NCBI RefSeq assembly: GCF_013282725.1
Contig: NZ_CP054043.1
Span: forward strand, 3,348,001-3,412,000
Direction of reading: 5' to 3'
DNA from: Yersinia mollaretii ATCC 43969
GTDB lineage: Bacteria > Pseudomonadota > Gammaproteobacteria > Enterobacterales > Enterobacteriaceae
DNA: 64,000 nt
Shown piece after piece: positions 1-64,000 of this stretch. Within the stretch, counting starts at the first letter, position 1; every line of letters begins with the position of its first letter. The position numbers and the translations under genes are program-made. Under the pieces are notes generated by a model. It saw nothing but the letters and a program-made list of their open reading frames with translations, ran no database searches and was not told where the DNA came from.

Positions 1-763
1 TCTCCATTCCACGAATCTCGTAATCAATGCCTGTGGCGATACAGCGGGCCGCTAATGGCTGGCTTGCCAGCAATAAATCAATGCGCAGACCTCTATTTTC
101 ATCAAAGCCCCGCGAGCGGTAATCAAACCATGAAAATTGATCATTGCAATCAGGATTTGCTGCACGGAATGTATCGACCAACCCCCAACTTTGTAACCGC
201 TCTAACCACGCACGCTCTTCAGGCAGGAATGAACATTTACCGGTACGTAACCAGCGTTTTCTGTTCTCTTCGCCGATACCAATATCCAGATCCGTCGGGC
301 TAATATTGATATCACCCATAATCAGCACCTGAGAATCGGCTGAAAGCTGTTGTTCCAGATACTGCTGTAAATCTGCGTAGAAACGCTCTTTTGCTGGAAA
401 CTTTATGGGATGATCACGACTTTCCCCTTGAGGAAAATAACCATTAATGACGGTTAGAGGACCTTGTGGTGTCGCAATGTCAGCCATGATAATACGGCGC
501 TGAGCATCCTCTTCATCCGTAGGGAAGCCACGACGCACTGCCAAAGGCTTCTCCTTAGTTAATAGTGCGACACCATAATGGCCTTTTTGGCCGTGATAGA
601 AAACGTGATAACCGTGCTGACTGACATCTTCAAGAGGAAACATATCATCGTGTACTTTTGTTTCCTGAAGACCGATGACATCTGGTTGATGCTGCTCAAT
701 TATTGCGGCGAGTTGATGTGGTCTAGCACGTAGCCCATTGATGTTAAAAGAGACAAACTTCAT
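1..763 (-). CDS. xthA: Exonuclease III, C-terminus cut by window edge
   Basis: Exonuclease III removes nucleotides 3' to 5' from duplex DNA and acts as the main AP endonuclease in base excision repair in the cytoplasm. The minus strand reads open from an ATG at 763 to base 1 (254 codons of a family length near 268). It begins [14 protein letters not shown], then shows LQETKV (metal-binding Glu near 34), GDINISPTD (catalytic Asp/Asn near 151-153) and RIDLLLAS (Asp near 223-229), and ends in YEIRGMEK at the edge. The last residues, including the catalytic SDH near 258-260, lie outside. No stop codon is visible because the gene is truncated only by the window. It stands alone, divergent from the gene at 1562. 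Identification is firm. Confidence 0.95.
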
Positions 764-1561
764 GGTCAGCACCGTTGATTTGCTAAGAAATGGCTCCGGA
801 TATTAGCAGATATAGAATGGAAATGTAATCCATTAACAGAGAATAAAGGAAAGGGGATAATGTTATATTGTCATTTTAGGTTGGGGAGCATTATTACGAA
901 ATCTAGATTTTAAAAAATACGCCAAAACCATCGGGTCATCTATGGAATAGCTATTGTTTAGTGATTGAAAAATAAACTGTCATTTTATTTCCACATACTT
1001 TCAAATAAGCATGCTATATAAAATAGATTTAGCCTTGAGTAAATCATCATCAGCACTCTTTTATCAAATAAGCCATGTATCATGTTTATTGTTTGAAAAA
1101 TAATGAAAATATCGACTTATAAATTAAATGTATTCTCTTGCTAGAGGTGAGTCATAACTAATCACCTTAGCCAGTTGAAATTGCGTTGGGTATTTTTAAC
1201 TATGAGTAGTGGCATGCCATAATATCCGATTGTGATTTTTTCCAGTCTATAGATGTTAATTGATTTTGTAACGTGAGGAATAAAAGATAGTTATTAGAAA
1301 TCATGGATCTACGATGAGTCCTCTGCTAAAGCTATGGATAGAGTCAGGGGGGTAATGCATTAAATATCCACAGTGATAATAATAAAAATGCAACTTAACG
1401 CTATTTGTTCCTATGTGATGATGATTTGAGTGTCAATTATTGAAAATACAACCCATATTCTTAAGTTATTAAATACTTAATAATGTCTACAGATAATAAC
1501 AAGCATTTAAGTATGCCTGTTGTTTTTTTTGGTAAATTTTGACTCAAAGGACTAGTGAATT
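764..1561. other. AT-rich intergenic region, no gene seen
   Basis: About 800 bp between divergent xthA and the LysR-type gene. It is very AT-rich with many stops in all frames. I see no RNA gene or strong terminator. It presumably holds the promoters of both neighbours; AT-rich DNA of this kind is a typical H-NS target, but that is inference. Confidence 0.5.
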
Positions 1562-2422
1562 ATGTTTCTATCTAGAAAGCTAGAGGCCTTTATGGCAGTA
1601 GTTGAAAATGGCTCGCTGAGTAAGGCTGCAAGGGTGATGAACAGAACGATCCCCCCTGTAGCAAAATCAATAAAAGATTTTGAATATATAATAGGGAAAA
1701 AATTATTCAAACGAGAAAAGTTTGGTATGAGTCTAACTAGAGATGGTGAGGTTTTATATAACGATCTAAAGGATTTGTATCAACAAGAAAAAGAGATTAC
1801 GAAAAAGCACCTGACCGGGCATGTTTCCAATGTCATCAATATTTACTACGATTGGGGTAAAAGTGAAAGTCTAATAAAATTATGCAAAGTGGCTGAAAAA
1901 AATAATATTCAAGCCAATGTAATTCAATTCTTTTATGAAAATATTGATGACATTGGGGATTATGATGGAAATTCACTAATCCTGTCATCAGAAATAATTC
2001 CCAGTGATAAATTTATGTTGCTAAATGAAGTGGTGAATAGTAGTTTTGGCATTTATGGTAGAAAAGATATTATTAATGAAAGCCAAGATATATTAAGTGT
2101 TCTTCATAATAATATTTGGTTATGCAATCCAGTATTATACAGAAGCAAAATTATTAAAAATTTAGAGGAAAGTGTTAAAAAACAATACAATAAAGTCAGT
2201 GTTAGGCAGGTAGATAATTTGATCTGTTGCTTGAATTTTATCTACTCTGGGCGATACGTATGTATTACAGACTCAGTTCTGGATGGTTTTAATGATGATT
2301 CTAAACTCGATTTTATAAATTTATCGAGTTTTAATCATGAGGGTAAATTATACTTCTATAAGTCACGTTCACATTCAAGTGTATTAAATAGACTCATTGA
2401 CTACATCCAGACACTAGCCTAA
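1562..2422 (+). CDS. LysR-type transcriptional regulator, AT-rich
   Basis: 286-residue protein with an N-terminal winged helix-turn-helix of the LysR family: residues 1-65 contain FMAVVENGSLSKAARVMN, then PPVAKSIKDFE and GKKLFKREKFGMSLTRDGE. The C-terminal two thirds fits the length of a LysR effector domain but is strongly diverged and rich in Asn, Ile and Lys. An AAAGGA motif lies about 10 nt before the ATG. The gene and its flanks are far more AT-rich than xthA or purU, which suggests acquisition by transfer. No target operon is adjacent: the next genes are tRNAs on the other strand, so it may act elsewhere. Family call is secure; effector and targets are unknown. Confidence 0.8.
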   Translation: MFLSRKLEAFMAVVENGSLSKAARVMNRTIPPVAKSIKDFEYIIGKKLFKREKFGMSLTRDGEVLYNDLKDLYQQEKEITKKHLTGHVSNVINIYYDWGKSESLIKLCKVAEKNNIQANVIQFFYENIDDIGDYDGNSLILSSEIIPSDKFMLLNEVVNSSFGIYGRKDIINESQDILSVLHNNIWLCNPVLYRSKIIKNLEESVKKQYNKVSVRQVDNLICCLNFIYSGRYVCITDSVLDGFNDDSKLDFINLSSFNHEGKLYFYKSRSHSSVLNRLIDYIQTLA

Positions 2423-2559
2423 CCACATCATTTTTATTAATTTCTGTCTTGCTACGTTCGACATAAGCCTTTAAAAAGCTCTTATCTTTCCTGCCATTAC
2501 TATTTTGACTTAATTGTCTGTCAGAAAATTAAGGATTTATATGTAAAGTAATGATGGGC

Positions 2560-2835
2560 GTTGTCTCGCTGCGCTCGGCGCGAACCTTGTCGAAGGTTCT
2601 CATCTTCCCCGATGAGTATTATTTTTTGATTTAGTTTATTTTGAAAGTTCGGGGGGGTATGAAAGATGGTGGTGGGGGAAGGATGACTCGTCACTTCGTT
2701 CCTCGCCCTTCGGGCCAACGCGATGCGTTGTTGTCTCGCTGCGCTCGGCGCGAACCTTGTCGAAGGTTCTCACCTTCCCCGATGAGTATTATTTTTTGAT
2801 TTAGTTTATTTTGAAAGTTCGGGGGGTATGAAAGA

Positions 2836-2853
<18 letters not shown>
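2560..2853 (-). repeat. Two copies of a ~125 bp repeat ending in tRNA-Tyr 3' end
   Basis: Bases 2560-2684 and 2730-2853 are near-identical direct repeats (one G fewer in the second run of Gs, one C/T difference). Each ends on the plus strand with the 18-base complement of the tRNA-Tyr 3' end, TGGTGGTGGGGGAAGGAT, at 2667-2684 and 2836-2853; the second is the true end of the tRNA gene. On the transcribed strand each tRNA end is therefore followed by a conserved spacer with small hairpins. This resembles the rtT repeats that follow tyrT in E. coli, where units also begin with a copy of the tRNA 3' end. Confidence 0.85.
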
Positions 2854-2920
<67 letters not shown>

Positions 2921-3002
2921 ACTGATTTCGTGGTTATATAACTAAAATACTTGGCCGTGATTGAACCTATTGTTTACGCATTAATCTAGAAAGATAAATT
3001 AA

Positions 3003-3118
3003 TGGTGGTGGGGGAAGGATTATTCGTCACTTTGTTCCTCACCCTTCGGGCTGCCGCTTTGCGTCGTTGTCTCGCTACGCTCGGCTCGAACCTTATCGAA
3101 GGTTTTCACCTTCCCCTT
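3003..3118 (-). repeat. Third, degenerate tRNA-Tyr 3'-end repeat in the spacer
   Basis: Between the two tRNA genes, 3003-3020 again carries TGGTGGTGGGGGAAGGAT, the complement of the tRNA 3' end. It is followed by a diverged copy of the spacer unit (TTGTCTCGCTACGCTCGGC at about 3066-3085, then AACCTTATCGAAGGTT). No complete tRNA is attached, so this is a remnant of unequal recombination or a functional rtT-like unit. Confidence 0.75.
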
Positions 3119-3172
3119 AAGTGCTCATCTGAACTCCTGATACGGAATTAGCTTGAGGCTCAAGGTTAAATA

Positions 3173-3257
<85 letters not shown>

Positions 3258-3301
3258 ACAGGCCTAACAACTTAACAAAGCTCTCTTGGTAAGCGGGGCG
3301 C

Positions 3302-3329
3302 ATCATATCAAATGAAGCGCCCCTGTAAA
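3302..3329 (-). promoter_or_regulatory. tyrT-type stable RNA promoter
   Basis: On the minus strand TTTACA (3329-3324) and TATGAT (3307-3302) are separated by 16 bp and followed by the GC-rich discriminator GCGCCCCGC. This closely matches the E. coli tyrT promoter as I remember it, a classic stringently controlled promoter. It is correctly placed to drive both tRNA-Tyr genes. Confidence 0.85.
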
Positions 3330-3416
3330 GACTTGAAATGAAAAAAATAATTTGTTCGTTGCTTTTTTGTCCGCGCCGATGATTATGTGGGCAAAAAAGT
3401 TCTGTTTATTGTGTGC

Positions 3417-4265
3417 TTAGAGAATAACGGTACGGTTACCGTAAACAAAAACACGCTGTGCCAAAACACGATACAGAGCACGGCTAAGAACATTTTTTTC
3501 AACATCGCGCCCAGCACGCATCATATCTTCAGCTGTATAGGAATGATCAACATGAATGACATCCTGCATGATAATTGGACCTTCGTCCAAACTATCGTTC
3601 ACGTAGTGAGCCGTGGCACCAATGATTTTCACACCGCGCTCATAAGCCTGATGGTAAGGGCGTGCGCCGATAAATGCGGGCAAAAATGAGTGGTGGATAT
3701 TAATAATCTGGTAAGGGAAGCGTTGAACAAAGGCAGGTGTTAGGACACGCATGTATTTAGCCAATACAACATAATCTGGTTGGTATTGCTCAATTTGCTC
3801 AATTAAGCGTTGATCATGTTGATCACGAGTCAAACCTTCATGGCTTATCAGGTGGAAAGGAATATCAAAGCGCTCAACCAGTACCTTAAGTGCATCGTGG
3901 TTACCGATCACTGCCGCAATTTCGACATCCAGTCCACCATAGGCGCTCTTCATTAATAAGTCGCCGAGACAATGTGCTTCTTTTGTTACCATGATGACTA
4001 TCCGACGTCGCCCAGCCGCGTGCAATTCACGGTTAGTGCCTTCGGGTAATGCATCGTCCAAATCCGCTAGCAGAGTAGTATCGTTAAAAATACCCTCTAG
4101 CTCTGTACGCATGAAAAAACGACCCGTCAGGTGATCAACGAATTCATTATTCTGTACAATATTCAACTGGTGCTTATAGCAAATATTGGTGATTTTTGCG
4201 ATTAAGCCTTTGGCGTCAGGGCACATTGTGCGTAACACTTTCTTCTGTACATTCTGGTGTGGCAT
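3417..4265 (-). CDS. purU: Formyltetrahydrofolate deformylase
   Basis: 282-residue cytoplasmic enzyme that hydrolyses 10-formyl-THF to formate and THF, balancing the one-carbon pool and supplying formate for PurT. Residues about 8-85 form an ACT domain (LRTMCPDAKGLIAKITNIC). Residues about 88-282 form the formyltransferase fold, with the signature INIHHSFLPAFIGARPY and the catalytic Asp in NDSLDEGPIIMQ. Length matches the family. ATG at 4265 (MPHQNVQKK) is the natural start. It lies downstream of the tRNA-Tyr operon on the same strand, as in E. coli. Confidence 0.95.
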   Translation of the reverse strand: MPHQNVQKKVLRTMCPDAKGLIAKITNICYKHQLNIVQNNEFVDHLTGRFFMRTELEGIFNDTTLLADLDDALPEGTNRELHAAGRRRIVIMVTKEAHCLGDLLMKSAYGGLDVEIAAVIGNHDALKVLVERFDIPFHLISHEGLTRDQHDQRLIEQIEQYQPDYVVLAKYMRVLTPAFVQRFPYQIINIHHSFLPAFIGARPYHQAYERGVKIIGATAHYVNDSLDEGPIIMQDVIHVDHSYTAEDMMRAGRDVEKNVLSRALYRVLAQRVFVYGNRTVIL

Positions 4266-4350
4266 AAGGTGGTAAATCCTGTCTTAGCAATGCTGGATGT
4301 TGTGTAAGTTTAGTTTTTGATGATGCGAAAGTAATTAAGCGATTTTATTG

Positions 4351-4815
4351 CTAATGTCCGCAACACTTCTTATATTTTTTCCCCGAACCGCAAGGGCAGA
4401 TATCATTTCTACCCACGGAAGGCCGTACTCCGTCGATATAATACCAGTGTTCTTTTATGCGAAGGAAGCGGGAACGTTCATGCATTGCGCTGACCTGTGC
4501 CCTGTTTTCATCAGTAAAATGGGCAATAAATTCAACAAAAGCTTCATCATCATGGCTGCCTGCTGTTTCGGCGATGACGGTTAACCCGACCCATGACGTA
4601 TTGGCAAAGCTTTGAATTATCCCCGCCCGCCAATCCTGTGCTCCGCAACCTGGATGCCAGGTTTTAATCAGGTAGTCCACATTCTTTTTAACATAGGCAC
4701 TGTAACGGGAGCGCATCAATACTGCAGGTTTAGCTGCAATCTGAGTACCCAGAATGTAGGGTTCACAGCATTTTTGATATTCAATGGTGTTACCGCAGGG
4801 ACACTGTTCTGACAA
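4351..4815 (-). CDS. ychJ: YchJ family SEC-C protein (TTG start)
   Basis: YchJ-type protein of about 154 residues with SEC-C zinc-binding motifs at both ends: [16 protein letters not shown] near the N-terminus and [16 protein letters not shown] at the C-terminus, flanking an NTF2-like central region ([21 protein letters not shown]). I place the start at a TTG (4815). A GGAG lies 5 nt before it, and the protein then begins at the same point before the first CxC motif as E. coli YchJ. The in-frame ATG at 4860 would add 15 residues and has no comparable ribosome site. Function is unknown; zinc binding is inferred from the Cys/His motifs. Confidence 0.88.
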
Positions 4816-4977
4816 AATTTCTCCGAAACAATTATTGATGCCACGATATCTGCTAAACATCGGTTAACGACAGATAGGGGTGAGCAAAAGTAGAGTCGAT
4901 ATCCAGCTATCTTACCTAATCACGAGTGGAGGTTCAAAGTTGATCATTTTGCGAGGGCATCAGGCCAGATAAAGTTT

Positions 4978-4993
4978 TGTGATTGACATCACA
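4978..4993. promoter_or_regulatory. Perfect CRP-type site 1
   Basis: TGTGATTGACATCACA matches the CRP consensus TGTGA-N6-TCACA at all ten conserved bases. It lies 58 bp (centre to centre) upstream of a second perfect site, between divergent ychJ and the small ORF at 5082. Confidence 0.7.
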
Positions 4994-5000
4994 AAAATAG

Positions 5001-5029
5001 TTGACCGCCGTTTCATTATCGCGTAACTT
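5001..5029 (+). promoter_or_regulatory. Candidate sigma70 promoter between the two CRP sites
   Basis: TTGACC (5001-5006) and TAACTT (5024-5029) are spaced 17 bp and point towards the 23-codon ORF. CRP-type site 1 is centred about 50 bp upstream of the predicted start of transcription; site 2 would overlap the start. Prediction from sequence only. Confidence 0.35.
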
Positions 5030-5035
5030 AATAAC

Positions 5036-5051
5036 TGTGATGTGTATCACA
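5036..5051. promoter_or_regulatory. Perfect CRP-type site 2
   Basis: TGTGATGTGTATCACA again matches TGTGA-N6-TCACA at every conserved base. It lies 30 bp before the start codon of the small ORF. Two perfect sites within 75 bp are rare by chance. Confidence 0.7.
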
Positions 5052-5081
5052 TAAAAATAACGATATTTACAGGAGCAACCC

Positions 5082-5153
5082 ATGAAATTGATCAATAAAG
5101 TTATCGCAATGTTTGAAAAAATGAGTGTTTCATTTGGCACCATCAACGGTTAA
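5082..5153 (+). CDS. Candidate 23-residue small protein
   Basis: ATG at 5082 opens a 23-codon frame beginning MKLINKVIAMFEKM and ending SFGTING. AGGAG at 5071-5075 lies 6 nt before the ATG, an excellent ribosome site. Two perfect CRP-type sites and a plausible promoter lie directly upstream. The first half could form an amphipathic helix (hydrophobic L, I, V, I, M, F against N, K, E, K). I do not recognise a named family. Alternatively the transcript is a regulatory RNA and the frame is accidental. Support is the signal context, not homology. Confidence 0.5.
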   Translation: MKLINKVIAMFEKMSVSFGTING

Positions 5154-5243
5154 TCGCCTTATTCATACTTTGTAAACTGCCACCATGTTCTGGGGCGGTT
5201 GCGATATCGAGTTAAAAACGCTTTAGCCGTCTAGAACTAACAG

Positions 5244-5285
5244 TGAAATTCGATAAATATGAGACGCTCTATTCATCGAATTTCA
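5244..5285. repeat. 11-bp inverted repeat
   Basis: TGAAATTCGAT (5244-5254) and ATCGAATTTCA (5275-5285) are perfect inverted repeats with a 20-nt spacer. No T-run follows, so it is not a clear terminator. It lies about 90 bp after the small ORF. Confidence 0.4.
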
Positions 5286-5442
5286 TATTTCTACCGCAAA
5301 GCGCAACTTGTTATTGAGATTAATCTCAGGCCACAATCCTAAATCGCGACCATAATAGTCGCTATTTGGGTATCAGTTATTGAAACAATAAAGGTCAACG
5401 AAAAGTCAGCTAATATATACTGACGGTCACTTCACAATCCTA

Positions 5443-5775
5443 TCATCTGTTACTCGCCCCTAAAGACTTCAGCCTATATAAGCTCAATAGTTCATATTGA
5501 TAGCCACCAAATTCGGATGTAAATTCAAAACCTAAGCGCTGATACAGTTGCACCGCCGCAGGCTGATAAATATGGGTTTTTAGGTATCGACTGACTAAGT
5601 TTAACTTATTGTATTTAATAATGATTATAGTTCTCATCAGTATACTCTCAATCAGATCAGCATGAGTGCTCCCTGCTGGGTAGAGTGCCTCATATTTGAG
5701 AGAGTAGTCACGCGACTGTAAACCTTCGTCAGCAAAGCAACGTAGCGCGTAACAATTTCTGACAAGCACAATCAA
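5443..5775 (-). pseudogene. GNAT acetyltransferase remnant
   Basis: A minus-strand frame of 110 codons whose C-terminal part reads QPAAVQLYQRLGFEFTSEFG, the typical acetyl-CoA-fold end of a GNAT N-acetyltransferase. The upstream half lacks a recognisable N-terminal GNAT domain and the frame is shorter than the usual ~150 residues. It looks like a decayed or truncated gene, though expression of a short protein cannot be excluded. Confidence 0.45.
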
Positions 5776-5822
5776 TCATTTTGAGCCACTATTACGTATA
5801 AGGTTAGCAAGAGAAGCAGTGC

Positions 5823-6839
5823 ATGGAAAAACCACTAGTAGGTAAAAATATTTTAGTCGTCGAGGATGAAACGGTCTTTCGAACTGTCATCGCAAGATTC
5901 CTTGGCTCACTTGGCGCTACGGTTCACCAGGCAGGAAATGGACTAGAGGCGTTAGACCATCTTAAAGTTGAGTCTCCGGACCTGATACTTTGCGATCTCG
6001 CTATGCCTCAAATGGGTGGTATCGAATTTGTTGAGCGATTACTCATTCAAGGGGTGAAGATCCCGGTTCTCGTTATTTCAGCCACAGATAAAATGGCTGA
6101 TATCGCGAAAGTCTTACGTCTGGGAGTTAAGGATGTTTTATTAAAGCCGATAGTGGATTTAAACCGTTTACGTGAGGCGGTGTTGGCTTGTCTTTATCCT
6201 GCGCTATTTACCTCACATGCCATTGAAGAAACAGAGCTTATTCAAGATTGGGAGGCGCTGCGCAAGAATCCGCAGGATGCCGCTCAGTTATTAAAGCAAT
6301 TACAACCACCAGCCCACCAGACTATCGCTCACTGCCGAATAAATTATCGACAATTAACCATGGTTGAGCAACCGGGGCTTGTGCTTGATATTGCAGCATT
6401 ATCAGATAAGGATTTGGCTTTTTATTGTCTGGATGTCACCCGAGCGGGGGATAATGGTGTTCTAGCAGCGCTATTATTGCGGGTGCTATTCAACGGGATA
6501 CTACAAGAGCATTTGGCACATCAACAACAGCGTCTACCGCAAATGTCATCTTTGCTTAAACAAGTTAATCAACTATTAAGGCGTACCCATCTGGATGGGC
6601 AATTTCCATTACTCGTCGGCTATTATCATGTGGAACAGCAAAATTTAATTTTGGTTTCGGCAGGTCTACATGCCAATGTCAGTGCAGGGAAAAACCAGGT
6701 CCAACTCAGTAATGGGGTGCCTTTAGGCACCTTAAAAACGGCACACTTAAATCAAATTAGTCAGCGTTGTGATGCATGGCAATGCCAAGTGTGGGGGGGC
6801 GGGAGTCGTTTAAGGTTGATGCTTTCAGCCGATGAGTAG
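5823..6839 (+). CDS. rssB: RpoS adaptor / response regulator RssB
   Basis: 338-residue adaptor that delivers sigma S (RpoS) to the ClpXP protease. Residues 1-120 form a receiver domain: acidic pocket E14-D15, phospho-acceptor D58 in LILCDLAMPQMGG, and K near 108 in DVLLKPI. The C-terminal region is a degenerate PP2C-like domain (LVLDIAALSDKDLAFYCLDV, NGVPLGTL). Length and both domains match E. coli RssB. An AGCAGTGC stretch precedes the ATG. In E. coli rssA lies upstream and galU downstream; neither is present here. Confidence 0.95.
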   Translation: MEKPLVGKNILVVEDETVFRTVIARFLGSLGATVHQAGNGLEALDHLKVESPDLILCDLAMPQMGGIEFVERLLIQGVKIPVLVISATDKMADIAKVLRLGVKDVLLKPIVDLNRLREAVLACLYPALFTSHAIEETELIQDWEALRKNPQDAAQLLKQLQPPAHQTIAHCRINYRQLTMVEQPGLVLDIAALSDKDLAFYCLDVTRAGDNGVLAALLLRVLFNGILQEHLAHQQQRLPQMSSLLKQVNQLLRRTHLDGQFPLLVGYYHVEQQNLILVSAGLHANVSAGKNQVQLSNGVPLGTLKTAHLNQISQRCDAWQCQVWGGGSRLRLMLSADE

Positions 6840-7164
6840 TACATCTATTGTATAAATAGCACAATAACAGGTTCATATAGTTAATGTATTTCTTTCTTTT
6901 ATTCTCCTCATTTCCCCAGCGAATATAAATGGTTCTATAACAGTTTACCGAAATAAGCCAAATCTGTATCAATCAATGTGTACGTTCATGATGTGTGAAA
7001 TATCGATTGATATACTTTTCTCCTGACTTATGTCTGAAAATTTCTACCCAGATTTTATTATTCGCTGGCAATAAGGTTGTGTCGCCTCAGGCTAAATTAA
7101 GGTTAGTTCTTGATAATGGTCGGCTATGCGTCCCTTATTGAATTGCAACTGAAGGATTGAACGA
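6840..7164. other. Intergenic region, presumed ugd promoter
   Basis: About 325 bp between rssB and ugd. No terminator or RNA gene is evident. A GAAGGATTGAACG ribosome site precedes ugd. I found no convincing PhoP or PmrA box. Confidence 0.4.
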
Positions 7165-8514
7165 ATGAAAGTGACGGTTTTTGGTATTGGTTATGTAGGA
7201 CTCGTCCAAGCCGCAGTGCTGGCTGAAGTCGGTCATGATGTTCTTTGCATCGATGTCGATGCAAACAAGGTTGCTGATCTGCAAAAAGGCCGTATCGCAA
7301 TTTTTGAGCCGGGCTTGGCACCCTTGGTGAAAGAGAACTATGAGGAGGGTCGTCTTCGATTTTCAACCGATGCACAAGCAGGTGTTATGCATGGCTGCAT
7401 TCAATTTATTGCTGTGGGAACTCCTCCTGATGAAGATGGAGCTGCTGACCTTAAATATGTACTGGAAGTTGCTAGCACCATTGCTAAATATATGGATAGC
7501 CCTAAAGTTATTATTGATAAATCTACTGTTCCTGTGGGGACGGCGGATAAAGTGCAACAAAGGATAAAAGCGGTTCTAGAGCAGCGTGGTCTGGAAATAG
7601 CCTTCAACGTGGTCTCAAATCCTGAATTTCTAAAAGAAGGGGCCGCCGTAGCTGACTGCAAACGGCCGGAGCGTATTGTTATTGGTATTGATAGTGATGA
7701 CAATGGCGTCATTGATTTAATTAGCGAGCTATATGAGCCATTTAATCGTAATCATGATCGCATGCTAATTATGGATGTTCGCAGCGCGGAACTGACCAAA
7801 TATGCAGCAAATGGCATGTTGGCAACAAAAATCAGTTTCATGAATGAGATTGCAAATATAGCTGAGCGGCTGGGTGCAGATGTCGAAAAAGTACGGCAGG
7901 GCATTGGGTCGGATTCCCGCATTGGCTACCATTTCATTTATTCGGGCTGTGGTTATGGTGGCTCCTGTTTTCCAAAAGATATTCAGGCATTAATTCGGAC
8001 AGCAGAAAGTTGCGATTATCAACCTCAACTGTTGCGGGCTGTGGAGCAAATCAATAACGAACAGAAGTATAAGTTGACAGATTTTATTCAACATCATTTT
8101 GATTCACAGCTTGCCAATAAAACATTTGCTCTTTGGGGGTTAGCATTCAAACCCAATACCGATGATATGCGTGAAGCTCCAAGTCGGGTTTTAATGGAGA
8201 CATTATGGCGGGCTGGAGCGATTATTCAAGCTTATGACCCAGAAGCCATGGATGAAGCTCAGCGCATTTATGGTGCAAGAGATGACCTAAGATTAATGGG
8301 TACAAAAGAGTCGGCGCTACAGGGGGCTGATGCTTTGATTATTTGTACTGAGTGGCAGAATTTTAGAGCACCTGATTTTGACATGATCAAATCTAGATTA
8401 AAACAGCCAGTTATTTTTGATGGGCGCAATTTGTACGATCCTGAGCGCTTAAATAGCCGGGGATTCACTTATTATGGGATTGGTCGTGGAGCGTCGATTA
8501 ATCAAGTGAAATAA
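7165..8514 (+). CDS. ugd: UDP-glucose 6-dehydrogenase
   Basis: 449-residue NAD-dependent enzyme that oxidises UDP-glucose twice to UDP-glucuronate, a precursor of aminoarabinose lipid A modification and of polysaccharides. N-terminal Rossmann motif [20 protein letters not shown] (residues 7-26), [20 protein letters not shown], and the catalytic Cys268 in [12 protein letters not shown]. The C-terminal UDP-binding domain has [15 protein letters not shown]. Length fits the longer bacterial family rather than the 388-residue E. coli type. It sits beside hns where E. coli carries galU. Sure of the function. Confidence 0.95.
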
Positions 8515-8849
8515 ACGACAAAAGATGATTCATGTGTTGGGTACAAAATCAAATGCGTTTCCTTTTTGTACTCAACCCAGCATGCCGATGAACTCACTTC
8601 ACAGGTTGTGTTAAATACGCTTTCATATTGCAAAATTATGGAAAATCTCAGTTACCCTAGTTATATCAATTATTGCGAAGCGATAAATTAACAGAGTATT
8701 CTTATGGCCTGACTAACAGAGTGATAACAGAGGGTTATTTATAGAAGTTGATATGTTTAGGTCAGTTACGCCTTGTCAGTTGTACGTTAATTCATCGAAA
8801 CTACGATAGATACTTCAGCTATGATTGGTGAAATGCTTGAGATGGATAA
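8515..8849. other. Intergenic region after ugd
   Basis: Converging ends of ugd and hns enclose about 335 bp before the terminator. AT-rich, with stops in all frames; no gene seen. Confidence 0.4.
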
Positions 8850-8884
8850 AAAAATACCCTCCGTATTATAGGAGGGTATTTTTA
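8850..8884. terminator. Bidirectional terminator between ugd and hns
   Basis: AAATACCCTCC (8852-8862) pairs perfectly with GGAGGGTATTT (8871-8881) around an 8-nt loop. The stem is flanked by A- and T-runs on both sides, so it can stop transcripts of hns and of ugd. Confidence 0.85.
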
Positions 8885-8910
8885 TCGCAATAGTAAATTA
8901 ACGAATACTA

Positions 8911-9318
8911 TTACAGCAGGAAATCATCTAGTGATTTGCCTTCTTCTTCAATGGCTTTCTTAATCACTGCTGGAGTACGGCCTTGGCCTGTCCAGGTTTT
9001 CGTTTCGCCATTTTCGTCTACATACTTATATTTAGCTGGACGTGCAGCACGCTTCGCTTTAGTCGTCGCTTTAGTTGCACTCATAGTTTGCAGCAGTTCA
9101 TTTGGGTCAATACCGTCAGCAATAAGCATTTCACGGTATTGGCTCAATTTACGTTCGCGTTCTTCAATTTCAGCTTGTACTTGAGAATCTTCTTCGCGGC
9201 GTTCGTTAACGACCACTTCAAGCTTCTCCAGCATTTCTTCTAAAGTTTCAAGAGTGCATTCGCGTGCTTGTGCACGTAGAGTACGGATGTTGTTAAGAAT
9301 CTTTAACGCTTCGCTCAT
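8911..9318 (-). CDS. hns: Histone-like nucleoid structuring protein H-NS
   Basis: 135-residue nucleoid protein that silences AT-rich and horizontally acquired DNA. The N-terminal coiled-coil dimerisation domain ([20 protein letters not shown], residues 1-65) is followed by a linker ([17 protein letters not shown]). The C-terminal DNA-binding domain has [15 protein letters not shown] (about 108-122), which includes the minor-groove QGR core. Length is near the E. coli 137. The 750-bp AT-rich upstream region suits autoregulation. This protein probably silences the AT-rich islands in this same window (inference). Confidence 0.97.
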
Positions 9319-10071
9319 TGTCCTGGTCTCAAATTATAATTGGTGGGGGGGCGTCTGGATAATAATAGAGTGCTATTTTAATTTCTGCAATAGCCAATTT
9401 GATTAGCATCCTCGAATTTACGTATTTTATTAGCGAAAAGTTGCTGCTTGCTACTAATAAGCGATGGCGTCTTGTTATTCACCGTGCTTTTTTTAACGTA
9501 AAAGTTCATTTTTGTCGCTAATGACCCTACACGAGAACATGATTTTCTCACTAAGTTATAAGTTTGCTTTATATCAATAAAGCAAAAATAGGCTTCTATC
9601 CATGTTGCTCTGCACAATAACGGAGCACACTGAAAATCAGGATATTGATATAGTTGCTATGGCAGATTCAGTAAGGAAAAAAAGGATGCTGTATTGGATT
9701 TGTCAGATTCTGAGAATATTTGTTATCACTATTTTACGAATAAATCATGGGAGCACATTACTTGTATCATTAATGAACCAATCGTGCGCACTGCATATCC
9801 AGCATAGCTGCTTTTTCCTCTCTAATCGGGTTAACGCTCAAACAGTGCACTTTCTCAGCATCAATATTGTGAGGTTGGTCATGTAATGTACCTGATAATA
9901 GCGAGCGGTTTCAAATGAAGGTACCTAAATTTCATTAGCCCAATCATTACTTAATATAGAAAACAGTAATATAGAGAGAGGGCGTCTGCGTCACGTAAAG
10001 TCTGAATTTATGATAAACTGCATCCACGTTGTCGTTATGACTATTTATTATACCATTGGAGTGACGGGCCC
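9319..10071. other. hns-tdk divergent intergenic region
   Basis: About 750 bp between divergent hns and tdk, AT-rich. A 94-codon plus-strand frame at 9602-9886 has no family resemblance and no ribosome site, and I do not call it. The region must contain both promoters. Confidence 0.4.
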
Positions 10072-10659
10072 ATGGCTCAGCTTTATTTCTATTACTCTGC
10101 GATGAATGCAGGGAAATCCACCGCGCTGTTACAGTCCTCTTATAACTACCAAGAGCGGGGTATGCGTACCTTGGTGTTTACGGCTGAGATAGATAACCGC
10201 TTTGGTATTGGGACTGTCAGTTCACGTATTGGTCTCTCTTCACAGGCTTTGCTTTATAATAACGCGACCTCACTATTATCCATTATCTCGACTGAGCATC
10301 AGGAAAACCCCATTCACTGTATTTTACTTGATGAATGCCAATTCTTGACCAAAGAGCAAGTTCAGGAGTTGTGTCAGGTCGTAGATGAATTGCATATCCC
10401 CGTGTTGTGCTATGGCTTGCGCACCGACTTTCTCGGCGAGCTATTTCCCGGCAGCAAATATTTGTTGTCGTGGGCTGACAAATTGGTTGAGTTAAAAACG
10501 ATTTGTCACTGTGGCCGTAAAGCGAACATGGTGTTGCGTCTGGATGCGCAGGGTAAAGCTGTGCACGATGGCGAACAGGTCGTTATTGGTGGTAACGAGA
10601 GCTACGTCTCCGTCTGCCGACGCCATTACAAAGAAGCTATTAAAGCCGCTTGTCTTTAG
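10072..10659 (+). CDS. tdk: Thymidine kinase
   Basis: 195-residue type II thymidine kinase that phosphorylates thymidine to dTMP in salvage. P-loop [14 protein letters not shown] (residues 9-22), Walker B/Asp-Glu in [10 protein letters not shown] (about 83-92), lid and substrate region [16 protein letters not shown], and zinc-ribbon [10 protein letters not shown] with a distal VCRRHY. Matches family length. It faces away from hns as in E. coli. Confidence 0.96.
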
Positions 10660-10880
10660 TATTATCCTTCAATGTTAATTATCCCTCCACAGGCGCCTCA
10701 CAGGACTGTTTTTTGATGTTGTGGGGTAACTTGCCTTCTATTGCGATCATGCTACTCCGCCCAATACAGCGCCGCTCAATGCATTGTACTATTGAGATGC
10801 CAAAGGGGGAGGGGAGGTCGTTAGTGACGAGAGTCTACAAGAGGGTAAATATAATGCAGCCAAGTGTGGAGATAAAAAGA

Positions 10881-10914
10881 AACCCCCAATAGACGATGGC
10901 TATTGAGGGTTATA
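10881..10914 (-). terminator. Hairpin downstream of adhE (distal)
   Basis: AACCCCCAATAG (10881-10892) pairs with CTATTGAGGGTT (10900-10911) with one G-U equivalent. It follows the proximal hairpin on the adhE strand and also faces the end of tdk, so it may serve both. Confidence 0.6.
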
Positions 10915-10927
10915 TCTTCAGTAACTT

Positions 10928-10947
10928 ACCCCATTCGAAAATGGGGT
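10928..10947 (-). terminator. Hairpin just after adhE
   Basis: ACCCCATT (10928-10935) and AATGGGGT (10940-10947) form a perfect 8-bp stem with the stable tetraloop region CGAA. It lies 17 bp beyond the adhE stop. No long U-run follows, so it may be an RNA-stabilising hairpin paired with the distal one. Confidence 0.5.
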
Positions 10948-10963
10948 TTGCACATTAAGATTA

Positions 10964-13639
10964 TTACTTCTTGGCTTTTTTCTCTGCTTTAGGTGCTGGA
11001 GCTGCAACAGCAACTTCTTCACGGTCAAGCTCTTCGCTAAATTCGCGGCCGTAGTAAGTATCCATCAGAATCTGTTTCAGTTCAGAGATCAGCGGGTAAC
11101 GTGGGTTAGCACCGGTACACTGGTCATCAAATGCATCTTCAGACAGTTTGTCTACTTTTGCCAAGAAATCAGCTTCCTGAACGCCAGCTTCACGGATTGA
11201 AGCAGGGATGCCCAATTCAGCTTTAATTTCATCTAACCAGGTCAGCAGTTTCTGAATTTTCTGTGCGGTACGGTCGCCCGGTGCACTCAGACCCAGATGA
11301 TCTGCAATTTCAGCATAACGACGACGCGCTTGTGGGCGGTCATATTGGCTGAAAGCGGTCTGCTTAGTTGGGTTGTCATTCGCGTTGTAGCGGATAACGT
11401 TAGATATCAACATGGCGTTTGCCAGACCGTGTGGGATGTGGAACTCAGAACCCAGTTTATGGGCCATTGAGTGGCAGACACCCAAGAAGGCGTTGGCAAA
11501 TGCGATACCGGCAATGGTCGCGGCGTTGTGAACACGTTCACGAGCAACCGGGTTTTTTGCACCTTCGTTGTAGCTGGCTGGCAAGAATTCTTTCAGCAGT
11601 TTCAGCGCTTGCAGAGCCTGACCGTCAGAATATTCGTTTGCCAATACAGAGACATAAGCTTCCAGCGCATGGGTCACTGCATCCAGACCACCGAACGCGC
11701 ACAGAGACTTAGGCATATTCATAACCAGGTTGGCATCAACGATTGCCATATCTGGAGTCAATGCATAGTCAGCCAATGGATACTTCTGGCCAGTCGCGTC
11801 GTCGGTCACTACCGCGAATGGTGTCACTTCTGAACCGGTACCTGATGTGGTTGTGACCGCGATCATTTTCGCTTTCACGCCCATTTTCGGGAACTTGTAA
11901 ATACGTTTACGGATATCCATAAAGCGCAATGCCAGTTCTTCGAAGTGGGTTTCAGGGTGTTCATACATCACCCACATGATTTTTGCAGCATCCATCGGTG
12001 AACCACCACCCAGCGCGATAATCACGTCTGGTTTGAAGGAGTTCATCTGCTCTGCACCTTTGCGCACGATGCTCAGGGTAGGGTCCGCTTCCACTTCGAA
12101 GAAGACTTCAGTTTCGATACCATGAGATTTCAGTACGCTAGTGATTTGATCTGCATAACCGTTGTTGAACAGGTAGCGGTCAGTCACGATGAAGGCACGT
12201 TTTGCACCGTCAGTTGCCACTTCTTCCAACGCGATAGGCAGGGAGCCACGGCGGAAGTAAATAGATTTCGGGAGTTTATGCCACAACATGTTTTCTGCTC
12301 GCTTAGCCACAGTTTTCTTGTTGATCAAGTGTTTCGGACCGACGTTTTCAGAGATGGAGTTACCACCCCAAGAACCGCAACCCAGCGTCAGAGATGGCGC
12401 TACTTTGAAGTTATACAGGTCACCGATACCACCATGAGAGGCAGGGGTGTTGATCAGAATTCGGGCGGTTTTCATTTTATCGCCGAAATACTTAACGCGT
12501 GCAGGCTGGTTATCTTGGTCTGTATATAGGCAAGATGTATGGCCGATACCGCCCATTTCCACCAGTTTTTCTGCTTTTTCAACAGCGTCTTCAAAGCTTT
12601 TCGCACGATACATTGCCAAAGTTGGCGACAGTTTTTCGTGAGCGAATGGCTCAGATTCATCAACAACTTTAACTTCACCGATAAGAATTTTGGTGTTGCT
12701 TGGGACTTTGATGCCTGCCATTTCAGCAATTTTAGTGGCTGGCTGACCCACGATAGCCGCGTTCAGGCCACCATTTTTCAGGATGATATCCTGAACTGCT
12801 TTCAGCTCTTTACCTTGTAACAGGTAGCCGCCGTGGGATGCGAAGCGCTCGCGAACTGCGTCATAAACTGAATCAACAACAATGATGGACTGTTCTGATG
12901 CACAGATCACACCGTTATCAAAGGTTTTAGACATCAGAATCGATGCGACAACACGTTTGATATCAGCGGTTTCGTCAACAACAACCGGGGTGTTACCGGC
13001 ACCAACACCGATAGCTGGCTTACCAGAGCTGTAAGCGGCTTTAACCATGCCTGGGCCACCGGTTGCCAGAATCAAGTTAATGTCTGGGTGATGCATCAGT
13101 TGGTTAGACAGCTCGACAGTAGGCGCATCAATCCAACCGATAATATCTGCTGGCGCACCTGCGGCGATAGCGGCTTGAAGCACGATATCAGCGGCTTTAT
13201 TGGTTGCGTCTTTAGCTCGTGGATGTGGCGAGAATACGATACCGTTGCGGGTCTTCAGGCTAATCAACGCCTTGAAGATAGCGGTAGAAGTTGGGTTAGT
13301 CGTTGGTACGATACCGCAGATTAAGCCAATAGGCTCAGCGATAGTAATCGTACCAAAGGTCTTATCTTCTTCCAGAATGCCACACGTTTTTTCATCTTTG
13401 TAAGCATTGTAAATGTATTCAGAAGCAAAGTGGTTTTTGATCACTTTATCTTCCACTATACCCATGCCTGATTCTTCTACAGCCAATTTGGCTAAGGGAA
13501 TACGGGCATCTGCTGCAGCTAGAGCTGCGGCGCGGAAGATTTTATCAACCTGCTCTTGAGTGAAGTTGGCATACTCGCGCTGGGCTTTCTTGACGCGTGC
13601 TACTAGCTCGTTAAGTTCAGCGACATTCGTTACAGCCAT
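10964..13639 (-). CDS. adhE: Bifunctional aldehyde/alcohol dehydrogenase AdhE
   Basis: 891-residue fermentative enzyme that converts acetyl-CoA to acetaldehyde and then ethanol, oxidising two NADH. It forms long helical spirosomes in the cytoplasm. The N-terminal CoA-acylating aldehyde dehydrogenase (about 1-440) has catalytic Cys in FDNGVICASEQS and GVGAGNTPVVVD. The C-terminal iron alcohol dehydrogenase (about 450-865) has GGGSPMDAAK, FGGLDAVTHALEAY and GVCHSMAHKLGSEFHIPHG, which supply the Asp/His iron ligands. The tail is Lys/Ala-rich. AGGAGAG precedes the ATG. A long upstream region with a CRP/FNR-like palindrome suggests the usual redox control. Confidence 0.97.
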   Translation of the reverse strand: MAVTNVAELNELVARVKKAQREYANFTQEQVDKIFRAAALAAADARIPLAKLAVEESGMGIVEDKVIKNHFASEYIYNAYKDEKTCGILEEDKTFGTITIAEPIGLICGIVPTTNPTSTAIFKALISLKTRNGIVFSPHPRAKDATNKAADIVLQAAIAAGAPADIIGWIDAPTVELSNQLMHHPDINLILATGGPGMVKAAYSSGKPAIGVGAGNTPVVVDETADIKRVVASILMSKTFDNGVICASEQSIIVVDSVYDAVRERFASHGGYLLQGKELKAVQDIILKNGGLNAAIVGQPATKIAEMAGIKVPSNTKILIGEVKVVDESEPFAHEKLSPTLAMYRAKSFEDAVEKAEKLVEMGGIGHTSCLYTDQDNQPARVKYFGDKMKTARILINTPASHGGIGDLYNFKVAPSLTLGCGSWGGNSISENVGPKHLINKKTVAKRAENMLWHKLPKSIYFRRGSLPIALEEVATDGAKRAFIVTDRYLFNNGYADQITSVLKSHGIETEVFFEVEADPTLSIVRKGAEQMNSFKPDVIIALGGGSPMDAAKIMWVMYEHPETHFEELALRFMDIRKRIYKFPKMGVKAKMIAVTTTSGTGSEVTPFAVVTDDATGQKYPLADYALTPDMAIVDANLVMNMPKSLCAFGGLDAVTHALEAYVSVLANEYSDGQALQALKLLKEFLPASYNEGAKNPVARERVHNAATIAGIAFANAFLGVCHSMAHKLGSEFHIPHGLANAMLISNVIRYNANDNPTKQTAFSQYDRPQARRRYAEIADHLGLSAPGDRTAQKIQKLLTWLDEIKAELGIPASIREAGVQEADFLAKVDKLSEDAFDDQCTGANPRYPLISELKQILMDTYYGREFSEELDREEVAVAAPAPKAEKKAKK

Positions 13640-14337
13640 AATGCTCTCCTGATAATGTTAAACTCTTTTAGTAAATGAGCTGTTGAAGCAACTAGTATAG
13701 ACAGGCTCTAGCATGCTGTACTCACAAATAGAGATAGTTTTTATAGCTTACTTTCTCATTCTCACCGCTGATTTACTGAAAGAGCTTTTTTGTTCACTAG
13801 GAATATATGTAGAGGATAGAATTCTTTTTTCAACCTTAGCTCTATTTCCTGATGGTGTTGTTCTCTACCACTGCTCAGAGCTTAACTATTCTTAGGTATG
13901 ATTTTCGTGATTTAAATCACAAAATCGTCAAGCTGACACCATTCAGCTATTATTTGTTGAGAGTAATTATCATTTGTACTGGTGGATTGATAATTCATGA
14001 CGTTAAAGCATCATTAATAGCACAGGGCATTAACAATAATTGCCATTTTATGCGGCAAAGTTTCATCGCCTATAAATGCTGGTTTATTCCATGGATTACT
14101 GTGACTAATTCTATTACATTAGCGCGCATATCTACTGGGGTGTTGCCTTAAGGGTTATTTTCAGTGGAAAGAGCTGCAGTTAGGGGCTGGAATTATGTAG
14201 GCTGGCGTCTGCACATTGGCGATAACTTTTACGCCGCAAATTTTCTACGCTTGAGCCGTAAAGTGTGTTGTCTTGGGCATTAGCGATAATGGCCTATTAT
14301 CTGTGATGTATTTATCAGCAATTGCGCGGAGTGATGT
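13640..14337. other. adhE-ychE divergent regulatory region
   Basis: About 700 bp. It holds the long upstream region of adhE, with a CRP/FNR-like palindrome at 13906-13921, and the ychE promoter. No gene is recognised. Confidence 0.4.
13906..13921. promoter_or_regulatory. CRP/FNR-like palindrome upstream of adhE
   Basis: CGTGATTTAAATCACA fits the CRP consensus in 9 of 10 conserved bases. Its core GTGAT-TTAA-ATCAC also resembles an FNR site (TTGAT-N4-ATCAA, 8 of 10). It lies about 270 bp before the adhE start codon. Direct sight of the palindrome; the regulator is inferred. Confidence 0.45.
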
Positions 14338-14982
14338 GTGAGTCAATCACTGTTGGACCTTTCAGGTTACATCAAGTTTTTTGTTGGCTTATTTGCCTTG
14401 GTTAACCCGGTAGGTATTTTGCCGGTATTTATCAGTATGACCAGCTATCAGGCCCCGGCAGGGCGGGATAAAACCAACCTGACGGCAAACCTCTCGGTCG
14501 CCATTATCTTGTGGATCTCTCTGTTCTTGGGGGACGCCATCCTGAAAATATTCGGCATATCTATTGATTCATTCCGTATCGCGGGTGGGATTCTGGTCGT
14601 CAGCATTGCGATGTCGATGATTAGCGGAAAACTCGGAGAAGATAAACAGAACAAGCAGGAAAAAACTGAAACTGCGGTTCGTGAAAGTATTGGTGTGGTT
14701 CCGCTGGCGTTGCCATTAATGGCCGGGCCGGGTGCGATCAGTTCAACTATTGTCTGGAGTTCTCGTTATCACAGTTGGCAGAATTTACTGGGGTTGACTG
14801 TCGCTGTTGCCTTATTCGCGTTTTGTTGCTGGCTATTATTCCGTGCCGCGCCACTTTTAGTGCGATTGTTAGGGCAAACTGGCATTAACGTCATAACCCG
14901 TATTATGGGTTTACTATTGATGGCCTTGGGGATCGAATTTATTGTCACAGGAATCAAAGCGCTGTTCCCCGGACTGCTTTAA
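14338..14982 (+). CDS. ychE: MarC-family inner membrane protein YchE (GTG start)
   Basis: 214-residue MarC/YchE integral membrane protein with about six hydrophobic segments (KFFVGLFALVNPVGILPVFI, ILWISLFLGDAIL, IAGGILVVSIAMSMI, VVPLALPLMAGPGAIS, LLGLTVAVALFAF, MGLLLMALGIEFIVTG). The GTG at 14338 has GGAG about 6 nt upstream and gives the family length. The physiological role of this family is not settled. It lies between adhE and opp as in E. coli. Confidence 0.93.
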   Translation: MSQSLLDLSGYIKFFVGLFALVNPVGILPVFISMTSYQAPAGRDKTNLTANLSVAIILWISLFLGDAILKIFGISIDSFRIAGGILVVSIAMSMISGKLGEDKQNKQEKTETAVRESIGVVPLALPLMAGPGAISSTIVWSSRYHSWQNLLGLTVAVALFAFCCWLLFRAAPLLVRLLGQTGINVITRIMGLLLMALGIEFIVTGIKALFPGLL

Positions 14983-15022
14983 TTCCTCTATCCCATCCCC
15001 CTATCCCAATTGATGATAGTTG

Positions 15023-15060
15023 AAAGGTCGCTTGGTTATTACCGGCGACCTTTTTCTTTT
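15023..15060 (+). terminator. Rho-independent terminator of ychE
   Basis: AAAGGTCGC (15023-15031) and GCGACCTTT (15045-15053) pair perfectly and run into TTTTTCTTTT. Classic intrinsic terminator. Confidence 0.85.
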
Positions 15061-15065
15061 GTCTA

Positions 15066-15714
15066 ATCATGGTATTCAAATGGTTAAGCATTATTTTGGT
15101 GCAAATAATGGATGAATTTCATTCTATTGCACTCAAATGTTGCATTAATACCCATTCTGCATTAATAATTTGGCTTAAGGCGTATTTCCTCGTCTTTCAT
15201 AATAACGCTATGGGCCTGCCGATTAAAATAACTGCGCTATTTGTTGTTAAAATGCTCACATCATTCTGTAGGGCTTGTGCTGAATTTATCTAGATGTTAT
15301 TAGTGATTACATCCCAATGAGTAGGGGTTTATTCTGGCAGCAGTGCTAATGTTAACTTTATGTGTCTTTCGTCAGGTTTGTAACTTCTTTTTCGCCATGA
15401 AGTTAAAGCCAATTCAAATTAAATTTAATAAAATCAATGTTTTGAGCTTTTAAAAAAGCGTAAATACAAAGGGTGAATATCGTTAGTCATTCACTAGAAA
15501 AGAGAATTGCTTAACATTTCTGTAAAATTTATTGGCGTCAGATTTCGGCATCTGTTAGCTTTCGGTCAACTTTCTGATGAGAGACTTCTTGTTTTTTCAA
15601 CGAAACTGAACCGTAATTTTGATTTTTGGAATAGTTATTGCTAGTCGTTGTGGGCGGCAGATTAACGCAAACCTTGAGAAAAACATCACAAATCTCATAA
15701 AAGGGCGGTTAGAA
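15066..15714. other. Upstream region of oppA1
   Basis: About 650 bp of AT-rich DNA before the first oppA. No gene or strong hairpin is recognised. It should hold the main opp promoter; in E. coli the oppA leader is a target of the GcvB small RNA, but I did not locate a clear match here. Confidence 0.4.
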
Positions 15715-17352
15715 ATGCAAATAAAGTTTAAGCAACGACCACTGGCAATAATTAGCACTCTTCTGGGTTTATCTTTCTCAGCGGTATCAATCGCGGCAGT
15801 CGTTCCCACTGGTGAGACATTAGCGATAGATCAGAGTATTACCATTAATAATGGGACTGAAGTTGCCTCTTTAGATCCACATAAGGTTGAGGGCAATCCT
15901 GAAACTAATATTATCCTGAATTTATTAGAAGGGCTGGTGAGTAATGATGCCAATGGCCATATTATTCCAGCCGTTGCTACCCACTGGGATAATGACGGGT
16001 ATAAAATTTGGACATTCCATCTACGTGATGGGGCGGTCTGGAGTGATGGTTCGCCGGTCACTGCGCAGGATTTTGTCTATAGCTGGCAGCGTTTGGCTGA
16101 TCCTAAAATAGGGTCACCCTATGCCAGTTATTTGCAGTATGCCCAGATTGAGAATGTTGACGAGGTGCTAAAAGGCACCAAGAAGCCAGATGAATTAGGT
16201 GTTAAGGCATTAGACGCTAAAACGTTGCAGGTCACACTTACCGAACCCGTTCCCTATTTTATCAGCATGTTGTCGCATACCTCAATGAAACCAGTTAAGC
16301 GTGACGTTATTGAAAAATATGGGGATAAATGGACGCTCCCACAGAACTTTGTTGGCAATGGCGCTTTTAAGTTGAAAGACTGGGTGGTAAACGAGCGTAT
16401 TGTGCTTGAACGCAGTCCGACGTACTGGAATAACAAAGAAACGGTGATTAATAAGGCAACTTTCTTGCCGATAACCTCCGAAGTCAGCGATATTAATCGC
16501 TACCGCAGCGGTGAAATTGATATAACCAACAGTGCGATACCGCCTAATCTGTTTGCCAAAATGAAAAAAGACCTGCCATCGCAGGTTCATGTCAGCCCGT
16601 ACCTTTGCACCTTCTATTACGAAATTAATAATCAAAAAGCGCCATTTACCGACTCAAGAGTTCGAGCGGCAATCAAATTAACGTTGGATCGCGACATTAT
16701 CGCGACCAAAATTATGGGGCAAGGGCAGATCCCTGCTTATGGTTTCACCCCAACATTTACTGACGGCGGTGATTTTGCATTACCCGAGTGGGCAAACTGG
16801 CCGCAAGAAAAACGCAATGCTGAGGCTAAGAAACTGCTCGCTGAAGCGGGTTATAACGCAGAAAATCCATTGAAGTTTACTTTGCTGTACAACACCTCAG
16901 ATCAGAATAAGCAACAAGCTATTGCTGCGGCTTCTATGTGGCAAAAGAATCTGGGTGCGACCGTCACCTTACAGAACCAAGAGTGGAAAACATCGTTAGA
17001 GAGCCGTCACCAAGGCCAGTTTGATGTTGCCAGAGCCACTTGGTGTGGTGACTATAATGAACCGACCGCTTTTTTAAATATGTTGCTATCCGATAGCAGC
17101 AATAATACGTTTTTTTATAAAAGCCCTGAGTTTGATGCCCTATTAGCAAAAGCGCTGGTGGTTTCAGATGCCAAAGCGCGAACGGCGTTATATCAACAGG
17201 CTGAGAATTTACTGGATAAAGATTCTGCCATGGTGCCCGTTTACTACCGCGTCAGTGTCCGCCTTATTCGGCCAACAGTAGGGGGATTCACTGGTAAAGA
17301 CCCACAAGATTTAACGGATTTAAAAAATCTTTATATCCGTAAGTTGCAGTAG
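15715..17352 (+). CDS. oppA: Oligopeptide-binding protein OppA, paralogue 1
   Basis: 545-residue periplasmic solute-binding protein for the Opp transporter. The start is ATG 15715 (MQIKFKQRPLAIIS), which gives a clean signal peptide ending in SIAA; an upstream in-frame start would bury the signal. Typical SBP family 5 sequence: GTEVASLDPHKVEG at the mature N-terminus, TFHLRDGAVWSDGSPVTAQD, FVGNGAFKLKDW, YYEINNQKAPF. Highly similar along its length to the second OppA at 17562, so the two arose by tandem duplication. Whether they differ in peptide preference cannot be read from sequence. Confidence 0.93.
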   Translation: MQIKFKQRPLAIISTLLGLSFSAVSIAAVVPTGETLAIDQSITINNGTEVASLDPHKVEGNPETNIILNLLEGLVSNDANGHIIPAVATHWDNDGYKIWTFHLRDGAVWSDGSPVTAQDFVYSWQRLADPKIGSPYASYLQYAQIENVDEVLKGTKKPDELGVKALDAKTLQVTLTEPVPYFISMLSHTSMKPVKRDVIEKYGDKWTLPQNFVGNGAFKLKDWVVNERIVLERSPTYWNNKETVINKATFLPITSEVSDINRYRSGEIDITNSAIPPNLFAKMKKDLPSQVHVSPYLCTFYYEINNQKAPFTDSRVRAAIKLTLDRDIIATKIMGQGQIPAYGFTPTFTDGGDFALPEWANWPQEKRNAEAKKLLAEAGYNAENPLKFTLLYNTSDQNKQQAIAAASMWQKNLGATVTLQNQEWKTSLESRHQGQFDVARATWCGDYNEPTAFLNMLLSDSSNNTFFYKSPEFDALLAKALVVSDAKARTALYQQAENLLDKDSAMVPVYYRVSVRLIRPTVGGFTGKDPQDLTDLKNLYIRKLQ

Positions 17353-17449
17353 TCAGAAATAGAGCGGTAGACGTATTAGGTCAACAGACCGAGTAATAGG
17401 ATGTATTGCACAGAATGGTTTTCAGCCTGATGCTAATACATATGGGGGT

Positions 17450-17485
17450 CTTACATTGCCGGATTCGTTCCCCGGATGATGTAAG
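17450..17485 (+). promoter_or_regulatory. Hairpin in the oppA1-oppA2 spacer
   Basis: CTTACAT (17450-17456) pairs with ATGTAAG (17479-17485), with a further CCGG/CCGG pairing inside. No T-run follows, so it is more likely a leader structure of oppA2 than a terminator. Confidence 0.4.
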
Positions 17486-17513
17486 TTAAAAATACCTTTT
17501 AAAGGTGAAGCTT

Positions 17514-17528
17514 GCCCAGTCACTGGGC
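17514..17528 (+). promoter_or_regulatory. Palindrome in the oppA2 leader
   Basis: GCCCAGT-C-ACTGGGC is a perfect 7-bp inverted repeat centred about 40 bp before the oppA2 ATG. It may be a leader hairpin or an operator. Confidence 0.4.
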
Positions 17529-17561
17529 GATGCAATAATAAAAACTGGAGTGGATATAAGC

Positions 17562-19199
17562 ATGACCAACATCACGAAGAAAAGTATCCTGGCCGCAGGT
17601 ATTGTCGCTGCCTTAGGTATGATGGTTGTCGGAAATAGTTTTGCCGCCAATGTGCCAGCTGGCGTACAACTGGCCGAGAAGCAAGTTTTAGTCCGTAATA
17701 ATGGTTCTGAACCTCAGTCACTGGACCCACATAAAATTGAAGGTGTGCCAGAATCAAATATCTCACGCGATTTGTTGGAAGGGTTGGTTATTAACGATCC
17801 GAACGGCAAAATTCTGCCGGGTGTGGCAGAAAGCTGGGACAATAAAGACTTTAAAGTCTGGACTTTCCATCTTCGTAAAGATGCAAAATGGTCAAATGGC
17901 GACCCTGTAACAGCACAAGATTTTGTTTATAGCTGGCAGCGTTTGTCTGATCCTAAAACGGTTTCTCCTTATGCAAGCTATGTTCAATATGCGCATATCG
18001 CGAATATCGACGATATTATTACCGGCAAAAAATCACCTGACACTTTGGGTGTCAAAGCCTTGGATGATCATACGCTGGAAGTGACGCTGACCGAGCCAGT
18101 TCCCTATTTGGATAAACTGTTAGCACACCCATCCATGTCTCCGGTTAATAAAACCGTGGTAGAGAAGTTTGGTGAGAAGTGGACTCAGCCACAGAACTTT
18201 GTTGGCAATGGTGCTTATAAGTTGAAAGATTGGGTGGTTAACGAACGTATTGTGTTAGAGCGCAGCCCAACCTATTGGGACAACGCGAAAACAGTCATTA
18301 ATCAAGTAACTTACCTGCCAATCTCTTCTGAAGTGACTGACGTCAATCGCTATCGCAGCGGTGAAATCGACATGACTTATAACAACATGCCGATCGAGTT
18401 ATTCCAGAAACTGAAAAAAGAGATCCCGCAAGAAGTACATGTTGACCCTTACCTGTGCACCTATTACTACGAAATCAACAACCAAAAAGCGCCATTTACT
18501 GATGCTCGCGTTCGTGAAGCACTGAAGCTAGGTATGGATCGCGATATCATCGTGAATAAAGTGAAAAACCAAGGTGACTTGCCGGCTTATGGTTTCACCC
18601 CACCGTACACCAGTGGTGCCGAACTGACTCCGCCGGAGTGGTTTAGCTGGACACAAGAAAAACGCAATGAAGTGGCTAAGAAGTTACTGGCAGAAGCCGG
18701 TTACACTAAAGATAAGCCGCTGACATTCAACTTGTTATACAACACATCTGATCTGCACAAGAAGCTGGCAATTGCTGCGGCATCCATCTGGAAGAAGAAT
18801 TTGGGTGTTGACGTTAAATTGGAAAATCAGGAGTGGAAAACCTTCCTGGATACCCGCCATCAAGGGACTTTCGATGTTGCCCGTGCCGGCTGGTGTGCTG
18901 ACTATAATGAACCCTCTTCATTCCTGAACATGATGCTCTCTGACAGCAGTAATAACACCGTGCACTATAAAAGCCCGGCGTTTGATAAGCTGATGGGGGA
19001 TACGCTGAAAGTTAAATCTGAGAAAGAGCGTGCTGGTTTGTACCAACAAGCAGAAGTATTGCTCGATAAAGACTCTGCGATTGTACCGCTGTTCTATTAC
19101 GTGAATGCCCGTTTAGTGAAACCTTATGTCGGTGGTTATACCGGTAAAGATCCACTGGATAATATGCACGTTAAAGATCTTTATATTATCAAGCACTAA
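17562..19199 (+). CDS. oppA: Oligopeptide-binding protein OppA, paralogue 2
   Basis: 545-residue periplasmic oligopeptide-binding protein. The ATG at 17562 (MTNITKKSILAAGIVAALG) starts the signal peptide, which ends at NSFAA; an in-frame upstream start would add 19 non-signal residues. GGAG lies 11 nt upstream. Same motifs as paralogue 1 (NNGSEPQSLDPHKIEGVPES, FVGNGAYKLKDWVVNERIV, YYEINNQKAPFTDARVREAL) and closer to E. coli OppA in signal peptide and C-terminus. It directly precedes oppB and is probably the main binding protein of the transporter. Confidence 0.95.
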   Translation: MTNITKKSILAAGIVAALGMMVVGNSFAANVPAGVQLAEKQVLVRNNGSEPQSLDPHKIEGVPESNISRDLLEGLVINDPNGKILPGVAESWDNKDFKVWTFHLRKDAKWSNGDPVTAQDFVYSWQRLSDPKTVSPYASYVQYAHIANIDDIITGKKSPDTLGVKALDDHTLEVTLTEPVPYLDKLLAHPSMSPVNKTVVEKFGEKWTQPQNFVGNGAYKLKDWVVNERIVLERSPTYWDNAKTVINQVTYLPISSEVTDVNRYRSGEIDMTYNNMPIELFQKLKKEIPQEVHVDPYLCTYYYEINNQKAPFTDARVREALKLGMDRDIIVNKVKNQGDLPAYGFTPPYTSGAELTPPEWFSWTQEKRNEVAKKLLAEAGYTKDKPLTFNLLYNTSDLHKKLAIAAASIWKKNLGVDVKLENQEWKTFLDTRHQGTFDVARAGWCADYNEPSSFLNMMLSDSSNNTVHYKSPAFDKLMGDTLKVKSEKERAGLYQQAEVLLDKDSAIVPLFYYVNARLVKPYVGGYTGKDPLDNMHVKDLYIIKH

Positions 19200-19205
19200 T
19201 ATCTT

Positions 19206-19240
19206 AAGGGCAGCCGCAAAACGTGTGTGCTGCCCTTATT
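19206..19240 (+). terminator. oppA2-oppB intercistronic attenuating hairpin
   Basis: AAGGGCAGC (19206-19214) pairs perfectly with GCTGCCCTT (19229-19237) and is followed by a weak T-stretch. It lies between the abundant binding protein and the membrane components. This suits partial termination or 3'-end protection, which would keep OppA in excess (inference). Confidence 0.65.
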
Positions 19241-19284
19241 GCTTTGAAATATAAAGTCGCAGTAAGAGGCTAAAGGTACAGGCA

Positions 19285-20205
19285 ATGTTAAAATTTATTC
19301 TACGCCGCTGTCTGGAAGCGATTCCGACACTATTCATTTTGATCACTATCTCATTCTTTATGATGCGTCTCGCCCCCGGCAGTCCATTTACCGGTGAGCG
19401 TAATCTTCCACCCGAAGTGATGGCGAACATTGAGGCAAAATATCACCTCAACGACCCAGTTTATAAACAGTATTTCAATTATTTGGGTCAACTGGCACAA
19501 GGTGATCTTGGGCCTTCATTTAAATATAAAGACTACACAGTGAATGAGTTGGTTTCAGCCTCGTTTCCTGTTTCAGCCAAACTCGGATTTGCTGCATTCT
19601 TGCTTGCCGTAGTATTGGGTGTTAGCGCCGGTGTTATTGCGGCGTTGAACCAAAATACCAAGTGGGACTATACCGTCATGGGGTTTGCCATGACCGGGGT
19701 GGTGATCCCGAGTTTTGTAGTGGCACCCTTATTAGTGTTGGTTTTTGCCATTATATTGAAATGGTTACCGGGTGGGGGATGGAACGGCGGAGCACCGAAA
19801 TTTATTATTTTGCCGATGGTGGCGTTGTCATTGGCTTATATCGCCAGTATCGCGCGTATTACCCGTGGTTCAATGATTGAGGTTCTTCATTCCAACTTTA
19901 TTCGAACTGCGCGAGCAAAAGGTTTACCGCTGCGCACTATTGTTTTACGTCATGCATTAAAACCGGCACTGCTGCCCGTTCTGTCTTATATGGGGCCAGC
20001 ATTTGTCGGCATTATTACCGGTTCGATGGTGATTGAAACTATTTTCGGGTTACCGGGGATAGGTCAGCTGTTCGTTAACGGAGCGTTAAACCGCGATTAC
20101 TCTCTAGTCTTGAGTTTGACCATTTTGGTCGGCGCTTTAACCATTCTATTCAATGCGATTGTTGATGTGTTGTATGCCGTCATCGATCCGAAAATCCGTT
20201 ACTAG
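19285..20205 (+). CDS. oppB: Oligopeptide ABC transporter permease OppB
   Basis: 306-residue inner membrane permease with six membrane segments. It starts MLKFILRRCLEAIPTLFILI. Carries the EAA loop that contacts the ATPases (RTARAKGLPLRTIVLRHALK, about residues 208-227) and the family end FGLPGIGQLFVNGALNRDY. Length is identical to E. coli OppB. It is 85 bp after oppA2 and 18 bp before oppC in one operon. Confidence 0.97.
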   Translation: MLKFILRRCLEAIPTLFILITISFFMMRLAPGSPFTGERNLPPEVMANIEAKYHLNDPVYKQYFNYLGQLAQGDLGPSFKYKDYTVNELVSASFPVSAKLGFAAFLLAVVLGVSAGVIAALNQNTKWDYTVMGFAMTGVVIPSFVVAPLLVLVFAIILKWLPGGGWNGGAPKFIILPMVALSLAYIASIARITRGSMIEVLHSNFIRTARAKGLPLRTIVLRHALKPALLPVLSYMGPAFVGIITGSMVIETIFGLPGIGQLFVNGALNRDYSLVLSLTILVGALTILFNAIVDVLYAVIDPKIRY

Positions 20206-20223
20206 CACTGGAGCACGCCAATT

Positions 20224-21129
20224 ATGTTGAGCAAGAAAAATAGCGAAGCTCTGGAAGTTTTCAGTGAAAAACTGGAAGTTGAAGGGCGTAGCCTTTGGCA
20301 GGATGCCCGCCGCCGCTTTATTCATAACCGTGCGGCGATCACCAGTTTGGTGATCCTAATGTTGATTACTCTGTTTGTTATTCTGGCCCCGATGTTAGCG
20401 CAGTTTAGCTATTCGGATACTGACTGGGGCATGATGTCAGCGGCACCTAATCTTGAGTCTGGGCACTATTTTGGCACCGACTCCTCTGGCCGTGATCTAC
20501 TGGTCCGTGTCGCCATTGGGGGGAGGATATCATTGATGGTGGGGGTGGCTGCGGCGCTGGTTGCGGTGGTTGTCGGCACATTATATGGATCTTTGTCGGG
20601 CTATTTAGGTGGGAAAGTGGACTCACTGATGATGCGCTTACTGGAAATCCTTAACTCATTTCCGTTTATGTTTTTCGTTATTTTGCTGGTGACCTTCTTT
20701 GGCCAGAATATTCTGTTGATATTTGTGGCGATCGGCATGGTCTCTTGGCTGGATATGGCGCGTATTGTTCGTGGGCAGACATTAAGTCTGAAGCGAAAAG
20801 AGTTTATCGAAGCGGCATTGGTGGGGGGTGTTTCCACTCGCCATATCGTCTTGCGTCATATCGTCCCGAACGTATTAGGTGTGGTGGTGGTGTACGCTTC
20901 TTTGCTGGTTCCCAGCATGATTTTGTTCGAATCTTTCCTAAGTTTCCTCGGTTTAGGGACACAAGAGCCGCTCAGTAGTTGGGGCGCATTGCTGAGTGAT
21001 GGTGCCAACTCAATGGAAGTTTCGCCTTGGTTATTGATGTTTCCTGCCGGATTCTTGGTAGTGACATTGTTCTGTTTCAACTTTATCGGCGATGGCTTGC
21101 GTGATGCTCTCGACCCGAAAGATCGCTGA
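20224..21129 (+). CDS. oppC: Oligopeptide ABC transporter permease OppC
   Basis: 301-residue permease, partner of OppB. An N-terminal cytoplasmic stretch (about 1-35) is followed by a membrane helix ([20 protein letters not shown]). The ABC-permease domain carries [16 protein letters not shown] and the EAA loop [23 protein letters not shown] at 20224 lies 18 bp after oppB. oppD follows after 11 bp with GAGGAG as ribosome site. Confidence 0.97.
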
Positions 21130-21140
21130 GGAGTCACACC

Positions 21141-22184
21141 ATGACGACTATTAATAATCAGTCTGCTGTTCAGCAATCTGCATTGTTGGAACAAAATGCA
21201 CAGTTGGAACAAAACCAAAATGTTCTGTTGGATGTCAAAGATCTTACCGTGACCTTCAGCACGCCGGACGGCGATGTGACCGCAGTCAATGCCCTCAATT
21301 TTGACCTGCGCGCTGGGGAAACATTGGGCATTGTAGGCGAATCAGGTTCTGGAAAATCTCAAACAGCGTTCGCTTTGATGGGGCTGCTCGCCAGCAATGG
21401 CCGGATAGGCGGCTCGGCGAAATTTAATGGCCGGGAGATCCTGAATCTGCCCGAGAAGCAGTTGAACCGTTTGCGGGCCGAAGAGATCTCGATGATTTTC
21501 CAAGACCCAATGACCTCGCTGAACCCTTATATGCGGGTAGGTGAGCAGCTCATGGAAGTGCTGCAACTGCATAAAAAGATGAGTAAAAGCGAAGCGTTCG
21601 AAGAGTCAATCCGCATGCTCGATGCGGTAAAAATGCCGGAAGCGCGTAAACGGATGCGTATGTATCCGCATGAATTCTCTGGCGGTATGCGCCAGCGTGT
21701 CATGATTGCGATGGCGCTGCTGTGCCGGCCGAAGTTATTGATTGCGGATGAACCGACTACGGCACTGGATGTAACGGTTCAGGCTCAAATCATGACTTTG
21801 CTGAATGAACTAAAGCGCGAGTTCAATACCGCGATCATCATGATCACCCATGACTTGGGGGTGGTTGCGGGTATCTGTAATAAAGTTTTGGTGATGTATG
21901 CAGGGCGAACGATGGAATATGGTCAAGCCCGCGATGTGTTTTATCACCCAAGTCACCCTTATTCTATTGGTTTGCTGAATGCGGTTCCTCGCCTTGATGC
22001 CGAGGGCGACTCTCTGATGACTATACCGGGTAATCCGCCGAATTTACTGCGTCTGCCGAAAGGGTGTCCGTTCCAGCCCCGTTGCCAATATGCCATGGAT
22101 CGCTGCGCATCGGCACCGGCATTGGAGAATTTCGGTGAGGGCCGTTTACGCGCCTGCTACAAGCCAGTAGGGGAGTTGGTATGA
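21141..22184 (+). CDS. oppD: Oligopeptide ABC transporter ATPase OppD
   Basis: 347-residue ATP-binding subunit. Walker [13 protein letters not shown]-loop [11 protein letters not shown], signature [12 protein letters not shown], Walker [13 protein letters not shown], His switch MITHDLG. The C-terminal oligopeptide/dipeptide extension has the Cys cluster GCPFQPRC-x5-DRC and a later Cys, as in OppD/DppD proteins. The Gln-rich N-terminus (about 20 residues longer than the core) is lineage-specific. It overlaps oppF by 4 bp (ATGA), which suggests translational coupling. Confidence 0.97.
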
Positions 22185-23182
22185 ATGCCATGACAGAGAA
22201 AAAAGTGTTGTTGGAAGTGGCCGACCTGAAAGTGCATTTTGATATTCAGGATGGTAAACAGTGGTTCTGGCAACCCTCGAAAACATTGAAAGCCGTTGAT
22301 GGCGTGACGTTGCGTCTGTATGAAGGCGAAACCTTGGGTGTAGTAGGTGAGTCAGGTTGCGGTAAATCGACTTTTGCTCGCGCTATTATTGGCTTGGTGA
22401 AAGCCACTGGCGGCAGTGTGGCATGGTTAGGCAAAGATTTGCTTAACATGAATGCGACTGAGTGGCGCGACATTCGCAGTGATATCCAGATGATATTTCA
22501 GGATCCGCTGGCGTCATTGAATCCGCGAATGACGATTGGTGAAATCATTGCTGAGCCGCTGCGAACTTATCACCCCAAAATGCCGCGCCAAGAGATTAAA
22601 GATAAAGTTAAGGCGATGATGCTGAAGGTGGGCTTACTGCCAAACTTAATCAACCGCTACCCCCACGAGTTTTCCGGTGGTCAGTGCCAACGTATTGGTA
22701 TTGCCCGCGCGCTGATTCTTGAGCCGAAGTTGGTGATTTGCGATGAGCCGGTCTCTGCGCTGGATGTCTCCATTCAGGCGCAGGTGGTGAACTTGTTGCA
22801 GCAATTGCAGCGTGAAATGGGGCTGTCACTGATTTTCATTGCCCATGATTTGGCGGTGGTAAAACACATCTCTGACCGAGTTTTAGTGATGTATCTGGGC
22901 CATGCTGTTGAGTTGGGGACTTATGATGAGGTTTATCATAACCCGCAGCACCCTTATACCAAGGCGCTGATGTCGGCGGTGCCCATTCCTGATCCCGATA
23001 AAGAGAGGGCAAAAGTCATTCAGTTGTTGGAGGGGGAGTTGCCTTCGCCGATTAACCCACCATCAGGCTGCGTGTTCCGGACTCGTTGCCCCATTGCTGG
23101 GCCAGAATGTGCGAAAACCCGTCCTTTGTTAGAAGGGAGTTTCCGCCACGCGGTTTCGTGCCTTAAAGTTGATCCACTGTAA
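22181..23182 (+). CDS. oppF: Oligopeptide ABC transporter ATPase OppF
   Basis: 333-residue ATPase, partner of OppD. Walker [13 protein letters not shown]-loop [11 protein letters not shown], signature [12 protein letters not shown], Walker [12 protein letters not shown], His switch [10 protein letters not shown]-terminal oligopeptide extension with [15 protein letters not shown]. The start overlaps the oppD stop; a second ATG three codons on (MTEKK) is possible but the first matches E. coli OppF (MNA). Last gene of the operon. Confidence 0.97.
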
Positions 23183-23198
23183 CTTGGTGATTTTCTGC

Positions 23199-23232
23199 GA
23201 CTACGTCTGCATCGTTCACGGCAGGCGTAGTC
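23199..23232 (+). terminator. Hairpin after oppF
   Basis: GACTACGTCTGC (23199-23210) pairs with GCAGGCGTAGTC (23221-23232) with one G-U. It lies 16 bp after the oppF stop. The following sequence is A-rich rather than T-rich, so it may need Rho or act as a 3' stabiliser. Confidence 0.55.
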
Positions 23233-23293
23233 AAGAATATAATACGAAATACTGATCTGTTAGCTAGGGTCCAACGTGTTGTTGACCTTAAAA

Positions 23294-23355
23294 TACATAA
23301 GTTCCTGAGACTTACTCCGTTGTCGCCTTCCTGAAACTCGAATTATTTAGGGTAT
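23294..23355. repeat. ERIC remnant (right half)
   Basis: The stretch from ACATAAGTTCCTGAGACTTA through GTCGCCTTCCTGAAACTCGA to TTATTTAGGGTATG resembles the right half of an ERIC palindrome as known in enterics (AAGCTCCTGGGGATTCACTC and what follows). The matching left half is missing, so this is a decayed element. It is followed by about 240 bp of extremely AT-rich DNA with no gene. Confidence 0.55.
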
Positions 23356-23598
23356 GTCTTTTTTAATTCAGCCATTCAAAAATTGAATTAACATTTAAAG
23401 TCTATAATATAAATATAAATATTAAAGTTAAATAAAATAAATTGGCTGATTGATTTAATGAATTAATTTTATTTCATTAGTCTCATTGACGAATTAAAAT
23501 ATATTAAGTTAATGTGTTATTGTCATTTAATTAAATGACTGTTTAAATTACACTGTAATTAATTTATATACTTTTATGTTCAATTTAAGGGGTAGCAT

Positions 23599-23814
23599 AT
23601 GAAAAAATTACTTTTACTTTCATCATTACTTTTACTTTCATCTTCTGCTTTTGCAATTAATGAACAAGGTGAGTATGGAGAAAAAGACTTTAAAAAACAA
23701 TGTGATAAGATAATCGCGACAGTGGTGAAGTATGTGACTCCAGGGTTGAATATATTCTCAATTTTTAAAGACTTAATCGAGTACGGTAAGTTGAAAGATG
23801 GTTGCGGAAACTAA
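23599..23814 (+). CDS. Small secreted protein, unknown
   Basis: 71-residue protein with a textbook signal peptide (MKKLLLLSSLLLLSSSAFA, cleavage after residue 19). The mature region of about 52 residues has exactly two Cys, one near the start (KKQCDKI) and one at the end (KDGCGN), so a single disulfide is plausible. AAGGGG precedes the ATG by 8 nt. The mature part could form an amphipathic helix (IIATVVKYVTPGLNIFSIFK). The gene sits in very AT-rich DNA behind an ERIC remnant, which suggests recent acquisition. I do not recognise a family. Periplasmic or secreted location is inferred. Confidence 0.65.
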   Translation: MKKLLLLSSLLLLSSSAFAINEQGEYGEKDFKKQCDKIIATVVKYVTPGLNIFSIFKDLIEYGKLKDGCGN

Positions 23815-23986
23815 TAGTAAGTTTCCAGCACATTCTAATAATGGCGTCTAATATCGTATAGAGCTGTACTGTTAAAAATACAGAACACTCCTGTATTTTA
23901 TTTGTATTCTCGCTAAAGATAATTAAGATACATTGCCCCGGGATTGAACTGCGGGGCAATGGTTAACTCTTTATTTTTTGATAACT

Positions 23987-24373
<387 letters not shown>

Positions 24374-24472
24374 TCATTAAAACACTCTCCAGACCGCTTT
24401 TACAATTATTATGCGGCCTGAAGTCAATAACTCAGAGAATCTTCAATAGGACGACCATGAACGACTGTCGCC

Positions 24473-25933
24473 TTATAATAGCGGGCTGAAGAAGTAGAAT
24501 AGCCGCTCAGTGACGCGGTGCCAGAGAGGGCGCTTATTCCACAGCTCGCCATCTAATAACACCGAGCGGGCAATGTAGTCGTCTTGCACTTGGGCTAAAT
24601 CAGCACCAAAACCATCATCGTCAATCACCAGAGTAACTTCAAAGTTCAGCCATAAGCTGCGCATATCCAGATTGACAGTGCCCACCAGACTCAGTTGACC
24701 ATCGACCAGCACACTCTTACTGTGCAGCAGCCCACCTTCAAACTGGTAAATTTTGACCCCGGCTTCCAGTAGTTCCGAAAAGAAAGCTCTGCTTGCCCAA
24801 CGGACCATCATTGAGTCATTTTCCCTCGGCACAATAATACTGACATCAACACCCCGCTGTGCGGCGGTACAGATGGCATGCAGTAAATCATCACTGGGCA
24901 CGAAATAGGGGGTGGTCATGATTAACTGTTCGCGAGCGGCATACACGGCTGTTAATAATGCCTGATGAATCATCTCTTCAGGGAAGCCCGGTCCAGAGGC
25001 GATCACCTGAATCGTGTGGCCGCTCTCCTCTTCGAACGGCATAATGTGGTTATCCGGCGGGGGAGGCAGAATACGTTTACCGGTTTCAATCTCCCAGTCG
25101 CAGGCATAGACGATGCCCATGGTGGTCGCCACTGGCCCCTCCATCCGTGCCATCATGTCAATCCACTGGCCTACTCCGGCATCTTGTTTGAAGAAGCGCG
25201 GGTCAACCATATTCATGCTGCCGGTATAGGCGACATAGTTATCAATCAAGACGATTTTGCGATGTTGGCGTAAATCCATTCGGCGTAAAAAAACGCGGAA
25301 GACATTCACTTTAAGCGCTTCGACCACCTCAATTCCGGCATTGCGCATCATGGCGGGGTATGGGGTGCGGAAGAATTGTTGGCTACCGGCAGAATCTAAC
25401 ATCAGTCTGCAATGGACGCCACGGCGTGCGGCAGACATTAAGGATTCAGCCACCTGATCAACCAAACCGCCGGGTTGCCAGATATAAAACACCATCTCTA
25501 TATTATGGCGGGCTAATTCAATATCTCGTACTAGCGCTTTTAATGTGTCGTCAGTGGTGGTCAATAACTGTAATTGATTACCTTTAACGCCGCTGATGCC
25601 TTGGCGGCGTTCGCACAGTTGAAACAGGGGCGTGGCGACTTCACTATTGGAACTGGCAAAAATGTGTTGGCAATCCTTCAACTCACTCAACCAACGCGCA
25701 GTCGAGGGCCACATGGCTTTTGCCCGCTCGGCGCGGCGCTTGCCAAGATGCAGCTCGCCAAACGAGAGGTAGGCGATGATTCCGACCAACGGCAGAATAT
25801 AGATAACAAGCAGCCATGCCATGGCCGAAGGAACGGCTCTGCGCTTCATCAGAATACGCAACGTTACCCCGGCAATAAGCAACCAATAGCCAAAAACTGA
25901 GAGCCAGCTGATTACGGTATAAAATGTTGTCAT
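24473..25933 (-). CDS. clsA: Cardiolipin synthase A
   Basis: 486-residue membrane enzyme that joins two phosphatidylglycerols to cardiolipin and glycerol. Two N-terminal membrane helices ([40 protein letters not shown]) precede two phospholipase D motifs: [18 protein letters not shown] (about 222) and [18 protein letters not shown] (about 400). I chose the ATG at 25933 ([10 protein letters not shown]), which gives the E. coli start and length; a GTG seven codons upstream is possible. Ends FYFFSPLL as in E. coli. Confidence 0.95.
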
Positions 25934-26206
25934 GAGGGCGGAAATCCTGTTCACAAACGGTCACTAAAGAGTGTACGCACAGTATGGCAAAGGCGAAACC
26001 TTTAATCAGAGATATTGTCGGATAAAATCTTTTAACCTAAAGGACTTGCAACGGGTAATTCAATAATTGAGCGGTTATTTTGGGTCTGTCTGGATAAAGA
26101 AAAATAGGGCATTTTCGCGAAATAGAGGATTTAATCCAACAGCGACTTGGCTGAAGAGGTGAAAGGTTTATAATAGCCCAGTTCTCAGCGAGGGAAGAGT
26201 TGTTTC

Positions 26207-26383
26207 ATGAGACGGAGTAAAAATGAGGTGGGCCGTTGGCGTATGCTGCGGCAAAATCAGCGGCGAAGAAGTCGCTGGCTTGAAGGTCAATCACGGCGTT
26301 ATCGTCATATCTATAGCATTAGGCAGCGCAATGAACATCAGCATCGTAGGTCGCTATTGTTCACGGTTGCTTATGAATGGTGA
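26207..26383 (+). CDS. yciY: YciY small basic protein
   Basis: 58-residue, strongly basic protein starting MRRSKNEVGRWRMLRQNQRR, then SRWLEGQSRRYRH and a C-terminal RRSLLF. It is colinear with E. coli YciY, which also lies divergent to clsA. AGGGAAGAG stands about 10 nt before the ATG. Function unknown. More than a quarter of its residues are Arg, so nucleic acid binding is possible (inference). Confidence 0.85.
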   Translation: MRRSKNEVGRWRMLRQNQRRRSRWLEGQSRRYRHIYSIRQRNEHQHRRSLLFTVAYEW

Positions 26384-26400
26384 TTCGCTGAGGTGGTAAT

Positions 26401-26434
26401 AAAAACAGTCTCTTTATGAGGCTGTTTTTGTTTT
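26401..26434 (+). terminator. Terminator after yciY
   Basis: AAAACAGTCTC (26402-26412) pairs with GAGGCTGTTTT (26418-26428) with one G-U, and leads into TTGTTTTAT. It supports yciY as a real transcription unit. Confidence 0.85.
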
Positions 26435-26992
26435 ATCCATGATAAACGTCAGGCACTTAATCCTTTTTTACCCCTGATACTCCCTATGATTTTTTCCATG
26501 GTTCTGTGGTTTTAAGTTTTCTTGTCAATAAATTGTTACCAGCTTTTATTTCAATGAGGATATTTTTCACTTGAAATGCTGAGTTTCATCGCAGAAAAAA
26601 TAGACCTATCCTAAATTATCAAAATGCGATAATTCCTATGTTGCTGTTAATAATAAAAAGTGCAACATAGTAGATTATCAGTTTATTTCACATAAGAATG
26701 ACATAGCGCTACTCTATATATTAGGTCGCTTCGTTCTGATCGTTCAGTTTCAGGGGTGTTACTGTTTGGTTGTTCGAAGCGGCCATTCCCCCCAGTAAAA
26801 TATGTGATTATGAAATAATAAGTTTATTAATCGTCATATTTAACTAATATTTCCTATCTATCAATGGGTTGATTTTTTGGCTCTGCTTTTTTGGCTAGCA
26901 TATTCATCGATTTTAGTGATCAATAATAAAAAATTGATCAATTTTATCAATTGATCAATACTGTTATCCTTATTAATTAAAAGGATTTAATC
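26435..26992. other. Upstream region of the EAL gene
   Basis: About 560 bp of AT-rich DNA. Contains an imperfect inverted repeat GGTCGCTTCG (26724-26733) / CGAAGCGGCC (26775-26784) and, next to the gene, three TGATCAAT repeats. No gene seen. Confidence 0.45.
26917..26959. promoter_or_regulatory. Three TGATCAAT repeats before the EAL gene
   Basis: TGATCAAT occurs at 26917-26924, 26935-26942 and 26952-26959, spaced 18 and 17 bp. The second lies in the 12-bp palindrome AATTGATCAATT. They end 33 bp before the GTG start, a typical place for a repressor or activator cluster. Confidence 0.45.
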
Positions 26993-27694
26993 GTGGGTAG
27001 CAGGCTAAACATTGCAGTTGATTGTGCTTTTATCTGTGAGCCGGTTTACAGGCGGAATGGTCAGTTATTTGCTGTGGAGTTATTGAGTCGGTTTACGACA
27101 ACCTCTTTTAAAGCGCCCATTTATACTGAGCGCTTCCTGCATCAACTTAATGCTCCGATGAAGACGAAATTGTTATGTGACCAATTATTTGCTGTCGCCA
27201 TCCACCAAAGATGGTTTATTGATCATCAAATAATACTCTCGATAAATATAGATTTTGATATGGCACAGGCGGTGCTGGACAACAAGGAGATCATCTCGTT
27301 GTTAGGGTCGATGCCCTTTATCCGGCTGGAGATCATGGAGAGTTTCCCTAATCTCAGTGATGGGCCAAAGAATACGCTATTAAGTAAGTTAGCTGAACGA
27401 TACGCCTTGTGGTTGGACGATTTTGGCAGCGGTAACTCTCACCTCGCAGCAGTGGCCAGTGGCTTCTTTGAGTGTGTCAAAGTGGATAAACATTTTTACT
27501 GGCAATGGGCAGGGAGTGTCACCTTCGAAAATCTTGTCACACGATTGCGCGATCATTGCCAGTGCGTGATTGTGGAGGGCGTCGAGACGCGCCAGCAATT
27601 TACCCAGTTAGCTGATATCGGCGTTGATGCTATGCAAGGTTACCTATTTAACTCATTGCCGCTGAATGACGTTAATCTATTACCGCTAGAGTAA
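26993..27694 (+). CDS. EAL-domain cyclic-di-GMP phosphodiesterase-like protein
   Basis: 233-residue stand-alone EAL domain with no sensor or membrane segment. The signature motif reads AVELLSRF (first Glu kept). The metal and substrate residues appear intact: ILSINIDFD (Asn), IRLEIMES (Glu), LWLDDFGSGNSHL (Asp-Asp), VKVDKHF (Lys), IVEGVET (Glu) and QGYLF (Gln). Activity is therefore plausible. GTG start with AAGGAT 6-7 nt upstream. It lies between yciY and yciI, where E. coli has no such gene. An alternative is a non-catalytic regulator of the YdiV type, but the conserved residues argue for catalysis. Confidence 0.85.
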   Translation: MGSRLNIAVDCAFICEPVYRRNGQLFAVELLSRFTTTSFKAPIYTERFLHQLNAPMKTKLLCDQLFAVAIHQRWFIDHQIILSINIDFDMAQAVLDNKEIISLLGSMPFIRLEIMESFPNLSDGPKNTLLSKLAERYALWLDDFGSGNSHLAAVASGFFECVKVDKHFYWQWAGSVTFENLVTRLRDHCQCVIVEGVETRQQFTQLADIGVDAMQGYLFNSLPLNDVNLLPLE

Positions 27695-27810
27695 ATCCGG
27701 ATTTTTGCTCATGGGACATGAGGTTAGGGGGCTTTTGCTGCGAATATCACAGTTATATCACGCGGTTCGGTGGATGATGTCATCCCTATTACAGCAAAGG
27801 CTTATCGTTC

Positions 27811-28074
27811 ATGTCTCAATATAAATTAGCTAAAACCGTCTTCTTCGGAGATTTGAAAGTCAGCACCGCACTTTATAAGTACGAAATTTATTGTGAGGAG
27901 TCTGAGCTGATCTACCACGCCGCTATTTATGCTGAGCAAGTCATTGCTGCTGGCAAACACACTTATCCTGTCTGGGTAAGAAAAGATCATATGATATTAA
28001 AATCACCCGCACATATGTTGGATAAAGCCGTTGATGCCTGCGAAGAGCATTGGTTGAAGCACTACAAAGTTTAG
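27811..28074 (+). CDS. Conserved-looking hypothetical protein
   Basis: 87-residue soluble protein (MSQYKLAKTVFFGDLKVSTA ... EEHWLKHYKV) with balanced composition and no signal or membrane segment. It lies 116 bp after the EAL gene on the same strand. The codon use and GC are like the neighbours, so it is probably real. I do not recognise the family. Confidence 0.6.
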   Translation: MSQYKLAKTVFFGDLKVSTALYKYEIYCEESELIYHAAIYAEQVIAAGKHTYPVWVRKDHMILKSPAHMLDKAVDACEEHWLKHYKV

Positions 28075-28183
28075 TGAGTTCAATCTGGACTGGCTAAGGC
28101 ATCCATTTCAGATGTAATCATAAAAAGTACGCCTAGGTGCAGGCGTACTGATGAATGCAGCATCAATGATGCGAGCCATGGGG

Positions 28184-28465
28184 TTAATCAAACAATTCGG
28201 ACAGAAAACTTTTCTTCTTGTAGGGCTTAGATTTTGAATAGCCATGATGGTCGCGGTCACGACCATGGTCACGATCGCGGTCTCTGTTATCAGCATAAGG
28301 GGCTGCCGCCGCAGGTGCGGGTGCGCTCTCAACTGATTTTTCAATGATTTTATCGAGTTCCCCGCGATCCAGCCAGACACCCCGACAGTTTGGGCAATAA
28401 TCAATCTCAATGCTTTTACGTTCAGACATCACCAGTTGGGTATCTTTGCATACTGGACACTGCAT
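28184..28465 (-). CDS. Zinc-ribbon (TFIIB-type) protein
   Basis: 93-residue protein. The N-terminus is a zinc ribbon (CPVC at residues 3-6 and CPNC about 20 residues on) followed by the family hallmark RGVWLDRGELDKII. Then come a Pro/Ala linker and a tail of Asp-Arg and His repeats (DNRDRDRDHGRDRDHHG) ending KKSFLSELFD. I start at ATG 28465 (MQCPVC), where GGAG lies 9 nt upstream; longer starts have no ribosome site. Role unknown. Zinc binding is inferred from the four Cys. Confidence 0.82.
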   Translation of the reverse strand: MQCPVCKDTQLVMSERKSIEIDYCPNCRGVWLDRGELDKIIEKSVESAPAPAAAAPYADNRDRDRDHGRDRDHHGYSKSKPYKKKSFLSELFD

Positions 28466-28637
28466 AGTCTTCATCTCCGTATTTAACAAAATGACTCAAC
28501 GTCACGATACAAAAAACCTATATCCGATTAGACACTGATTCTCAGTAATGATGAGTAAAGATGATTAAAGAGATGTAATAGTCAGTTGGAATAGAGACCG
28601 CAAGGGGAGTTCGCGGCCCTTAGAGATGATGATGGGC

Positions 28638-28934
28638 TTAGAATACGCGCTTATAGGGTTTGACGATAACGGATTGATAAACACCAGCGGCGACGTAAGG
28701 ATCTTGCTCGGCCCAGCTTTCAGCCGCCTGTTGTGAAGCAAACTCGGCGATCACAGTAGAGCCGGTAAACCCGGCAGCACCGGGGTCTGCGCTGTCGATG
28801 GCAGGGTTAGGACCGGCGGTTACTAGACGCCCTTGATCCTGTAGCGCTTGTAACCGCGCCAAATGGGCAGGGCGCACGGATAAGCGCTTTTCAAGTGAAT
28901 CAGGGATATCAGTAGCAAAGATTACATACAGCAT
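28638..28934 (-). CDS. yciI: YciI family protein
   Basis: 98-residue cytoplasmic protein with the ferredoxin-like YciI fold: [39 protein letters not shown] (conserved His-Asp type pocket) and [15 protein letters not shown]. Identical length to E. coli YciI. Function unknown. It is divergent from tonB across a 340-bp region. Confidence 0.95.
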
Positions 28935-28995
28935 GTTTCACCTTTCAAATTGGTCTGTTCGTCATATATCAAGCATCAAGGATGTTGGCGGCGGA

Positions 28996-29024
28996 CACTC
29001 ACCCCAGTGACTCATTCAGTAAGC
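28996..29024. repeat. Possible ERIC remnant (left half)
   Basis: CACTCACCCCAGTGACTCA followed by TTCAGTAAG resembles the ERIC core end CGCTCACCCCAGTCACTTAC. Only half of the palindrome is recognisable. The rest of the 340-bp yciI-tonB spacer holds the tonB promoter region. Confidence 0.4.
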
Positions 29025-29219
29025 CATAACAACATGTTCATCCGATAAATTCAATCATGGGCGAAACGGGCTATATCGCCGCTGATCAAGTGAGTACAGA
29101 GGTCATTTATAATGAAATAAAATGATCACTGGCGGTAAACAGAAAGTGTTATTTCGTTGCTATCGCTGTTTTAAGCACCATTTAAGGAGGAAGGGGGAGA
29201 TTGTTTGCAGTTGCGTATT

Positions 29220-29238
29220 GAATATGATTGCTATTTGC
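29220..29238. promoter_or_regulatory. Weak Fur-box candidate before tonB
   Basis: GAATATGATTGCTATTTGC agrees with the 19-bp Fur consensus at 11 positions. It lies 38 bp before the tonB ATG, where iron control is expected. The match is modest. Confidence 0.3.
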
Positions 29239-29275
29239 ATTTAAACTTAGCTGTATTAGAGGACACTGAATTATT

Positions 29276-30022
29276 ATGCAGCTAAATAAATTTTTCCGGG
29301 GTCGCCGGCTTACGTGGCCAATCGTATTTTCAGTCGGGTTACATGGCAGCGTAGTCGCGGCGTTACTGTATGTTTCGGTAGAGAAAATGAGAGTCCAGCC
29401 TGAAATAGAGGATGCCCCTATTGCTGTGACGATGGTCAATGTTGCTGACTTTGCCGCACCACAACCCGCGGCGGCAGAACCACAAGCCGAACCTGAACCC
29501 GAACCGATTGAAGAAGCACCGCCTGAACCTGAAGTGCTGCCAGAGCCTGTTCCCGTACCCATCCCTGAACCGGTCAAACCCAAACCTAAGCCTAAGCCGA
29601 AACCGGTGAAAAAAGAGGTCAAAAAGCCGGAAGTGAAGAAAACGGAAGCACCGCCGGATGACAAGCCATTTAAATCCGATGAGCCTGCACTAGTGACGAA
29701 TAATGCCCCGGTAAAATCAGCACCGAAAGCGGCGGCACCGGGGGCATCGACCACGGCAGGGCCAAGAGCATTAAGCAAGGCGAAACCGACCTATCCAGCA
29801 AGGGCGCTGGCGTTGGGCGTCGAAGGGCAGGTGAAAGTACAATATGATATCGACGAAGATGGCCGTGTCACCAATGTGCGAATTCTGGAAGCTACGCCGC
29901 GTAATACCTTTGAGCGTGAAGTAAAGCAAGTGATGCGCAAATGGCGCTTTGAAGCGGTGGCGGCCAAAGATTATGTCACCACCATTGTCTTCAAGATTGG
30001 TGGCACGATGGAAATGGATTAA
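29276..30022 (+). CDS. tonB: TonB energy transducer
   Basis: 248-residue inner-membrane-anchored protein that passes proton-motive energy from ExbBD to outer membrane receptors for siderophores and B12. The N-terminal anchor [20 protein letters not shown] includes the conserved Ser/His face. Then comes a long periplasmic Pro-Glu / Pro-Lys spacer ([25 protein letters not shown]). The C-terminal domain has [20 protein letters not shown] and [10 protein letters not shown], which contact TonB boxes. Start and length match enterobacterial TonB. Confidence 0.96.
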
Positions 30023-30052
30023 CCGTCTGTCAGATACTCGGTCATCAAATAG

Positions 30053-30080
30053 AAAGGGTCGCTTTGAGGGCGACCCTTTT
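30053..30080. terminator. tonB-yciA bidirectional terminator
   Basis: AAAGGGTCGC (30053-30062) and GCGACCCTTT (30070-30079) form a perfect 10-bp stem with flanking A and T runs between convergent tonB and yciA. Confidence 0.85.
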
Positions 30081-30119
30081 GACATCTGTAGCACGAGCAT
30101 CTGTAGCACAGGTTAGCCG

Positions 30120-30569
30120 CTATTGTGTTGCGCCAACCTCAAAATTCCCTCGGCCCTCTGGCAGCCCACGGGCTTGACCTGCATCATCAACCGCCACATA
30201 GGTAAATACCGCTTCAGTGGCGCGATAGCGCTGACCGATAGGCTCGGAAGAGACCTTTTTCACCCAGACTTCAATATTGATGGTAATTGAGCTACGGCCC
30301 GTTTTAATACAACGCGCATAGCAACAGACCACATCACCCACCGCAACCGGTTTGAGGAAAGTCATCCCATCAACTCTTACCGTGACCACGCGCCCATGTG
30401 CTATCTCTTTGGCCTGAATGGCACCGCCAATGTCCATTTGCGACATTAACCAGCCGCCGAAGATATCGCCATTGGCATTGGTATCTGCGGGCATAGCAAG
30501 AGTGCGAAGCACTAATTCGCCGTTAGGTAATGATTGCTCACCGCGAGGTGATAGTTGTTCCTGAGTCAT
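30120..30569 (-). CDS. yciA: Acyl-CoA thioesterase YciA
   Basis: 149-residue hot-dog-fold thioesterase hydrolysing a broad range of acyl-CoAs. Key stretch LAMPADTNANGDIFGGWLMS (catalytic Asp within NGDIFGGW) and VRVDGMTFLKPVAVGDVVCC. Length exceeds E. coli YciA (132) by a C-terminal tail. It lies 85 bp downstream of yciB on the same strand. Confidence 0.95.
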   Translation of the reverse strand: MTQEQLSPRGEQSLPNGELVLRTLAMPADTNANGDIFGGWLMSQMDIGGAIQAKEIAHGRVVTVRVDGMTFLKPVAVGDVVCCYARCIKTGRSSITINIEVWVKKVSSEPIGQRYRATEAVFTYVAVDDAGQARGLPEGRGNFEVGATQ

Positions 30570-30653
30570 CTCTGCCTGCTTCTAAATCGGGGTATTTGGC
30601 GTTGCGGGGATATTCGCGCAACGCCAATGACTTCGGTTAATAGTTATTCGAAA

Positions 30654-31196
30654 TTATGATTTTTTCTGCTCTTCCGGCATATGGCGATAAATATAAACGC
30701 CGCTGATGAGGGTGAATACCAAGGTCATCGCGGTCAAGCCAAAGACTTTAAAGTTCACCCAGATATCCTGTGGTAACCAGAACGCCACATAGATATTCAG
30801 TAGGCCGCACGCCAAAAAGAACAGCGCCCATGCCATATTCAGTGTTGACCAGACAGTATCAGGCAGTGTCAGCTCTTTGCCGAGCATCCGCTGAATCAAT
30901 GGCTTCTTCATAAACCATTGGCTTACCAACAAAGCGACGGCAAACAGTGCATACAGCACCGTCACTTTCCATTTAATGAATAAGTCGCTGTGGAAGGCCA
31001 GCGTCAAGGTGCCGAACACCAACACCATCGCGGCGGTGATCAGCGTCATCTTCTCTACCTTACGGAACTTCAGCCAGGTAAAGGCTAACGCCAATAATGT
31101 GGCGACAATCAATGCCCCAGAGGCGACAAAAATGTCATACATCTTGTAGAAAACGAAAAACACGACCAAAGGGAGAAAATCTAAAAGTTGCTTCAT
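30654..31196 (-). CDS. yciB: Inner membrane septation protein YciB
   Basis: 180-residue IspA/YciB-family integral membrane protein with five hydrophobic segments: [66 protein letters not shown] and [21 protein letters not shown]. Implicated in envelope synthesis and cell division in other bacteria. Starts [10 protein letters not shown] as in E. coli. Confidence 0.95.
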
Positions 31197-31426
31197 GAAT
31201 CAATCCATCATTTGTACACCGGCCGACTATACCGGATTCAGTGAGGTGAGGGTACTGGCGGTAAAAGACTATTATCCTTAATTATCCATCGGAATGCGCG
31301 CTCTGCCAGTGGAATTTGCAGAAACTTACGATAAACAAGTAACAGATTTAGTCAGCATATTGCCAGTGATGCTATAACCCAGCATGATAAGTGATAAATG
31401 TTGGGTTGGGGTTTGATGGAGTCAGT

Positions 31427-33175
31427 ATGCAGAGAAAATCACTTCGGCATTGGATGCCGGGTTTAACCCAATTAATGGCTTATGAGCGTGACTGGCTCAA
31501 GCCTGATGTCAGGGCGGGATTATCCGTGGCCGCAGTGGCGCTGCCTATTGCCATTGCTTATGCCGAATTGACCGGTGTTAGTGCCGCTGTCGGTTTGTAT
31601 TCCTGTATTTTGCCCATGATTGTGTATGCATTTTTTGGTTCATCGCGGCAATTGATTGTCGGGCCAGATGCCGCCACTTGTGCAGTGATCGCCGCCGTGG
31701 TTGCTCCGCTGGCGGCGGGGAGCAGTGAGGTTCATTGGCAGTTAACCATCATGATGACATTGATGATGGGCACATGGTGTCTGGTGGCCAGCCGCTTCAA
31801 GCTTGGCGCTCTGGCCGACTTATTATCACGGCCAATATTGACCGGCCTACTTAATGGTGTGGCAATTACCATTATTGTCGATCAGTTAGGGAAGGTCTTT
31901 GGTTTTATGACCCGGCCGCCGCAACTGATTGAGCGGGTGCTAGCACTGCCACATAATTTGATTAACAGCCATTTGCCGACTGTCGCTATTTCATTGCTGA
32001 CTTTTGTGGTGCTGTATGGCGTTAAATGGCTACGGCCAAACTGGCCTGCACCGTTGCTGGCGATCGTCATCGCGACCTTCGTCTCTTGGGCGGCCAATAT
32101 GGCGCAATTTGGTGTTTCAGTCGTCGGTGGGTTTGAGGGCGGGCTGCCGATGGTGCATTGGCCTGATTTCCAACCGGGCTTACTGCGCGATATGGTGATT
32201 CCGGCACTGAACCTTGCGGTGGTTAGTTTTGTCAGCATGATGCTGACCGCCCGCAGCTTTGCTGCTAAAAATGGCTATGAAGTAGATGCGGATATCGAGC
32301 TGCGTGCATTGGGCATCACCAATATTGTTTCCGCATTATCCCAAGGTTTTGCTATCAGTGGGGCCAGTACCCGCACTGCGGTGAATGATGCCAATAATGG
32401 CAAGAGCCAATTGGTGTCGATTATTGCCGCGCTGGTCATTGCGATGGTGCTGCTGTTTTTAACTCGTCCGCTGCAATATATTCCCACCGCAGCGCTGGGG
32501 GTGGTGCTGATTTACGCCGCTTGGTCACTGCTCGGATTCCGCAGTTTATGGCAGTTACGTAAACGTAATACGCAGGCCTTCTATCTGGCGATATTTACCT
32601 TCGTCAGCGTGGTATTGGTCGGCGTGATCAGTGGCATTGGGTTGGCGGTATTATTGGGTTTATTGCAATTCTTGCGCACAATATTCCGCCCGACAGAGCA
32701 GCTATTGGGGGTGAATGCCGATGGTATGATTCATTCAATGCGCAGCGGAAATGGCATTAAACCCGTGCCCGGCGTGATGATTTATCGTTTTAACTCACCT
32801 CTGACCTATTTTAATGTGGCCTATTTTAAGCGACGGATTCTGAATTTGGTCGATAGTACACCTCATCCGGCGGATTGGGTGGTGATTGATGCGGTCGCCA
32901 GTTTTACCTACGCCGATATCAGTGTGCTGGCGGCGATCGATGAGCTTAAGCGCGATCTAAAGCAGCGCAATATTAAGCTGATACTCGCCGGAAGGCGTAC
33001 TGAACTGACCCGCTGGTTCCGCATTAATCGGCTGAAAAGCCACGATGAAGACCTGATTTTGGTGCCGGATCTCTATCTGGCACTTAAGCTTATTCAGAGT
33101 AAACAGCGGGTTGCTGAGAAGTCCGAGCCAGAGGCTCCCATGTCGGAAGCGGGGGGAGACGCTGAAATGAGCTGA
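31427..33175 (+). CDS. SulP-family anion permease with STAS domain
   Basis: 582-residue transporter. I start at ATG 31427 (MQRKSLRHWMPGLTQL), which has GGAG 6 nt upstream; an upstream GTG would add 12 residues. Residues about 30-430 hold ten or more membrane segments with the SulP signature VALPIAIAYAELTGVSAAVGLYS and IVGPDAATCAVIAAVV. Residues about 440-560 form a cytoplasmic STAS domain (GVMIYRFNSPLTYFNVAYF, WVVIDAVASFTYADISVL). Sulfate, bicarbonate or dicarboxylate are family substrates; the sequence does not decide. It is inserted, opposite strand, between yciB and yciC, which are adjacent in E. coli. Confidence 0.88.
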   Translation: MQRKSLRHWMPGLTQLMAYERDWLKPDVRAGLSVAAVALPIAIAYAELTGVSAAVGLYSCILPMIVYAFFGSSRQLIVGPDAATCAVIAAVVAPLAAGSSEVHWQLTIMMTLMMGTWCLVASRFKLGALADLLSRPILTGLLNGVAITIIVDQLGKVFGFMTRPPQLIERVLALPHNLINSHLPTVAISLLTFVVLYGVKWLRPNWPAPLLAIVIATFVSWAANMAQFGVSVVGGFEGGLPMVHWPDFQPGLLRDMVIPALNLAVVSFVSMMLTARSFAAKNGYEVDADIELRALGITNIVSALSQGFAISGASTRTAVNDANNGKSQLVSIIAALVIAMVLLFLTRPLQYIPTAALGVVLIYAAWSLLGFRSLWQLRKRNTQAFYLAIFTFVSVVLVGVISGIGLAVLLGLLQFLRTIFRPTEQLLGVNADGMIHSMRSGNGIKPVPGVMIYRFNSPLTYFNVAYFKRRILNLVDSTPHPADWVVIDAVASFTYADISVLAAIDELKRDLKQRNIKLILAGRRTELTRWFRINRLKSHDEDLILVPDLYLALKLIQSKQRVAEKSEPEAPMSEAGGDAEMS

Positions 33176-33207
33176 TCGGTTTTCATTATTGATGAAGAGT
33201 GAACAGC

Positions 33208-33232
33208 AAAAAGGGCCGTCATGGCCCTTTTT
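33208..33232. terminator. Bidirectional terminator between SulP gene and yciC
   Basis: AAAAAGGGCC (33208-33217) and GGCCCTTTTT (33223-33232) form a perfect 10-bp stem around GTCAT. It separates the convergent SulP gene and yciC. Confidence 0.88.
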
Positions 33233-33254
33233 AGGATTTGAACTGACTGGCTAT

Positions 33255-34025
33255 TTATTCAGTTGTGGCGTCACTTGGTCGCAGCAACATATATAAACGG
33301 AACAGATACACCAGTAATAGTGCAGAAACCAGATTACTCAGTGCACTTAAAATAACCGTCGCAATAGGCGTTGGCAGAGCAGTGAGATGGCTCACCAGAT
33401 ACAGCAAAATTAATTTAGCCGCTATCCACAACATCATGGCAGGGATAATTAACCGCACATTGGCGAAGGCCAGTTTGGTGCTGGCTTTGATGGCGGCAAA
33501 AACCCCGATCTTTTCAGTGGTCACAATAATGGGCGACAGCGACAGCGCGACCGCAATGACGATACCCGGCACGATAAACATCGTCAATCCTAACTGAATC
33601 AACAAGGTACCGATAAACATTAGTAGCAGTAAGCGAGGCAAAATAGGTACGGAAATACCAATTGCCTGCAATGCGCTTACACGACGCCCCTGAGAGACCA
33701 TCGAGATCAGCGTTAGCATTCCCCCCACTAATAACACGTTACCGACTAATGCAGAGAAGGTGGCCGCAGCAGAGACTTTGAGTAGCACTATTTGCTGCTC
33801 TGGTGTCATTTGCGACACAATTTCACTGATGCTCACACTTGCCGATGACGTAATGTCATTTTCCGTGGCACTTAAAAGACCCAGTTGCTCAGCATCAGGG
33901 ATAAAAGCTTGATTCAGCATGACGGTAATGAACGCAGTCAACAGGGCCAGCAACAGGATCGCCGGTAGTTGATTACGTAAAAAGTTAAAACTGTCACGGT
34001 ATAAAGTGTTAGCCGTGATAGGCAT
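33255..34025 (-). CDS. yciC: YciC inner membrane protein (UPF0259)
   Basis: 256-residue polytopic membrane protein colinear with E. coli YciC (247): [84 protein letters not shown]. About five to six membrane segments. Role unknown. AAGGAGC lies upstream of the ATG. It is divergent from ompW. Confidence 0.92.
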
Positions 34026-34324
34026 GAAAGCTCCTTGGGGTCGAAAAAATAATGCTTAGCTAATGATTATACCTTGTTATGGGGCGCAGTGGGACACTGA
34101 CATTGGCAGACGACACATTTCTTCGCACTAATTACCTCGACGTTATCAATAGGTAACGGTGATAACCCATAGTGTGTATGGGCGCGGGCGCAGTATGGAT
34201 TGCTGACCCTGTAAACAGCCAACCGTTGACGATCTCACACAGTTAACATCCAAGCATAGCAGCATCTCCGTAGTTTCATTTTCCATCAATGCCGAGCAGC
34301 ACATTTTGTGCCAAATCTGCTTTT

Positions 34325-34338
34325 ATGATCCAGATCAA
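34325..34338. promoter_or_regulatory. FNR-type site upstream of ompW
   Basis: ATGAT-CCAG-ATCAA matches the FNR consensus TTGAT-N4-ATCAA in 9 of 10 bases. E. coli ompW is known to be FNR-dependent, which supports the call. The rest of the 450-bp yciC-ompW spacer shows no gene. Confidence 0.55.
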
Positions 34339-34407
34339 TTTCAATGTAATTAATGGATTAAATAACCTTACTTAAAATAGGATTTATTTAAGTTGTTCCA
34401 AAAGATG

Positions 34408-34424
34408 TGATCTCGAATAGATCA
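34408..34424. promoter_or_regulatory. Inverted repeat upstream of ompW
   Basis: TGATCT-CGAAT-AGATCA is a perfect 6-bp inverted repeat, a candidate operator between the FNR-type site and the leader hairpin. Confidence 0.4.
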
Positions 34425-34438
34425 TAAATAGTCATTTA

Positions 34439-34467
34439 TAGGTATATTCTGTTCGCGAATATACCTA
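34439..34467 (+). promoter_or_regulatory. Perfect hairpin in the ompW leader
   Basis: TAGGTATATTC (34439-34449) pairs perfectly with GAATATACCTA (34457-34467) around a 7-nt loop TGTTCGC. It ends 15 bp before the ompW ATG, right at the ribosome-binding region. It may control translation or stability, or be an operator. Confidence 0.6.
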
Positions 34468-34482
34468 CAAATGGAATGGATA

Positions 34483-35118
34483 ATGAAAAAAATCACTTTG
34501 GCACTGTTAGCCGTAGCCACTCTGGCACCCACTGCGGCAAACGCGCATCAAGCAGGCGATTATATTTTCCGGGCAGGGACAGCAACTGTCAGGCCAAATA
34601 CTGGGTCTGATGACGTATTAGGTTATGGTTCCTTCAAAGCGGATAATAATACCCAGTTGGGCCTGACCTTCAGTTATCTGGTCACGGACAATATTGGGGT
34701 AGAACTGCTGGCCGCCACGCCGTTCCGCCATAAAATTGGCCTCGGGCCAACCGGAGATATTGCTGAAGTTAAGCAATTACCCCCTACATTGATGGTGCAA
34801 TACTATTTCCGCGACAAACAAGACAAACTGCGCCCGTATCTGGGTATCGGCCTAAACTACACCACTTTCTTTGATGAGAAATTTAACAGTACGGGCACGG
34901 CTGCGGGTCTGACGGATTTGAGTGTAAAAGATTCATGGGGTGTTGCCGGTCAGGCAGGCATGGATTACATGGTCAGTGAAAACTGGATGCTGAATATGTC
35001 GGTCTGGTGGATGAATATCGAGTCCGACGTGAAGTTTAAAGCGGGTGGTGTAGAGCAGAGCATTAATACGCGTCTTGATCCGTGGGTGTTTATGTTCGGC
35101 GCGGGCTACCGTTTCTAA
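34483..35118 (+). CDS. ompW: Outer membrane protein W
   Basis: 211-residue eight-stranded beta-barrel of the OmpW family, a small hydrophobic channel. I start at ATG 34483 (MKKITLALLAVATLAPTAANA signal peptide, mature protein HQAGDYIFRAG). An ATG four codons upstream would only lengthen the signal. Family motifs: NIGVELLAATPFRHKIGL, LPPTLMVQYYF, and the C-terminal barrel strand ending in GAGYRF with terminal Phe. Length as E. coli OmpW. Confidence 0.95.
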   Translation: MKKITLALLAVATLAPTAANAHQAGDYIFRAGTATVRPNTGSDDVLGYGSFKADNNTQLGLTFSYLVTDNIGVELLAATPFRHKIGLGPTGDIAEVKQLPPTLMVQYYFRDKQDKLRPYLGIGLNYTTFFDEKFNSTGTAAGLTDLSVKDSWGVAGQAGMDYMVSENWMLNMSVWWMNIESDVKFKAGGVEQSINTRLDPWVFMFGAGYRF

Positions 35119-35129
35119 TTACCCGTCGT

Positions 35130-35610
35130 CCTTGGCACCACAGCGGTGTTAGCGGCACTCGCGCACCCGAATCACTTACTTGTGTAAGTTCATCGGGACT
35201 TGCTCGCTTGCTGCCTTGCTGTAGCACCAATGACTTAGGGTAATTTTTGAACCTTGGCACCACAGCGGTGTTAGCGGCACTCGCGCACCCGAATCACTTA
35301 CTTGTGTAAGTTCATCGGGACTTGCTCGCTTGCTGCCTTGCTGTAGCACCAATGACTTAGGGTAATTTTTGAACCTTGGCACCACAGCGGTGTTAGCGGC
35401 ACTCGCGCACCCGAATCACTTACTTGTGTAAGTTCATCGGGACTTGCTCGCTTGCTGCCTTGCTGTAGCACCAATGACTTAGGGTAATTTTTGAACCTTG
35501 GCACCACAGCGGTGTTAGCGGCACTCGCGCACCCGAATCACTTACTTGTGTAAGCTCATCGGGATTTGCTCGTTTGCTGCCTTGCTGTAGCACCAATGAC
35601 TTAGGGTAAT
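35130..35610. repeat. Four-copy ERIC-like tandem array (122-bp period)
   Basis: Units start at 35130, 35252, 35374 and 35496 with an exact 122-bp period. The first three are almost identical; the fourth has three substitutions in its right half and ends at 35610. Each unit holds the palindrome CCCGA-N3-ACTTAC...GTAAGT-N3-TCGGG. This is the layout of the ERIC core, where the outer stem is CCCAG/CTGGG, so the stem bases differ on both sides together. Near-identical long minus-strand frames across the units are by-products of the 122-bp period and not genes. Confidence 0.8.
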
Positions 35611-35700
35611 GTCAGAATAATGGAGTCGTAGAGCCTCCAGGGATGGATTGATGGCGTCTTTACGATCCGCTTGTTCTCACCGCCACTGGCACTTTGTCAA

Positions 35701-35728
35701 TAATAGAGGCGCATTTCTGCGCCTCTAT
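35701..35728 (-). terminator. Terminator between ompW region and BON gene
   Basis: AATAGAGGCGCA (35701-35712) and TGCGCCTCTATT (35717-35728) form a perfect 12-bp stem around TTTC, 14 bp after the BON gene stop on its strand. The T-run is short. Confidence 0.75.
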
Positions 35729-35741
35729 TCGTTTCGTTCAA

Positions 35742-36056
35742 CTATCTGATTTGCATCTGATCACTGACAGATTTAACCCCCGGCACAGTGCGGGTGATCT
35801 GTACTGCACGATTTGCATCCTGACGTGAGCTAACGAAGCCACTCAACTGAACCCGCCCTTTGAAGGTTTCAACACTGATTTCAGTCGATTTTAGATTCTT
35901 CTCACCCAACAGCGCAGACTTCACCTTGGTGGTGACGACAGTGTCATCGATATAACCACCGGTTCCTTCTGATTTTGCTGTGGGTGCACAAGCGGATACC
36001 GCCATTGCCATAATGACGGCAATGCATAGGGCTGAAAGGGTCTTAAAAAGCTTCAT
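35742..36056 (-). CDS. BON-domain lipoprotein
   Basis: 104-residue envelope protein. The N-terminal signal MKLFKTLSALCIAVIMAMA ends in lipobox VSAC (Cys23), so it should be lipidated. Residues about 38-104 form one BON domain (DDTVVTTKVKSALLGEK, FKGRVQLSGFVSSRQDANRA, VPGVKSVSDQMQIR), as in OsmY-type stress proteins. Single BON domain only. Probably an outer or inner membrane lipoprotein with a role in envelope stability (inference). Not present at this place in E. coli. Confidence 0.85.
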   Translation of the reverse strand: MKLFKTLSALCIAVIMAMAVSACAPTAKSEGTGGYIDDTVVTTKVKSALLGEKNLKSTEISVETFKGRVQLSGFVSSRQDANRAVQITRTVPGVKSVSDQMQIR

Positions 36057-36284
36057 AAATGACTCTCCATGTTATTGATGTCACTAGGGGTAATGGTAAA
36101 AATAATCAACGAAACTGTTACCAACGCATACTATACATAGCGCTTTAGCGCACACACGGCACCCTAAATGTAAAGAAATGCTTGGCGTGTTACATAATTA
36201 TTGGTGATGAATGGCTTTTATTCAAATTTGCAATAAATGCGTATTGAGGAAGATATTGAAAAGACGAGAGTAAAGAGAAGAGAG

Positions 36285-36320
36285 TCAAGCGCCTGAGCTG
36301 AAGGGCCATCAGGCGCTTGA
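36285..36320 (-). terminator. Terminator of the trp operon
   Basis: TCAAGCGCCTGA (36285-36296) and TCAGGCGCTTGA (36309-36320) form a perfect 12-bp stem with 12-nt loop, 8 bp beyond the trpA stop. It is followed on the minus strand by a C/T-rich run. Confidence 0.8.
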
Positions 36321-36327
36321 GTGAAAA

Positions 36328-37134
36328 TTAGACGCGGGTTGCGGCTTTCATTTCAGTCACAAAATGGCTCAACTGCGCTAACATTTGGGCGGGTTGTGAG
36401 ACATTATTTTCAATGATTTTTACAATTGCAGAGCCTGAGATCGCCCCCGCAGCCCCTGAGGCTAAACTGGTTTTCACCTGTCCCGGCTCTGAAATGCCAA
36501 AACCTTGCAGTGCGGGTGCTGCATGATACTCCCGTAATTTATCGATCAGATGATTCAGCGGCAGATGGCCGTGGTTCTCCGCGCCTGTGACACCCGCGCG
36601 AGAAAGTAGGTAGGTGTAGCCGCGACCATGGGAAGCAATTTCTCGCAGTAAATCATCATCGGCGTTCGGTGGGCAGATAAAGATTGGCGCGATACCGTGG
36701 CGCAATGCCGCCGCCCGGAAGGGGGCCGACTCTTCAAATGGCACATCAGCAATAAGAACAGAGTCCACACCCACCTCGGCACAACGTTGATAGAAACTAT
36801 CAATTCCGTTGTGGAAGACCAAGTTTGCATACATCAGCAGGCCGATGGGGATCGCCGGATGTTTTTTGCGAATTTCCGCCAACATCTCAAAACAGATACC
36901 GGGCGTAACACCCGCAGCAAAAGCACGCAGCGCCGCATTTTGAATCGTCGGGCCATCGGCCAGTGGGTCAGAGAACGGAATGCCCAACTCCAAAGCATCG
37001 GCTCCGGCGGCAATTAAGGTGTCGATAATCTCTAACGAAAGCGCGGGTGAGGGGTCGCCTAGCTGCACGAAAGGAACGAATGCGCCCTCTTTTTTGGCGG
37101 CTAATTGTTTGAAAAGCTGTTGATAACGCTCCAT
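36328..37134 (-). CDS. trpA: Tryptophan synthase alpha chain
   Basis: 268-residue TIM barrel that splits indole-3-glycerol phosphate to indole and G3P; indole passes to TrpB. Catalytic Glu and Asp lie in [20 protein letters not shown] (about 46-65). Phosphate-binding [11 protein letters not shown] and [12 protein letters not shown]. Start overlaps the trpB stop by one base (TAATG), which couples translation. Last gene of the trp operon. Confidence 0.98.
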
Positions 37135-38324
37135 TAAATTTCTCCCCGTGCTTTCAGAATATCGTGAACAGTGAAAATATCTTTATCACCGCGTCCTGAC
37201 AGATTTACCACCAGAATCTGCTCTTTCTCCGGCGACGCTTTTATCATTTTTAAGGCATGAGCCAGTGCATGGGAGGACTCCAACGCGGGGATAATTCCCT
37301 CTTTACAGGAGAGCGCTTTAAAGGCGTCCAGTGCTTCATCGTCGGTCACCGAAACATAATCCGCGCGGCCAATGCTGTTCAAATAGGCATGTTGTGGCCC
37401 GACAGATGGGAAGTCCAGCCCGGCAGAAATGGAGTAAGACTCTTCGATTTGACCATCACTGGTCTGCATCATCGGCGATTTCATGCCGAAGTAGATGCCC
37501 ACCTTGCCGTGTTTCAGCGGTGCGCCATGTTGCCCTGTTTCGATGCCCAATCCCGCCGGTTCGACACCAATCAAGCCCACGTTTGGCTCATCGATAAAGT
37601 CCGCGAACATGCCAATGGCGTTGGAACCGCCTCCGACACACGCCAGAACAGCATCAGGCAGTCGGCCTTCGCGGGCTAACATTTGTGCTTTGGTCTCTTC
37701 GCCAATCATGCGCTGGAATTCGCGCACAATGGTTGGGTAAGGGTGCGGACCTGCGGCGGTTCCCAACATGTAGTGTGCGGTTTCGTAGCTGCCAGACCAG
37801 TCGCGCAGAGCTTCATTACACGCATCTTTCAGTGTCGAGGAGCCACTGTGTACTGGAATGACTTCAGCTCCCATCAGGCGCATACGGAACACATTTGGTG
37901 ACTGGCGCTCAATGTCTTTCGCCCCCATATAGATGCGGCATTTCAAGCCCAGCAGGGCGCAAGCCAGTGCGGACGCCACGCCATGTTGACCCGCACCCGT
38001 TTCAGCAATGATTTCAGTCTTGCCCATACGTTTTGCTAATAACGCCTGCCCCAAAACCTGATTGGTTTTGTGTGCACCGCCGTGCAGCAAGTCTTCACGT
38101 TTCAGATATAACTTGGTTTTCGTCCCTTCAGTCAGGTTTTGACAGAGGGTGAGCGCGGTCGGGCGACCGGCGTAGTTCTTCAGCAAATCCTGAAATGCCG
38201 CCTGAAATTCAGGGTCCAGTTGAGCACTGACAAAAGCCTCTTCCAGTTGCTTCAAGGCTGGCATTAAGATCTGTGGCACATACATACCACCGAACTCGCC
38301 AAAATAGGGATTAAGTGTGGTCAT
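37134..38324 (-). CDS. trpB: Tryptophan synthase beta chain
   Basis: 396-residue PLP enzyme that condenses indole with serine to tryptophan. Lys87-type Schiff-base site in [16 protein letters not shown], catalytic Glu in [12 protein letters not shown], phosphate cup [11 protein letters not shown]-terminal [14 protein letters not shown]. Start [19 protein letters not shown] as in E. coli. Forms the alpha2-beta2 complex with TrpA. Confidence 0.98.
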
Positions 38325-38371
38325 TTTTTTTGTCCTTTATCGGATTAACCAAAATGTGGCTATAAATGAAA

Positions 38372-39733
38372 TCAGTAGGCACTCAAGGCGTTGAATACGG
38401 CGGCGATCAACTGAGGGTCTTTGATGCCGGGGGCGCTTTCGACACCGGAATTCAGATCCAAACCCGCACAGCCCAGTTGGGCGGCAGCACCGCAGTTATC
38501 GGCGCTCACGCCCCCGGCGAGCAGGACGTTATCCAGTGACTCGCCCGCCAAGAGTGACCAGTCAAAGGTTTGACCCGTGCCGCCTTGACCGTTATCCAGT
38601 ACATAGCGTTCGACATGCGCTAAGTTGCGAGCCGGTAGGGTGTCGCTGACACTCAGCGCCTTCCAGATTTGGCAATCGGCAGGTAAAACGTCACGTAATT
38701 GATTGATATAAATTTGGTCTTCTTGCCCATGTAACTGTACCGCCGCGAGCGATAAGTGCTCCGCGATCTGTTGAATGGTCGCTATTTTGGCATCACGGAA
38801 TACCCCAACGTATTTCAGCGGCGCACCACTGATCACGGCCCGGGCTTGAGCAATATTGACATTGCGTGGTGAGCTATCCGCAAAAATCAACCCTCCATAC
38901 ACCGCACCGGCATTGTACGCAGCAGCGGCATCTTGAGCGCGGGTCAGGCCGCAAACCTTATTTTCACCCAGTAACACGCGACGCACGGCCGCATTCAGGT
39001 TGGGTTCGGACATCAATGCACTGCCTATCAGGAAGCCATTGGCTACATCACTCAATTCGCGCACTTGGCGGTAATAATTAATCCCCGATTCGCTAATGAC
39101 CGTCACCCCGGCAGGCAAACGCGGGGCCAGTTCGCGGGTGCGATTCAAGTCGATAGACAGGTCGCGTAAATCACGGTTATTGATGCCGACCACTTTGGCA
39201 CCTAATGCAATGGCGCGGTCCAACTCTTCGGCATTACTGGCTTCTGTCAGCACGCCCATGTTCAGGCTGTGTGCCACGGCGGCCAGTTGGCGGTAGCGCT
39301 CATCATCAAGCACCGATAACATCAGCAAAATGGCGTCCGCTTGATAAAAACGGGCCAACTGAATCTGATAATCATCGATAATAAAGTCTTTGCACAATAC
39401 GGGTTGAGTCACCACCGCGCTGACTTGCGGCAAGAAATCAAAACTGCCCTGAAAGTACTTTTCGTCCGTTAACACCGAGATAGCCGAAGCATAATTTTTA
39501 TAAACCGCAGCAATGTCGGCCGGATTAAAATTATCGCGGATGACGCCCTTGGACGGGGAGGCTTTTTTGCACTCTAGGATAAACACGGTCTGACTGCCTT
39601 GCAGCGCTTGATAAAAGTCGCGCTGACTCAGGGTAATCTGGTGTTGAAAACTGGCCAGCGGCTGCGTTATTTTCCGCGCGGCAACCCAGATTTCCTTATC
39701 GCGCACTATTTTGTGAAGTACGGTTTCCTGCAT
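38372..39733 (-). CDS. trpCF: Bifunctional indole-3-glycerol-P synthase / PRA isomerase
   Basis: 453-residue fused enzyme catalysing two successive steps of tryptophan synthesis. The N-terminal IGPS barrel (about 1-255) has ILECKKASPSKG, VLCKDFIIDDYQI and VISESGI. The C-terminal PRAI barrel (about 256-453) has KVCGLTR, GLIFADSSPR, VQLHGQE and LLAGGVSADN. The fusion is the arrangement of enterobacteria. It starts 3 bp after trpD ends. Confidence 0.97.
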   Translation of the reverse strand: MQETVLHKIVRDKEIWVAARKITQPLASFQHQITLSQRDFYQALQGSQTVFILECKKASPSKGVIRDNFNPADIAAVYKNYASAISVLTDEKYFQGSFDFLPQVSAVVTQPVLCKDFIIDDYQIQLARFYQADAILLMLSVLDDERYRQLAAVAHSLNMGVLTEASNAEELDRAIALGAKVVGINNRDLRDLSIDLNRTRELAPRLPAGVTVISESGINYYRQVRELSDVANGFLIGSALMSEPNLNAAVRRVLLGENKVCGLTRAQDAAAAYNAGAVYGGLIFADSSPRNVNIAQARAVISGAPLKYVGVFRDAKIATIQQIAEHLSLAAVQLHGQEDQIYINQLRDVLPADCQIWKALSVSDTLPARNLAHVERYVLDNGQGGTGQTFDWSLLAGESLDNVLLAGGVSADNCGAAAQLGCAGLDLNSGVESAPGIKDPQLIAAVFNALSAY

Positions 39734-39736
39734 GAT

Positions 39737-40738
39737 CTATCCTCTTGCTGCCAGAGCGGTAACACGATCAAACGCCTGACCGCTGTGAATCATTTCCAAT
39801 GCTTGCTGCGCGTTATGACGCAGGTTTTCTTGGCCGTGCAATTTCAGCAATAACGCCACGTTAGCGGCGACGGCTGCGGCGTGGGCCGGTTCGCCTTTAC
39901 CTTGTAACAACCGTGCTAAAATGTCACGGTTTTCTTCTGGCGCGCCACCCTGTAGGGAACTGAGTGGGTAACGACTCAGACCAAAATCTTCCGGTGCCAA
40001 TTCATAGCACTCAACAGTGCCGTTATTCAGCTCAGCAATCTGTGTCGGGGCATGAATCGCTACTTCATCCATGCCACCGCCATGAACCACAGCAGCCCGT
40101 TGATAACCCAGCACTTTTAGGGTCTGCGCAATGGGCAGAACCAGCTCAGGGCTGTAAACGCCAATCAGCGCTAATGGCGGACGAGCGGGGTTGATCAATG
40201 GCCCCAGCACATTAAACAGGGTGCGGGTTTTCAACTGTTGGCGCACGGGCATCGCATGGCGGAAACCGGTGTGATACTGCGGTGCAAACAGGAAACAGAC
40301 CCCTAACTCATCTAAGGCGAGTCGTGATTGCTCGGCGCTCATATCCAGACGAATGCCAAACGCGGCCAGTAAATCTGACGAACCGGAGCGGCTGGAGACA
40401 CTGCGGTTACCGTGCTTAGCCACTTTCACTCCACAGCTGGCGGCCACAAAGGCGCTGGCGGTGGATATATTAATGCTGTTGGTGCCGTCGCCGCCGGTGC
40501 CGACGATATCCGCGAACAGATAGTCAGGGCGCGGGAAGGGTTGTGCATCGGCCAACAAGGCTTGTGCTGCGCCCGCGATTTCGGCAGGGGTTTCGCCGCG
40601 CACTTTCATGCTGATCAATGCTGCTGCCAATTGGCTCGCTTCCAGTTCACCGCGCACAATGGCGGCAAATAGCTGCTGGCTCTCTTGTTGGCTCAGCGAC
40701 TCGGCGCGGAACAATTTTTCTAATAATATTTGCATCAT
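39737..40738 (-). CDS. trpD: Anthranilate phosphoribosyltransferase (separate TrpD)
   Basis: 333-residue enzyme transferring phosphoribosyl to anthranilate. PRPP site [37 protein letters not shown], and anthranilate-site HHGGG-like VVHGGGMDE. It is a separate polypeptide; in E. coli this domain is fused to TrpG. It follows trpG after 36 bp. Confidence 0.97.
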
Positions 40739-40774
40739 GAATTCCTTAATTATTCTATCCCCAAAAGACTGCTA

Positions 40775-41377
40775 TCACTGCTGTGGCTTGACGTCGGGAG
40801 GGGATAACGCCCAAGCCAATGTTTGCTCAAGCAAACGAGCGCCCTGAGTGGTTAAAATCGATTCCGGATGGAATTGATAGCCACAAACGCGGTGAGCATC
40901 ATGACGAACCGCCATGACCATCTCGCCGAAGCGGGCGTTAACGGTTAATTCTGTAGGGATATTGCTGCCGACTAATGAGTGGTAGCGGGCCACGGGCAAC
41001 GGGTTGGGCATCCCTGCAAACATGCCTTGCCCGTCGTGTTCAATGGCCGAGGCTTTGCCATGCAATATTTCGCCCGCCTGACCCACATGGCCGCCATAGG
41101 CTTCGACGATGGCTTGATGACCGAGACAAATACCGATAATCGGTAGCTGGCCGCGTAAGCGCTGCAATAATTCTGGCATACAACCGGCTTGCGCTGGCGT
41201 GCCGGGGCCGGGTGACAGCATCAGCACCGGTTGTTCAAGCTGTTGTAAACGCTCAATAATGGTTTCAGCGGCAATCTGGTTGCGGTAAATCACTACCCGA
41301 TGACCACTGGCGCGCAGTTGATCGACCAAGTTGTAGGTAAAAGAATCGATATTATCGAGCAATAAGATATCGGCCAT
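40775..41377 (-). CDS. trpG: Anthranilate synthase component II (glutaminase)
   Basis: 200-residue class I glutamine amidotransferase that feeds ammonia to Trp[17 protein letters not shown] at the N-terminus, oxyanion LSPGPGTP, nucleophile Cys in [16 protein letters not shown] (about 84), and the His-Glu of the triad in [10 protein letters not shown]. Stand-alone, not fused to TrpD. The start overlaps the trpE stop by one base (TGATG). Confidence 0.97.
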
Positions 41378-42942
41378 CAGAAAATCTCCTTGGCATGGTG
41401 TGCTGTCGCAATGGCCCGCAGCACGGCGCGTGCTTTATTGCGGGTTTCATCGGCTTCCGCCTGCGGAATGGAGTCGAGGACCACTCCCGCCCCGGCTTGA
41501 ACTGTGGCGATACCGTCTTCGACATACGCCGAGCGAATCACAATGCAGGTATCCAGATCGCCGTGGGCGGTGAAATAGCCGACGGCACCGCCGTAACTGC
41601 CGCGCCGTGAACCCTCACGCTCGGCAATCAACTGCATGGCGCGGACTTTGGGCGCACCGCTCAGGGTGCCCATGTTCATGCAGGCCTGATAAGCATGCAG
41701 TACATCCAAATCTTGGCGCAGGGTGCCGATCACACGGGAGACCAGATGCATCACAAAGGAGTAGCGGTCAACTTTCGTCAAATCAGCGACATAGCGGCTA
41801 CCCGGTTCGCAGATGCGGGCCAGATCATTACGGGCCAGATCCACCAGCATCAAGTGTTCAGCCAGCTCTTTATGGTCAGTGCGCATTTCCAGCTCAATGC
41901 GGCTGTCCAAATCGCGATCCAACTCCCCGTTGGCACGGCGTCCGCGAGGGCGTGTTCCGGCAATCGGGTAGATCTCAATCTGGCGATTGGTGGCGTCGTA
42001 CTTGAGTGCGCTTTCCGGCGAAGCGCCAAACAGGGCAAATTCGTTGTCCTGCATAAAGAACATGTAAGGGCTAGGATTGTGATCTTTCAGTGTCTGATAA
42101 GCCGCCAGCGGAGAGGGGCAAGGCAGAGAGAAGCGGCGGGACGGCACCACTTGGAAAATCTCGCCTTCGCGAATGGCTTGCTGCAATTCACTGACTACCG
42201 CGCCATACTCTTCATCTGATTGGTTACACTGTAACGCCATTTCCGGTACGGAGGTGGCAGGAATAGGCTGGGCGGTTTGTTGAAGCTGGTGGGTCAACTG
42301 CTCTAAACGATGGGTCAGACGCTGATGCTCGCCGGCATCCGGCGTGAACAGACTGGCTTGTAACCGCGTTGAACGGTTTTGATGATCCAAAATCAGCAGG
42401 GTTTCGGCGACATAAAAACAGATATCGGGGCAACGTTGGTCCTGACGCAACGGCGGTAAGTTTTCAAAACCCGCCACCAAGTCGTAGGCGAACAGGCCGC
42501 CGATAAACATTGCTTCCCGCTCAGCCGCAGGGGCTTCCACCAGTTGTAACAGCAGACGTAGTGCATCAAAAACCGATAATGACTGTAAACGCGAGTCTTC
42601 GTCCTGCACTTCATCAATCACTGGGAAGGTGAATTCGCGGCCATTCGGGCGCACCTGAATCTCAACTTGTGGCGGCAATGCGGCATCTAATAAAGGTAAT
42701 AAAGAGGCACCGTTGCGGGTGAGTGCTTCAATGGTGACGGTTTGTGCCAGTGCGGTGATGCGCAGAGCACTGTCAATAATCAGCAGGCTTTTCAGGTTCT
42801 GTTTGCTGGTGACTTCAGCAGATTCAAGCAGCAATGTGGCTGGACGAGCGCCGCATAATTGGTGAAATAGCGCGGTAGGGTCATCGCGATAACACGCCGT
42901 GGCGGTCAGTAGCTGTAAGGTAGGGCGCGAGGTCTGCATCAT
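41377..42942 (-). CDS. trpE: Anthranilate synthase component I
   Basis: 521-residue chorismate-using enzyme making anthranilate with TrpG. The tryptophan feedback site includes the LLLES motif near residue 36-41 ([12 protein letters not shown]). The catalytic C-terminal domain has [48 protein letters not shown] and [11 protein letters not shown]. First structural gene, behind the leader and attenuator. Confidence 0.98.
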
Positions 42943-42997
42943 TTTATTTGTCTCGAAAAGTGGTCCTGAAAAAGCGTTTACGCCGAAATCTATCCAT

Positions 42998-43021
42998 AAA
43001 AAAACCCGCTATTCGCGGGCT
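42998..43021 (-). terminator. trp attenuator
   Basis: On the minus strand CCCGC-GAATA-GCGGG is followed by seven Ts (42998-43004). It lies 38 nt past the trpL stop and 55 nt before trpE, as expected for the transcription attenuator. Confidence 0.92.
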
Positions 43022-43058
43022 GAAGCAATCTGCACTGTCTGATGACTGGAATGCGCGA

Positions 43059-43121
43059 TTACACCGCCCGAGTGAGGGAGATGTGCCACCAACGCAGTAG
43101 AGAGATCAGAATCGTGTTCAT
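43059..43121 (-). CDS. trpL: trp leader peptide
   Basis: 20-residue leader starting MNTILISLLRWW: two adjacent Trp codons at positions 11-12 sense charged tRNA-Trp, so stalling there prevents the attenuator from forming. AGGATAAGCA precedes the ATG. The peptide has six residues after the position of the E. coli stop region (14 residues in E. coli), so it is longer but keeps the Trp-Trp pair. Confidence 0.9.
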   Translation of the reverse strand: MNTILISLLRWWHISLTRAV

Positions 43122-43197
43122 TGCTTATCCTATGATTGTATTCAGTTTAATGGTGCTGGCTAATCTCGCTGGAGATCATCTTTATGTCTCGTGAACT

Positions 43198-43219
43198 TGC
43201 GTACTAGTTAACTGGTTCG
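43198..43219. promoter_or_regulatory. TrpR operator
   Basis: On the minus strand CGAACCAGTTAACTAGTACG differs by a single base from the E. coli trp operator (CGAACTAGTTAACTAGTACG). It overlaps the -10 region of the trp promoter. Confidence 0.92.
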
Positions 43220-43234
43220 TGAGATGAATGTCAA
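43206..43234 (-). promoter_or_regulatory. trp promoter
   Basis: TTGACA (43234-43229) and TTAACT (43211-43206) with a 17-bp spacer, the same elements and spacing as the E. coli trp promoter; the operator covers the -10. Confidence 0.9.
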
Positions 43235-43382
43235 CCCCTGAATGATTGTTTTTTAACATGCTTTGGGGGCGGTTTTTGGCGATGAGTGCAACAACGCGGT
43301 TCGTGAGGTGCGCAAGATTGATTAACCTAACTCGCTTATTCGCGGGTATGATAGTCAGCCACGCTTTTTCTGGACTTTTGTT

Positions 43383-44312
43383 TTGACTGATAATCCCACT
43401 TTATCTGATATCGCCGCGACATCAACGGCCTTTACGCTCTATGATCTGCATAGCCATACCACGGCGTCAGACGGCTCACTCAGCCCTTCGGCGTTGGTGA
43501 TAAGAGCCGCGCAGATGCGTGTCGGCGTGTTGGCGATCACCGATCACGACACCACGGCGGGATTGGCGGAAGCAGCCGCGACGATTGCGCAGGAAAAACT
43601 GGCGTTACGGCTGATTTCCGGCGTAGAAATTTCCACGCTGTGGGAAAACCACGAGATCCATATTGTCGGGCTAGGCATTGATGTTAACCATGCCAGCATC
43701 GTCAAACTGTTGCGCGAACAGTCCGACCACCGCTATGTGCGGGCGCAAGAGATCAGTGCTCGCTTAGCAAAAGCGCGCATTCCTGATGCGTGGGAAGGGG
43801 CCAATCGACTGGCGCAGGGCGGTCAGGTGACTCGTGGGCATTTTGCCCGCTATTTGGTGGAACTGGGGCTGGCGAGCAATGTCGGGCAAGTTTTTAAAAA
43901 ATACTTAGCCAAAGGCAAGACCGGTTATGTTCCCGCGCAATGGTGTACAATAGAGCAAGCCATTGATGCCATTCAGCAATCGGGTGGGCAAGCCGTTTTG
44001 GCGCACCCCGGTCGCTATGATTTAACCGCTAAATGGCTAAAACGCTTATTAGCGCACTTTTCTGAGCAGGGTGGCGACGCCATGGAAGTGGCCCAGTGCC
44101 AGCAAGCCCCACACGAAAGAGCGCAACTGGCACAATATGCCCGCGACTATAATTTACTGGCATCTCAGGGGTCTGATTTCCATCAACCTTGCTCATGGAT
44201 TGAGTTGGGCCGAAAATTATGGCTGCCCGCTGGGGTGGAACCGGTATGGCGTGATTGGCCTACAGAGCCTGCCAATACCGATCGTATGTTGGATGATGAG
44301 GTAGAGTCATGA
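43383..44312 (+). CDS. rnm: 5'-3' exoribonuclease RNase AM (YciV)
   Basis: 309-residue PHP-family phosphoesterase; the E. coli relative matures 5' ends of rRNA and degrades short RNA. Metal ligands in LYDLHSHTTASDGSLSP, LAITDHDTTAGLAEA, SGVEISTLWENHEIHIVGL, AVLAHPGRYDL and GSDFHQPC. The frame starts at TTG 43383; no better start exists before the first His motif, and the family N-terminus is short. Overlaps yciO by 4 bp (ATGA). Divergent from the trp promoter. Confidence 0.92.
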   Translation: MTDNPTLSDIAATSTAFTLYDLHSHTTASDGSLSPSALVIRAAQMRVGVLAITDHDTTAGLAEAAATIAQEKLALRLISGVEISTLWENHEIHIVGLGIDVNHASIVKLLREQSDHRYVRAQEISARLAKARIPDAWEGANRLAQGGQVTRGHFARYLVELGLASNVGQVFKKYLAKGKTGYVPAQWCTIEQAIDAIQQSGGQAVLAHPGRYDLTAKWLKRLLAHFSEQGGDAMEVAQCQQAPHERAQLAQYARDYNLLASQGSDFHQPCSWIELGRKLWLPAGVEPVWRDWPTEPANTDRMLDDEVES

Positions 44313-44929
44313 GTCAATTTTTTTATATTCACCCAGAAAATCCGCAACCGCGCTTAATCAACCAAAGTGTTGATGTGCTGCGCAAGGGCGGCGTGGTGGT
44401 TTATCCGACAGATTCGGGTTATGCCCTTGGCTGTCGTTTAGAAGACAAAACAGCAATGGAACGTATATGTCGCATTCGTCAGTTGGATGGCAATCATAAC
44501 TTCACCTTGGTGTGCCGTGATTTGTCTGAGCTATCGACCTATGCTTATGTGGATAACTCGGCGTTTCGACTGATCAAAAATAATACCCCCGGCAACTACA
44601 CCTTTATCTTGAAGGCGACAAAAGAAGTGCCTCGGCGTTTGATGAATGATAAACGTAAAACCATTGGTTTGCGTGTGCCGTCTAACCCGATAGCGCTGGC
44701 ATTGCTGGATGTCTTAGGCGAGCCGTTGATGTCAACCACACTGATGTTGCCGGGCAATGACTTTGCCGAGTCTGATCCCGAAGAGATTAAAGATCATCTG
44801 GGCAAGCAAGTGGATTTAATTATCCATGGCGGCTCATTGGGCCAGCAACCGACCACAGTGATTGATCTGACTGACTCTTCCCCAGAAGTGATCCGTGAAG
44901 GTGCGGGTGACGCCACGCCGTTCCGCTAA
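44309..44929 (+). CDS. yciO: YciO, Sua5/YrdC-family protein
   Basis: 206-residue YrdC-fold protein (MSQFFYIHPENPQPRLINQS), with GGVVVYPTDSGYALGC, MERICRIRQLDGNHNFTL and KRKTIGLRVPSNPIALALL. The related YrdC/TsaC makes the threonylcarbamoyl-AMP used in tRNA t6A; YciO has weak activity of this type. Translationally coupled to rnm. In E. coli the yciQ-rluB-btuR genes follow; here accessory DNA begins. Confidence 0.96.
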   Translation: MSQFFYIHPENPQPRLINQSVDVLRKGGVVVYPTDSGYALGCRLEDKTAMERICRIRQLDGNHNFTLVCRDLSELSTYAYVDNSAFRLIKNNTPGNYTFILKATKEVPRRLMNDKRKTIGLRVPSNPIALALLDVLGEPLMSTTLMLPGNDFAESDPEEIKDHLGKQVDLIIHGGSLGQQPTTVIDLTDSSPEVIREGAGDATPFR

Positions 44930-44952
44930 TTGTTGTCATTAGTATTGTCTAT

Positions 44953-45031
44953 GGTTGGATAGGGCATGTTGGGTCAGTAGAGTACGGCTGTCGCGTGAGG
45001 CGCAGTGGCTCTCAACATGTCCTATCCAACC
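44953..45031. repeat. Long inverted repeat after yciO
   Basis: GGTTGGATAGGGCATGTTG (44953-44971) pairs with CAACATGTCCTATCCAACC (45013-45031) with a single mismatch, enclosing about 40 nt. The arms are longer than a usual terminator. It lies at the point where conserved gene order stops, so it may be a small mobile palindrome (MITE-like) or the yciO terminator. Confidence 0.6.
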
Positions 45032-45948
45032 GGCTTTACCCAATACCTCTTTTCTCCCTCGTCATACTGACATTCCCCTCCGCCATTGTTTGCTAATAAT
45101 CTGTATGCTACCCCTCCTTATAAAAACCAGCATTTAACCTCACTTACATAAGTTGCTTAATAAATCGCGAACGGTGAATTTTTATTTATTGCAGTTATTC
45201 TGCATTGCGGTGAGTGATATGAAAACTTATCTTTTTACATTAAGTATAGTATGTGTTTTCAGCAATGAAGTAAAAACGAAATCAGTTTAACTTGCTGAAG
45301 TAAAAGTGATAATTTACATTTCTACATTTAAGTTATAAATCCATTTTATATTAACGAACCAGTATTGAGCAGTTTTGATAATGTATCCACGCTGCAAAAC
45401 TAATTTCACGACAATAATTATCTCTGTATTATATGGGTTGGTGAGTTTTTGTTGATAAATATCTTTTTAAGACAAATCCAATGAAATTCTAATTGTAAAT
45501 ATCATTAAGCTGAATTCAGTTTAATTATCCGATCTTTTATTCTAGGAATTAATCCAAGCAATAGAGTAAAACTCTGCAAAAAATGACAAAATGATGGCTG
45601 GTGGTGTTAAATATTGTTCTAATCAAAATCTTGATTATAAAATCCAATAAACGCGATTTTTAGGTATACTCGACGAGTTTAATCAGTGAAATGAAATAAA
45701 AGTGTAATAAAAATGAAATATACTCTGTGAAATAAGAATTATTCCTAAGGTGATAATTTACATATCTTTTCATAGGGTATTTACGCTATTACTTATTCTG
45801 CTTGATCCTATTTGTGATGAATCACCTGAGCGATAGGGAAGAATGTATTTTCCATGATTGAATGGCACTTAATTAAGAATATTCTCGCTCACCAATTAGT
45901 GGTTAGTGAGTTGATTTTATGTGTGAAAATTATTTTTCCACCTTATGT

Positions 45949-45964
45949 GTAGGATGTATCCTAC
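45949..45964. promoter_or_regulatory. Palindrome GTAGGAT-GT-ATCCTAC
   Basis: Perfect 7-bp inverted repeat with a 2-bp centre, about 190 bp before the autotransporter ATG. The form suits a dimeric LuxR/NarL-type regulator such as the one encoded at 53310, but that link is inference. Confidence 0.4.
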
Positions 45965-46071
45965 GAATGTGGTCACTGACTCCTATATATCTGATTGACT
46001 GTGCAAGCTTATTATCGATACCAATGAATCATTATCAGTATTAATTCACCCACCAGTGGAAGTTAGTCAGA

Positions 46072-46094
46072 TTAATTAAGCATGCATTAATTAA
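46072..46094. repeat. TTAATTAA pair flanking GCATGC
   Basis: TTAATTAA occurs at 46072-46079 and 46087-46094, on both sides of GCATGC-A. It is about 60 bp before the autotransporter start; candidate promoter or operator element. Confidence 0.35.
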
Positions 46095-46151
46095 GACAAA
46101 TGCTGCGCGTTAATCACAACCCATAATTATACAGAGAAAGTCGAGAGTTCT

Positions 46152-49100
46152 ATGAATCAAGTATTTAAAGTCATTTGGAATAGTGCCTTAGGTCGCTATG
46201 ATGTTGCATCAGAGTTTTCCAAGTCGGGTAAAAAAACTAAGTCATTCTGTTCAGGAACTGTCGGCCTAACTTCCTCTGTGGCGGCACCTTTGCGTTTAAG
46301 CCAAATTGCGATGACGTTGATTTTGACGTTAGGTGCAGGTTCAGCATTCGCCGCCGATATCACGGTTCCCGTTTTCACGCCTGTCGTTAATTTTGAGCAA
46401 ACCTTTACTGGCACAGGCAATACCTTGTCGGGGAGCTTTAGTAACATTGCTCGCGGAGCCAATGGTTTTACCAATATGAAGCTAGGCGATATCCCATCAG
46501 ATAAATTCCTTAATGGTGGTGAGAATCTCCTCAGTAAGAACATTTTCAACTTAGGTTCGATGGTCACTGAAACCTTCCTTGACCCGAAAGGCACTGGCGC
46601 ATTAATTACCATTAATGTGTATAGCAATGAAAACATGTCAGTTAAACCGCTTGCCGATTTTTCGGTGCCGGTTTCTCACTCGGTGGGTGAGAATGGTCAG
46701 TATGTGAATCGCAACTTATTCCATGTACTGGATGGCAGTGACCTGAGTGTTAATGTCGGTAGCACGGGCGCGGGTTGGGCTAATGACAACAATAACTATT
46801 TTAATGCCATTCTTAAAGGTGGCCTGAAAAGTGAAGCGGCGGTAACGACCTCTTCAGGATTCTATGTTGACTCTACGACATCGGCTCAGGATACCGTCTT
46901 AAATTATAACTCCAAGACCGTGGTCAACTTGGGTAATAATAGTAATAACCTTCGTGACAGCAATACCTCAGTGGCTAATGCGGTGCTTGATAACTTTACT
47001 GGCGCATTCACTAGCACTTATTTGGGTGCGCAAAATGTTCAAAATTTTGCTGATTTCCAGAAATATAACCAAGACCTAATCAATGCGATTAAGAGTGGCG
47101 CTATTACACTGAGCAGTGCCGCTTATCAGGCAGAGCTGGCGAAAGCCTATTTCACCAATGGCAGCAATAGCTCACCTAAAGTTACTCCTATCTATCTTGA
47201 TATGGGCATTGACCCTAATGATGCTGTAAACCATTTCGTTGATTCTGATCGTGTCGCCTTTATTCATGGTGATGGTCAGCATGCTATTGTGAATATTGGT
47301 ACTGATGCCAATATTCAAGCTTATAACACCGATATTTCGGTGGTACGTCTGCAAGATGGTGCCACCTTGAATAATGCCGGGACCATAGGTTCAGCCGCCG
47401 CAACGGTTCGTGGCACTAATCTTATTTTTGCGACTGATAGTACGGTGGTGATTGAAAGCACTGGGGTTCTGGATGCCGGGACTAGCGCTGAAATGCTGGA
47501 TTTCAAATCGACACCGACCGCTGTAATCGTTGCCAATGGCAGTCATACCGCTATTTTGGCGAATGGTACTTCATCAGTGACCAACCATGGCGTGATTAAT
47601 ACCGCGTCTCGTGGGACAAGTGCTTATACGCAAGCGGCCATCATTGATGGCAACTCCTCCTTCGTCAATAACGGCGCAATTAATATCGCGGCCACTGTCG
47701 ATTACTCTCCTGCGGCAGGGTATGTAAACGAAGGGGTCAGTGTTCAGAAAGGCTCTAGTTTCGAAAATAATGGCACTGTCTATGTAGGCCGACAAGCCCA
47801 GCGTTCAGTGACTGATGTGGTCACTGATCTGGCCATTAAGACCCAGTCTTATGCCGTCAGATTACTACAAGATACGGTTAATCTGAGCAACATCGTCACT
47901 TTTACCAATAGTGCGACCGGTAAAATTGTCATTGGCAGCAAAACTGAAAACTCTATCGCTGTTGATGCACAAGGAGTGAGAACGGCTGTCAATCAGAACG
48001 GCACTATCGAGTTGAACGGCGCGGGTGCAACGCCGGGCGAAAAATCAGCGCAGAATATTGGTATTTTATCCCGTTATAGCGCCACCAATATCTTTAACAA
48101 TGGCGATATCATTATCAATGGTATCAACACCGTTGGTATTAAAGTGCTGACCAACAGTGCCGCGACTAACGCCGGTAAAGTTTATGTGAATAATGGGCTT
48201 GATGCTGCGACCAATTTGGCCAACTACGGTATTCAAGCGGTGGGTGTGGACGCTGTGGCTAATATTTCCGGTCAGGTTTATCTGGCTGGCGATGGGGCTA
48301 TTGGTGTGGTGGCGGAAGATAAAGGCACCATTAATGTCAGCGGCACGGGTCAGGTTGAATTTGTCTCCGGCAAAAAGCAGGTGGGCTACCTGATTTACGG
48401 CACTGGCTCTAGCATCAATAACATCGCCACCGGTGATGAAACAGTTTCAACTGAAGGCTCTACCTTGTATCGCGTTGATAAGGGAGCCAGCTTTACCGGA
48501 ACCACGGCTTCGACCATGAATGCCACCGGTAAAGATTCTTCTCTTATTCAGGTCGCCGGTGTTGGTAGTACATTTAACTCCGGTGCCTTAGATATGGTGC
48601 TCTCGGGCGAGGGTTCCACTGGCGTGAAAGTGGAAGGTGGCGCTTCAGGCACTATCACCGCCAACGCCAGTTTAGAATTGAGCGGTGACGGCGCGACGGC
48701 CGGTATCGTCGATGGCAACTATTACGGTCTGGATGGTATTGCGACGGGTGCCACCGGAAAATCTGTGCTGACCAGTTCGGCGGTCTTGAGCACCGGTAAC
48801 ACGGCCTCAGGCGCTTACGGGTATATTGCCCGTAACGGCGGTGAGCTAGTGCATAAAGGCACCATTGATTTCACTCAGACAGGCAGTACGGGTGTGCTGG
48901 TAGATGGCGGTATTCTGACCAACGAGAACCTCATTACTGTAAATGGTACTGCGGTGAATATTCAGGGCGCTAACTCTACCGTGAATAATACCGGTACGGT
49001 TAACGCGACAGACGGTACGGCTGCTTACTTGCTGGGTGCGGGGGCCAGTTTGACCTTATCCGGTAGCGGCGAAACCAAAGCGGGCGGCACTGCACATGGC

Positions 49101-52100
49101 GTACTGCTCGATACAGATGCCATCGCACTGACCGTAGATGGCGCGACCATCACCATGACGCCGGGCGGCAGCGGTAATGCCATTGAAAACAAAGCGGAAA
49201 TCGAAGGTATTCAGTTAAAAGATACCACGCTGACTGTTGGCAATGGCGCGGGTGTTCGTACCGGGGCCTCTATGGCGGCGACCAATTCCGGCGTGATTAA
49301 TGTCAATGGCAGCGGCACCGGTATTCTGTTTGCCAATACTGGCGATACCATAACTAATAACACGCTGGACATGTCCGACTCGGCAGGTTTGGTCATCAAC
49401 GTCAATTCAGCCGATGGCAAAGGGATTGTGACTAACTCTAGCCAGAACCTGAAAACGGGCGCGAGTGTCAATGTTAAGAATGCCGCTGGTGGTGCAGCAC
49501 TGATTGTCAGTGGTACTACGGCGCAAGTTGAGCAGTCCGGTAATCTGATCTCTGAGTCACTGAACAATCCGGTTGTCGATATCGATAATGGTTTTGTAAA
49601 CAGCTTCGTCAACAGTGGCACCATTCAGGCCAACAGTGCGCTACAGCAAGCGGTGATCACCACCAGCGGTAATGGTGTGGCCTTTACCAACGCCACCGAT
49701 GGCAAGATTGTTGGCAAAGTGGATCTCTTAGCGGGCAACAACACCGTGACCCTGATGCAAGGCAGTGAAGGTACTGATTTCACTACGGGCAGCGGTGACG
49801 ACCTGTTTATTCTGCAAGATCTCACATTAGCCGATACGGGCGTGTTCAGTTCACTGAACGGCGGCACGGGCACCGACACCCTGCGCTTTGACCACTCGAT
49901 TTATACCCTGAGTGATGCTAATGCCATCACTAATATGGATTACATCGACCTGATTAATAACTCCACGTTTACACTGGAAAATATCTTGCTGGCGCTGGGC
50001 GATAGCCAAGATGATAGCGCGGACACTGGTTTCAACTTGGGTGATGGCAGCTTGTTGCAGCTCAATAACCAGAATGCCGTGAGCTTTAATAATAAGTTGA
50101 ATGGCCTTGGCACGATGGCGGTTAACACTGCGGGTAATGCCTTTGATTTTACTGCCAATGCGGCACAAAACGCCTTTAATGGGGTACTGGCCTTGGGCCA
50201 CGCGACCTTTGAACTGGCGCTGGATAACACGGCTGCATTAGTGGATGCCACTCTGAAATTGGGCGCGGATAGCATCACCACGATAGGTGAAGGGGTCCAG
50301 ACCATCGGTGGATTAGTGTTTGATGGCGGGACAGCGAAGTTTGATACCGGGACTCCGGGCGAGACTGTTGCCAAAGGCTCCATTCACACCACTAATGAGA
50401 TGGATCTGCGCGGTGCTGGCACGGTAGAAGTGAATATCGGCAGCATCGATAACAGTCAGAATCAGGTCAATCCTCTGCTGCCTATCCTTGAGCAGGATGA
50501 CACCAATACCCAGTTACAACTGGCGAGCAGTGATACCACTGTGGTGGGTAACGGTGGCAATCTGGTGCTGAAAGACCAGAACGGCAATGTCATTAGCGAT
50601 GCGGTCACGGCAGATATTGCTCAGGGCGGCACGACGGTGGCGAAAGGGACTTACGATTATCGCCTGACCAGTGGTGTGGATAACGACGGTCTGTATGTCG
50701 GCTACGGCCTGACTGAAGTTGAACTGCTGGGCAGCGGCACGGATGCGTTGTCTCTGTATGCCACGAATAAGACCGGCAATGCTGCAGATTTGAGTGCCAA
50801 AGTGACCGGTAGCGGTGATTTGGCGATTGATACAGGTGCTGGCAGCACTGTGTCACTCTCTAACCTGAACAACGATTACACCGGTATGACTGATGTGCGC
50901 AACGGCTCCTTGCAGATGCTGAATGATAATGTGCTGGGGAATACCTCACTGTTATCTTTGGCAGCGAATACCGCCTTTAACATGAACGGCCACAGTCAAA
51001 CCGTGGGCGAACTGAACAGTGCTGCAGGTTCATCGGTCAATCTCAATGGTGGTAGCTTAACCTTGAGTCAAGGTGGTCTGTCCGAGGGTGAATTAACCGG
51101 CAGCGGTGAGTTGACGATTGCCGCAGATACCTTGACGGTGAACGGCGCGAACAACACGCTGACGGCTACCACGACCATTGCCAGCGGTGCGCAAGCCTTG
51201 CTGAACAGTGCCGTCGGTCTGGGCAGTGGCAATATTGTCAACGCCGGTTTGCTGACACTGAAAGGTGCGGCGGGTCAGTTAGCGAACGCCATCAGCGATG
51301 CCGGCAGTGTGGTGCTGGAAGATAACAGCGACATCACATTAAGCGGTAATAACAGCTTGTTCAGTGGTTTGTTTGATATCACAGGCGGCAGCCAGTTAAC
51401 CGCCTCTCAGGCGGACCATCTGGGCACCGCAGCGGTCACCAATGAGGGTTCGTTGGTGCTCAATAGTGCGAGTGACTGGTTGCTGGCAAACAGCATTACT
51501 GGCAGCGGCACCTTGACTAAAAACGGCAGCGGTACTGTGTCATTGACCCAAACTGCCGCCTATACCGGTCAGACGGATATCAATGCAGGCGGCCTGATCT
51601 TAGGCAGCAGTGCCGACCCAATGACACTGGCAAGCCAGCAAGTCAATATCGCTGATGGTGCCTTTATGGGCGGCTTCGGTGGGGTGGCAGGAGCGATTGA
51701 TAACAAGGGCGTGTTGTTTGTGGGCAACCCAACGGCATCTACCTCGTCGGTCTCTGGCCGTCTGGCTCCGGCCAGTAACATCTTCACCGTGGGTACGGAT
51801 TTAACCAACAGCGGCACGGTATTTATCGGTAACAAGACCAGTGATGGTAGCGGCACCACAGGTAACCAATTAGTGGTCAATGGCAACTATGTGGGTGACA
51901 ACGGTCTGCTGCATTTCAACACCGCACTGGGTGATGACAACTCTGCGACCGACAGCATGATTGTGAACGGTAACACCAGCGGTACCACCAACGTCAGCGT
52001 GGATAATGCGGGCGGTCTGGGGGCTAAGACCTTGAACGGGATTGAATTGATTCAGGTGAATGGTCAGTCAGACGGTGATTTCGTGCAGAGTGGCCGTATC

Positions 52101-53195
52101 GTGGCGGGTGCCTATGATTACAGTCTGAAACGGGGCGCGGGCCAGAATGCCGCTAACTGGTATCTGACCAGTCTGAGCAATGATCCGGTGAATCCGGGCA
52201 CACCAGATGATCTGGGTGAAGAAGATAAACGCCCTGAAGCGGGCAGCTATACCGCTAACTTGGCCTCAGCCAACAACATGTTTGTCACTCGTCTGCACGA
52301 TCGTTTGGGCGAAACACAATATATTGACGTGCTGACGGGTGAGCAGAAAGTCACCAGCATGTGGTTGCGTAACGAAGGCGGTCATAACCGTTCACGTGAT
52401 ACCAGCGGTCAGTTGAAAACGCAAAGCAACCGTTATGTGATGCAATTGGGTGGTGATATCGCCCAGTGGAGCAACAATGGTCTGGACCGTTTACATCTGG
52501 GTGTGATGGCCGGTTACGGTAATAGTAAGAGCGACACCAATGCACGTACAGGCTATAAGTCAAAAGGCTCGGTTGATGGTTACAGCACCGGTGTTTACAG
52601 CACCTGGTACGCCAATGACGAAGACAAGTCTGGCCTGTATGTTGATGGATGGGCGCAGTACAGCTGGTTTAACAACACAGTACAGGGCGAAGGTCTGGCG
52701 ACTGAAGAGTATAAATCCAAAGGGATCACGGCCTCGGTAGAGAGCGGCTACACCTTTAAAATCGGTGAGAATAAGTCGAAGAACGAAACTTACTTTATCC
52801 AGCCGAAAGCACAAGTCACTTGGATGGGTGTCAAGGCAGATGATCACACTGAAGCTAATGGTACGCAAGTGAGTGGGCAGGGCGACGGCAATATCCAGAC
52901 ACGTCTGGGGCTGCGTTCTTATATGAAAGGCCATCACGAAAGTGATAATGGCAAGGATCGCGAGTTCCAACCGTTTGTGGAAGCCAACTGGATCCACAAC
53001 ACCAAAGATTTTGGCACCAATATGAACGCGGTTGAAGTGAAGCAGGCTGGCGCGAAGAATATTGGCGAGCTGAAAGTGGGTGTTGAGGGGCAGTTGAATA
53101 AGCAACTGAATGTCTGGGGCAATGTGGGTCAGCAACTGGGTGATAAAGGTTATAGTGATACCGCAGTGATGTTAGGGGTGAAATACAACTTCTAA
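46152..53195 (+). CDS. Giant type V autotransporter (AIDA-like)
   Basis: 2347-residue monomeric autotransporter. Residues 1-30 form an extended signal peptide (ESPR: MNQVFKVIWNSALGRYDVAS). The hydrophobic signal ends at GSAFA (about 67). The passenger (about 68-2050) is a Gly/Asn/Thr/Ser-rich beta-helix of short repeats such as VNNTGTVN and NSGTI. It includes an acidic segment TGSGDDLFILQDL near 1212 and an autotransporter-associated repeat GSGTLTKNGSGTVSLTQTAA near 1785. The C-terminal beta-barrel (about 2065-2347) has MWLRNEGGHNRSRD and ends VMLGVKYNF with terminal Phe. It is intact, with no frameshift. Likely adhesin or biofilm factor; receptor unknown. GC is higher than in its flanks. Confidence 0.93.
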   Translation: MNQVFKVIWNSALGRYDVASEFSKSGKKTKSFCSGTVGLTSSVAAPLRLSQIAMTLILTLGAGSAFAADITVPVFTPVVNFEQTFTGTGNTLSGSFSNIARGANGFTNMKLGDIPSDKFLNGGENLLSKNIFNLGSMVTETFLDPKGTGALITINVYSNENMSVKPLADFSVPVSHSVGENGQYVNRNLFHVLDGSDLSVNVGSTGAGWANDNNNYFNAILKGGLKSEAAVTTSSGFYVDSTTSAQDTVLNYNSKTVVNLGNNSNNLRDSNTSVANAVLDNFTGAFTSTYLGAQNVQNFADFQKYNQDLINAIKSGAITLSSAAYQAELAKAYFTNGSNSSPKVTPIYLDMGIDPNDAVNHFVDSDRVAFIHGDGQHAIVNIGTDANIQAYNTDISVVRLQDGATLNNAGTIGSAAATVRGTNLIFATDSTVVIESTGVLDAGTSAEMLDFKSTPTAVIVANGSHTAILANGTSSVTNHGVINTASRGTSAYTQAAIIDGNSSFVNNGAINIAATVDYSPAAGYVNEGVSVQKGSSFENNGTVYVGRQAQRSVTDVVTDLAIKTQSYAVRLLQDTVNLSNIVTFTNSATGKIVIGSKTENSIAVDAQGVRTAVNQNGTIELNGAGATPGEKSAQNIGILSRYSATNIFNNGDIIINGINTVGIKVLTNSAATNAGKVYVNNGLDAATNLANYGIQAVGVDAVANISGQVYLAGDGAIGVVAEDKGTINVSGTGQVEFVSGKKQVGYLIYGTGSSINNIATGDETVSTEGSTLYRVDKGASFTGTTASTMNATGKDSSLIQVAGVGSTFNSGALDMVLSGEGSTGVKVEGGASGTITANASLELSGDGATAGIVDGNYYGLDGIATGATGKSVLTSSAVLSTGNTASGAYGYIARNGGELVHKGTIDFTQTGSTGVLVDGGILTNENLITVNGTAVNIQGANSTVNNTGTVNATDGTAAYLLGAGASLTLSGSGETKAGGTAHGVLLDTDAIALTVDGATITMTPGGSGNAIENKAEIEGIQLKDTTLTVGNGAGVRTGASMAATNSGVINVNGSGTGILFANTGDTITNNTLDMSDSAGLVINVNSADGKGIVTNSSQNLKTGASVNVKNAAGGAALIVSGTTAQVEQSGNLISESLNNPVVDIDNGFVNSFVNSGTIQANSALQQAVITTSGNGVAFTNATDGKIVGKVDLLAGNNTVTLMQGSEGTDFTTGSGDDLFILQDLTLADTGVFSSLNGGTGTDTLRFDHSIYTLSDANAITNMDYIDLINNSTFTLENILLALGDSQDDSADTGFNLGDGSLLQLNNQNAVSFNNKLNGLGTMAVNTAGNAFDFTANAAQNAFNGVLALGHATFELALDNTAALVDATLKLGADSITTIGEGVQTIGGLVFDGGTAKFDTGTPGETVAKGSIHTTNEMDLRGAGTVEVNIGSIDNSQNQVNPLLPILEQDDTNTQLQLASSDTTVVGNGGNLVLKDQNGNVISDAVTADIAQGGTTVAKGTYDYRLTSGVDNDGLYVGYGLTEVELLGSGTDALSLYATNKTGNAADLSAKVTGSGDLAIDTGAGSTVSLSNLNNDYTGMTDVRNGSLQMLNDNVLGNTSLLSLAANTAFNMNGHSQTVGELNSAAGSSVNLNGGSLTLSQGGLSEGELTGSGELTIAADTLTVNGANNTLTATTTIASGAQALLNSAVGLGSGNIVNAGLLTLKGAAGQLANAISDAGSVVLEDNSDITLSGNNSLFSGLFDITGGSQLTASQADHLGTAAVTNEGSLVLNSASDWLLANSITGSGTLTKNGSGTVSLTQTAAYTGQTDINAGGLILGSSADPMTLASQQVNIADGAFMGGFGGVAGAIDNKGVLFVGNPTASTSSVSGRLAPASNIFTVGTDLTNSGTVFIGNKTSDGSGTTGNQLVVNGNYVGDNGLLHFNTALGDDNSATDSMIVNGNTSGTTNVSVDNAGGLGAKTLNGIELIQVNGQSDGDFVQSGRIVAGAYDYSLKRGAGQNAANWYLTSLSNDPVNPGTPDDLGEEDKRPEAGSYTANLASANNMFVTRLHDRLGETQYIDVLTGEQKVTSMWLRNEGGHNRSRDTSGQLKTQSNRYVMQLGGDIAQWSNNGLDRLHLGVMAGYGNSKSDTNARTGYKSKGSVDGYSTGVYSTWYANDEDKSGLYVDGWAQYSWFNNTVQGEGLATEEYKSKGITASVESGYTFKIGENKSKNETYFIQPKAQVTWMGVKADDHTEANGTQVSGQGDGNIQTRLGLRSYMKGHHESDNGKDREFQPFVEANWIHNTKDFGTNMNAVEVKQAGAKNIGELKVGVEGQLNKQLNVWGNVGQQLGDKGYSDTAVMLGVKYNF

Positions 53196-53211
53196 TCTTG
53201 GTGAAACTTAT

Positions 53212-53240
53212 AATAACGGTGCTTCGGCACCGTTATTTAT
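53212..53240 (+). terminator. Terminator after the autotransporter
   Basis: AATAACGGTGC (53212-53222) and GCACCGTTATT (53227-53237) pair perfectly around the stable TTCG tetraloop, followed by a T-rich stretch. It separates the autotransporter from the regulator behind it. Confidence 0.9.
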
Positions 53241-53309
53241 TTTGTACTCAATTCAAATAGTCTCATTCAGAATAAAAACAAACTTGCGGAAAAGGAACGA
53301 TGTGGCATC

Positions 53310-53936
53310 ATGAGAGTTATGGTGGTTAGTGATTGTAATTTAACAACATTCTCATTGGAAATCATCATCAAAGAAACAAAGATAGTGGCGAGTGAAATAG
53401 TCGATATCAATGTCGAAAAATATCACACAGTAGATGATGAGAATATATATATTAAATCAGATGTGCGAAGTGTCATTATTCTCGATGTTGATAATATTCC
53501 GCCATCCAAGGTATTTAATACCATTAGCCAAATAAGGTCATCGAACCCTTTTTCTTTCGTGATGGTTTTTTGCAGAAAACATGAAGACACTGAGGATTTT
53601 ACTTATCTCTCCATTTTATCAGATGGGATTTTATGTAAAACAGCATCCGTAGATAAGATTAAGGCCATGATAATTAAGTTAATATCTTCATGTAAAACGC
53701 CTAAGGAATTTGATCGGCTTGACCTGACAAGTCAACTCAAATCGCAGCTAACACACCGAGAGAATGAAGTGCTTGAATGTATTCTACTCGGGTTAAGAAA
53801 TACCGATATATCAAGACGACTTGATATGAAAAGCAAAACAGCCAGCGCCCATAGGCGAAATATATATAATAAATTAGGGGTTAAAACGATCAACGAGATA
53901 CTCAGAACGCTACTGGCACCTCAATGTATTGATTAG
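53310..53936 (+). CDS. LuxR/NarL-type regulator with degenerate receiver
   Basis: 208-residue protein. Residues 1-125 resemble a receiver domain in pattern (MRVMVVSDCNLTTFSLEIII, SVIILDVDNIPP with Asp at the expected place) but lack the usual acidic pocket and flanking motifs, so phosphorylation is doubtful. Residues about 145-205 form a clear LuxR HTH (LTHRENEVLECILLGLRNTD, SKTASAHRRNIYNKLGVKT). AT-rich, like Fim/Mat-type regulators next to surface genes. It lies 115 bp after the autotransporter on the same strand, with an AAAAGGAAC ribosome site. It probably regulates the autotransporter (inference). Confidence 0.82.
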   Translation: MRVMVVSDCNLTTFSLEIIIKETKIVASEIVDINVEKYHTVDDENIYIKSDVRSVIILDVDNIPPSKVFNTISQIRSSNPFSFVMVFCRKHEDTEDFTYLSILSDGILCKTASVDKIKAMIIKLISSCKTPKEFDRLDLTSQLKSQLTHRENEVLECILLGLRNTDISRRLDMKSKTASAHRRNIYNKLGVKTINEILRTLLAPQCID

Positions 53937-54773
53937 TCCCTGATGTTGATGTTCAGCCGATATTGATGATTCTTAATACAGCAAAGTAAAACTTTCTGAC
54001 GACGGAAAGGGGGATGAGACACTTTTTGAATCCCTGACTGTGAAATTAGTGTAATATACACGGTCACGAACCAGCTTGTGGGGCCTTCTGCGCGATGTTC
54101 AGCGCACCATGCTGTGTTCCAAAATGTATTACAATCAATGAGTTCTGCTTGATTGTGAGCTTAACTTATTGATTACAATATATAACACGACGCCTGTGAA
54201 GGCGAGCAAGGCCTATTTTTATTGTATTAAAAACAATAAGTTATAGGCCTTCTATTCTAGAGTATTACTTTCGGTGTGACACAACTGATCCTCAGTCCTA
54301 TCACCATCTTTTAGTACACTCTCATTTTAAGGCTGCTTCATAGGCGTGTAATTGTATGGGGGTAGGGAGGAACGCCTGTTGATATCATTCCCCTTCACAT
54401 AACCCACTGATAAACAAAAATAATTAAATTTAATCAGATACATAGTCACAATTTCTTATGTTCTTCATAAGACACTCTTGCCAATGATTTACAATGGTGT
54501 ATAATTAAGAGATGTGAGTTATGATTTTTGCAACATTTAAGGATTTTTTATTGCGTCGCATCTAAAGGCCTTACTTGTTGGGGTTCCTTCTCTTATCTAG
54601 CATCCTTAGCTTTCACAGTCCCTCACTCAGTATGTTGTTTTTACGGGTTATTAAATAATATCCTCTCTTCCTCGTGCTCTGTGTATTTACACTCTGTTTT
54701 GTCTTTCTGCTATCTGGATTCTAACCATCGAGTTGGTTGGGTTTTCTTTTGTTTTCTACTTTGGGGTATTTTG
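53937..54773. other. Region before the HUH protein gene
   Basis: About 840 bp of AT-rich DNA. Contains the hairpin CGCC-TGTGAA-GGCG (54191-54204) and the inverted repeat at 54208-54251. The frame of the next gene stays open upstream to about 54528, but that segment is Cys/Phe/Ser-rich, lacks a ribosome site and does not look like protein. It probably marks the left part of the mobile island. Confidence 0.45.
54208..54251. repeat. Inverted repeat AAGGCCTA...TAGGCCTT
   Basis: AAGGCCTA (54208-54215) and TAGGCCTT (54244-54251) pair, and inside them TTATTGT and ACAATAA pair again, to give a stem of about 17 bp with one bulge. No T-run follows. Candidate replication or recombination site of the element, or a terminator of the regulator gene. 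Confidence 0.45.
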
Positions 54774-55445
54774 ATGGCTAATGTTTTATCGAGGGGAAAG
54801 GGGCGCTCTACGCTTCTTCATAGTGGTGCGTATTTGCACAACTCATTGAGTTACAGTGTTAACTACGGTACAGGCTGTAAATGTTCACCACTCTATATTG
54901 AGATCTTAGATAAATTTACCAATGAAATTAATGCTATGCGTAGTTGCTATAACCGTACATATGCGTTCAGATTTGACTTACACATACCTGAAGGAATGAG
55001 TGTTGATGAATCTAACTCTCTGATCAGTGAGCTATTTTCTAAGTTAAGGGACAAATTCAAATCTAAGCAATGGGATAATCAGCCGATTAAAAAGTTTGCT
55101 TACGGGTGGGTATGGGAACTTGAAACCGTCAAACAAGTACATTATCACCTATGGATTGCACTACCCGGGAATCAGGTGCAAAACACGGGTCATGTTGATT
55201 ACGGGATGTTTCAGATAATAAATGACTTGTGGCTAAAGCTCACTAAAGGCTTGGGGAGTGCTCACTTGGCTAAGAATCCGTATATGATTAAACGAAGCGA
55301 TGACAAAGAATTAAAGAAGTTCGTTTATCGAATATCTTATCTAGCCAAGGACAGAGGTAAGTATTCTGAGGGGGACAAAACCAAACGTTTTGATGGTTCC
55401 AGACTCTTTGGTAAACTGGCTACCACGAGCATTGAGAAGCATTGA
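54774..55445 (+). CDS. YagK/YfjJ (inovirus Gp2-like) HUH replication protein
   Basis: 223-residue protein from ATG 54774 (MANVLSRGKGRSTLLHSG), with TTGGGG about 8 nt upstream. It resembles the YagK/YfjJ C-terminal family found in E. coli prophages and inovirus Gp2. Residues 116-130 contain WELETVKQVHYHLWIALPG: H123-Y-H125 fits an HUH metal motif. Downstream, Y189-LA-K192 in RISYLAKD fits the catalytic YxxK of rolling-circle initiators. So a nicking role in replication of a small mobile element is plausible (inference from motifs). A further in-frame stretch upstream is rejected as non-coding. Confidence 0.78.
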   Translation: MANVLSRGKGRSTLLHSGAYLHNSLSYSVNYGTGCKCSPLYIEILDKFTNEINAMRSCYNRTYAFRFDLHIPEGMSVDESNSLISELFSKLRDKFKSKQWDNQPIKKFAYGWVWELETVKQVHYHLWIALPGNQVQNTGHVDYGMFQIINDLWLKLTKGLGSAHLAKNPYMIKRSDDKELKKFVYRISYLAKDRGKYSEGDKTKRFDGSRLFGKLATTSIEKH

Positions 55446-55674
55446 GAGGTAAACTGCTTAGCAACTCTCTTTACACTCTGGCATTACCGATTTAAATTTT
55501 TAATTCATATTGGTTACGGACCATCCTCTGCAATGCCTCTAAAAGAGCCTGTAGCGCTGCCTGTGATGATGTGTTCATATAGGTAATGCAACCCCAAAGG
55601 CTATGAATTAAATGGCCTTAAATGGCTCTGAATTGAGTTTTTCATCATTGATAGCTTTTCCTAACAATCCAGCC

Positions 55675-56244
55675 TCAACTTAAAGCCATTTCCTTCTTAA
55701 TACGGAACACCGTGGCACGCCCACATTCGCATAGCTTAGCAATCTCATCAGCGGATAACTGGCTATTTGTAAGGTAGCTCTTTACCCGAGTATGTAACTC
55801 TTCATCTCTTGCTTTACCTTTGAATACCCCACCTTTCGCTTTAGCGATTGCTATACCTTCCTGCTGGCGCTGGCGGATGAAGCTACGTTCTAGTTCACCC
55901 ACAGCTCCCAGCATAGTGATCATAAACTTGCTGGTGGGGCTATCATCAAACATCATAGAGTTGTCTAAAAAATAAACAGATACACCCTCGGTCGTCAATT
56001 CCTCCAACAATGATAAAAGGTCTTTTGTATTACGAGCTAATCGATCTACTGATTTAACTGTAACCTTATCACCCGCACGGACTTTGTTTAGGAGCTTTTG
56101 AAGTTCAGGGCGTTCAGTATTCTTACCACTGACTTTATCAATGAATAAACACTGTTCTTCTATGCCTGCGTTCTGCAATGCTTCAACTTGCCTACTCACA
56201 TTTTGATCTTTACTGCTAACACGCACATATCCAAAAGAAGCCAT
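55675..56244 (-). CDS. Serine recombinase (resolvase/invertase)
   Basis: 189-residue small serine recombinase. The N-terminal catalytic domain has nucleophile Ser10 in MASFGYVRVSSKDQN, the KSVDRLARNTKDLL arginine motif (about 66-79) and GAVGELERSFIRQRQQEG at the E-helix. The C-terminal part (about 150-189) is a helix-turn-helix (LSADEIAKLCECGRATVFRI). ATG 56244 is used; a GTG two codons upstream lacks support. A perfect palindrome lies 31 bp upstream. It may resolve or invert a segment of the island. Confidence 0.92.
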   Translation of the reverse strand: MASFGYVRVSSKDQNVSRQVEALQNAGIEEQCLFIDKVSGKNTERPELQKLLNKVRAGDKVTVKSVDRLARNTKDLLSLLEELTTEGVSVYFLDNSMMFDDSPTSKFMITMLGAVGELERSFIRQRQQEGIAIAKAKGGVFKGKARDEELHTRVKSYLTNSQLSADEIAKLCECGRATVFRIKKEMALS

Positions 56245-56274
56245 AACCACCTCAAGTCTCGTTAACGTGGATTA

Positions 56275-56291
56275 AATGATACAGTATCATT
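56275..56291. promoter_or_regulatory. Palindrome AATGATAC-A-GTATCATT
   Basis: Perfect 8-bp inverted repeat around one base, between the divergent recombinase gene and the 46-residue ORF. Candidate operator or recombination half-site pair. Confidence 0.5.
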
Positions 56292-56345
56292 AGGCTTACA
56301 CCAAGAGATTATTGATACTCTATTGAAATGCTTTAAGGGGTATCA

Positions 56346-56486
56346 GTGGAGTCTACACGAATGGTACTGATATGGCTCCTAGGTGTGGTGACCTATACAT
56401 CGGATATTTCCAAAAGACTAGACAATCAATTTGGGGACGTATCGAAGGTGCTTAACTACGTTGCTGATACAAATAGATATTTTTAA
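56346..56486 (+). CDS. Candidate 46-residue membrane peptide (GTG start)
   Basis: A GTG at 56346 with AAGGGG 5 nt upstream opens a 46-codon frame. It starts MESTRMVLIWLLGVVTYTS, one short hydrophobic helix, followed by a polar, charged tail (ISKRLDNQFGDVSKVL). An internal ATG at codon 6 is an alternative start. It is divergent from the recombinase and shares the palindrome with it. The form recalls phage-type small membrane proteins or type I toxins, but I recognise no family. Confidence 0.42.
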   Translation: MESTRMVLIWLLGVVTYTSDISKRLDNQFGDVSKVLNYVADTNRYF

Positions 56487-56498
56487 GCCGAAGATCCA

Positions 56499-56529
56499 TC
56501 TGTGGAAAAAATTTACTTTATTCCACAGA
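56499..56529 (-). terminator. Hairpin after the 342-residue gene
   Basis: TCTGTGGAA (56499-56507) and TTCCACAGA (56521-56529) pair perfectly with a 13-nt AT-rich loop, 28 bp past the stop of the minus-strand gene at 56557. It could also close the plus-strand 46-residue ORF. Confidence 0.5.
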
Positions 56530-56556
56530 GTAGGAGATGTGAATAAGTTGGTAATG

Positions 56557-57585
56557 CTATTTATCTTCAGGTTCAAGAGCTGACTTGATTACAGGTATGA
56601 GTGACTCCCCTTTACGTATACCGAGACTTAATTCGGTCGGAAGTTGTTCGACTGCAATCAGTGTGCTGCTATCCACGATGATAGTTTGGTCATTTAGAAC
56701 CGCGTATGATGGGTACCACTTAAGGGCATCTTTATCCCATTCATAGGTTAACAGTCGCGCTGGTTTTCCTCGGTCTTTAAAATTACTTATCAATTGTGCA
56801 GCTTGTGCTGCTGCTTTTGGTAGTGCTTCATGTGCCGCATAGTGAAGTTTCACGTCCTTTCCTCGAAAAAGAAATGACACCTGACAGTCATTTTGATAAG
56901 AGCTTACGTCGAGCAGTGGATTTCGCCTGTCAGCTAATTTTGAAAGTAATTTACGGAGCCATTCATGGATCGCTGTATAAGTTCGTTTACCAGCCTCAGA
57001 AGCAACAGATGTAACGTAGGGATTCCAGACAATTGCTAGATATCCAATACCAATCCTAATCAACTCAAGTTCGGCGTCTGCTGCGTTGTGTGAAAGCTCT
57101 GTATATTCTATCGGTAGCGGGCAGTCATTGATAACTTGGGCCAGCCATGCTGCATCAACTTCTCTTGGGTCTGTTGCAAACTCAATTTGTTCTCCATCCG
57201 GCAACAGTGGGAGCATTTTAGGCGATGATACGAATGCTTTTTGAACAAAGTCTAAGCTGCTAAATTCAACGACACTTTTACCCGAATATAAACCCAAAAC
57301 AGCAGCAACAAACTTTGTACCATCCTTGCTCTCAAAGCATTCACTTTCAAGAACATAGCCTTTTGGTTTTCCTGGATCATGATTGTGTAAGAGAATGAAT
57401 GGATCCATGTTGATTTTTGCCACAAGGTTTACGGGATCTTCGTTGACTAATAGTTCACCATCGTTTCCTCGTGCATCTGTCCAGATAACAGCCGGTACAA
57501 TTTTTCCATAAATACCATTAGCATGGCGTTGTATTGCCTTTTTCACCCAATCTCGTGCAGAGGGCGTATTTAACAGTTCAGACAT
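56557..57585 (-). CDS. 342-residue protein of unknown function
   Basis: Soluble protein without signal or membrane segment. The N-terminal part (about 20-110) contains DPFILLHNHDPGKPKGYVLE followed by DGTKFVAAVLGLYSG. The HDP-x2-P-x-G stretch before a GLY turn recalls phage prohead-protease-like domains, a weak resemblance only. The middle has SFLFRGKDVKLHYAAHEALP and the C-terminus LNDQTIIVDSSTLIAVEQLP. Start MSELLNTPSARDWVKKAIQR has weak ribosome support. It stands alone on the minus strand between the recombinase and the Gabija genes. I do not recognise the family; defence or phage function is possible by location only. Confidence 0.7.
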   Translation of the reverse strand: MSELLNTPSARDWVKKAIQRHANGIYGKIVPAVIWTDARGNDGELLVNEDPVNLVAKINMDPFILLHNHDPGKPKGYVLESECFESKDGTKFVAAVLGLYSGKSVVEFSSLDFVQKAFVSSPKMLPLLPDGEQIEFATDPREVDAAWLAQVINDCPLPIEYTELSHNAADAELELIRIGIGYLAIVWNPYVTSVASEAGKRTYTAIHEWLRKLLSKLADRRNPLLDVSSYQNDCQVSFLFRGKDVKLHYAAHEALPKAAAQAAQLISNFKDRGKPARLLTYEWDKDALKWYPSYAVLNDQTIIVDSSTLIAVEQLPTELSLGIRKGESLIPVIKSALEPEDK

Positions 57586-58225
57586 AGCTTTTCCCGTATG
57601 ATGGTACCTTAAGAGGTAATTGTAGCATCAGTCTGGGTTAATAATTGGTACTGAGATTTAGTTCCAATTGTATCTTAGCTAAAGTCATCAGGGACGGTAT
57701 TTATGTATTTAAGAAGGATACTTTTGTTGTTTTGGGTGAAAAATTTTAGATAGGTTTTTGAGCAGTAGTAACGTTGCTCAACTTACAGTTTCTCTAATGT
57801 TTAATAAACCGATAAACGATCATGATTTTAAGATTTTCGGCAAAATCTTATCCCCCAGAGTGTCGAGCAGTAAGCCCCAGTAATGACGCAGTTTGTGAGC
57901 CTTTCGTAACAATTCGCCCCCAAGTTATCCACACAATTTAGCGATCTTGTTCACTTGCCAAAAGTCTCAATACTCACTATCTTGTGACTTGCTATAGGGG
58001 TTTGCACTATATGTAGTGTTCCTTCGGGGCGCAACAGTGTTCTCTAGGCAACAAAAAGCCGAACCCACAATGTGAATTCGGCTTCCGAGAAGCATGACTC
58101 GCGATGAGTTTCGAGACTCACAGCTAATCGCTAGCTTCTACTTCCTTACTTTAGTCAGTTGGATTGTAGTCAGCTTCGACGGGTCATGTAAACCTACTTT
58201 TACCCAAAAGGGTGAGGAAGAGTAC
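57586..58225. other. Island spacer with hairpins
   Basis: 640 bp without a recognised gene. Holds one DnaA-box-like TTATCCACA (57925-57933), the terminator-like hairpin at 58056-58084 and a short hairpin TGAGT-TTCGAG-ACTCA near 58106. An open frame runs from 58094 into the next gene but has no ribosome site there. Confidence 0.45.
58052..58084 (-). terminator. Terminator-like hairpin on the minus strand
   Basis: AAGCCGAA (58056-58063) and TTCGGCTT (58077-58084) pair perfectly. On the minus strand the stem is followed by TTTTTGTT. No minus-strand gene is seen upstream of it for several kb, so it may end a non-coding transcript or an antisense leader. Confidence 0.5.
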
Positions 58226-58501
58226 ATGGCAATTTGTCAAGATATGCATCGTTATTGGAGTTTATTGGCGGGTCTACCTGATGATCAAGGTGGAGTAGGT
58301 CGCCATAAGTGCTGTGGTTGCGCTTATGAACAGGGGTATAACGCTGGTTTTGCTCGTAGTGGGCATATTTGGGTTAACCTCGATTCGTTGCATCAGAGTC
58401 AAGCGGGGGTTGTTCGTCATAAAAGTCCTCACGCCGCATATGCGAAAGGATATCACGACGGTATGTTGGCTTCTTACAATCAGTCTTCATTGGCTGGTTA
58501 A
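58226..58501 (+). CDS. 91-residue protein with internal duplication
   Basis: ATG 58226 has GAGGAAGAG upstream and gives MAICQDMHRYWSLLAGLPDD. The rest holds two copies of a motif: GRHKCCGCAYEQGYNAGFA and VRHKSPHAAYAKGYHDGMLA (pattern RHK-x-x-x-x-AY-x-x-GY-x-x-G). The first copy has three Cys and the second has His in place, so metal binding is possible. A longer in-frame start at 58094 is open but unsupported. It is 60 bp before the next small gene. Family not recognised. Confidence 0.6.
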   Translation: MAICQDMHRYWSLLAGLPDDQGGVGRHKCCGCAYEQGYNAGFARSGHIWVNLDSLHQSQAGVVRHKSPHAAYAKGYHDGMLASYNQSSLAG

Positions 58502-58561
58502 GATACGACCTAATAAAGGGTGTTTAACGCATCCTTCTCTTATGATTGTGAGGATATAGCT

Positions 58562-58696
58562 ATGACAACCAGAAAAGTAGTTCGCGATGCAGGAACCGGC
58601 CAATTTGTAAAACCGGAAGAAGCAAAACGCCGTCCTAAGACGACAGTTACAGAAACCATTAAAGTCCCTCCGACTAAAGGTAAAGGGAAAAAATAA
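58562..58696 (+). CDS. 44-residue basic protein, mobile-element type
   Basis: ATG 58562, with GTGAGGA about 9 nt upstream, opens MTTRKVVRDAGTGQFVKPEE, then AKRRPKTTVTETIKVPP and a Lys-rich tail. Short proteins of this GTGQFV / RRPKTTVTE pattern recur in enterobacterial plasmids and prophages; their function is unknown. A strong terminator follows. It is probably co-transcribed with the 91-residue gene upstream. Confidence 0.72.
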   Translation: MTTRKVVRDAGTGQFVKPEEAKRRPKTTVTETIKVPPTKGKGKK

Positions 58697-58699
58697 GCA

Positions 58700-58764
58700 G
58701 TGCCAAAAGGCACTCGTAATAATGACACGCCCTGTGAGCGCTATGCTGGCAGGGTGTTTTTTTA
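58700..58764 (+). terminator. Double hairpin terminator after the 44-residue gene
   Basis: GTGCC-AAAA-GGCAC (58700-58713) is followed by ACGCCCTG (58727-58734) pairing with CAGGGTGT (58750-58757) and a run of seven Ts. A clear intrinsic terminator that separates this unit from gajA. Confidence 0.85.
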
Positions 58765-59249
58765 TGTATACCTAAGTAATTAGCTTGCTATGATGGGATA
58801 CGAACTGAGATACACATTAACCTTTAACTACGTGTAAATGCAGCGGAAAACGGTCTTTCATTTGGCTAGTTGCCTTACCGGCCAACTCCACTCACTCCAT
58901 AAACCCCGTTGCCATGCCACCACCAATTTCTCCCGTAGTTCCCGGGGTGAAACCCAGATTCGGCCATCTGAAACAGATGGCTAGTGATATTTGAGAAAGA
59001 TCGGCGTTAGGTTTTGTACTCTATTGAAACTGCTAAGCAGCTCTATATGAATATCTAGGGTATTTCCAGCAACCCTATAGATATAGATGTTGTGCAGGTT
59101 GGTTTGGGTACAGCAAGAAGTAAACTTATATGGAAACAACATACTTCTTTGAGATGAAGCCCATTCTCCGCATCTGATAATACTTTCATCACTATCTTGG
59201 TGATACCTTAAATAAAAAATGACTGCATCTTTTATTACAAGGACGATAT
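58765..59249. other. Upstream region of gajA
   Basis: About 485 bp with no gene. Contains the perfect hairpin GCCATCTG-AAA-CAGATGGC (58963-58981). It should hold the promoter of the Gabija operon. Confidence 0.5.
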
Positions 59250-60977
59250 ATGCCGATGGTTCGCCACTTAGAAATAGAGAACTTCCGTTCCATAAAAAAG
59301 TTAGTTTGGTGTCCTTCTCCCGGATTGAACTGTCTGATCGGCACTGGGGACTCAGGGAAATCGACAATATTAGACGCCATTGATCTCTGTCTTGGTGCAA
59401 GAAGGTCTTACTCTTTTAATGATGCTGATTTCTTCAAATCGAATGTCAATTCGCCAATCATAATTAGTGTTACACTTGGTAAGCTGGATGACGAATTGTT
59501 GAGCATTGAAAAGTACGGATTATTTCACCGTTCTTTTAATTCAGTGAATAACGAAATATATGATGAACCACAACCCAATATGGAGACGGTTCTAACTATC
59601 AAGATGTCAGTTGACGCAGATTTGGAACCAGATTGGCGCTTGTACTCAGTAAGGGCTGATGCGGATGGAATCGAGCGACGGCTCCCATGGAAACATCGAG
59701 AACTAATATCTCCCGCACGGTTAGGAACGACGTCTTACAATAACCTCGCTTGGGGTAGTCGTTCAGTTCTCAATAGGCTTTCGGAAGATACTTTTGATGT
59801 TTCCTCAGTTCTGGCGCAATTAGGTAGGCAAACTCGTCAAGCCTTTGCAACTGAACAAATTTTAGGAGTAACAAAGGTTCTTGAGCAAGTAGAGACAATT
59901 GGAAATAATCTTGGCGTCCCATTAGAGGGAGTAAAAGCATTATTAGATGTGAATGGATTATCTTTATCTAGTGGTGCAATAAGCCTTCATAACAATAATG
60001 ATACCCCACTCAGACAGCTTGGTACGGGTTCATCTCGACTTCTTATTAGTGGTATTCAAAAAGCCACTAGTCGTTCAACTATGCTTATTGTTGACGAAGC
60101 TGAATATGGTCTTGAACCGTACCGTATTACTAGGCTGCTCCATGAGCTGGGTTCTAAAGATACTGAACCAACAAAACAAGTTTTTATTACAACTCATTCA
60201 CCACACGTACTTCGTGAACTGCAAGCCAATCAGCTTCATGTGCTCCGCCCTATAGTGCTACCCCCACCAAATATTCCCCCAATTCTAAATCCTGCTTCAC
60301 ATATCGTATACCACCTTCAAGGTGGAGATAACCAACAGGCAACGTTGAGGGTATGTGCAGAAGCCTTTTTGAGTAAAAAAGTAATTGTATGTGAAGGAAA
60401 AACAGAAGTTGGGCTAGTTAGAGGGATAGACTTATATTGTAGTGATAAGCATGCTACGACTATAAACTCTAAAGGAGTGTATTGTGCCGATGGTGGTGGA
60501 GACAATATGTATTCCCGAGCTAAAGTATTTGCTTCTTTAGGATACCCAACCGCTATTTTCAAAGATTCAGATAAAGCCACCATACACCAACCGTTAACCG
60601 CAGAAGTAAACGCGCTTGGAATAAATGTTTTCGAGTGGAATGATAATAATGCAACAGAGGATGCCTTATTTAAAGCATGTCCACCAAATCTGATTTCCCA
60701 ATTATTAGATATAGCAATTGAACGGAAAGGGGAGGACGCTGTACGAGCCGGAATTCTGGCGTGCTCAGAAAATAGAATTAATTTAGATCATTGTAGAAAC
60801 AACTTTGATGATTCGTACCGAGTTATACTAGCAAAAGCGGCAAATAAGAAGAGTTGGTATAAAGACATAGAACCAGCCGAAAGTATTTTTTACCGTGTTG
60901 TATCACCTAATTACGAAAATTTTAGTGTGGTTCTAACTGCAACCGTTGCTTCACTTTTTTCTTGGGCATCCCAGTAA
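59250..60977 (+). CDS. gajA: Gabija protein GajA (OLD-family ATPase/TOPRIM nuclease)
   Basis: 575-residue protein; GajA is a nucleotide-sensing DNA endonuclease that assembles with GajB against phage. The N-terminal ABC-type ATPase has Walker A LIGTGDSGKST (residues 29-39, Lys37), signature-like LGTGSSRLLIS, Walker B MLIVDEAEYGLEP (D282-E283) and His switch FITTHSPH (H316). The C-terminal TOPRIM has KKVIVCEGKTEVG (E382, E386) and IFKDSDKA (D439, D441). Length matches described GajA (about 578). AAGGA precedes the ATG. The helicase gene follows after 10 bp. Family OLD is certain; Gabija follows from the pair. Confidence 0.9.
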   Translation: MPMVRHLEIENFRSIKKLVWCPSPGLNCLIGTGDSGKSTILDAIDLCLGARRSYSFNDADFFKSNVNSPIIISVTLGKLDDELLSIEKYGLFHRSFNSVNNEIYDEPQPNMETVLTIKMSVDADLEPDWRLYSVRADADGIERRLPWKHRELISPARLGTTSYNNLAWGSRSVLNRLSEDTFDVSSVLAQLGRQTRQAFATEQILGVTKVLEQVETIGNNLGVPLEGVKALLDVNGLSLSSGAISLHNNNDTPLRQLGTGSSRLLISGIQKATSRSTMLIVDEAEYGLEPYRITRLLHELGSKDTEPTKQVFITTHSPHVLRELQANQLHVLRPIVLPPPNIPPILNPASHIVYHLQGGDNQQATLRVCAEAFLSKKVIVCEGKTEVGLVRGIDLYCSDKHATTINSKGVYCADGGGDNMYSRAKVFASLGYPTAIFKDSDKATIHQPLTAEVNALGINVFEWNDNNATEDALFKACPPNLISQLLDIAIERKGEDAVRAGILACSENRINLDHCRNNFDDSYRVILAKAANKKSWYKDIEPAESIFYRVVSPNYENFSVVLTATVASLFSWASQ

Positions 60978-60987
60978 GGACTACGAC

Positions 60988-62409
60988 ATGATGCTTGATG
61001 AGGTAATTGAATGTAACATAGGCTCAGTCGTTGCCCCTGCGGGGTGTGGGAAAACCCAACTGATTATTGATATCTTAAGTATTAAACAGTCAAAGCCATA
61101 TTTAGTCTTAACGCATACAACTGCTGGGGTGTCCGCCCTGAAGAGGCGTCTTCGTAATCTCAAAGTACCCGCTGAAAATTACGTAGTGACAACTATCGAT
61201 GGCTGGAGTCTTAGGATAGCTAACAGCTTTCCACGTTCTTGTCCTATTCAATACTCAATGGATAATGAACGTCTTTTTTATCCGGAACTTCGTCAAGTTG
61301 TGCTTCATTTTCTCAATACAGGCGCATTGAATCAGATAGTAAAGGCAAGTTATTCAAAGCTATTTGTCGATGAATATCAAGACTGTAACTCAGAACAACA
61401 CGCTATGGTTGTTTCACTTTCGTCAATTGTTCCCACAGTTGTTTTTGGTGATCCAATGCAATGCATTTTTGATTTTCGTAATGCTGTAATGCCAAACTGG
61501 GAGTCAGATGTCCAGCGTATTTTCCCTCTGATTGGCACCTTGAATACACCATGGCGATGGAATAATGCGAAAGCGGCGCAACTCGGGCTATGGGTTTTAG
61601 AAGCACGTGAGCTTTTAAAGCAAAACAAAACTATAGATTTACTGACATGTCCTAACCATATATTTTGGCATACTTTGACAGGGAACACTCAAATAGACCT
61701 TACAAATCAACGTCATGAACAACATTCTATTTTGAACCGTTTCCCAACAGACTCTTTACTAGTGATTGGTAGTTCAGTGAATGAGCTATCGCGACATAAA
61801 TATGCTCAAGGCTCCTCCCGTATTGAAGTCGTCGAGAAAGTGAGTTTGGAAACTGTAATAGCCGCAGCCCGTCAATTTGATTTACTCCACGGACAAGCTC
61901 TTGTCGATGCAATTTTGCAAGTTGCATCGACAATGCTGACAAATGTTGAAATACCGCAAACAACTAGACGGATAGAAACAATTCTTAGTGGTCGAAGTAG
62001 ATCCCCTGTTACTCTTTCAGAGCAGGCGTTTTGCAATATCGTTGCAAATAGTTCGCGTCATAATATTCTAGCTGCCCTTCAACAGTTAGAGTTAAAACAA
62101 GGTACCCGTCTATATAGAAGATCAGCGTATACCGCTTTAAAGGATACAATTTCTCTCTCTATAAGCGTTCCAGAAAAGACAATATCTGAAGCTGCATCTA
62201 TTGTCCGCGAGCGAGTACGTCAAGAAGGCGATAGAAGAATCCCAAACAGAGCTATAGGTTCCACTTTGTTGCTTAAAGGTCTTGAAGCTGATCACTGCCT
62301 AATCCTTGATGCACAAGGCCAAGGTATGAATGCAAGACATCTATACGTAGCACTTTCTCGAGGAGCTAAAACAGTAACTATATTCTCGAAGTACCAACAT
62401 ATTGGTTAG
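60988..62409 (+). CDS. gajB: Gabija protein GajB (UvrD-like helicase)
   Basis: 473-residue superfamily 1 helicase from ATG 60988 (MMLDEVIECNIGS), with AAGGA 8 nt upstream. An earlier TTG at 60946 would overlap gajA and is less likely. Walker A VAPAGCGKTQLI (Lys22), motif II LFVDEYQDCNS (D128-E129), motif III VVFGDPMQCIFD (Q158), NTPWRWNN motif IV-like, and motif VI LYVALSRGAKTV (R458). It lacks large 1B/2B insertions, as GajB does. In Gabija it binds DNA ends exposed by GajA and helps activate it. Usual length about 494. Confidence 0.9.
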   Translation: MMLDEVIECNIGSVVAPAGCGKTQLIIDILSIKQSKPYLVLTHTTAGVSALKRRLRNLKVPAENYVVTTIDGWSLRIANSFPRSCPIQYSMDNERLFYPELRQVVLHFLNTGALNQIVKASYSKLFVDEYQDCNSEQHAMVVSLSSIVPTVVFGDPMQCIFDFRNAVMPNWESDVQRIFPLIGTLNTPWRWNNAKAAQLGLWVLEARELLKQNKTIDLLTCPNHIFWHTLTGNTQIDLTNQRHEQHSILNRFPTDSLLVIGSSVNELSRHKYAQGSSRIEVVEKVSLETVIAAARQFDLLHGQALVDAILQVASTMLTNVEIPQTTRRIETILSGRSRSPVTLSEQAFCNIVANSSRHNILAALQQLELKQGTRLYRRSAYTALKDTISLSISVPEKTISEAASIVRERVRQEGDRRIPNRAIGSTLLLKGLEADHCLILDAQGQGMNARHLYVALSRGAKTVTIFSKYQHIG

Positions 62410-62508
62410 TTGCCATACCGATTTATTAGCCCTAAAAGGGTAGGTGAACACAATCCTTAATGGGCTATGCTAGGTCTACTAGACTACAGATGAGTAGTGA
62501 AGCTACTG

Positions 62509-62760
62509 TTACTTTTCCTGATTTTGATTCCAGTTCTCCCACCATTTACCTATATCATCGACCACATCTAATAAGCCACCAGATGACTTCTGGATATCAT
62601 TAAGTTGATCAATCTGACCTTGAAAAGTAGTTGCGTAATTGTCTGCTTGAATTCTTTTAGCTGCTTTTACATCACCTCTCCTAAAGTCAATTAAACCACT
62701 TCCTACCATAGCCCCTAAGATGACAACTAGGATAATGCCTTTTATCAGTATTTTCTTCAT
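62509..62760 (-). CDS. Small membrane-anchored protein, unknown
   Basis: 83-residue protein: Lys-rich start and one N-terminal membrane helix (GIILVVILGAMVGSGLI, residues 8-24), then a polar region with DVKAAKRIQADNYATTFQGQ and a Trp/Asn tail (KWWENWNQNQEK). Probably inner membrane with a periplasmic tail. Convergent with gajB. Family not recognised. Confidence 0.55.
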   Translation of the reverse strand: MKKILIKGIILVVILGAMVGSGLIDFRRGDVKAAKRIQADNYATTFQGQIDQLNDIQKSSGGLLDVVDDIGKWWENWNQNQEK

Positions 62761-62830
62761 TGTTAGACCTATTATATCAATTCTTACAGAATGTTAGCGT
62801 GAGTAGTACAGAATCTCCTCATGCATTATT

Positions 62831-62877
62831 GATCGGTTAACTCGATCGATAAAGAGATTTCGATCGTTTAAATCGAT
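62831..62877. promoter_or_regulatory. Two 16-bp operator-like direct repeats
   Basis: GATCGGTTAACTCGAT (62831-62846) and GATCGTTTAAATCGAT (62862-62877) agree in 14 of 16 bases, each nearly palindromic. They start 31 bp apart, close to three helical turns. Phage-repressor-operator-like arrangement 83 bp before the small ORF pair. Confidence 0.5.
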
Positions 62878-62959
62878 ATAAAAATTTATTTGGGGTATAA
62901 AGGGATGGTTCCAATAAGAAAGGATGTTCGCAGAACTATTATTTTGAGTAGGTTAGGCA

Positions 62960-63073
62960 ATGAGCGAATTAGAAGAGGCGGGAAATATCAATAACGTCAT
63001 AAAACTCATTGTTTTTAGAGGGATAACTCCACCTCTAGCTTGGTTATACAACCAATACATGCAGGAACAATAA
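62960..63073 (+). CDS. Candidate 37-residue protein
   Basis: ATG 62960 opens MSELEEAGNINNVIKLIVFR and ends YNQYMQEQ. The ribosome site is weak (GGTTAGG). It ends 2 bp before the next small ORF, and both lie behind the paired repeats at 62831. Family not recognised. Confidence 0.4.
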   Translation: MSELEEAGNINNVIKLIVFRGITPPLAWLYNQYMQEQ

Positions 63074-63075
63074 CG

Positions 63076-63216
63076 ATGAGTAACCCAGATGCCCAAAAAT
63101 CGATCGGGGGTAAAACACTATGTGTATTCAGTAATAAGATTTACAGTTTTCAACACGTGGACAAGGGGGCATGTCCTTATTCCAAAACGTTTGATATGAA
63201 GAATAGTAATTATTAA
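63076..63216 (+). CDS. Candidate 46-residue protein
   Basis: ATG 63076 with AGGA 8 nt upstream opens MSNPDAQKSIGGKTLCVFSN, then KIYSFQHVDKGACPYSK and a polar end. Two Cys. It is 2 bp behind the 37-residue ORF, an operon-like spacing. Family not recognised. Confidence 0.4.
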   Translation: MSNPDAQKSIGGKTLCVFSNKIYSFQHVDKGACPYSKTFDMKNSNY

Positions 63217-63311
63217 CCTTTATATCCAGACAGACTTGGAGTCTCGACTATCTACAAGAAGATGGTCAATATCCAAGAGTGTCCCTTGTAGTTGCTTTGC
63301 GACCAGACAAA

Positions 63312-64000
63312 TTAAACGCTATCAATACAATCAACTACCGGTAGTAAGTCTTTTATTGTTGGGGGGTGGGCATATATATCAGTCATCCCTAAATTACGAG
63401 TTCGGCTATGCCCTACAACAAATTGAATTAATGCAACGTTAGCAATAACAGTTATAGCTTTGCTGATGAATGTATGACGTAGACTATGAATGCGTCGTTT
63501 TAGCCCAGACTCATCATGATCAGGAATCTCAAGTTCTCTCATTACGCTCACCCATAGATTAGTAGTAGTTGTGTAATCCGGTAAATCGCTAAAAATCTGA
63601 TCACTATGGGATAAGGTTTCAATCCGTTTTAATAATGCTTCCTCTATAGATTTATGGATCGGAACATTCCGTTTTGCGTGTTTTGTCTTACCACCTTTGA
63701 TGGATATATAATAACGACCGGTATCGTCATTTTGTTTTATACTTTCTTTACGGATATCGGCTATTTCGCCACGGCGAGCGCCAGTATAGATTAGAGTAAG
63801 GAAATACAATTTCCGCCGATCATTATAAGGTAATTCATTGAGATAACTTTTGAGTTTGATCATTTCTTTAGCGCTATAGTATCCACCTCTGTTCGATGTA
63901 ACTTCATAATTGATACCCTCAGTAGGAGACTTTAAAAGGATGTCTTTCTGGCCTACCAGATAGGTACTGAGCAACGAGCGCCAAATTTTGAGGTGTTTAT
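63312..64000 (-). CDS. Tyrosine-type site-specific integrase, N-terminus outside window
   Basis: The frame is open from base 64000 to the stop at 63312, 229 codons of a larger protein. It shows the core-binding region end (HLKIWRSLLSTYLVGQKD) and the full catalytic domain: Arg I in YTGARRGEIADI, Lys in GGKTKHAKRNVPIH, HSLRHTFIS (His-x-x-Arg), FVVGHSRTRN (His) and nucleophile Tyr in MTDIYAHPP. All catalytic residues are present. It should catalyse integration and excision of the island. The attachment site is probably beyond the right edge. Confidence 0.93.
   Translation of the reverse strand, partial: KHLKIWRSLLSTYLVGQKDILLKSPTEGINYEVTSNRGGYYSAKEMIKLKSYLNELPYNDRRKLYFLTLIYTGARRGEIADIRKESIKQNDDTGRYYISIKGGKTKHAKRNVPIHKSIEEALLKRIETLSHSDQIFSDLPDYTTTTNLWVSVMRELEIPDHDESGLKRRIHSLRHTFISKAITVIANVALIQFVVGHSRTRNLGMTDIYAHPPTIKDLLPVVDCIDSV

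Follow-up and report, generated by a model that had tools for sequence, protein, structure and literature searches.

A divergent Gabija gene pair as cargo of an integrative island beside rluB in Yersinia mollaretii

In the chromosome of Yersinia mollaretii ATCC 43969, a gene for an OLD-family ATPase is followed directly by a helicase gene, which raises the question of whether the two encode an anti-phage system and whether they travel between genomes. The original prediction, made from the letters of a 64,000-nucleotide stretch of DNA (here, the window), read them as a Gabija system carried by a mobile island. Our analysis confirms this reading of raw sequence and adds the exact ends of the island, its site at rluB, and the distance of this lineage from characterized Gabija systems. 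It is highly probable that the gajA-gajB pair is a Gabija (class 2 OLD) anti-phage system and cargo of a chromosomal integrative island.

The gajA-gajB operon and its family

The two genes form an operon on the forward strand. gajA (positions 59250 to 60977, ATG to stop) encodes an OLD-family ABC ATPase with a TOPRIM nuclease domain (575 amino acids [aa]), and a ribosome-binding-like AAGGA stretch lies just 5' of its start. gajB (60988 to 62409) begins with ATG and encodes an SF1 UvrD-like helicase/ATPase (473 aa); the ribosome-binding-like string TAAGGA precedes this start, and the open frame would permit an earlier one at TTG 60946. The distance from the gajA TAA to the gajB ATG, read directly, is 10 nucleotides.

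By profile, both proteins are Gabija components, and the PADLOC models match end to end. GajA matches PDLC04168 with 713 bits (residues 1 to 574; profile positions 1 to 568 of 570), and GajB matches PDLC04173 with 564 bits (residues 5 to 472; profile positions 5 to 467 of 471). Chance is excluded because these are full-length matches with E values below 1e-160. Pfam finds AAA, OLD-like TOPRIM, and UvrD domains in the pair, and the NCBIfam matches all lie below that library's cutoffs. GajA has the GajA fold over its whole chain, and GajB has a UvrD-like fold. The sequence matches of GajB in the PDB are GajB entries only; no GajB entry appears among the best 50 fold matches listed for it, which is not evidence against membership. 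The sizes that had been quoted for the known proteins (578 and 494 residues) are those of the Bacillus GajA and GajB chains among the database matches.

Conservation was assessed with the window protein and 41 of 43 related loci, with GajA identities down to about 40%. The TOPRIM residues E382, E386, D439, and D441 lie where they had been placed from the letters, and loss of these nuclease residues, the outcome that would have spoken against Gabija, is not seen in the alignment: they are identical in 42 of 42 sequences, as are E470, D282, E283, and H316. K37 and K538 are each identical in 41 sequences, and the exception is a gap. In GajB, the strings APAGCGKT (residues 16 to 23), DEYQD (128 to 132), GDPMQ (154 to 158), LLLKGLE (427 to 433), and YVALSRG (453 to 459) are what we take to be motifs I, II, III, V-like, and VI, respectively. 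Seven of the eight Walker A residues are kept in all 42 sequences and C20 in 41; DEYQD is kept in all 42, as are G154, D155, P156, and Q158 and also Y453, V454, A455, and R458, while G459 is kept in 41 and L456 and S457 vary. Sequence and alignments thus bear out an SF1 helicase 10 bp after the ATPase with motifs I, II, III, and VI intact.

The catalytic site of Bacillus GajA comprises, in the available part of its description, E379, E383, D432, D434, D511, D513, and K541 (PMC10822852). By order and spacing rather than by coordinates, E379, E383, D432, D434, and K541 correspond to E382, E386, D439, D441, and K538 of the window protein. A counterpart of D511/D513 is not evident, residues 511 and 513 of the window GajA being variable among the aligned sequences; the invariant E470 is a candidate that may substitute for the pair. 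Bacillus cereus VD045 Gabija (PDB 8SM3, 8JQB, and 8TJY) and the window pair share an ABC ATPase followed by TOPRIM, the whole-length GajA fold, the K/H/E/E/D/D/K residues, and an adjacent UvrD-like helicase of similar size, whereas GajA identity in the structural alignment is 16 to 17%. In kind the window pair is ordinary; in sequence it is a divergent member of a defence system already known.

Relatives are numerous. A protein search in which the best 7998 candidates were scored gave at least 1534 relatives of GajA and at least 1743 of GajB at E ≤ 0.001; alignment A1 contains the window GajA and 37 of the best 120 of the former, and alignment A2 uses 26 of the best 120 of the latter. In a genome collection, 43 related GajA loci were found. 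In 41 of them, a GajB frame on the same strand comes directly after gajA, opening anywhere from an overlap with GajA to less than 80 bases after it; the remaining two loci (L046 and L047) lie at contig ends and contain no more than a fragment of GajA.

That the ATPase instead belongs to another OLD-containing system, be it a class 1 OLD protein alone, AriA of PARIS, or a retron effector, is extremely improbable. GajA does also match the PADLOC models Old (79 bits) and AriA (67 bits), and by fold GajA and class 1 OLD are tied, but the two bit scores amount to about one-tenth of that for the GajA model. PDLC04168 matches 38 of 38 alignment members at E ≤ 1e-3, a count that is not specific because all 38 are likewise matched by the other 24 models listed, Old and AriA among them; GajA is set apart from these models by scores only. 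Class 1 OLD genes, such as that of the Thermus scotoductus nuclease (6P74), stand alone without a helicase gene, according to the accessible portions of PMC10568477; we reject this identity on profile scores and since gajB accompanies the ATPase gene here and in 41 of the 43 related loci. PARIS and a retron OLD effector are rejected on profile scores and on the absence of a partner gene: the eight window ORFs scanned with PADLOC match no reverse transcriptase or AriB model, and the island has no Rfam match. GajB itself weakly matches RTasHel, the helicase model of a reverse-transcriptase system (36 bits).

The island and its attachment site at rluB

gajAB is carried on a mobile island of about 11 kb inserted just before the housekeeping gene rluB. 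Repeat comparison revealed a 19-bp direct repeat flanking 10,881 bp (the distance between repeat starts) in front of this gene; the left copy lies at 54187 to 54205 on the forward strand, and the right copy is beyond the window edge, directly before rluB (L003 13068 to 13086). The DNA to the left of one copy (53990 to 54186) resembles that to the left of the other (L003 12900 to 13067) in short shared strings seen by eye, perhaps the scar of an earlier island.

The neighbors of gajAB, together with the flanking repeat, support the earlier reading of the pair as mobile cargo. On the forward strand, a YagK/YfjJ-type replication-like protein (54774 to 55445; Pfam, 54 bits) carries an H-Y-H string; its start was taken as ATG 54774, and the open frame reaches TTG 54528. 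On the reverse strand, a 191-aa serine recombinase or invertase-like protein (55675 to 56250) matches Pfam Resolvase (143 bits) and a PHROG DNA invertase (197 bits), and a tyrosine integrase of 559 aa (L003 11312 to 12991) has its C-terminal part in the window (63312 to 64000; Pfam Phage_integrase, 47 bits). This integrase would spread the island through recombination between the 19-bp repeat and the site before rluB, as the repeat and the gene together suggest. The cargo also includes a conserved 342-aa protein (56557 to 57585, reverse strand). A 135-aa ORF (58094 to 58501, forward strand) matches PHROG 3941, a phage protein family whose function is not known (82.5 bits), and an 83-aa ORF with a hydrophobic N terminus lies at 62509 to 62760 on the reverse strand. 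Neither the 342-aa nor the 83-aa protein has a match in PADLOC, Pfam, NCBIfam, or PHROG; the former has 258 relatives at E ≤ 0.001, many of them in Proteobacteria. A third conserved Gabija component is not proposed because tblastn with the 342-, 135-, and 83-aa neighbors gave no match in the other GajAB loci, many of them truncated.

The attachment site is conserved across the genus. Of the 25 genomes, counting that of the window, 24 gave a high-identity rluB match, and the repeat core stands before the gene in all 24 loci, with one copy there in each of the 23 other genomes. The yciO-rluB gap, which runs from window position 44929 to L003 13103, was compared whole in 19 other genomes; this set leaves out G002 (no close rluB), G002 and G020 (no close yciO), and G023 (yciO and rluB on different contigs). 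Outside the set, yciO and rluB are 243 and 423 bases apart in G018 and G009, with one repeat core each. A second repeat copy was found only in G010 among the 19 whole gaps. Gap length varies within the genus between a few hundred bases and 33.3 kb. It is compact in 8 of the 19 genomes, measuring 239 to 371 bases in five; in the other three, the yciO end was not located by script, but yciO was placed close by separate mapping. The remaining 11 gaps hold 3.0 to 33.3 kb, and that of the window's genome holds 20.2 kb.

In the large gaps, a region with a large autotransporter and a LuxR-type regulator, which is not part of the Gabija island, accounts for much of the DNA. In the window, a 2347-aa autotransporter-like gene (46152 to 53195) and a LuxR-type regulator (53310 to 53936) lie on the yciO side, and a relative of the autotransporter that aligns over its full length sits at this position in 9 of the 19 other genomes. 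Neither gajA nor gajB has a match in any of these 19 gaps. The island of G010 (L127 152 to 14596) lies at the same repeat and is related, and it is without gajAB. Its integrase, YfjJ-type protein, and serine recombinase are 49%, 80%, and 97% identical to those of the window island, respectively. Its other cargo is different and includes a protein whose HNH portion is similar to type IV restriction enzymes (77 bits), as well as a lipase-like gene adjoined by an immunity gene of the Tli4 type. To judge from these two islands, the ends would therefore be the backbone and the middle exchangeable cargo.

Relatives of the integrase at E ≤ 1e-60 occur in 11 of 295 family genomes (own included). Four of the five with at least 49% identity adjoin rluB with its repeat core, and the fifth (L135) adjoins yciO without the core; the six with at most 41% identity have no rluB in their short loci. 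A brief literature search, which carries little weight, found no published rluB-targeting genomic islands. Because the attachment site is conserved across the genus and the ends of this defence island are exactly bounded, the yciO-rluB gap is worth searching for further cargo.

Distribution of the lineage

Relatives matching PDLC04168 and PDLC04173 occur in Shewanella, Aeromonas, Vibrio, Photobacterium, Leclercia, and Morganella; the lineage, as found here, is mainly proteobacterial. Its GajA proteins are 58 to 84% identical to that of the window in alignment A1, with distant ones down to 40%, and gene order is the same, whereas the window copy differs in its rluB island and in the three neighbors unmatched in the other GajAB loci. 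The gajAB of Shewanella gelidimarina (L005) is 69% identical. In Leclercia sp. 29361 (L008 3042 to 4628), another gajAB pair has an integrase of 33% identity at a distance of about 5 kb.

Close copies are sparse. The nearest other GajB among the matches listed is 96% identical and named Yersinia enterocolitica, and among the 25 genomes of the genus GajB was found only in the window's own. In the order, GajA is present at E ≤ 1e-80 in 5 of 394 genomes (own included), one being a fragment with two stops. DNA similarity to the operon was detected in 7 of 5426 Escherichia coli genomes, none covering 80% of it. On plasmids, GajA matches occur in 317 of 72,556 records at E ≤ 1e-5, Klebsiella leading with 189 and 201 being typed conjugative. 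A phage origin of gajA was considered and rejected: it matched 0 of 50,697 phage records and, in IMG/VR, gave three partial matches of 29 to 40% identity. None of the papers found on Gabija and Yersinia, judged by title, concerns this operon.

Proposed mechanism and activity

In the available text of three reports, Bacillus Gabija is a GajA tetramer with GajB dimers that cleaves DNA through TOPRIM and is inhibited by nucleotides (PMC10781630, PMC8136825, and PMC10822852). By analogy, the window GajA would form a tetramer to which GajB docks, and its TOPRIM domain would cut invading DNA under the control of the nucleotide-sensing ABC ATPase domain. GajB would hydrolyze ATP on meeting DNA ends. 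Pseudomonas Gabija, as described in part of PMC12407980, takes as its substrate linear DNA that carries no RecBCD, and the complex here may likewise act on linear phage DNA whose ends RecBCD does not occupy. These steps are carried over from other Gabija systems. Providencia stuartii Gabija blocked T4 in E. coli, according to a portion of PMC12935923; its GajA has 736 aa, compared with 575 aa here.

We regard gajAB as likely active in its host. The original prediction had argued the same from intact catalytic residues; the residues are indeed kept, and activity stays an expectation from sequence because the lineage is only 16 to 17% identical to Bacillus GajA in the structural alignment. This distance allows a doubtful but not negligible idea, namely that the lineage is a separate Gabija type with a different trigger or cutting chemistry (E470 in place of D511/D513), spread partly by undescribed rluB-targeting islands with exchangeable cargo. 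Since the lineage is far from the solved Bacillus Gabija, the behavior of one member would show whether the Bacillus and Pseudomonas rules are general.

Two other accounts concern what the pair does rather than what it is. It might mainly protect or maintain the island, by excluding plasmids or competing elements or by repairing island DNA. The location in a mobile island and the relatives on plasmids, many conjugative, fit this account, and we encountered no report in which a member of the lineage was challenged with phages; however, the pair has the profile matches, gene order, and catalytic residues of Gabija, plasmid targeting is compatible with phage defence, and the Bacillus, Pseudomonas, and Providencia systems protect against phages, in the parts of the reports available for the latter two (PMC12407980 and PMC12935923). 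We judge island maintenance quite improbable and prefer phage defence. An operon intact in sequence yet silent or inactive in the host is somewhat easier to imagine, if still unlikely. No promoter is established, promoter-like sites in the island are fewer (21 by consensus scan) than the shuffle mean (28.8), and one characterized Vibrio cholerae Gabija has, in the available part of PMC11559045, a minor role against its phages. Against silence stand the two open frames, the ribosome-binding-like stretch before each of them, and the conservation of the catalytic residues tested. Terminator-like sites in the island number 9, about equal to the shuffle mean of 8.2.
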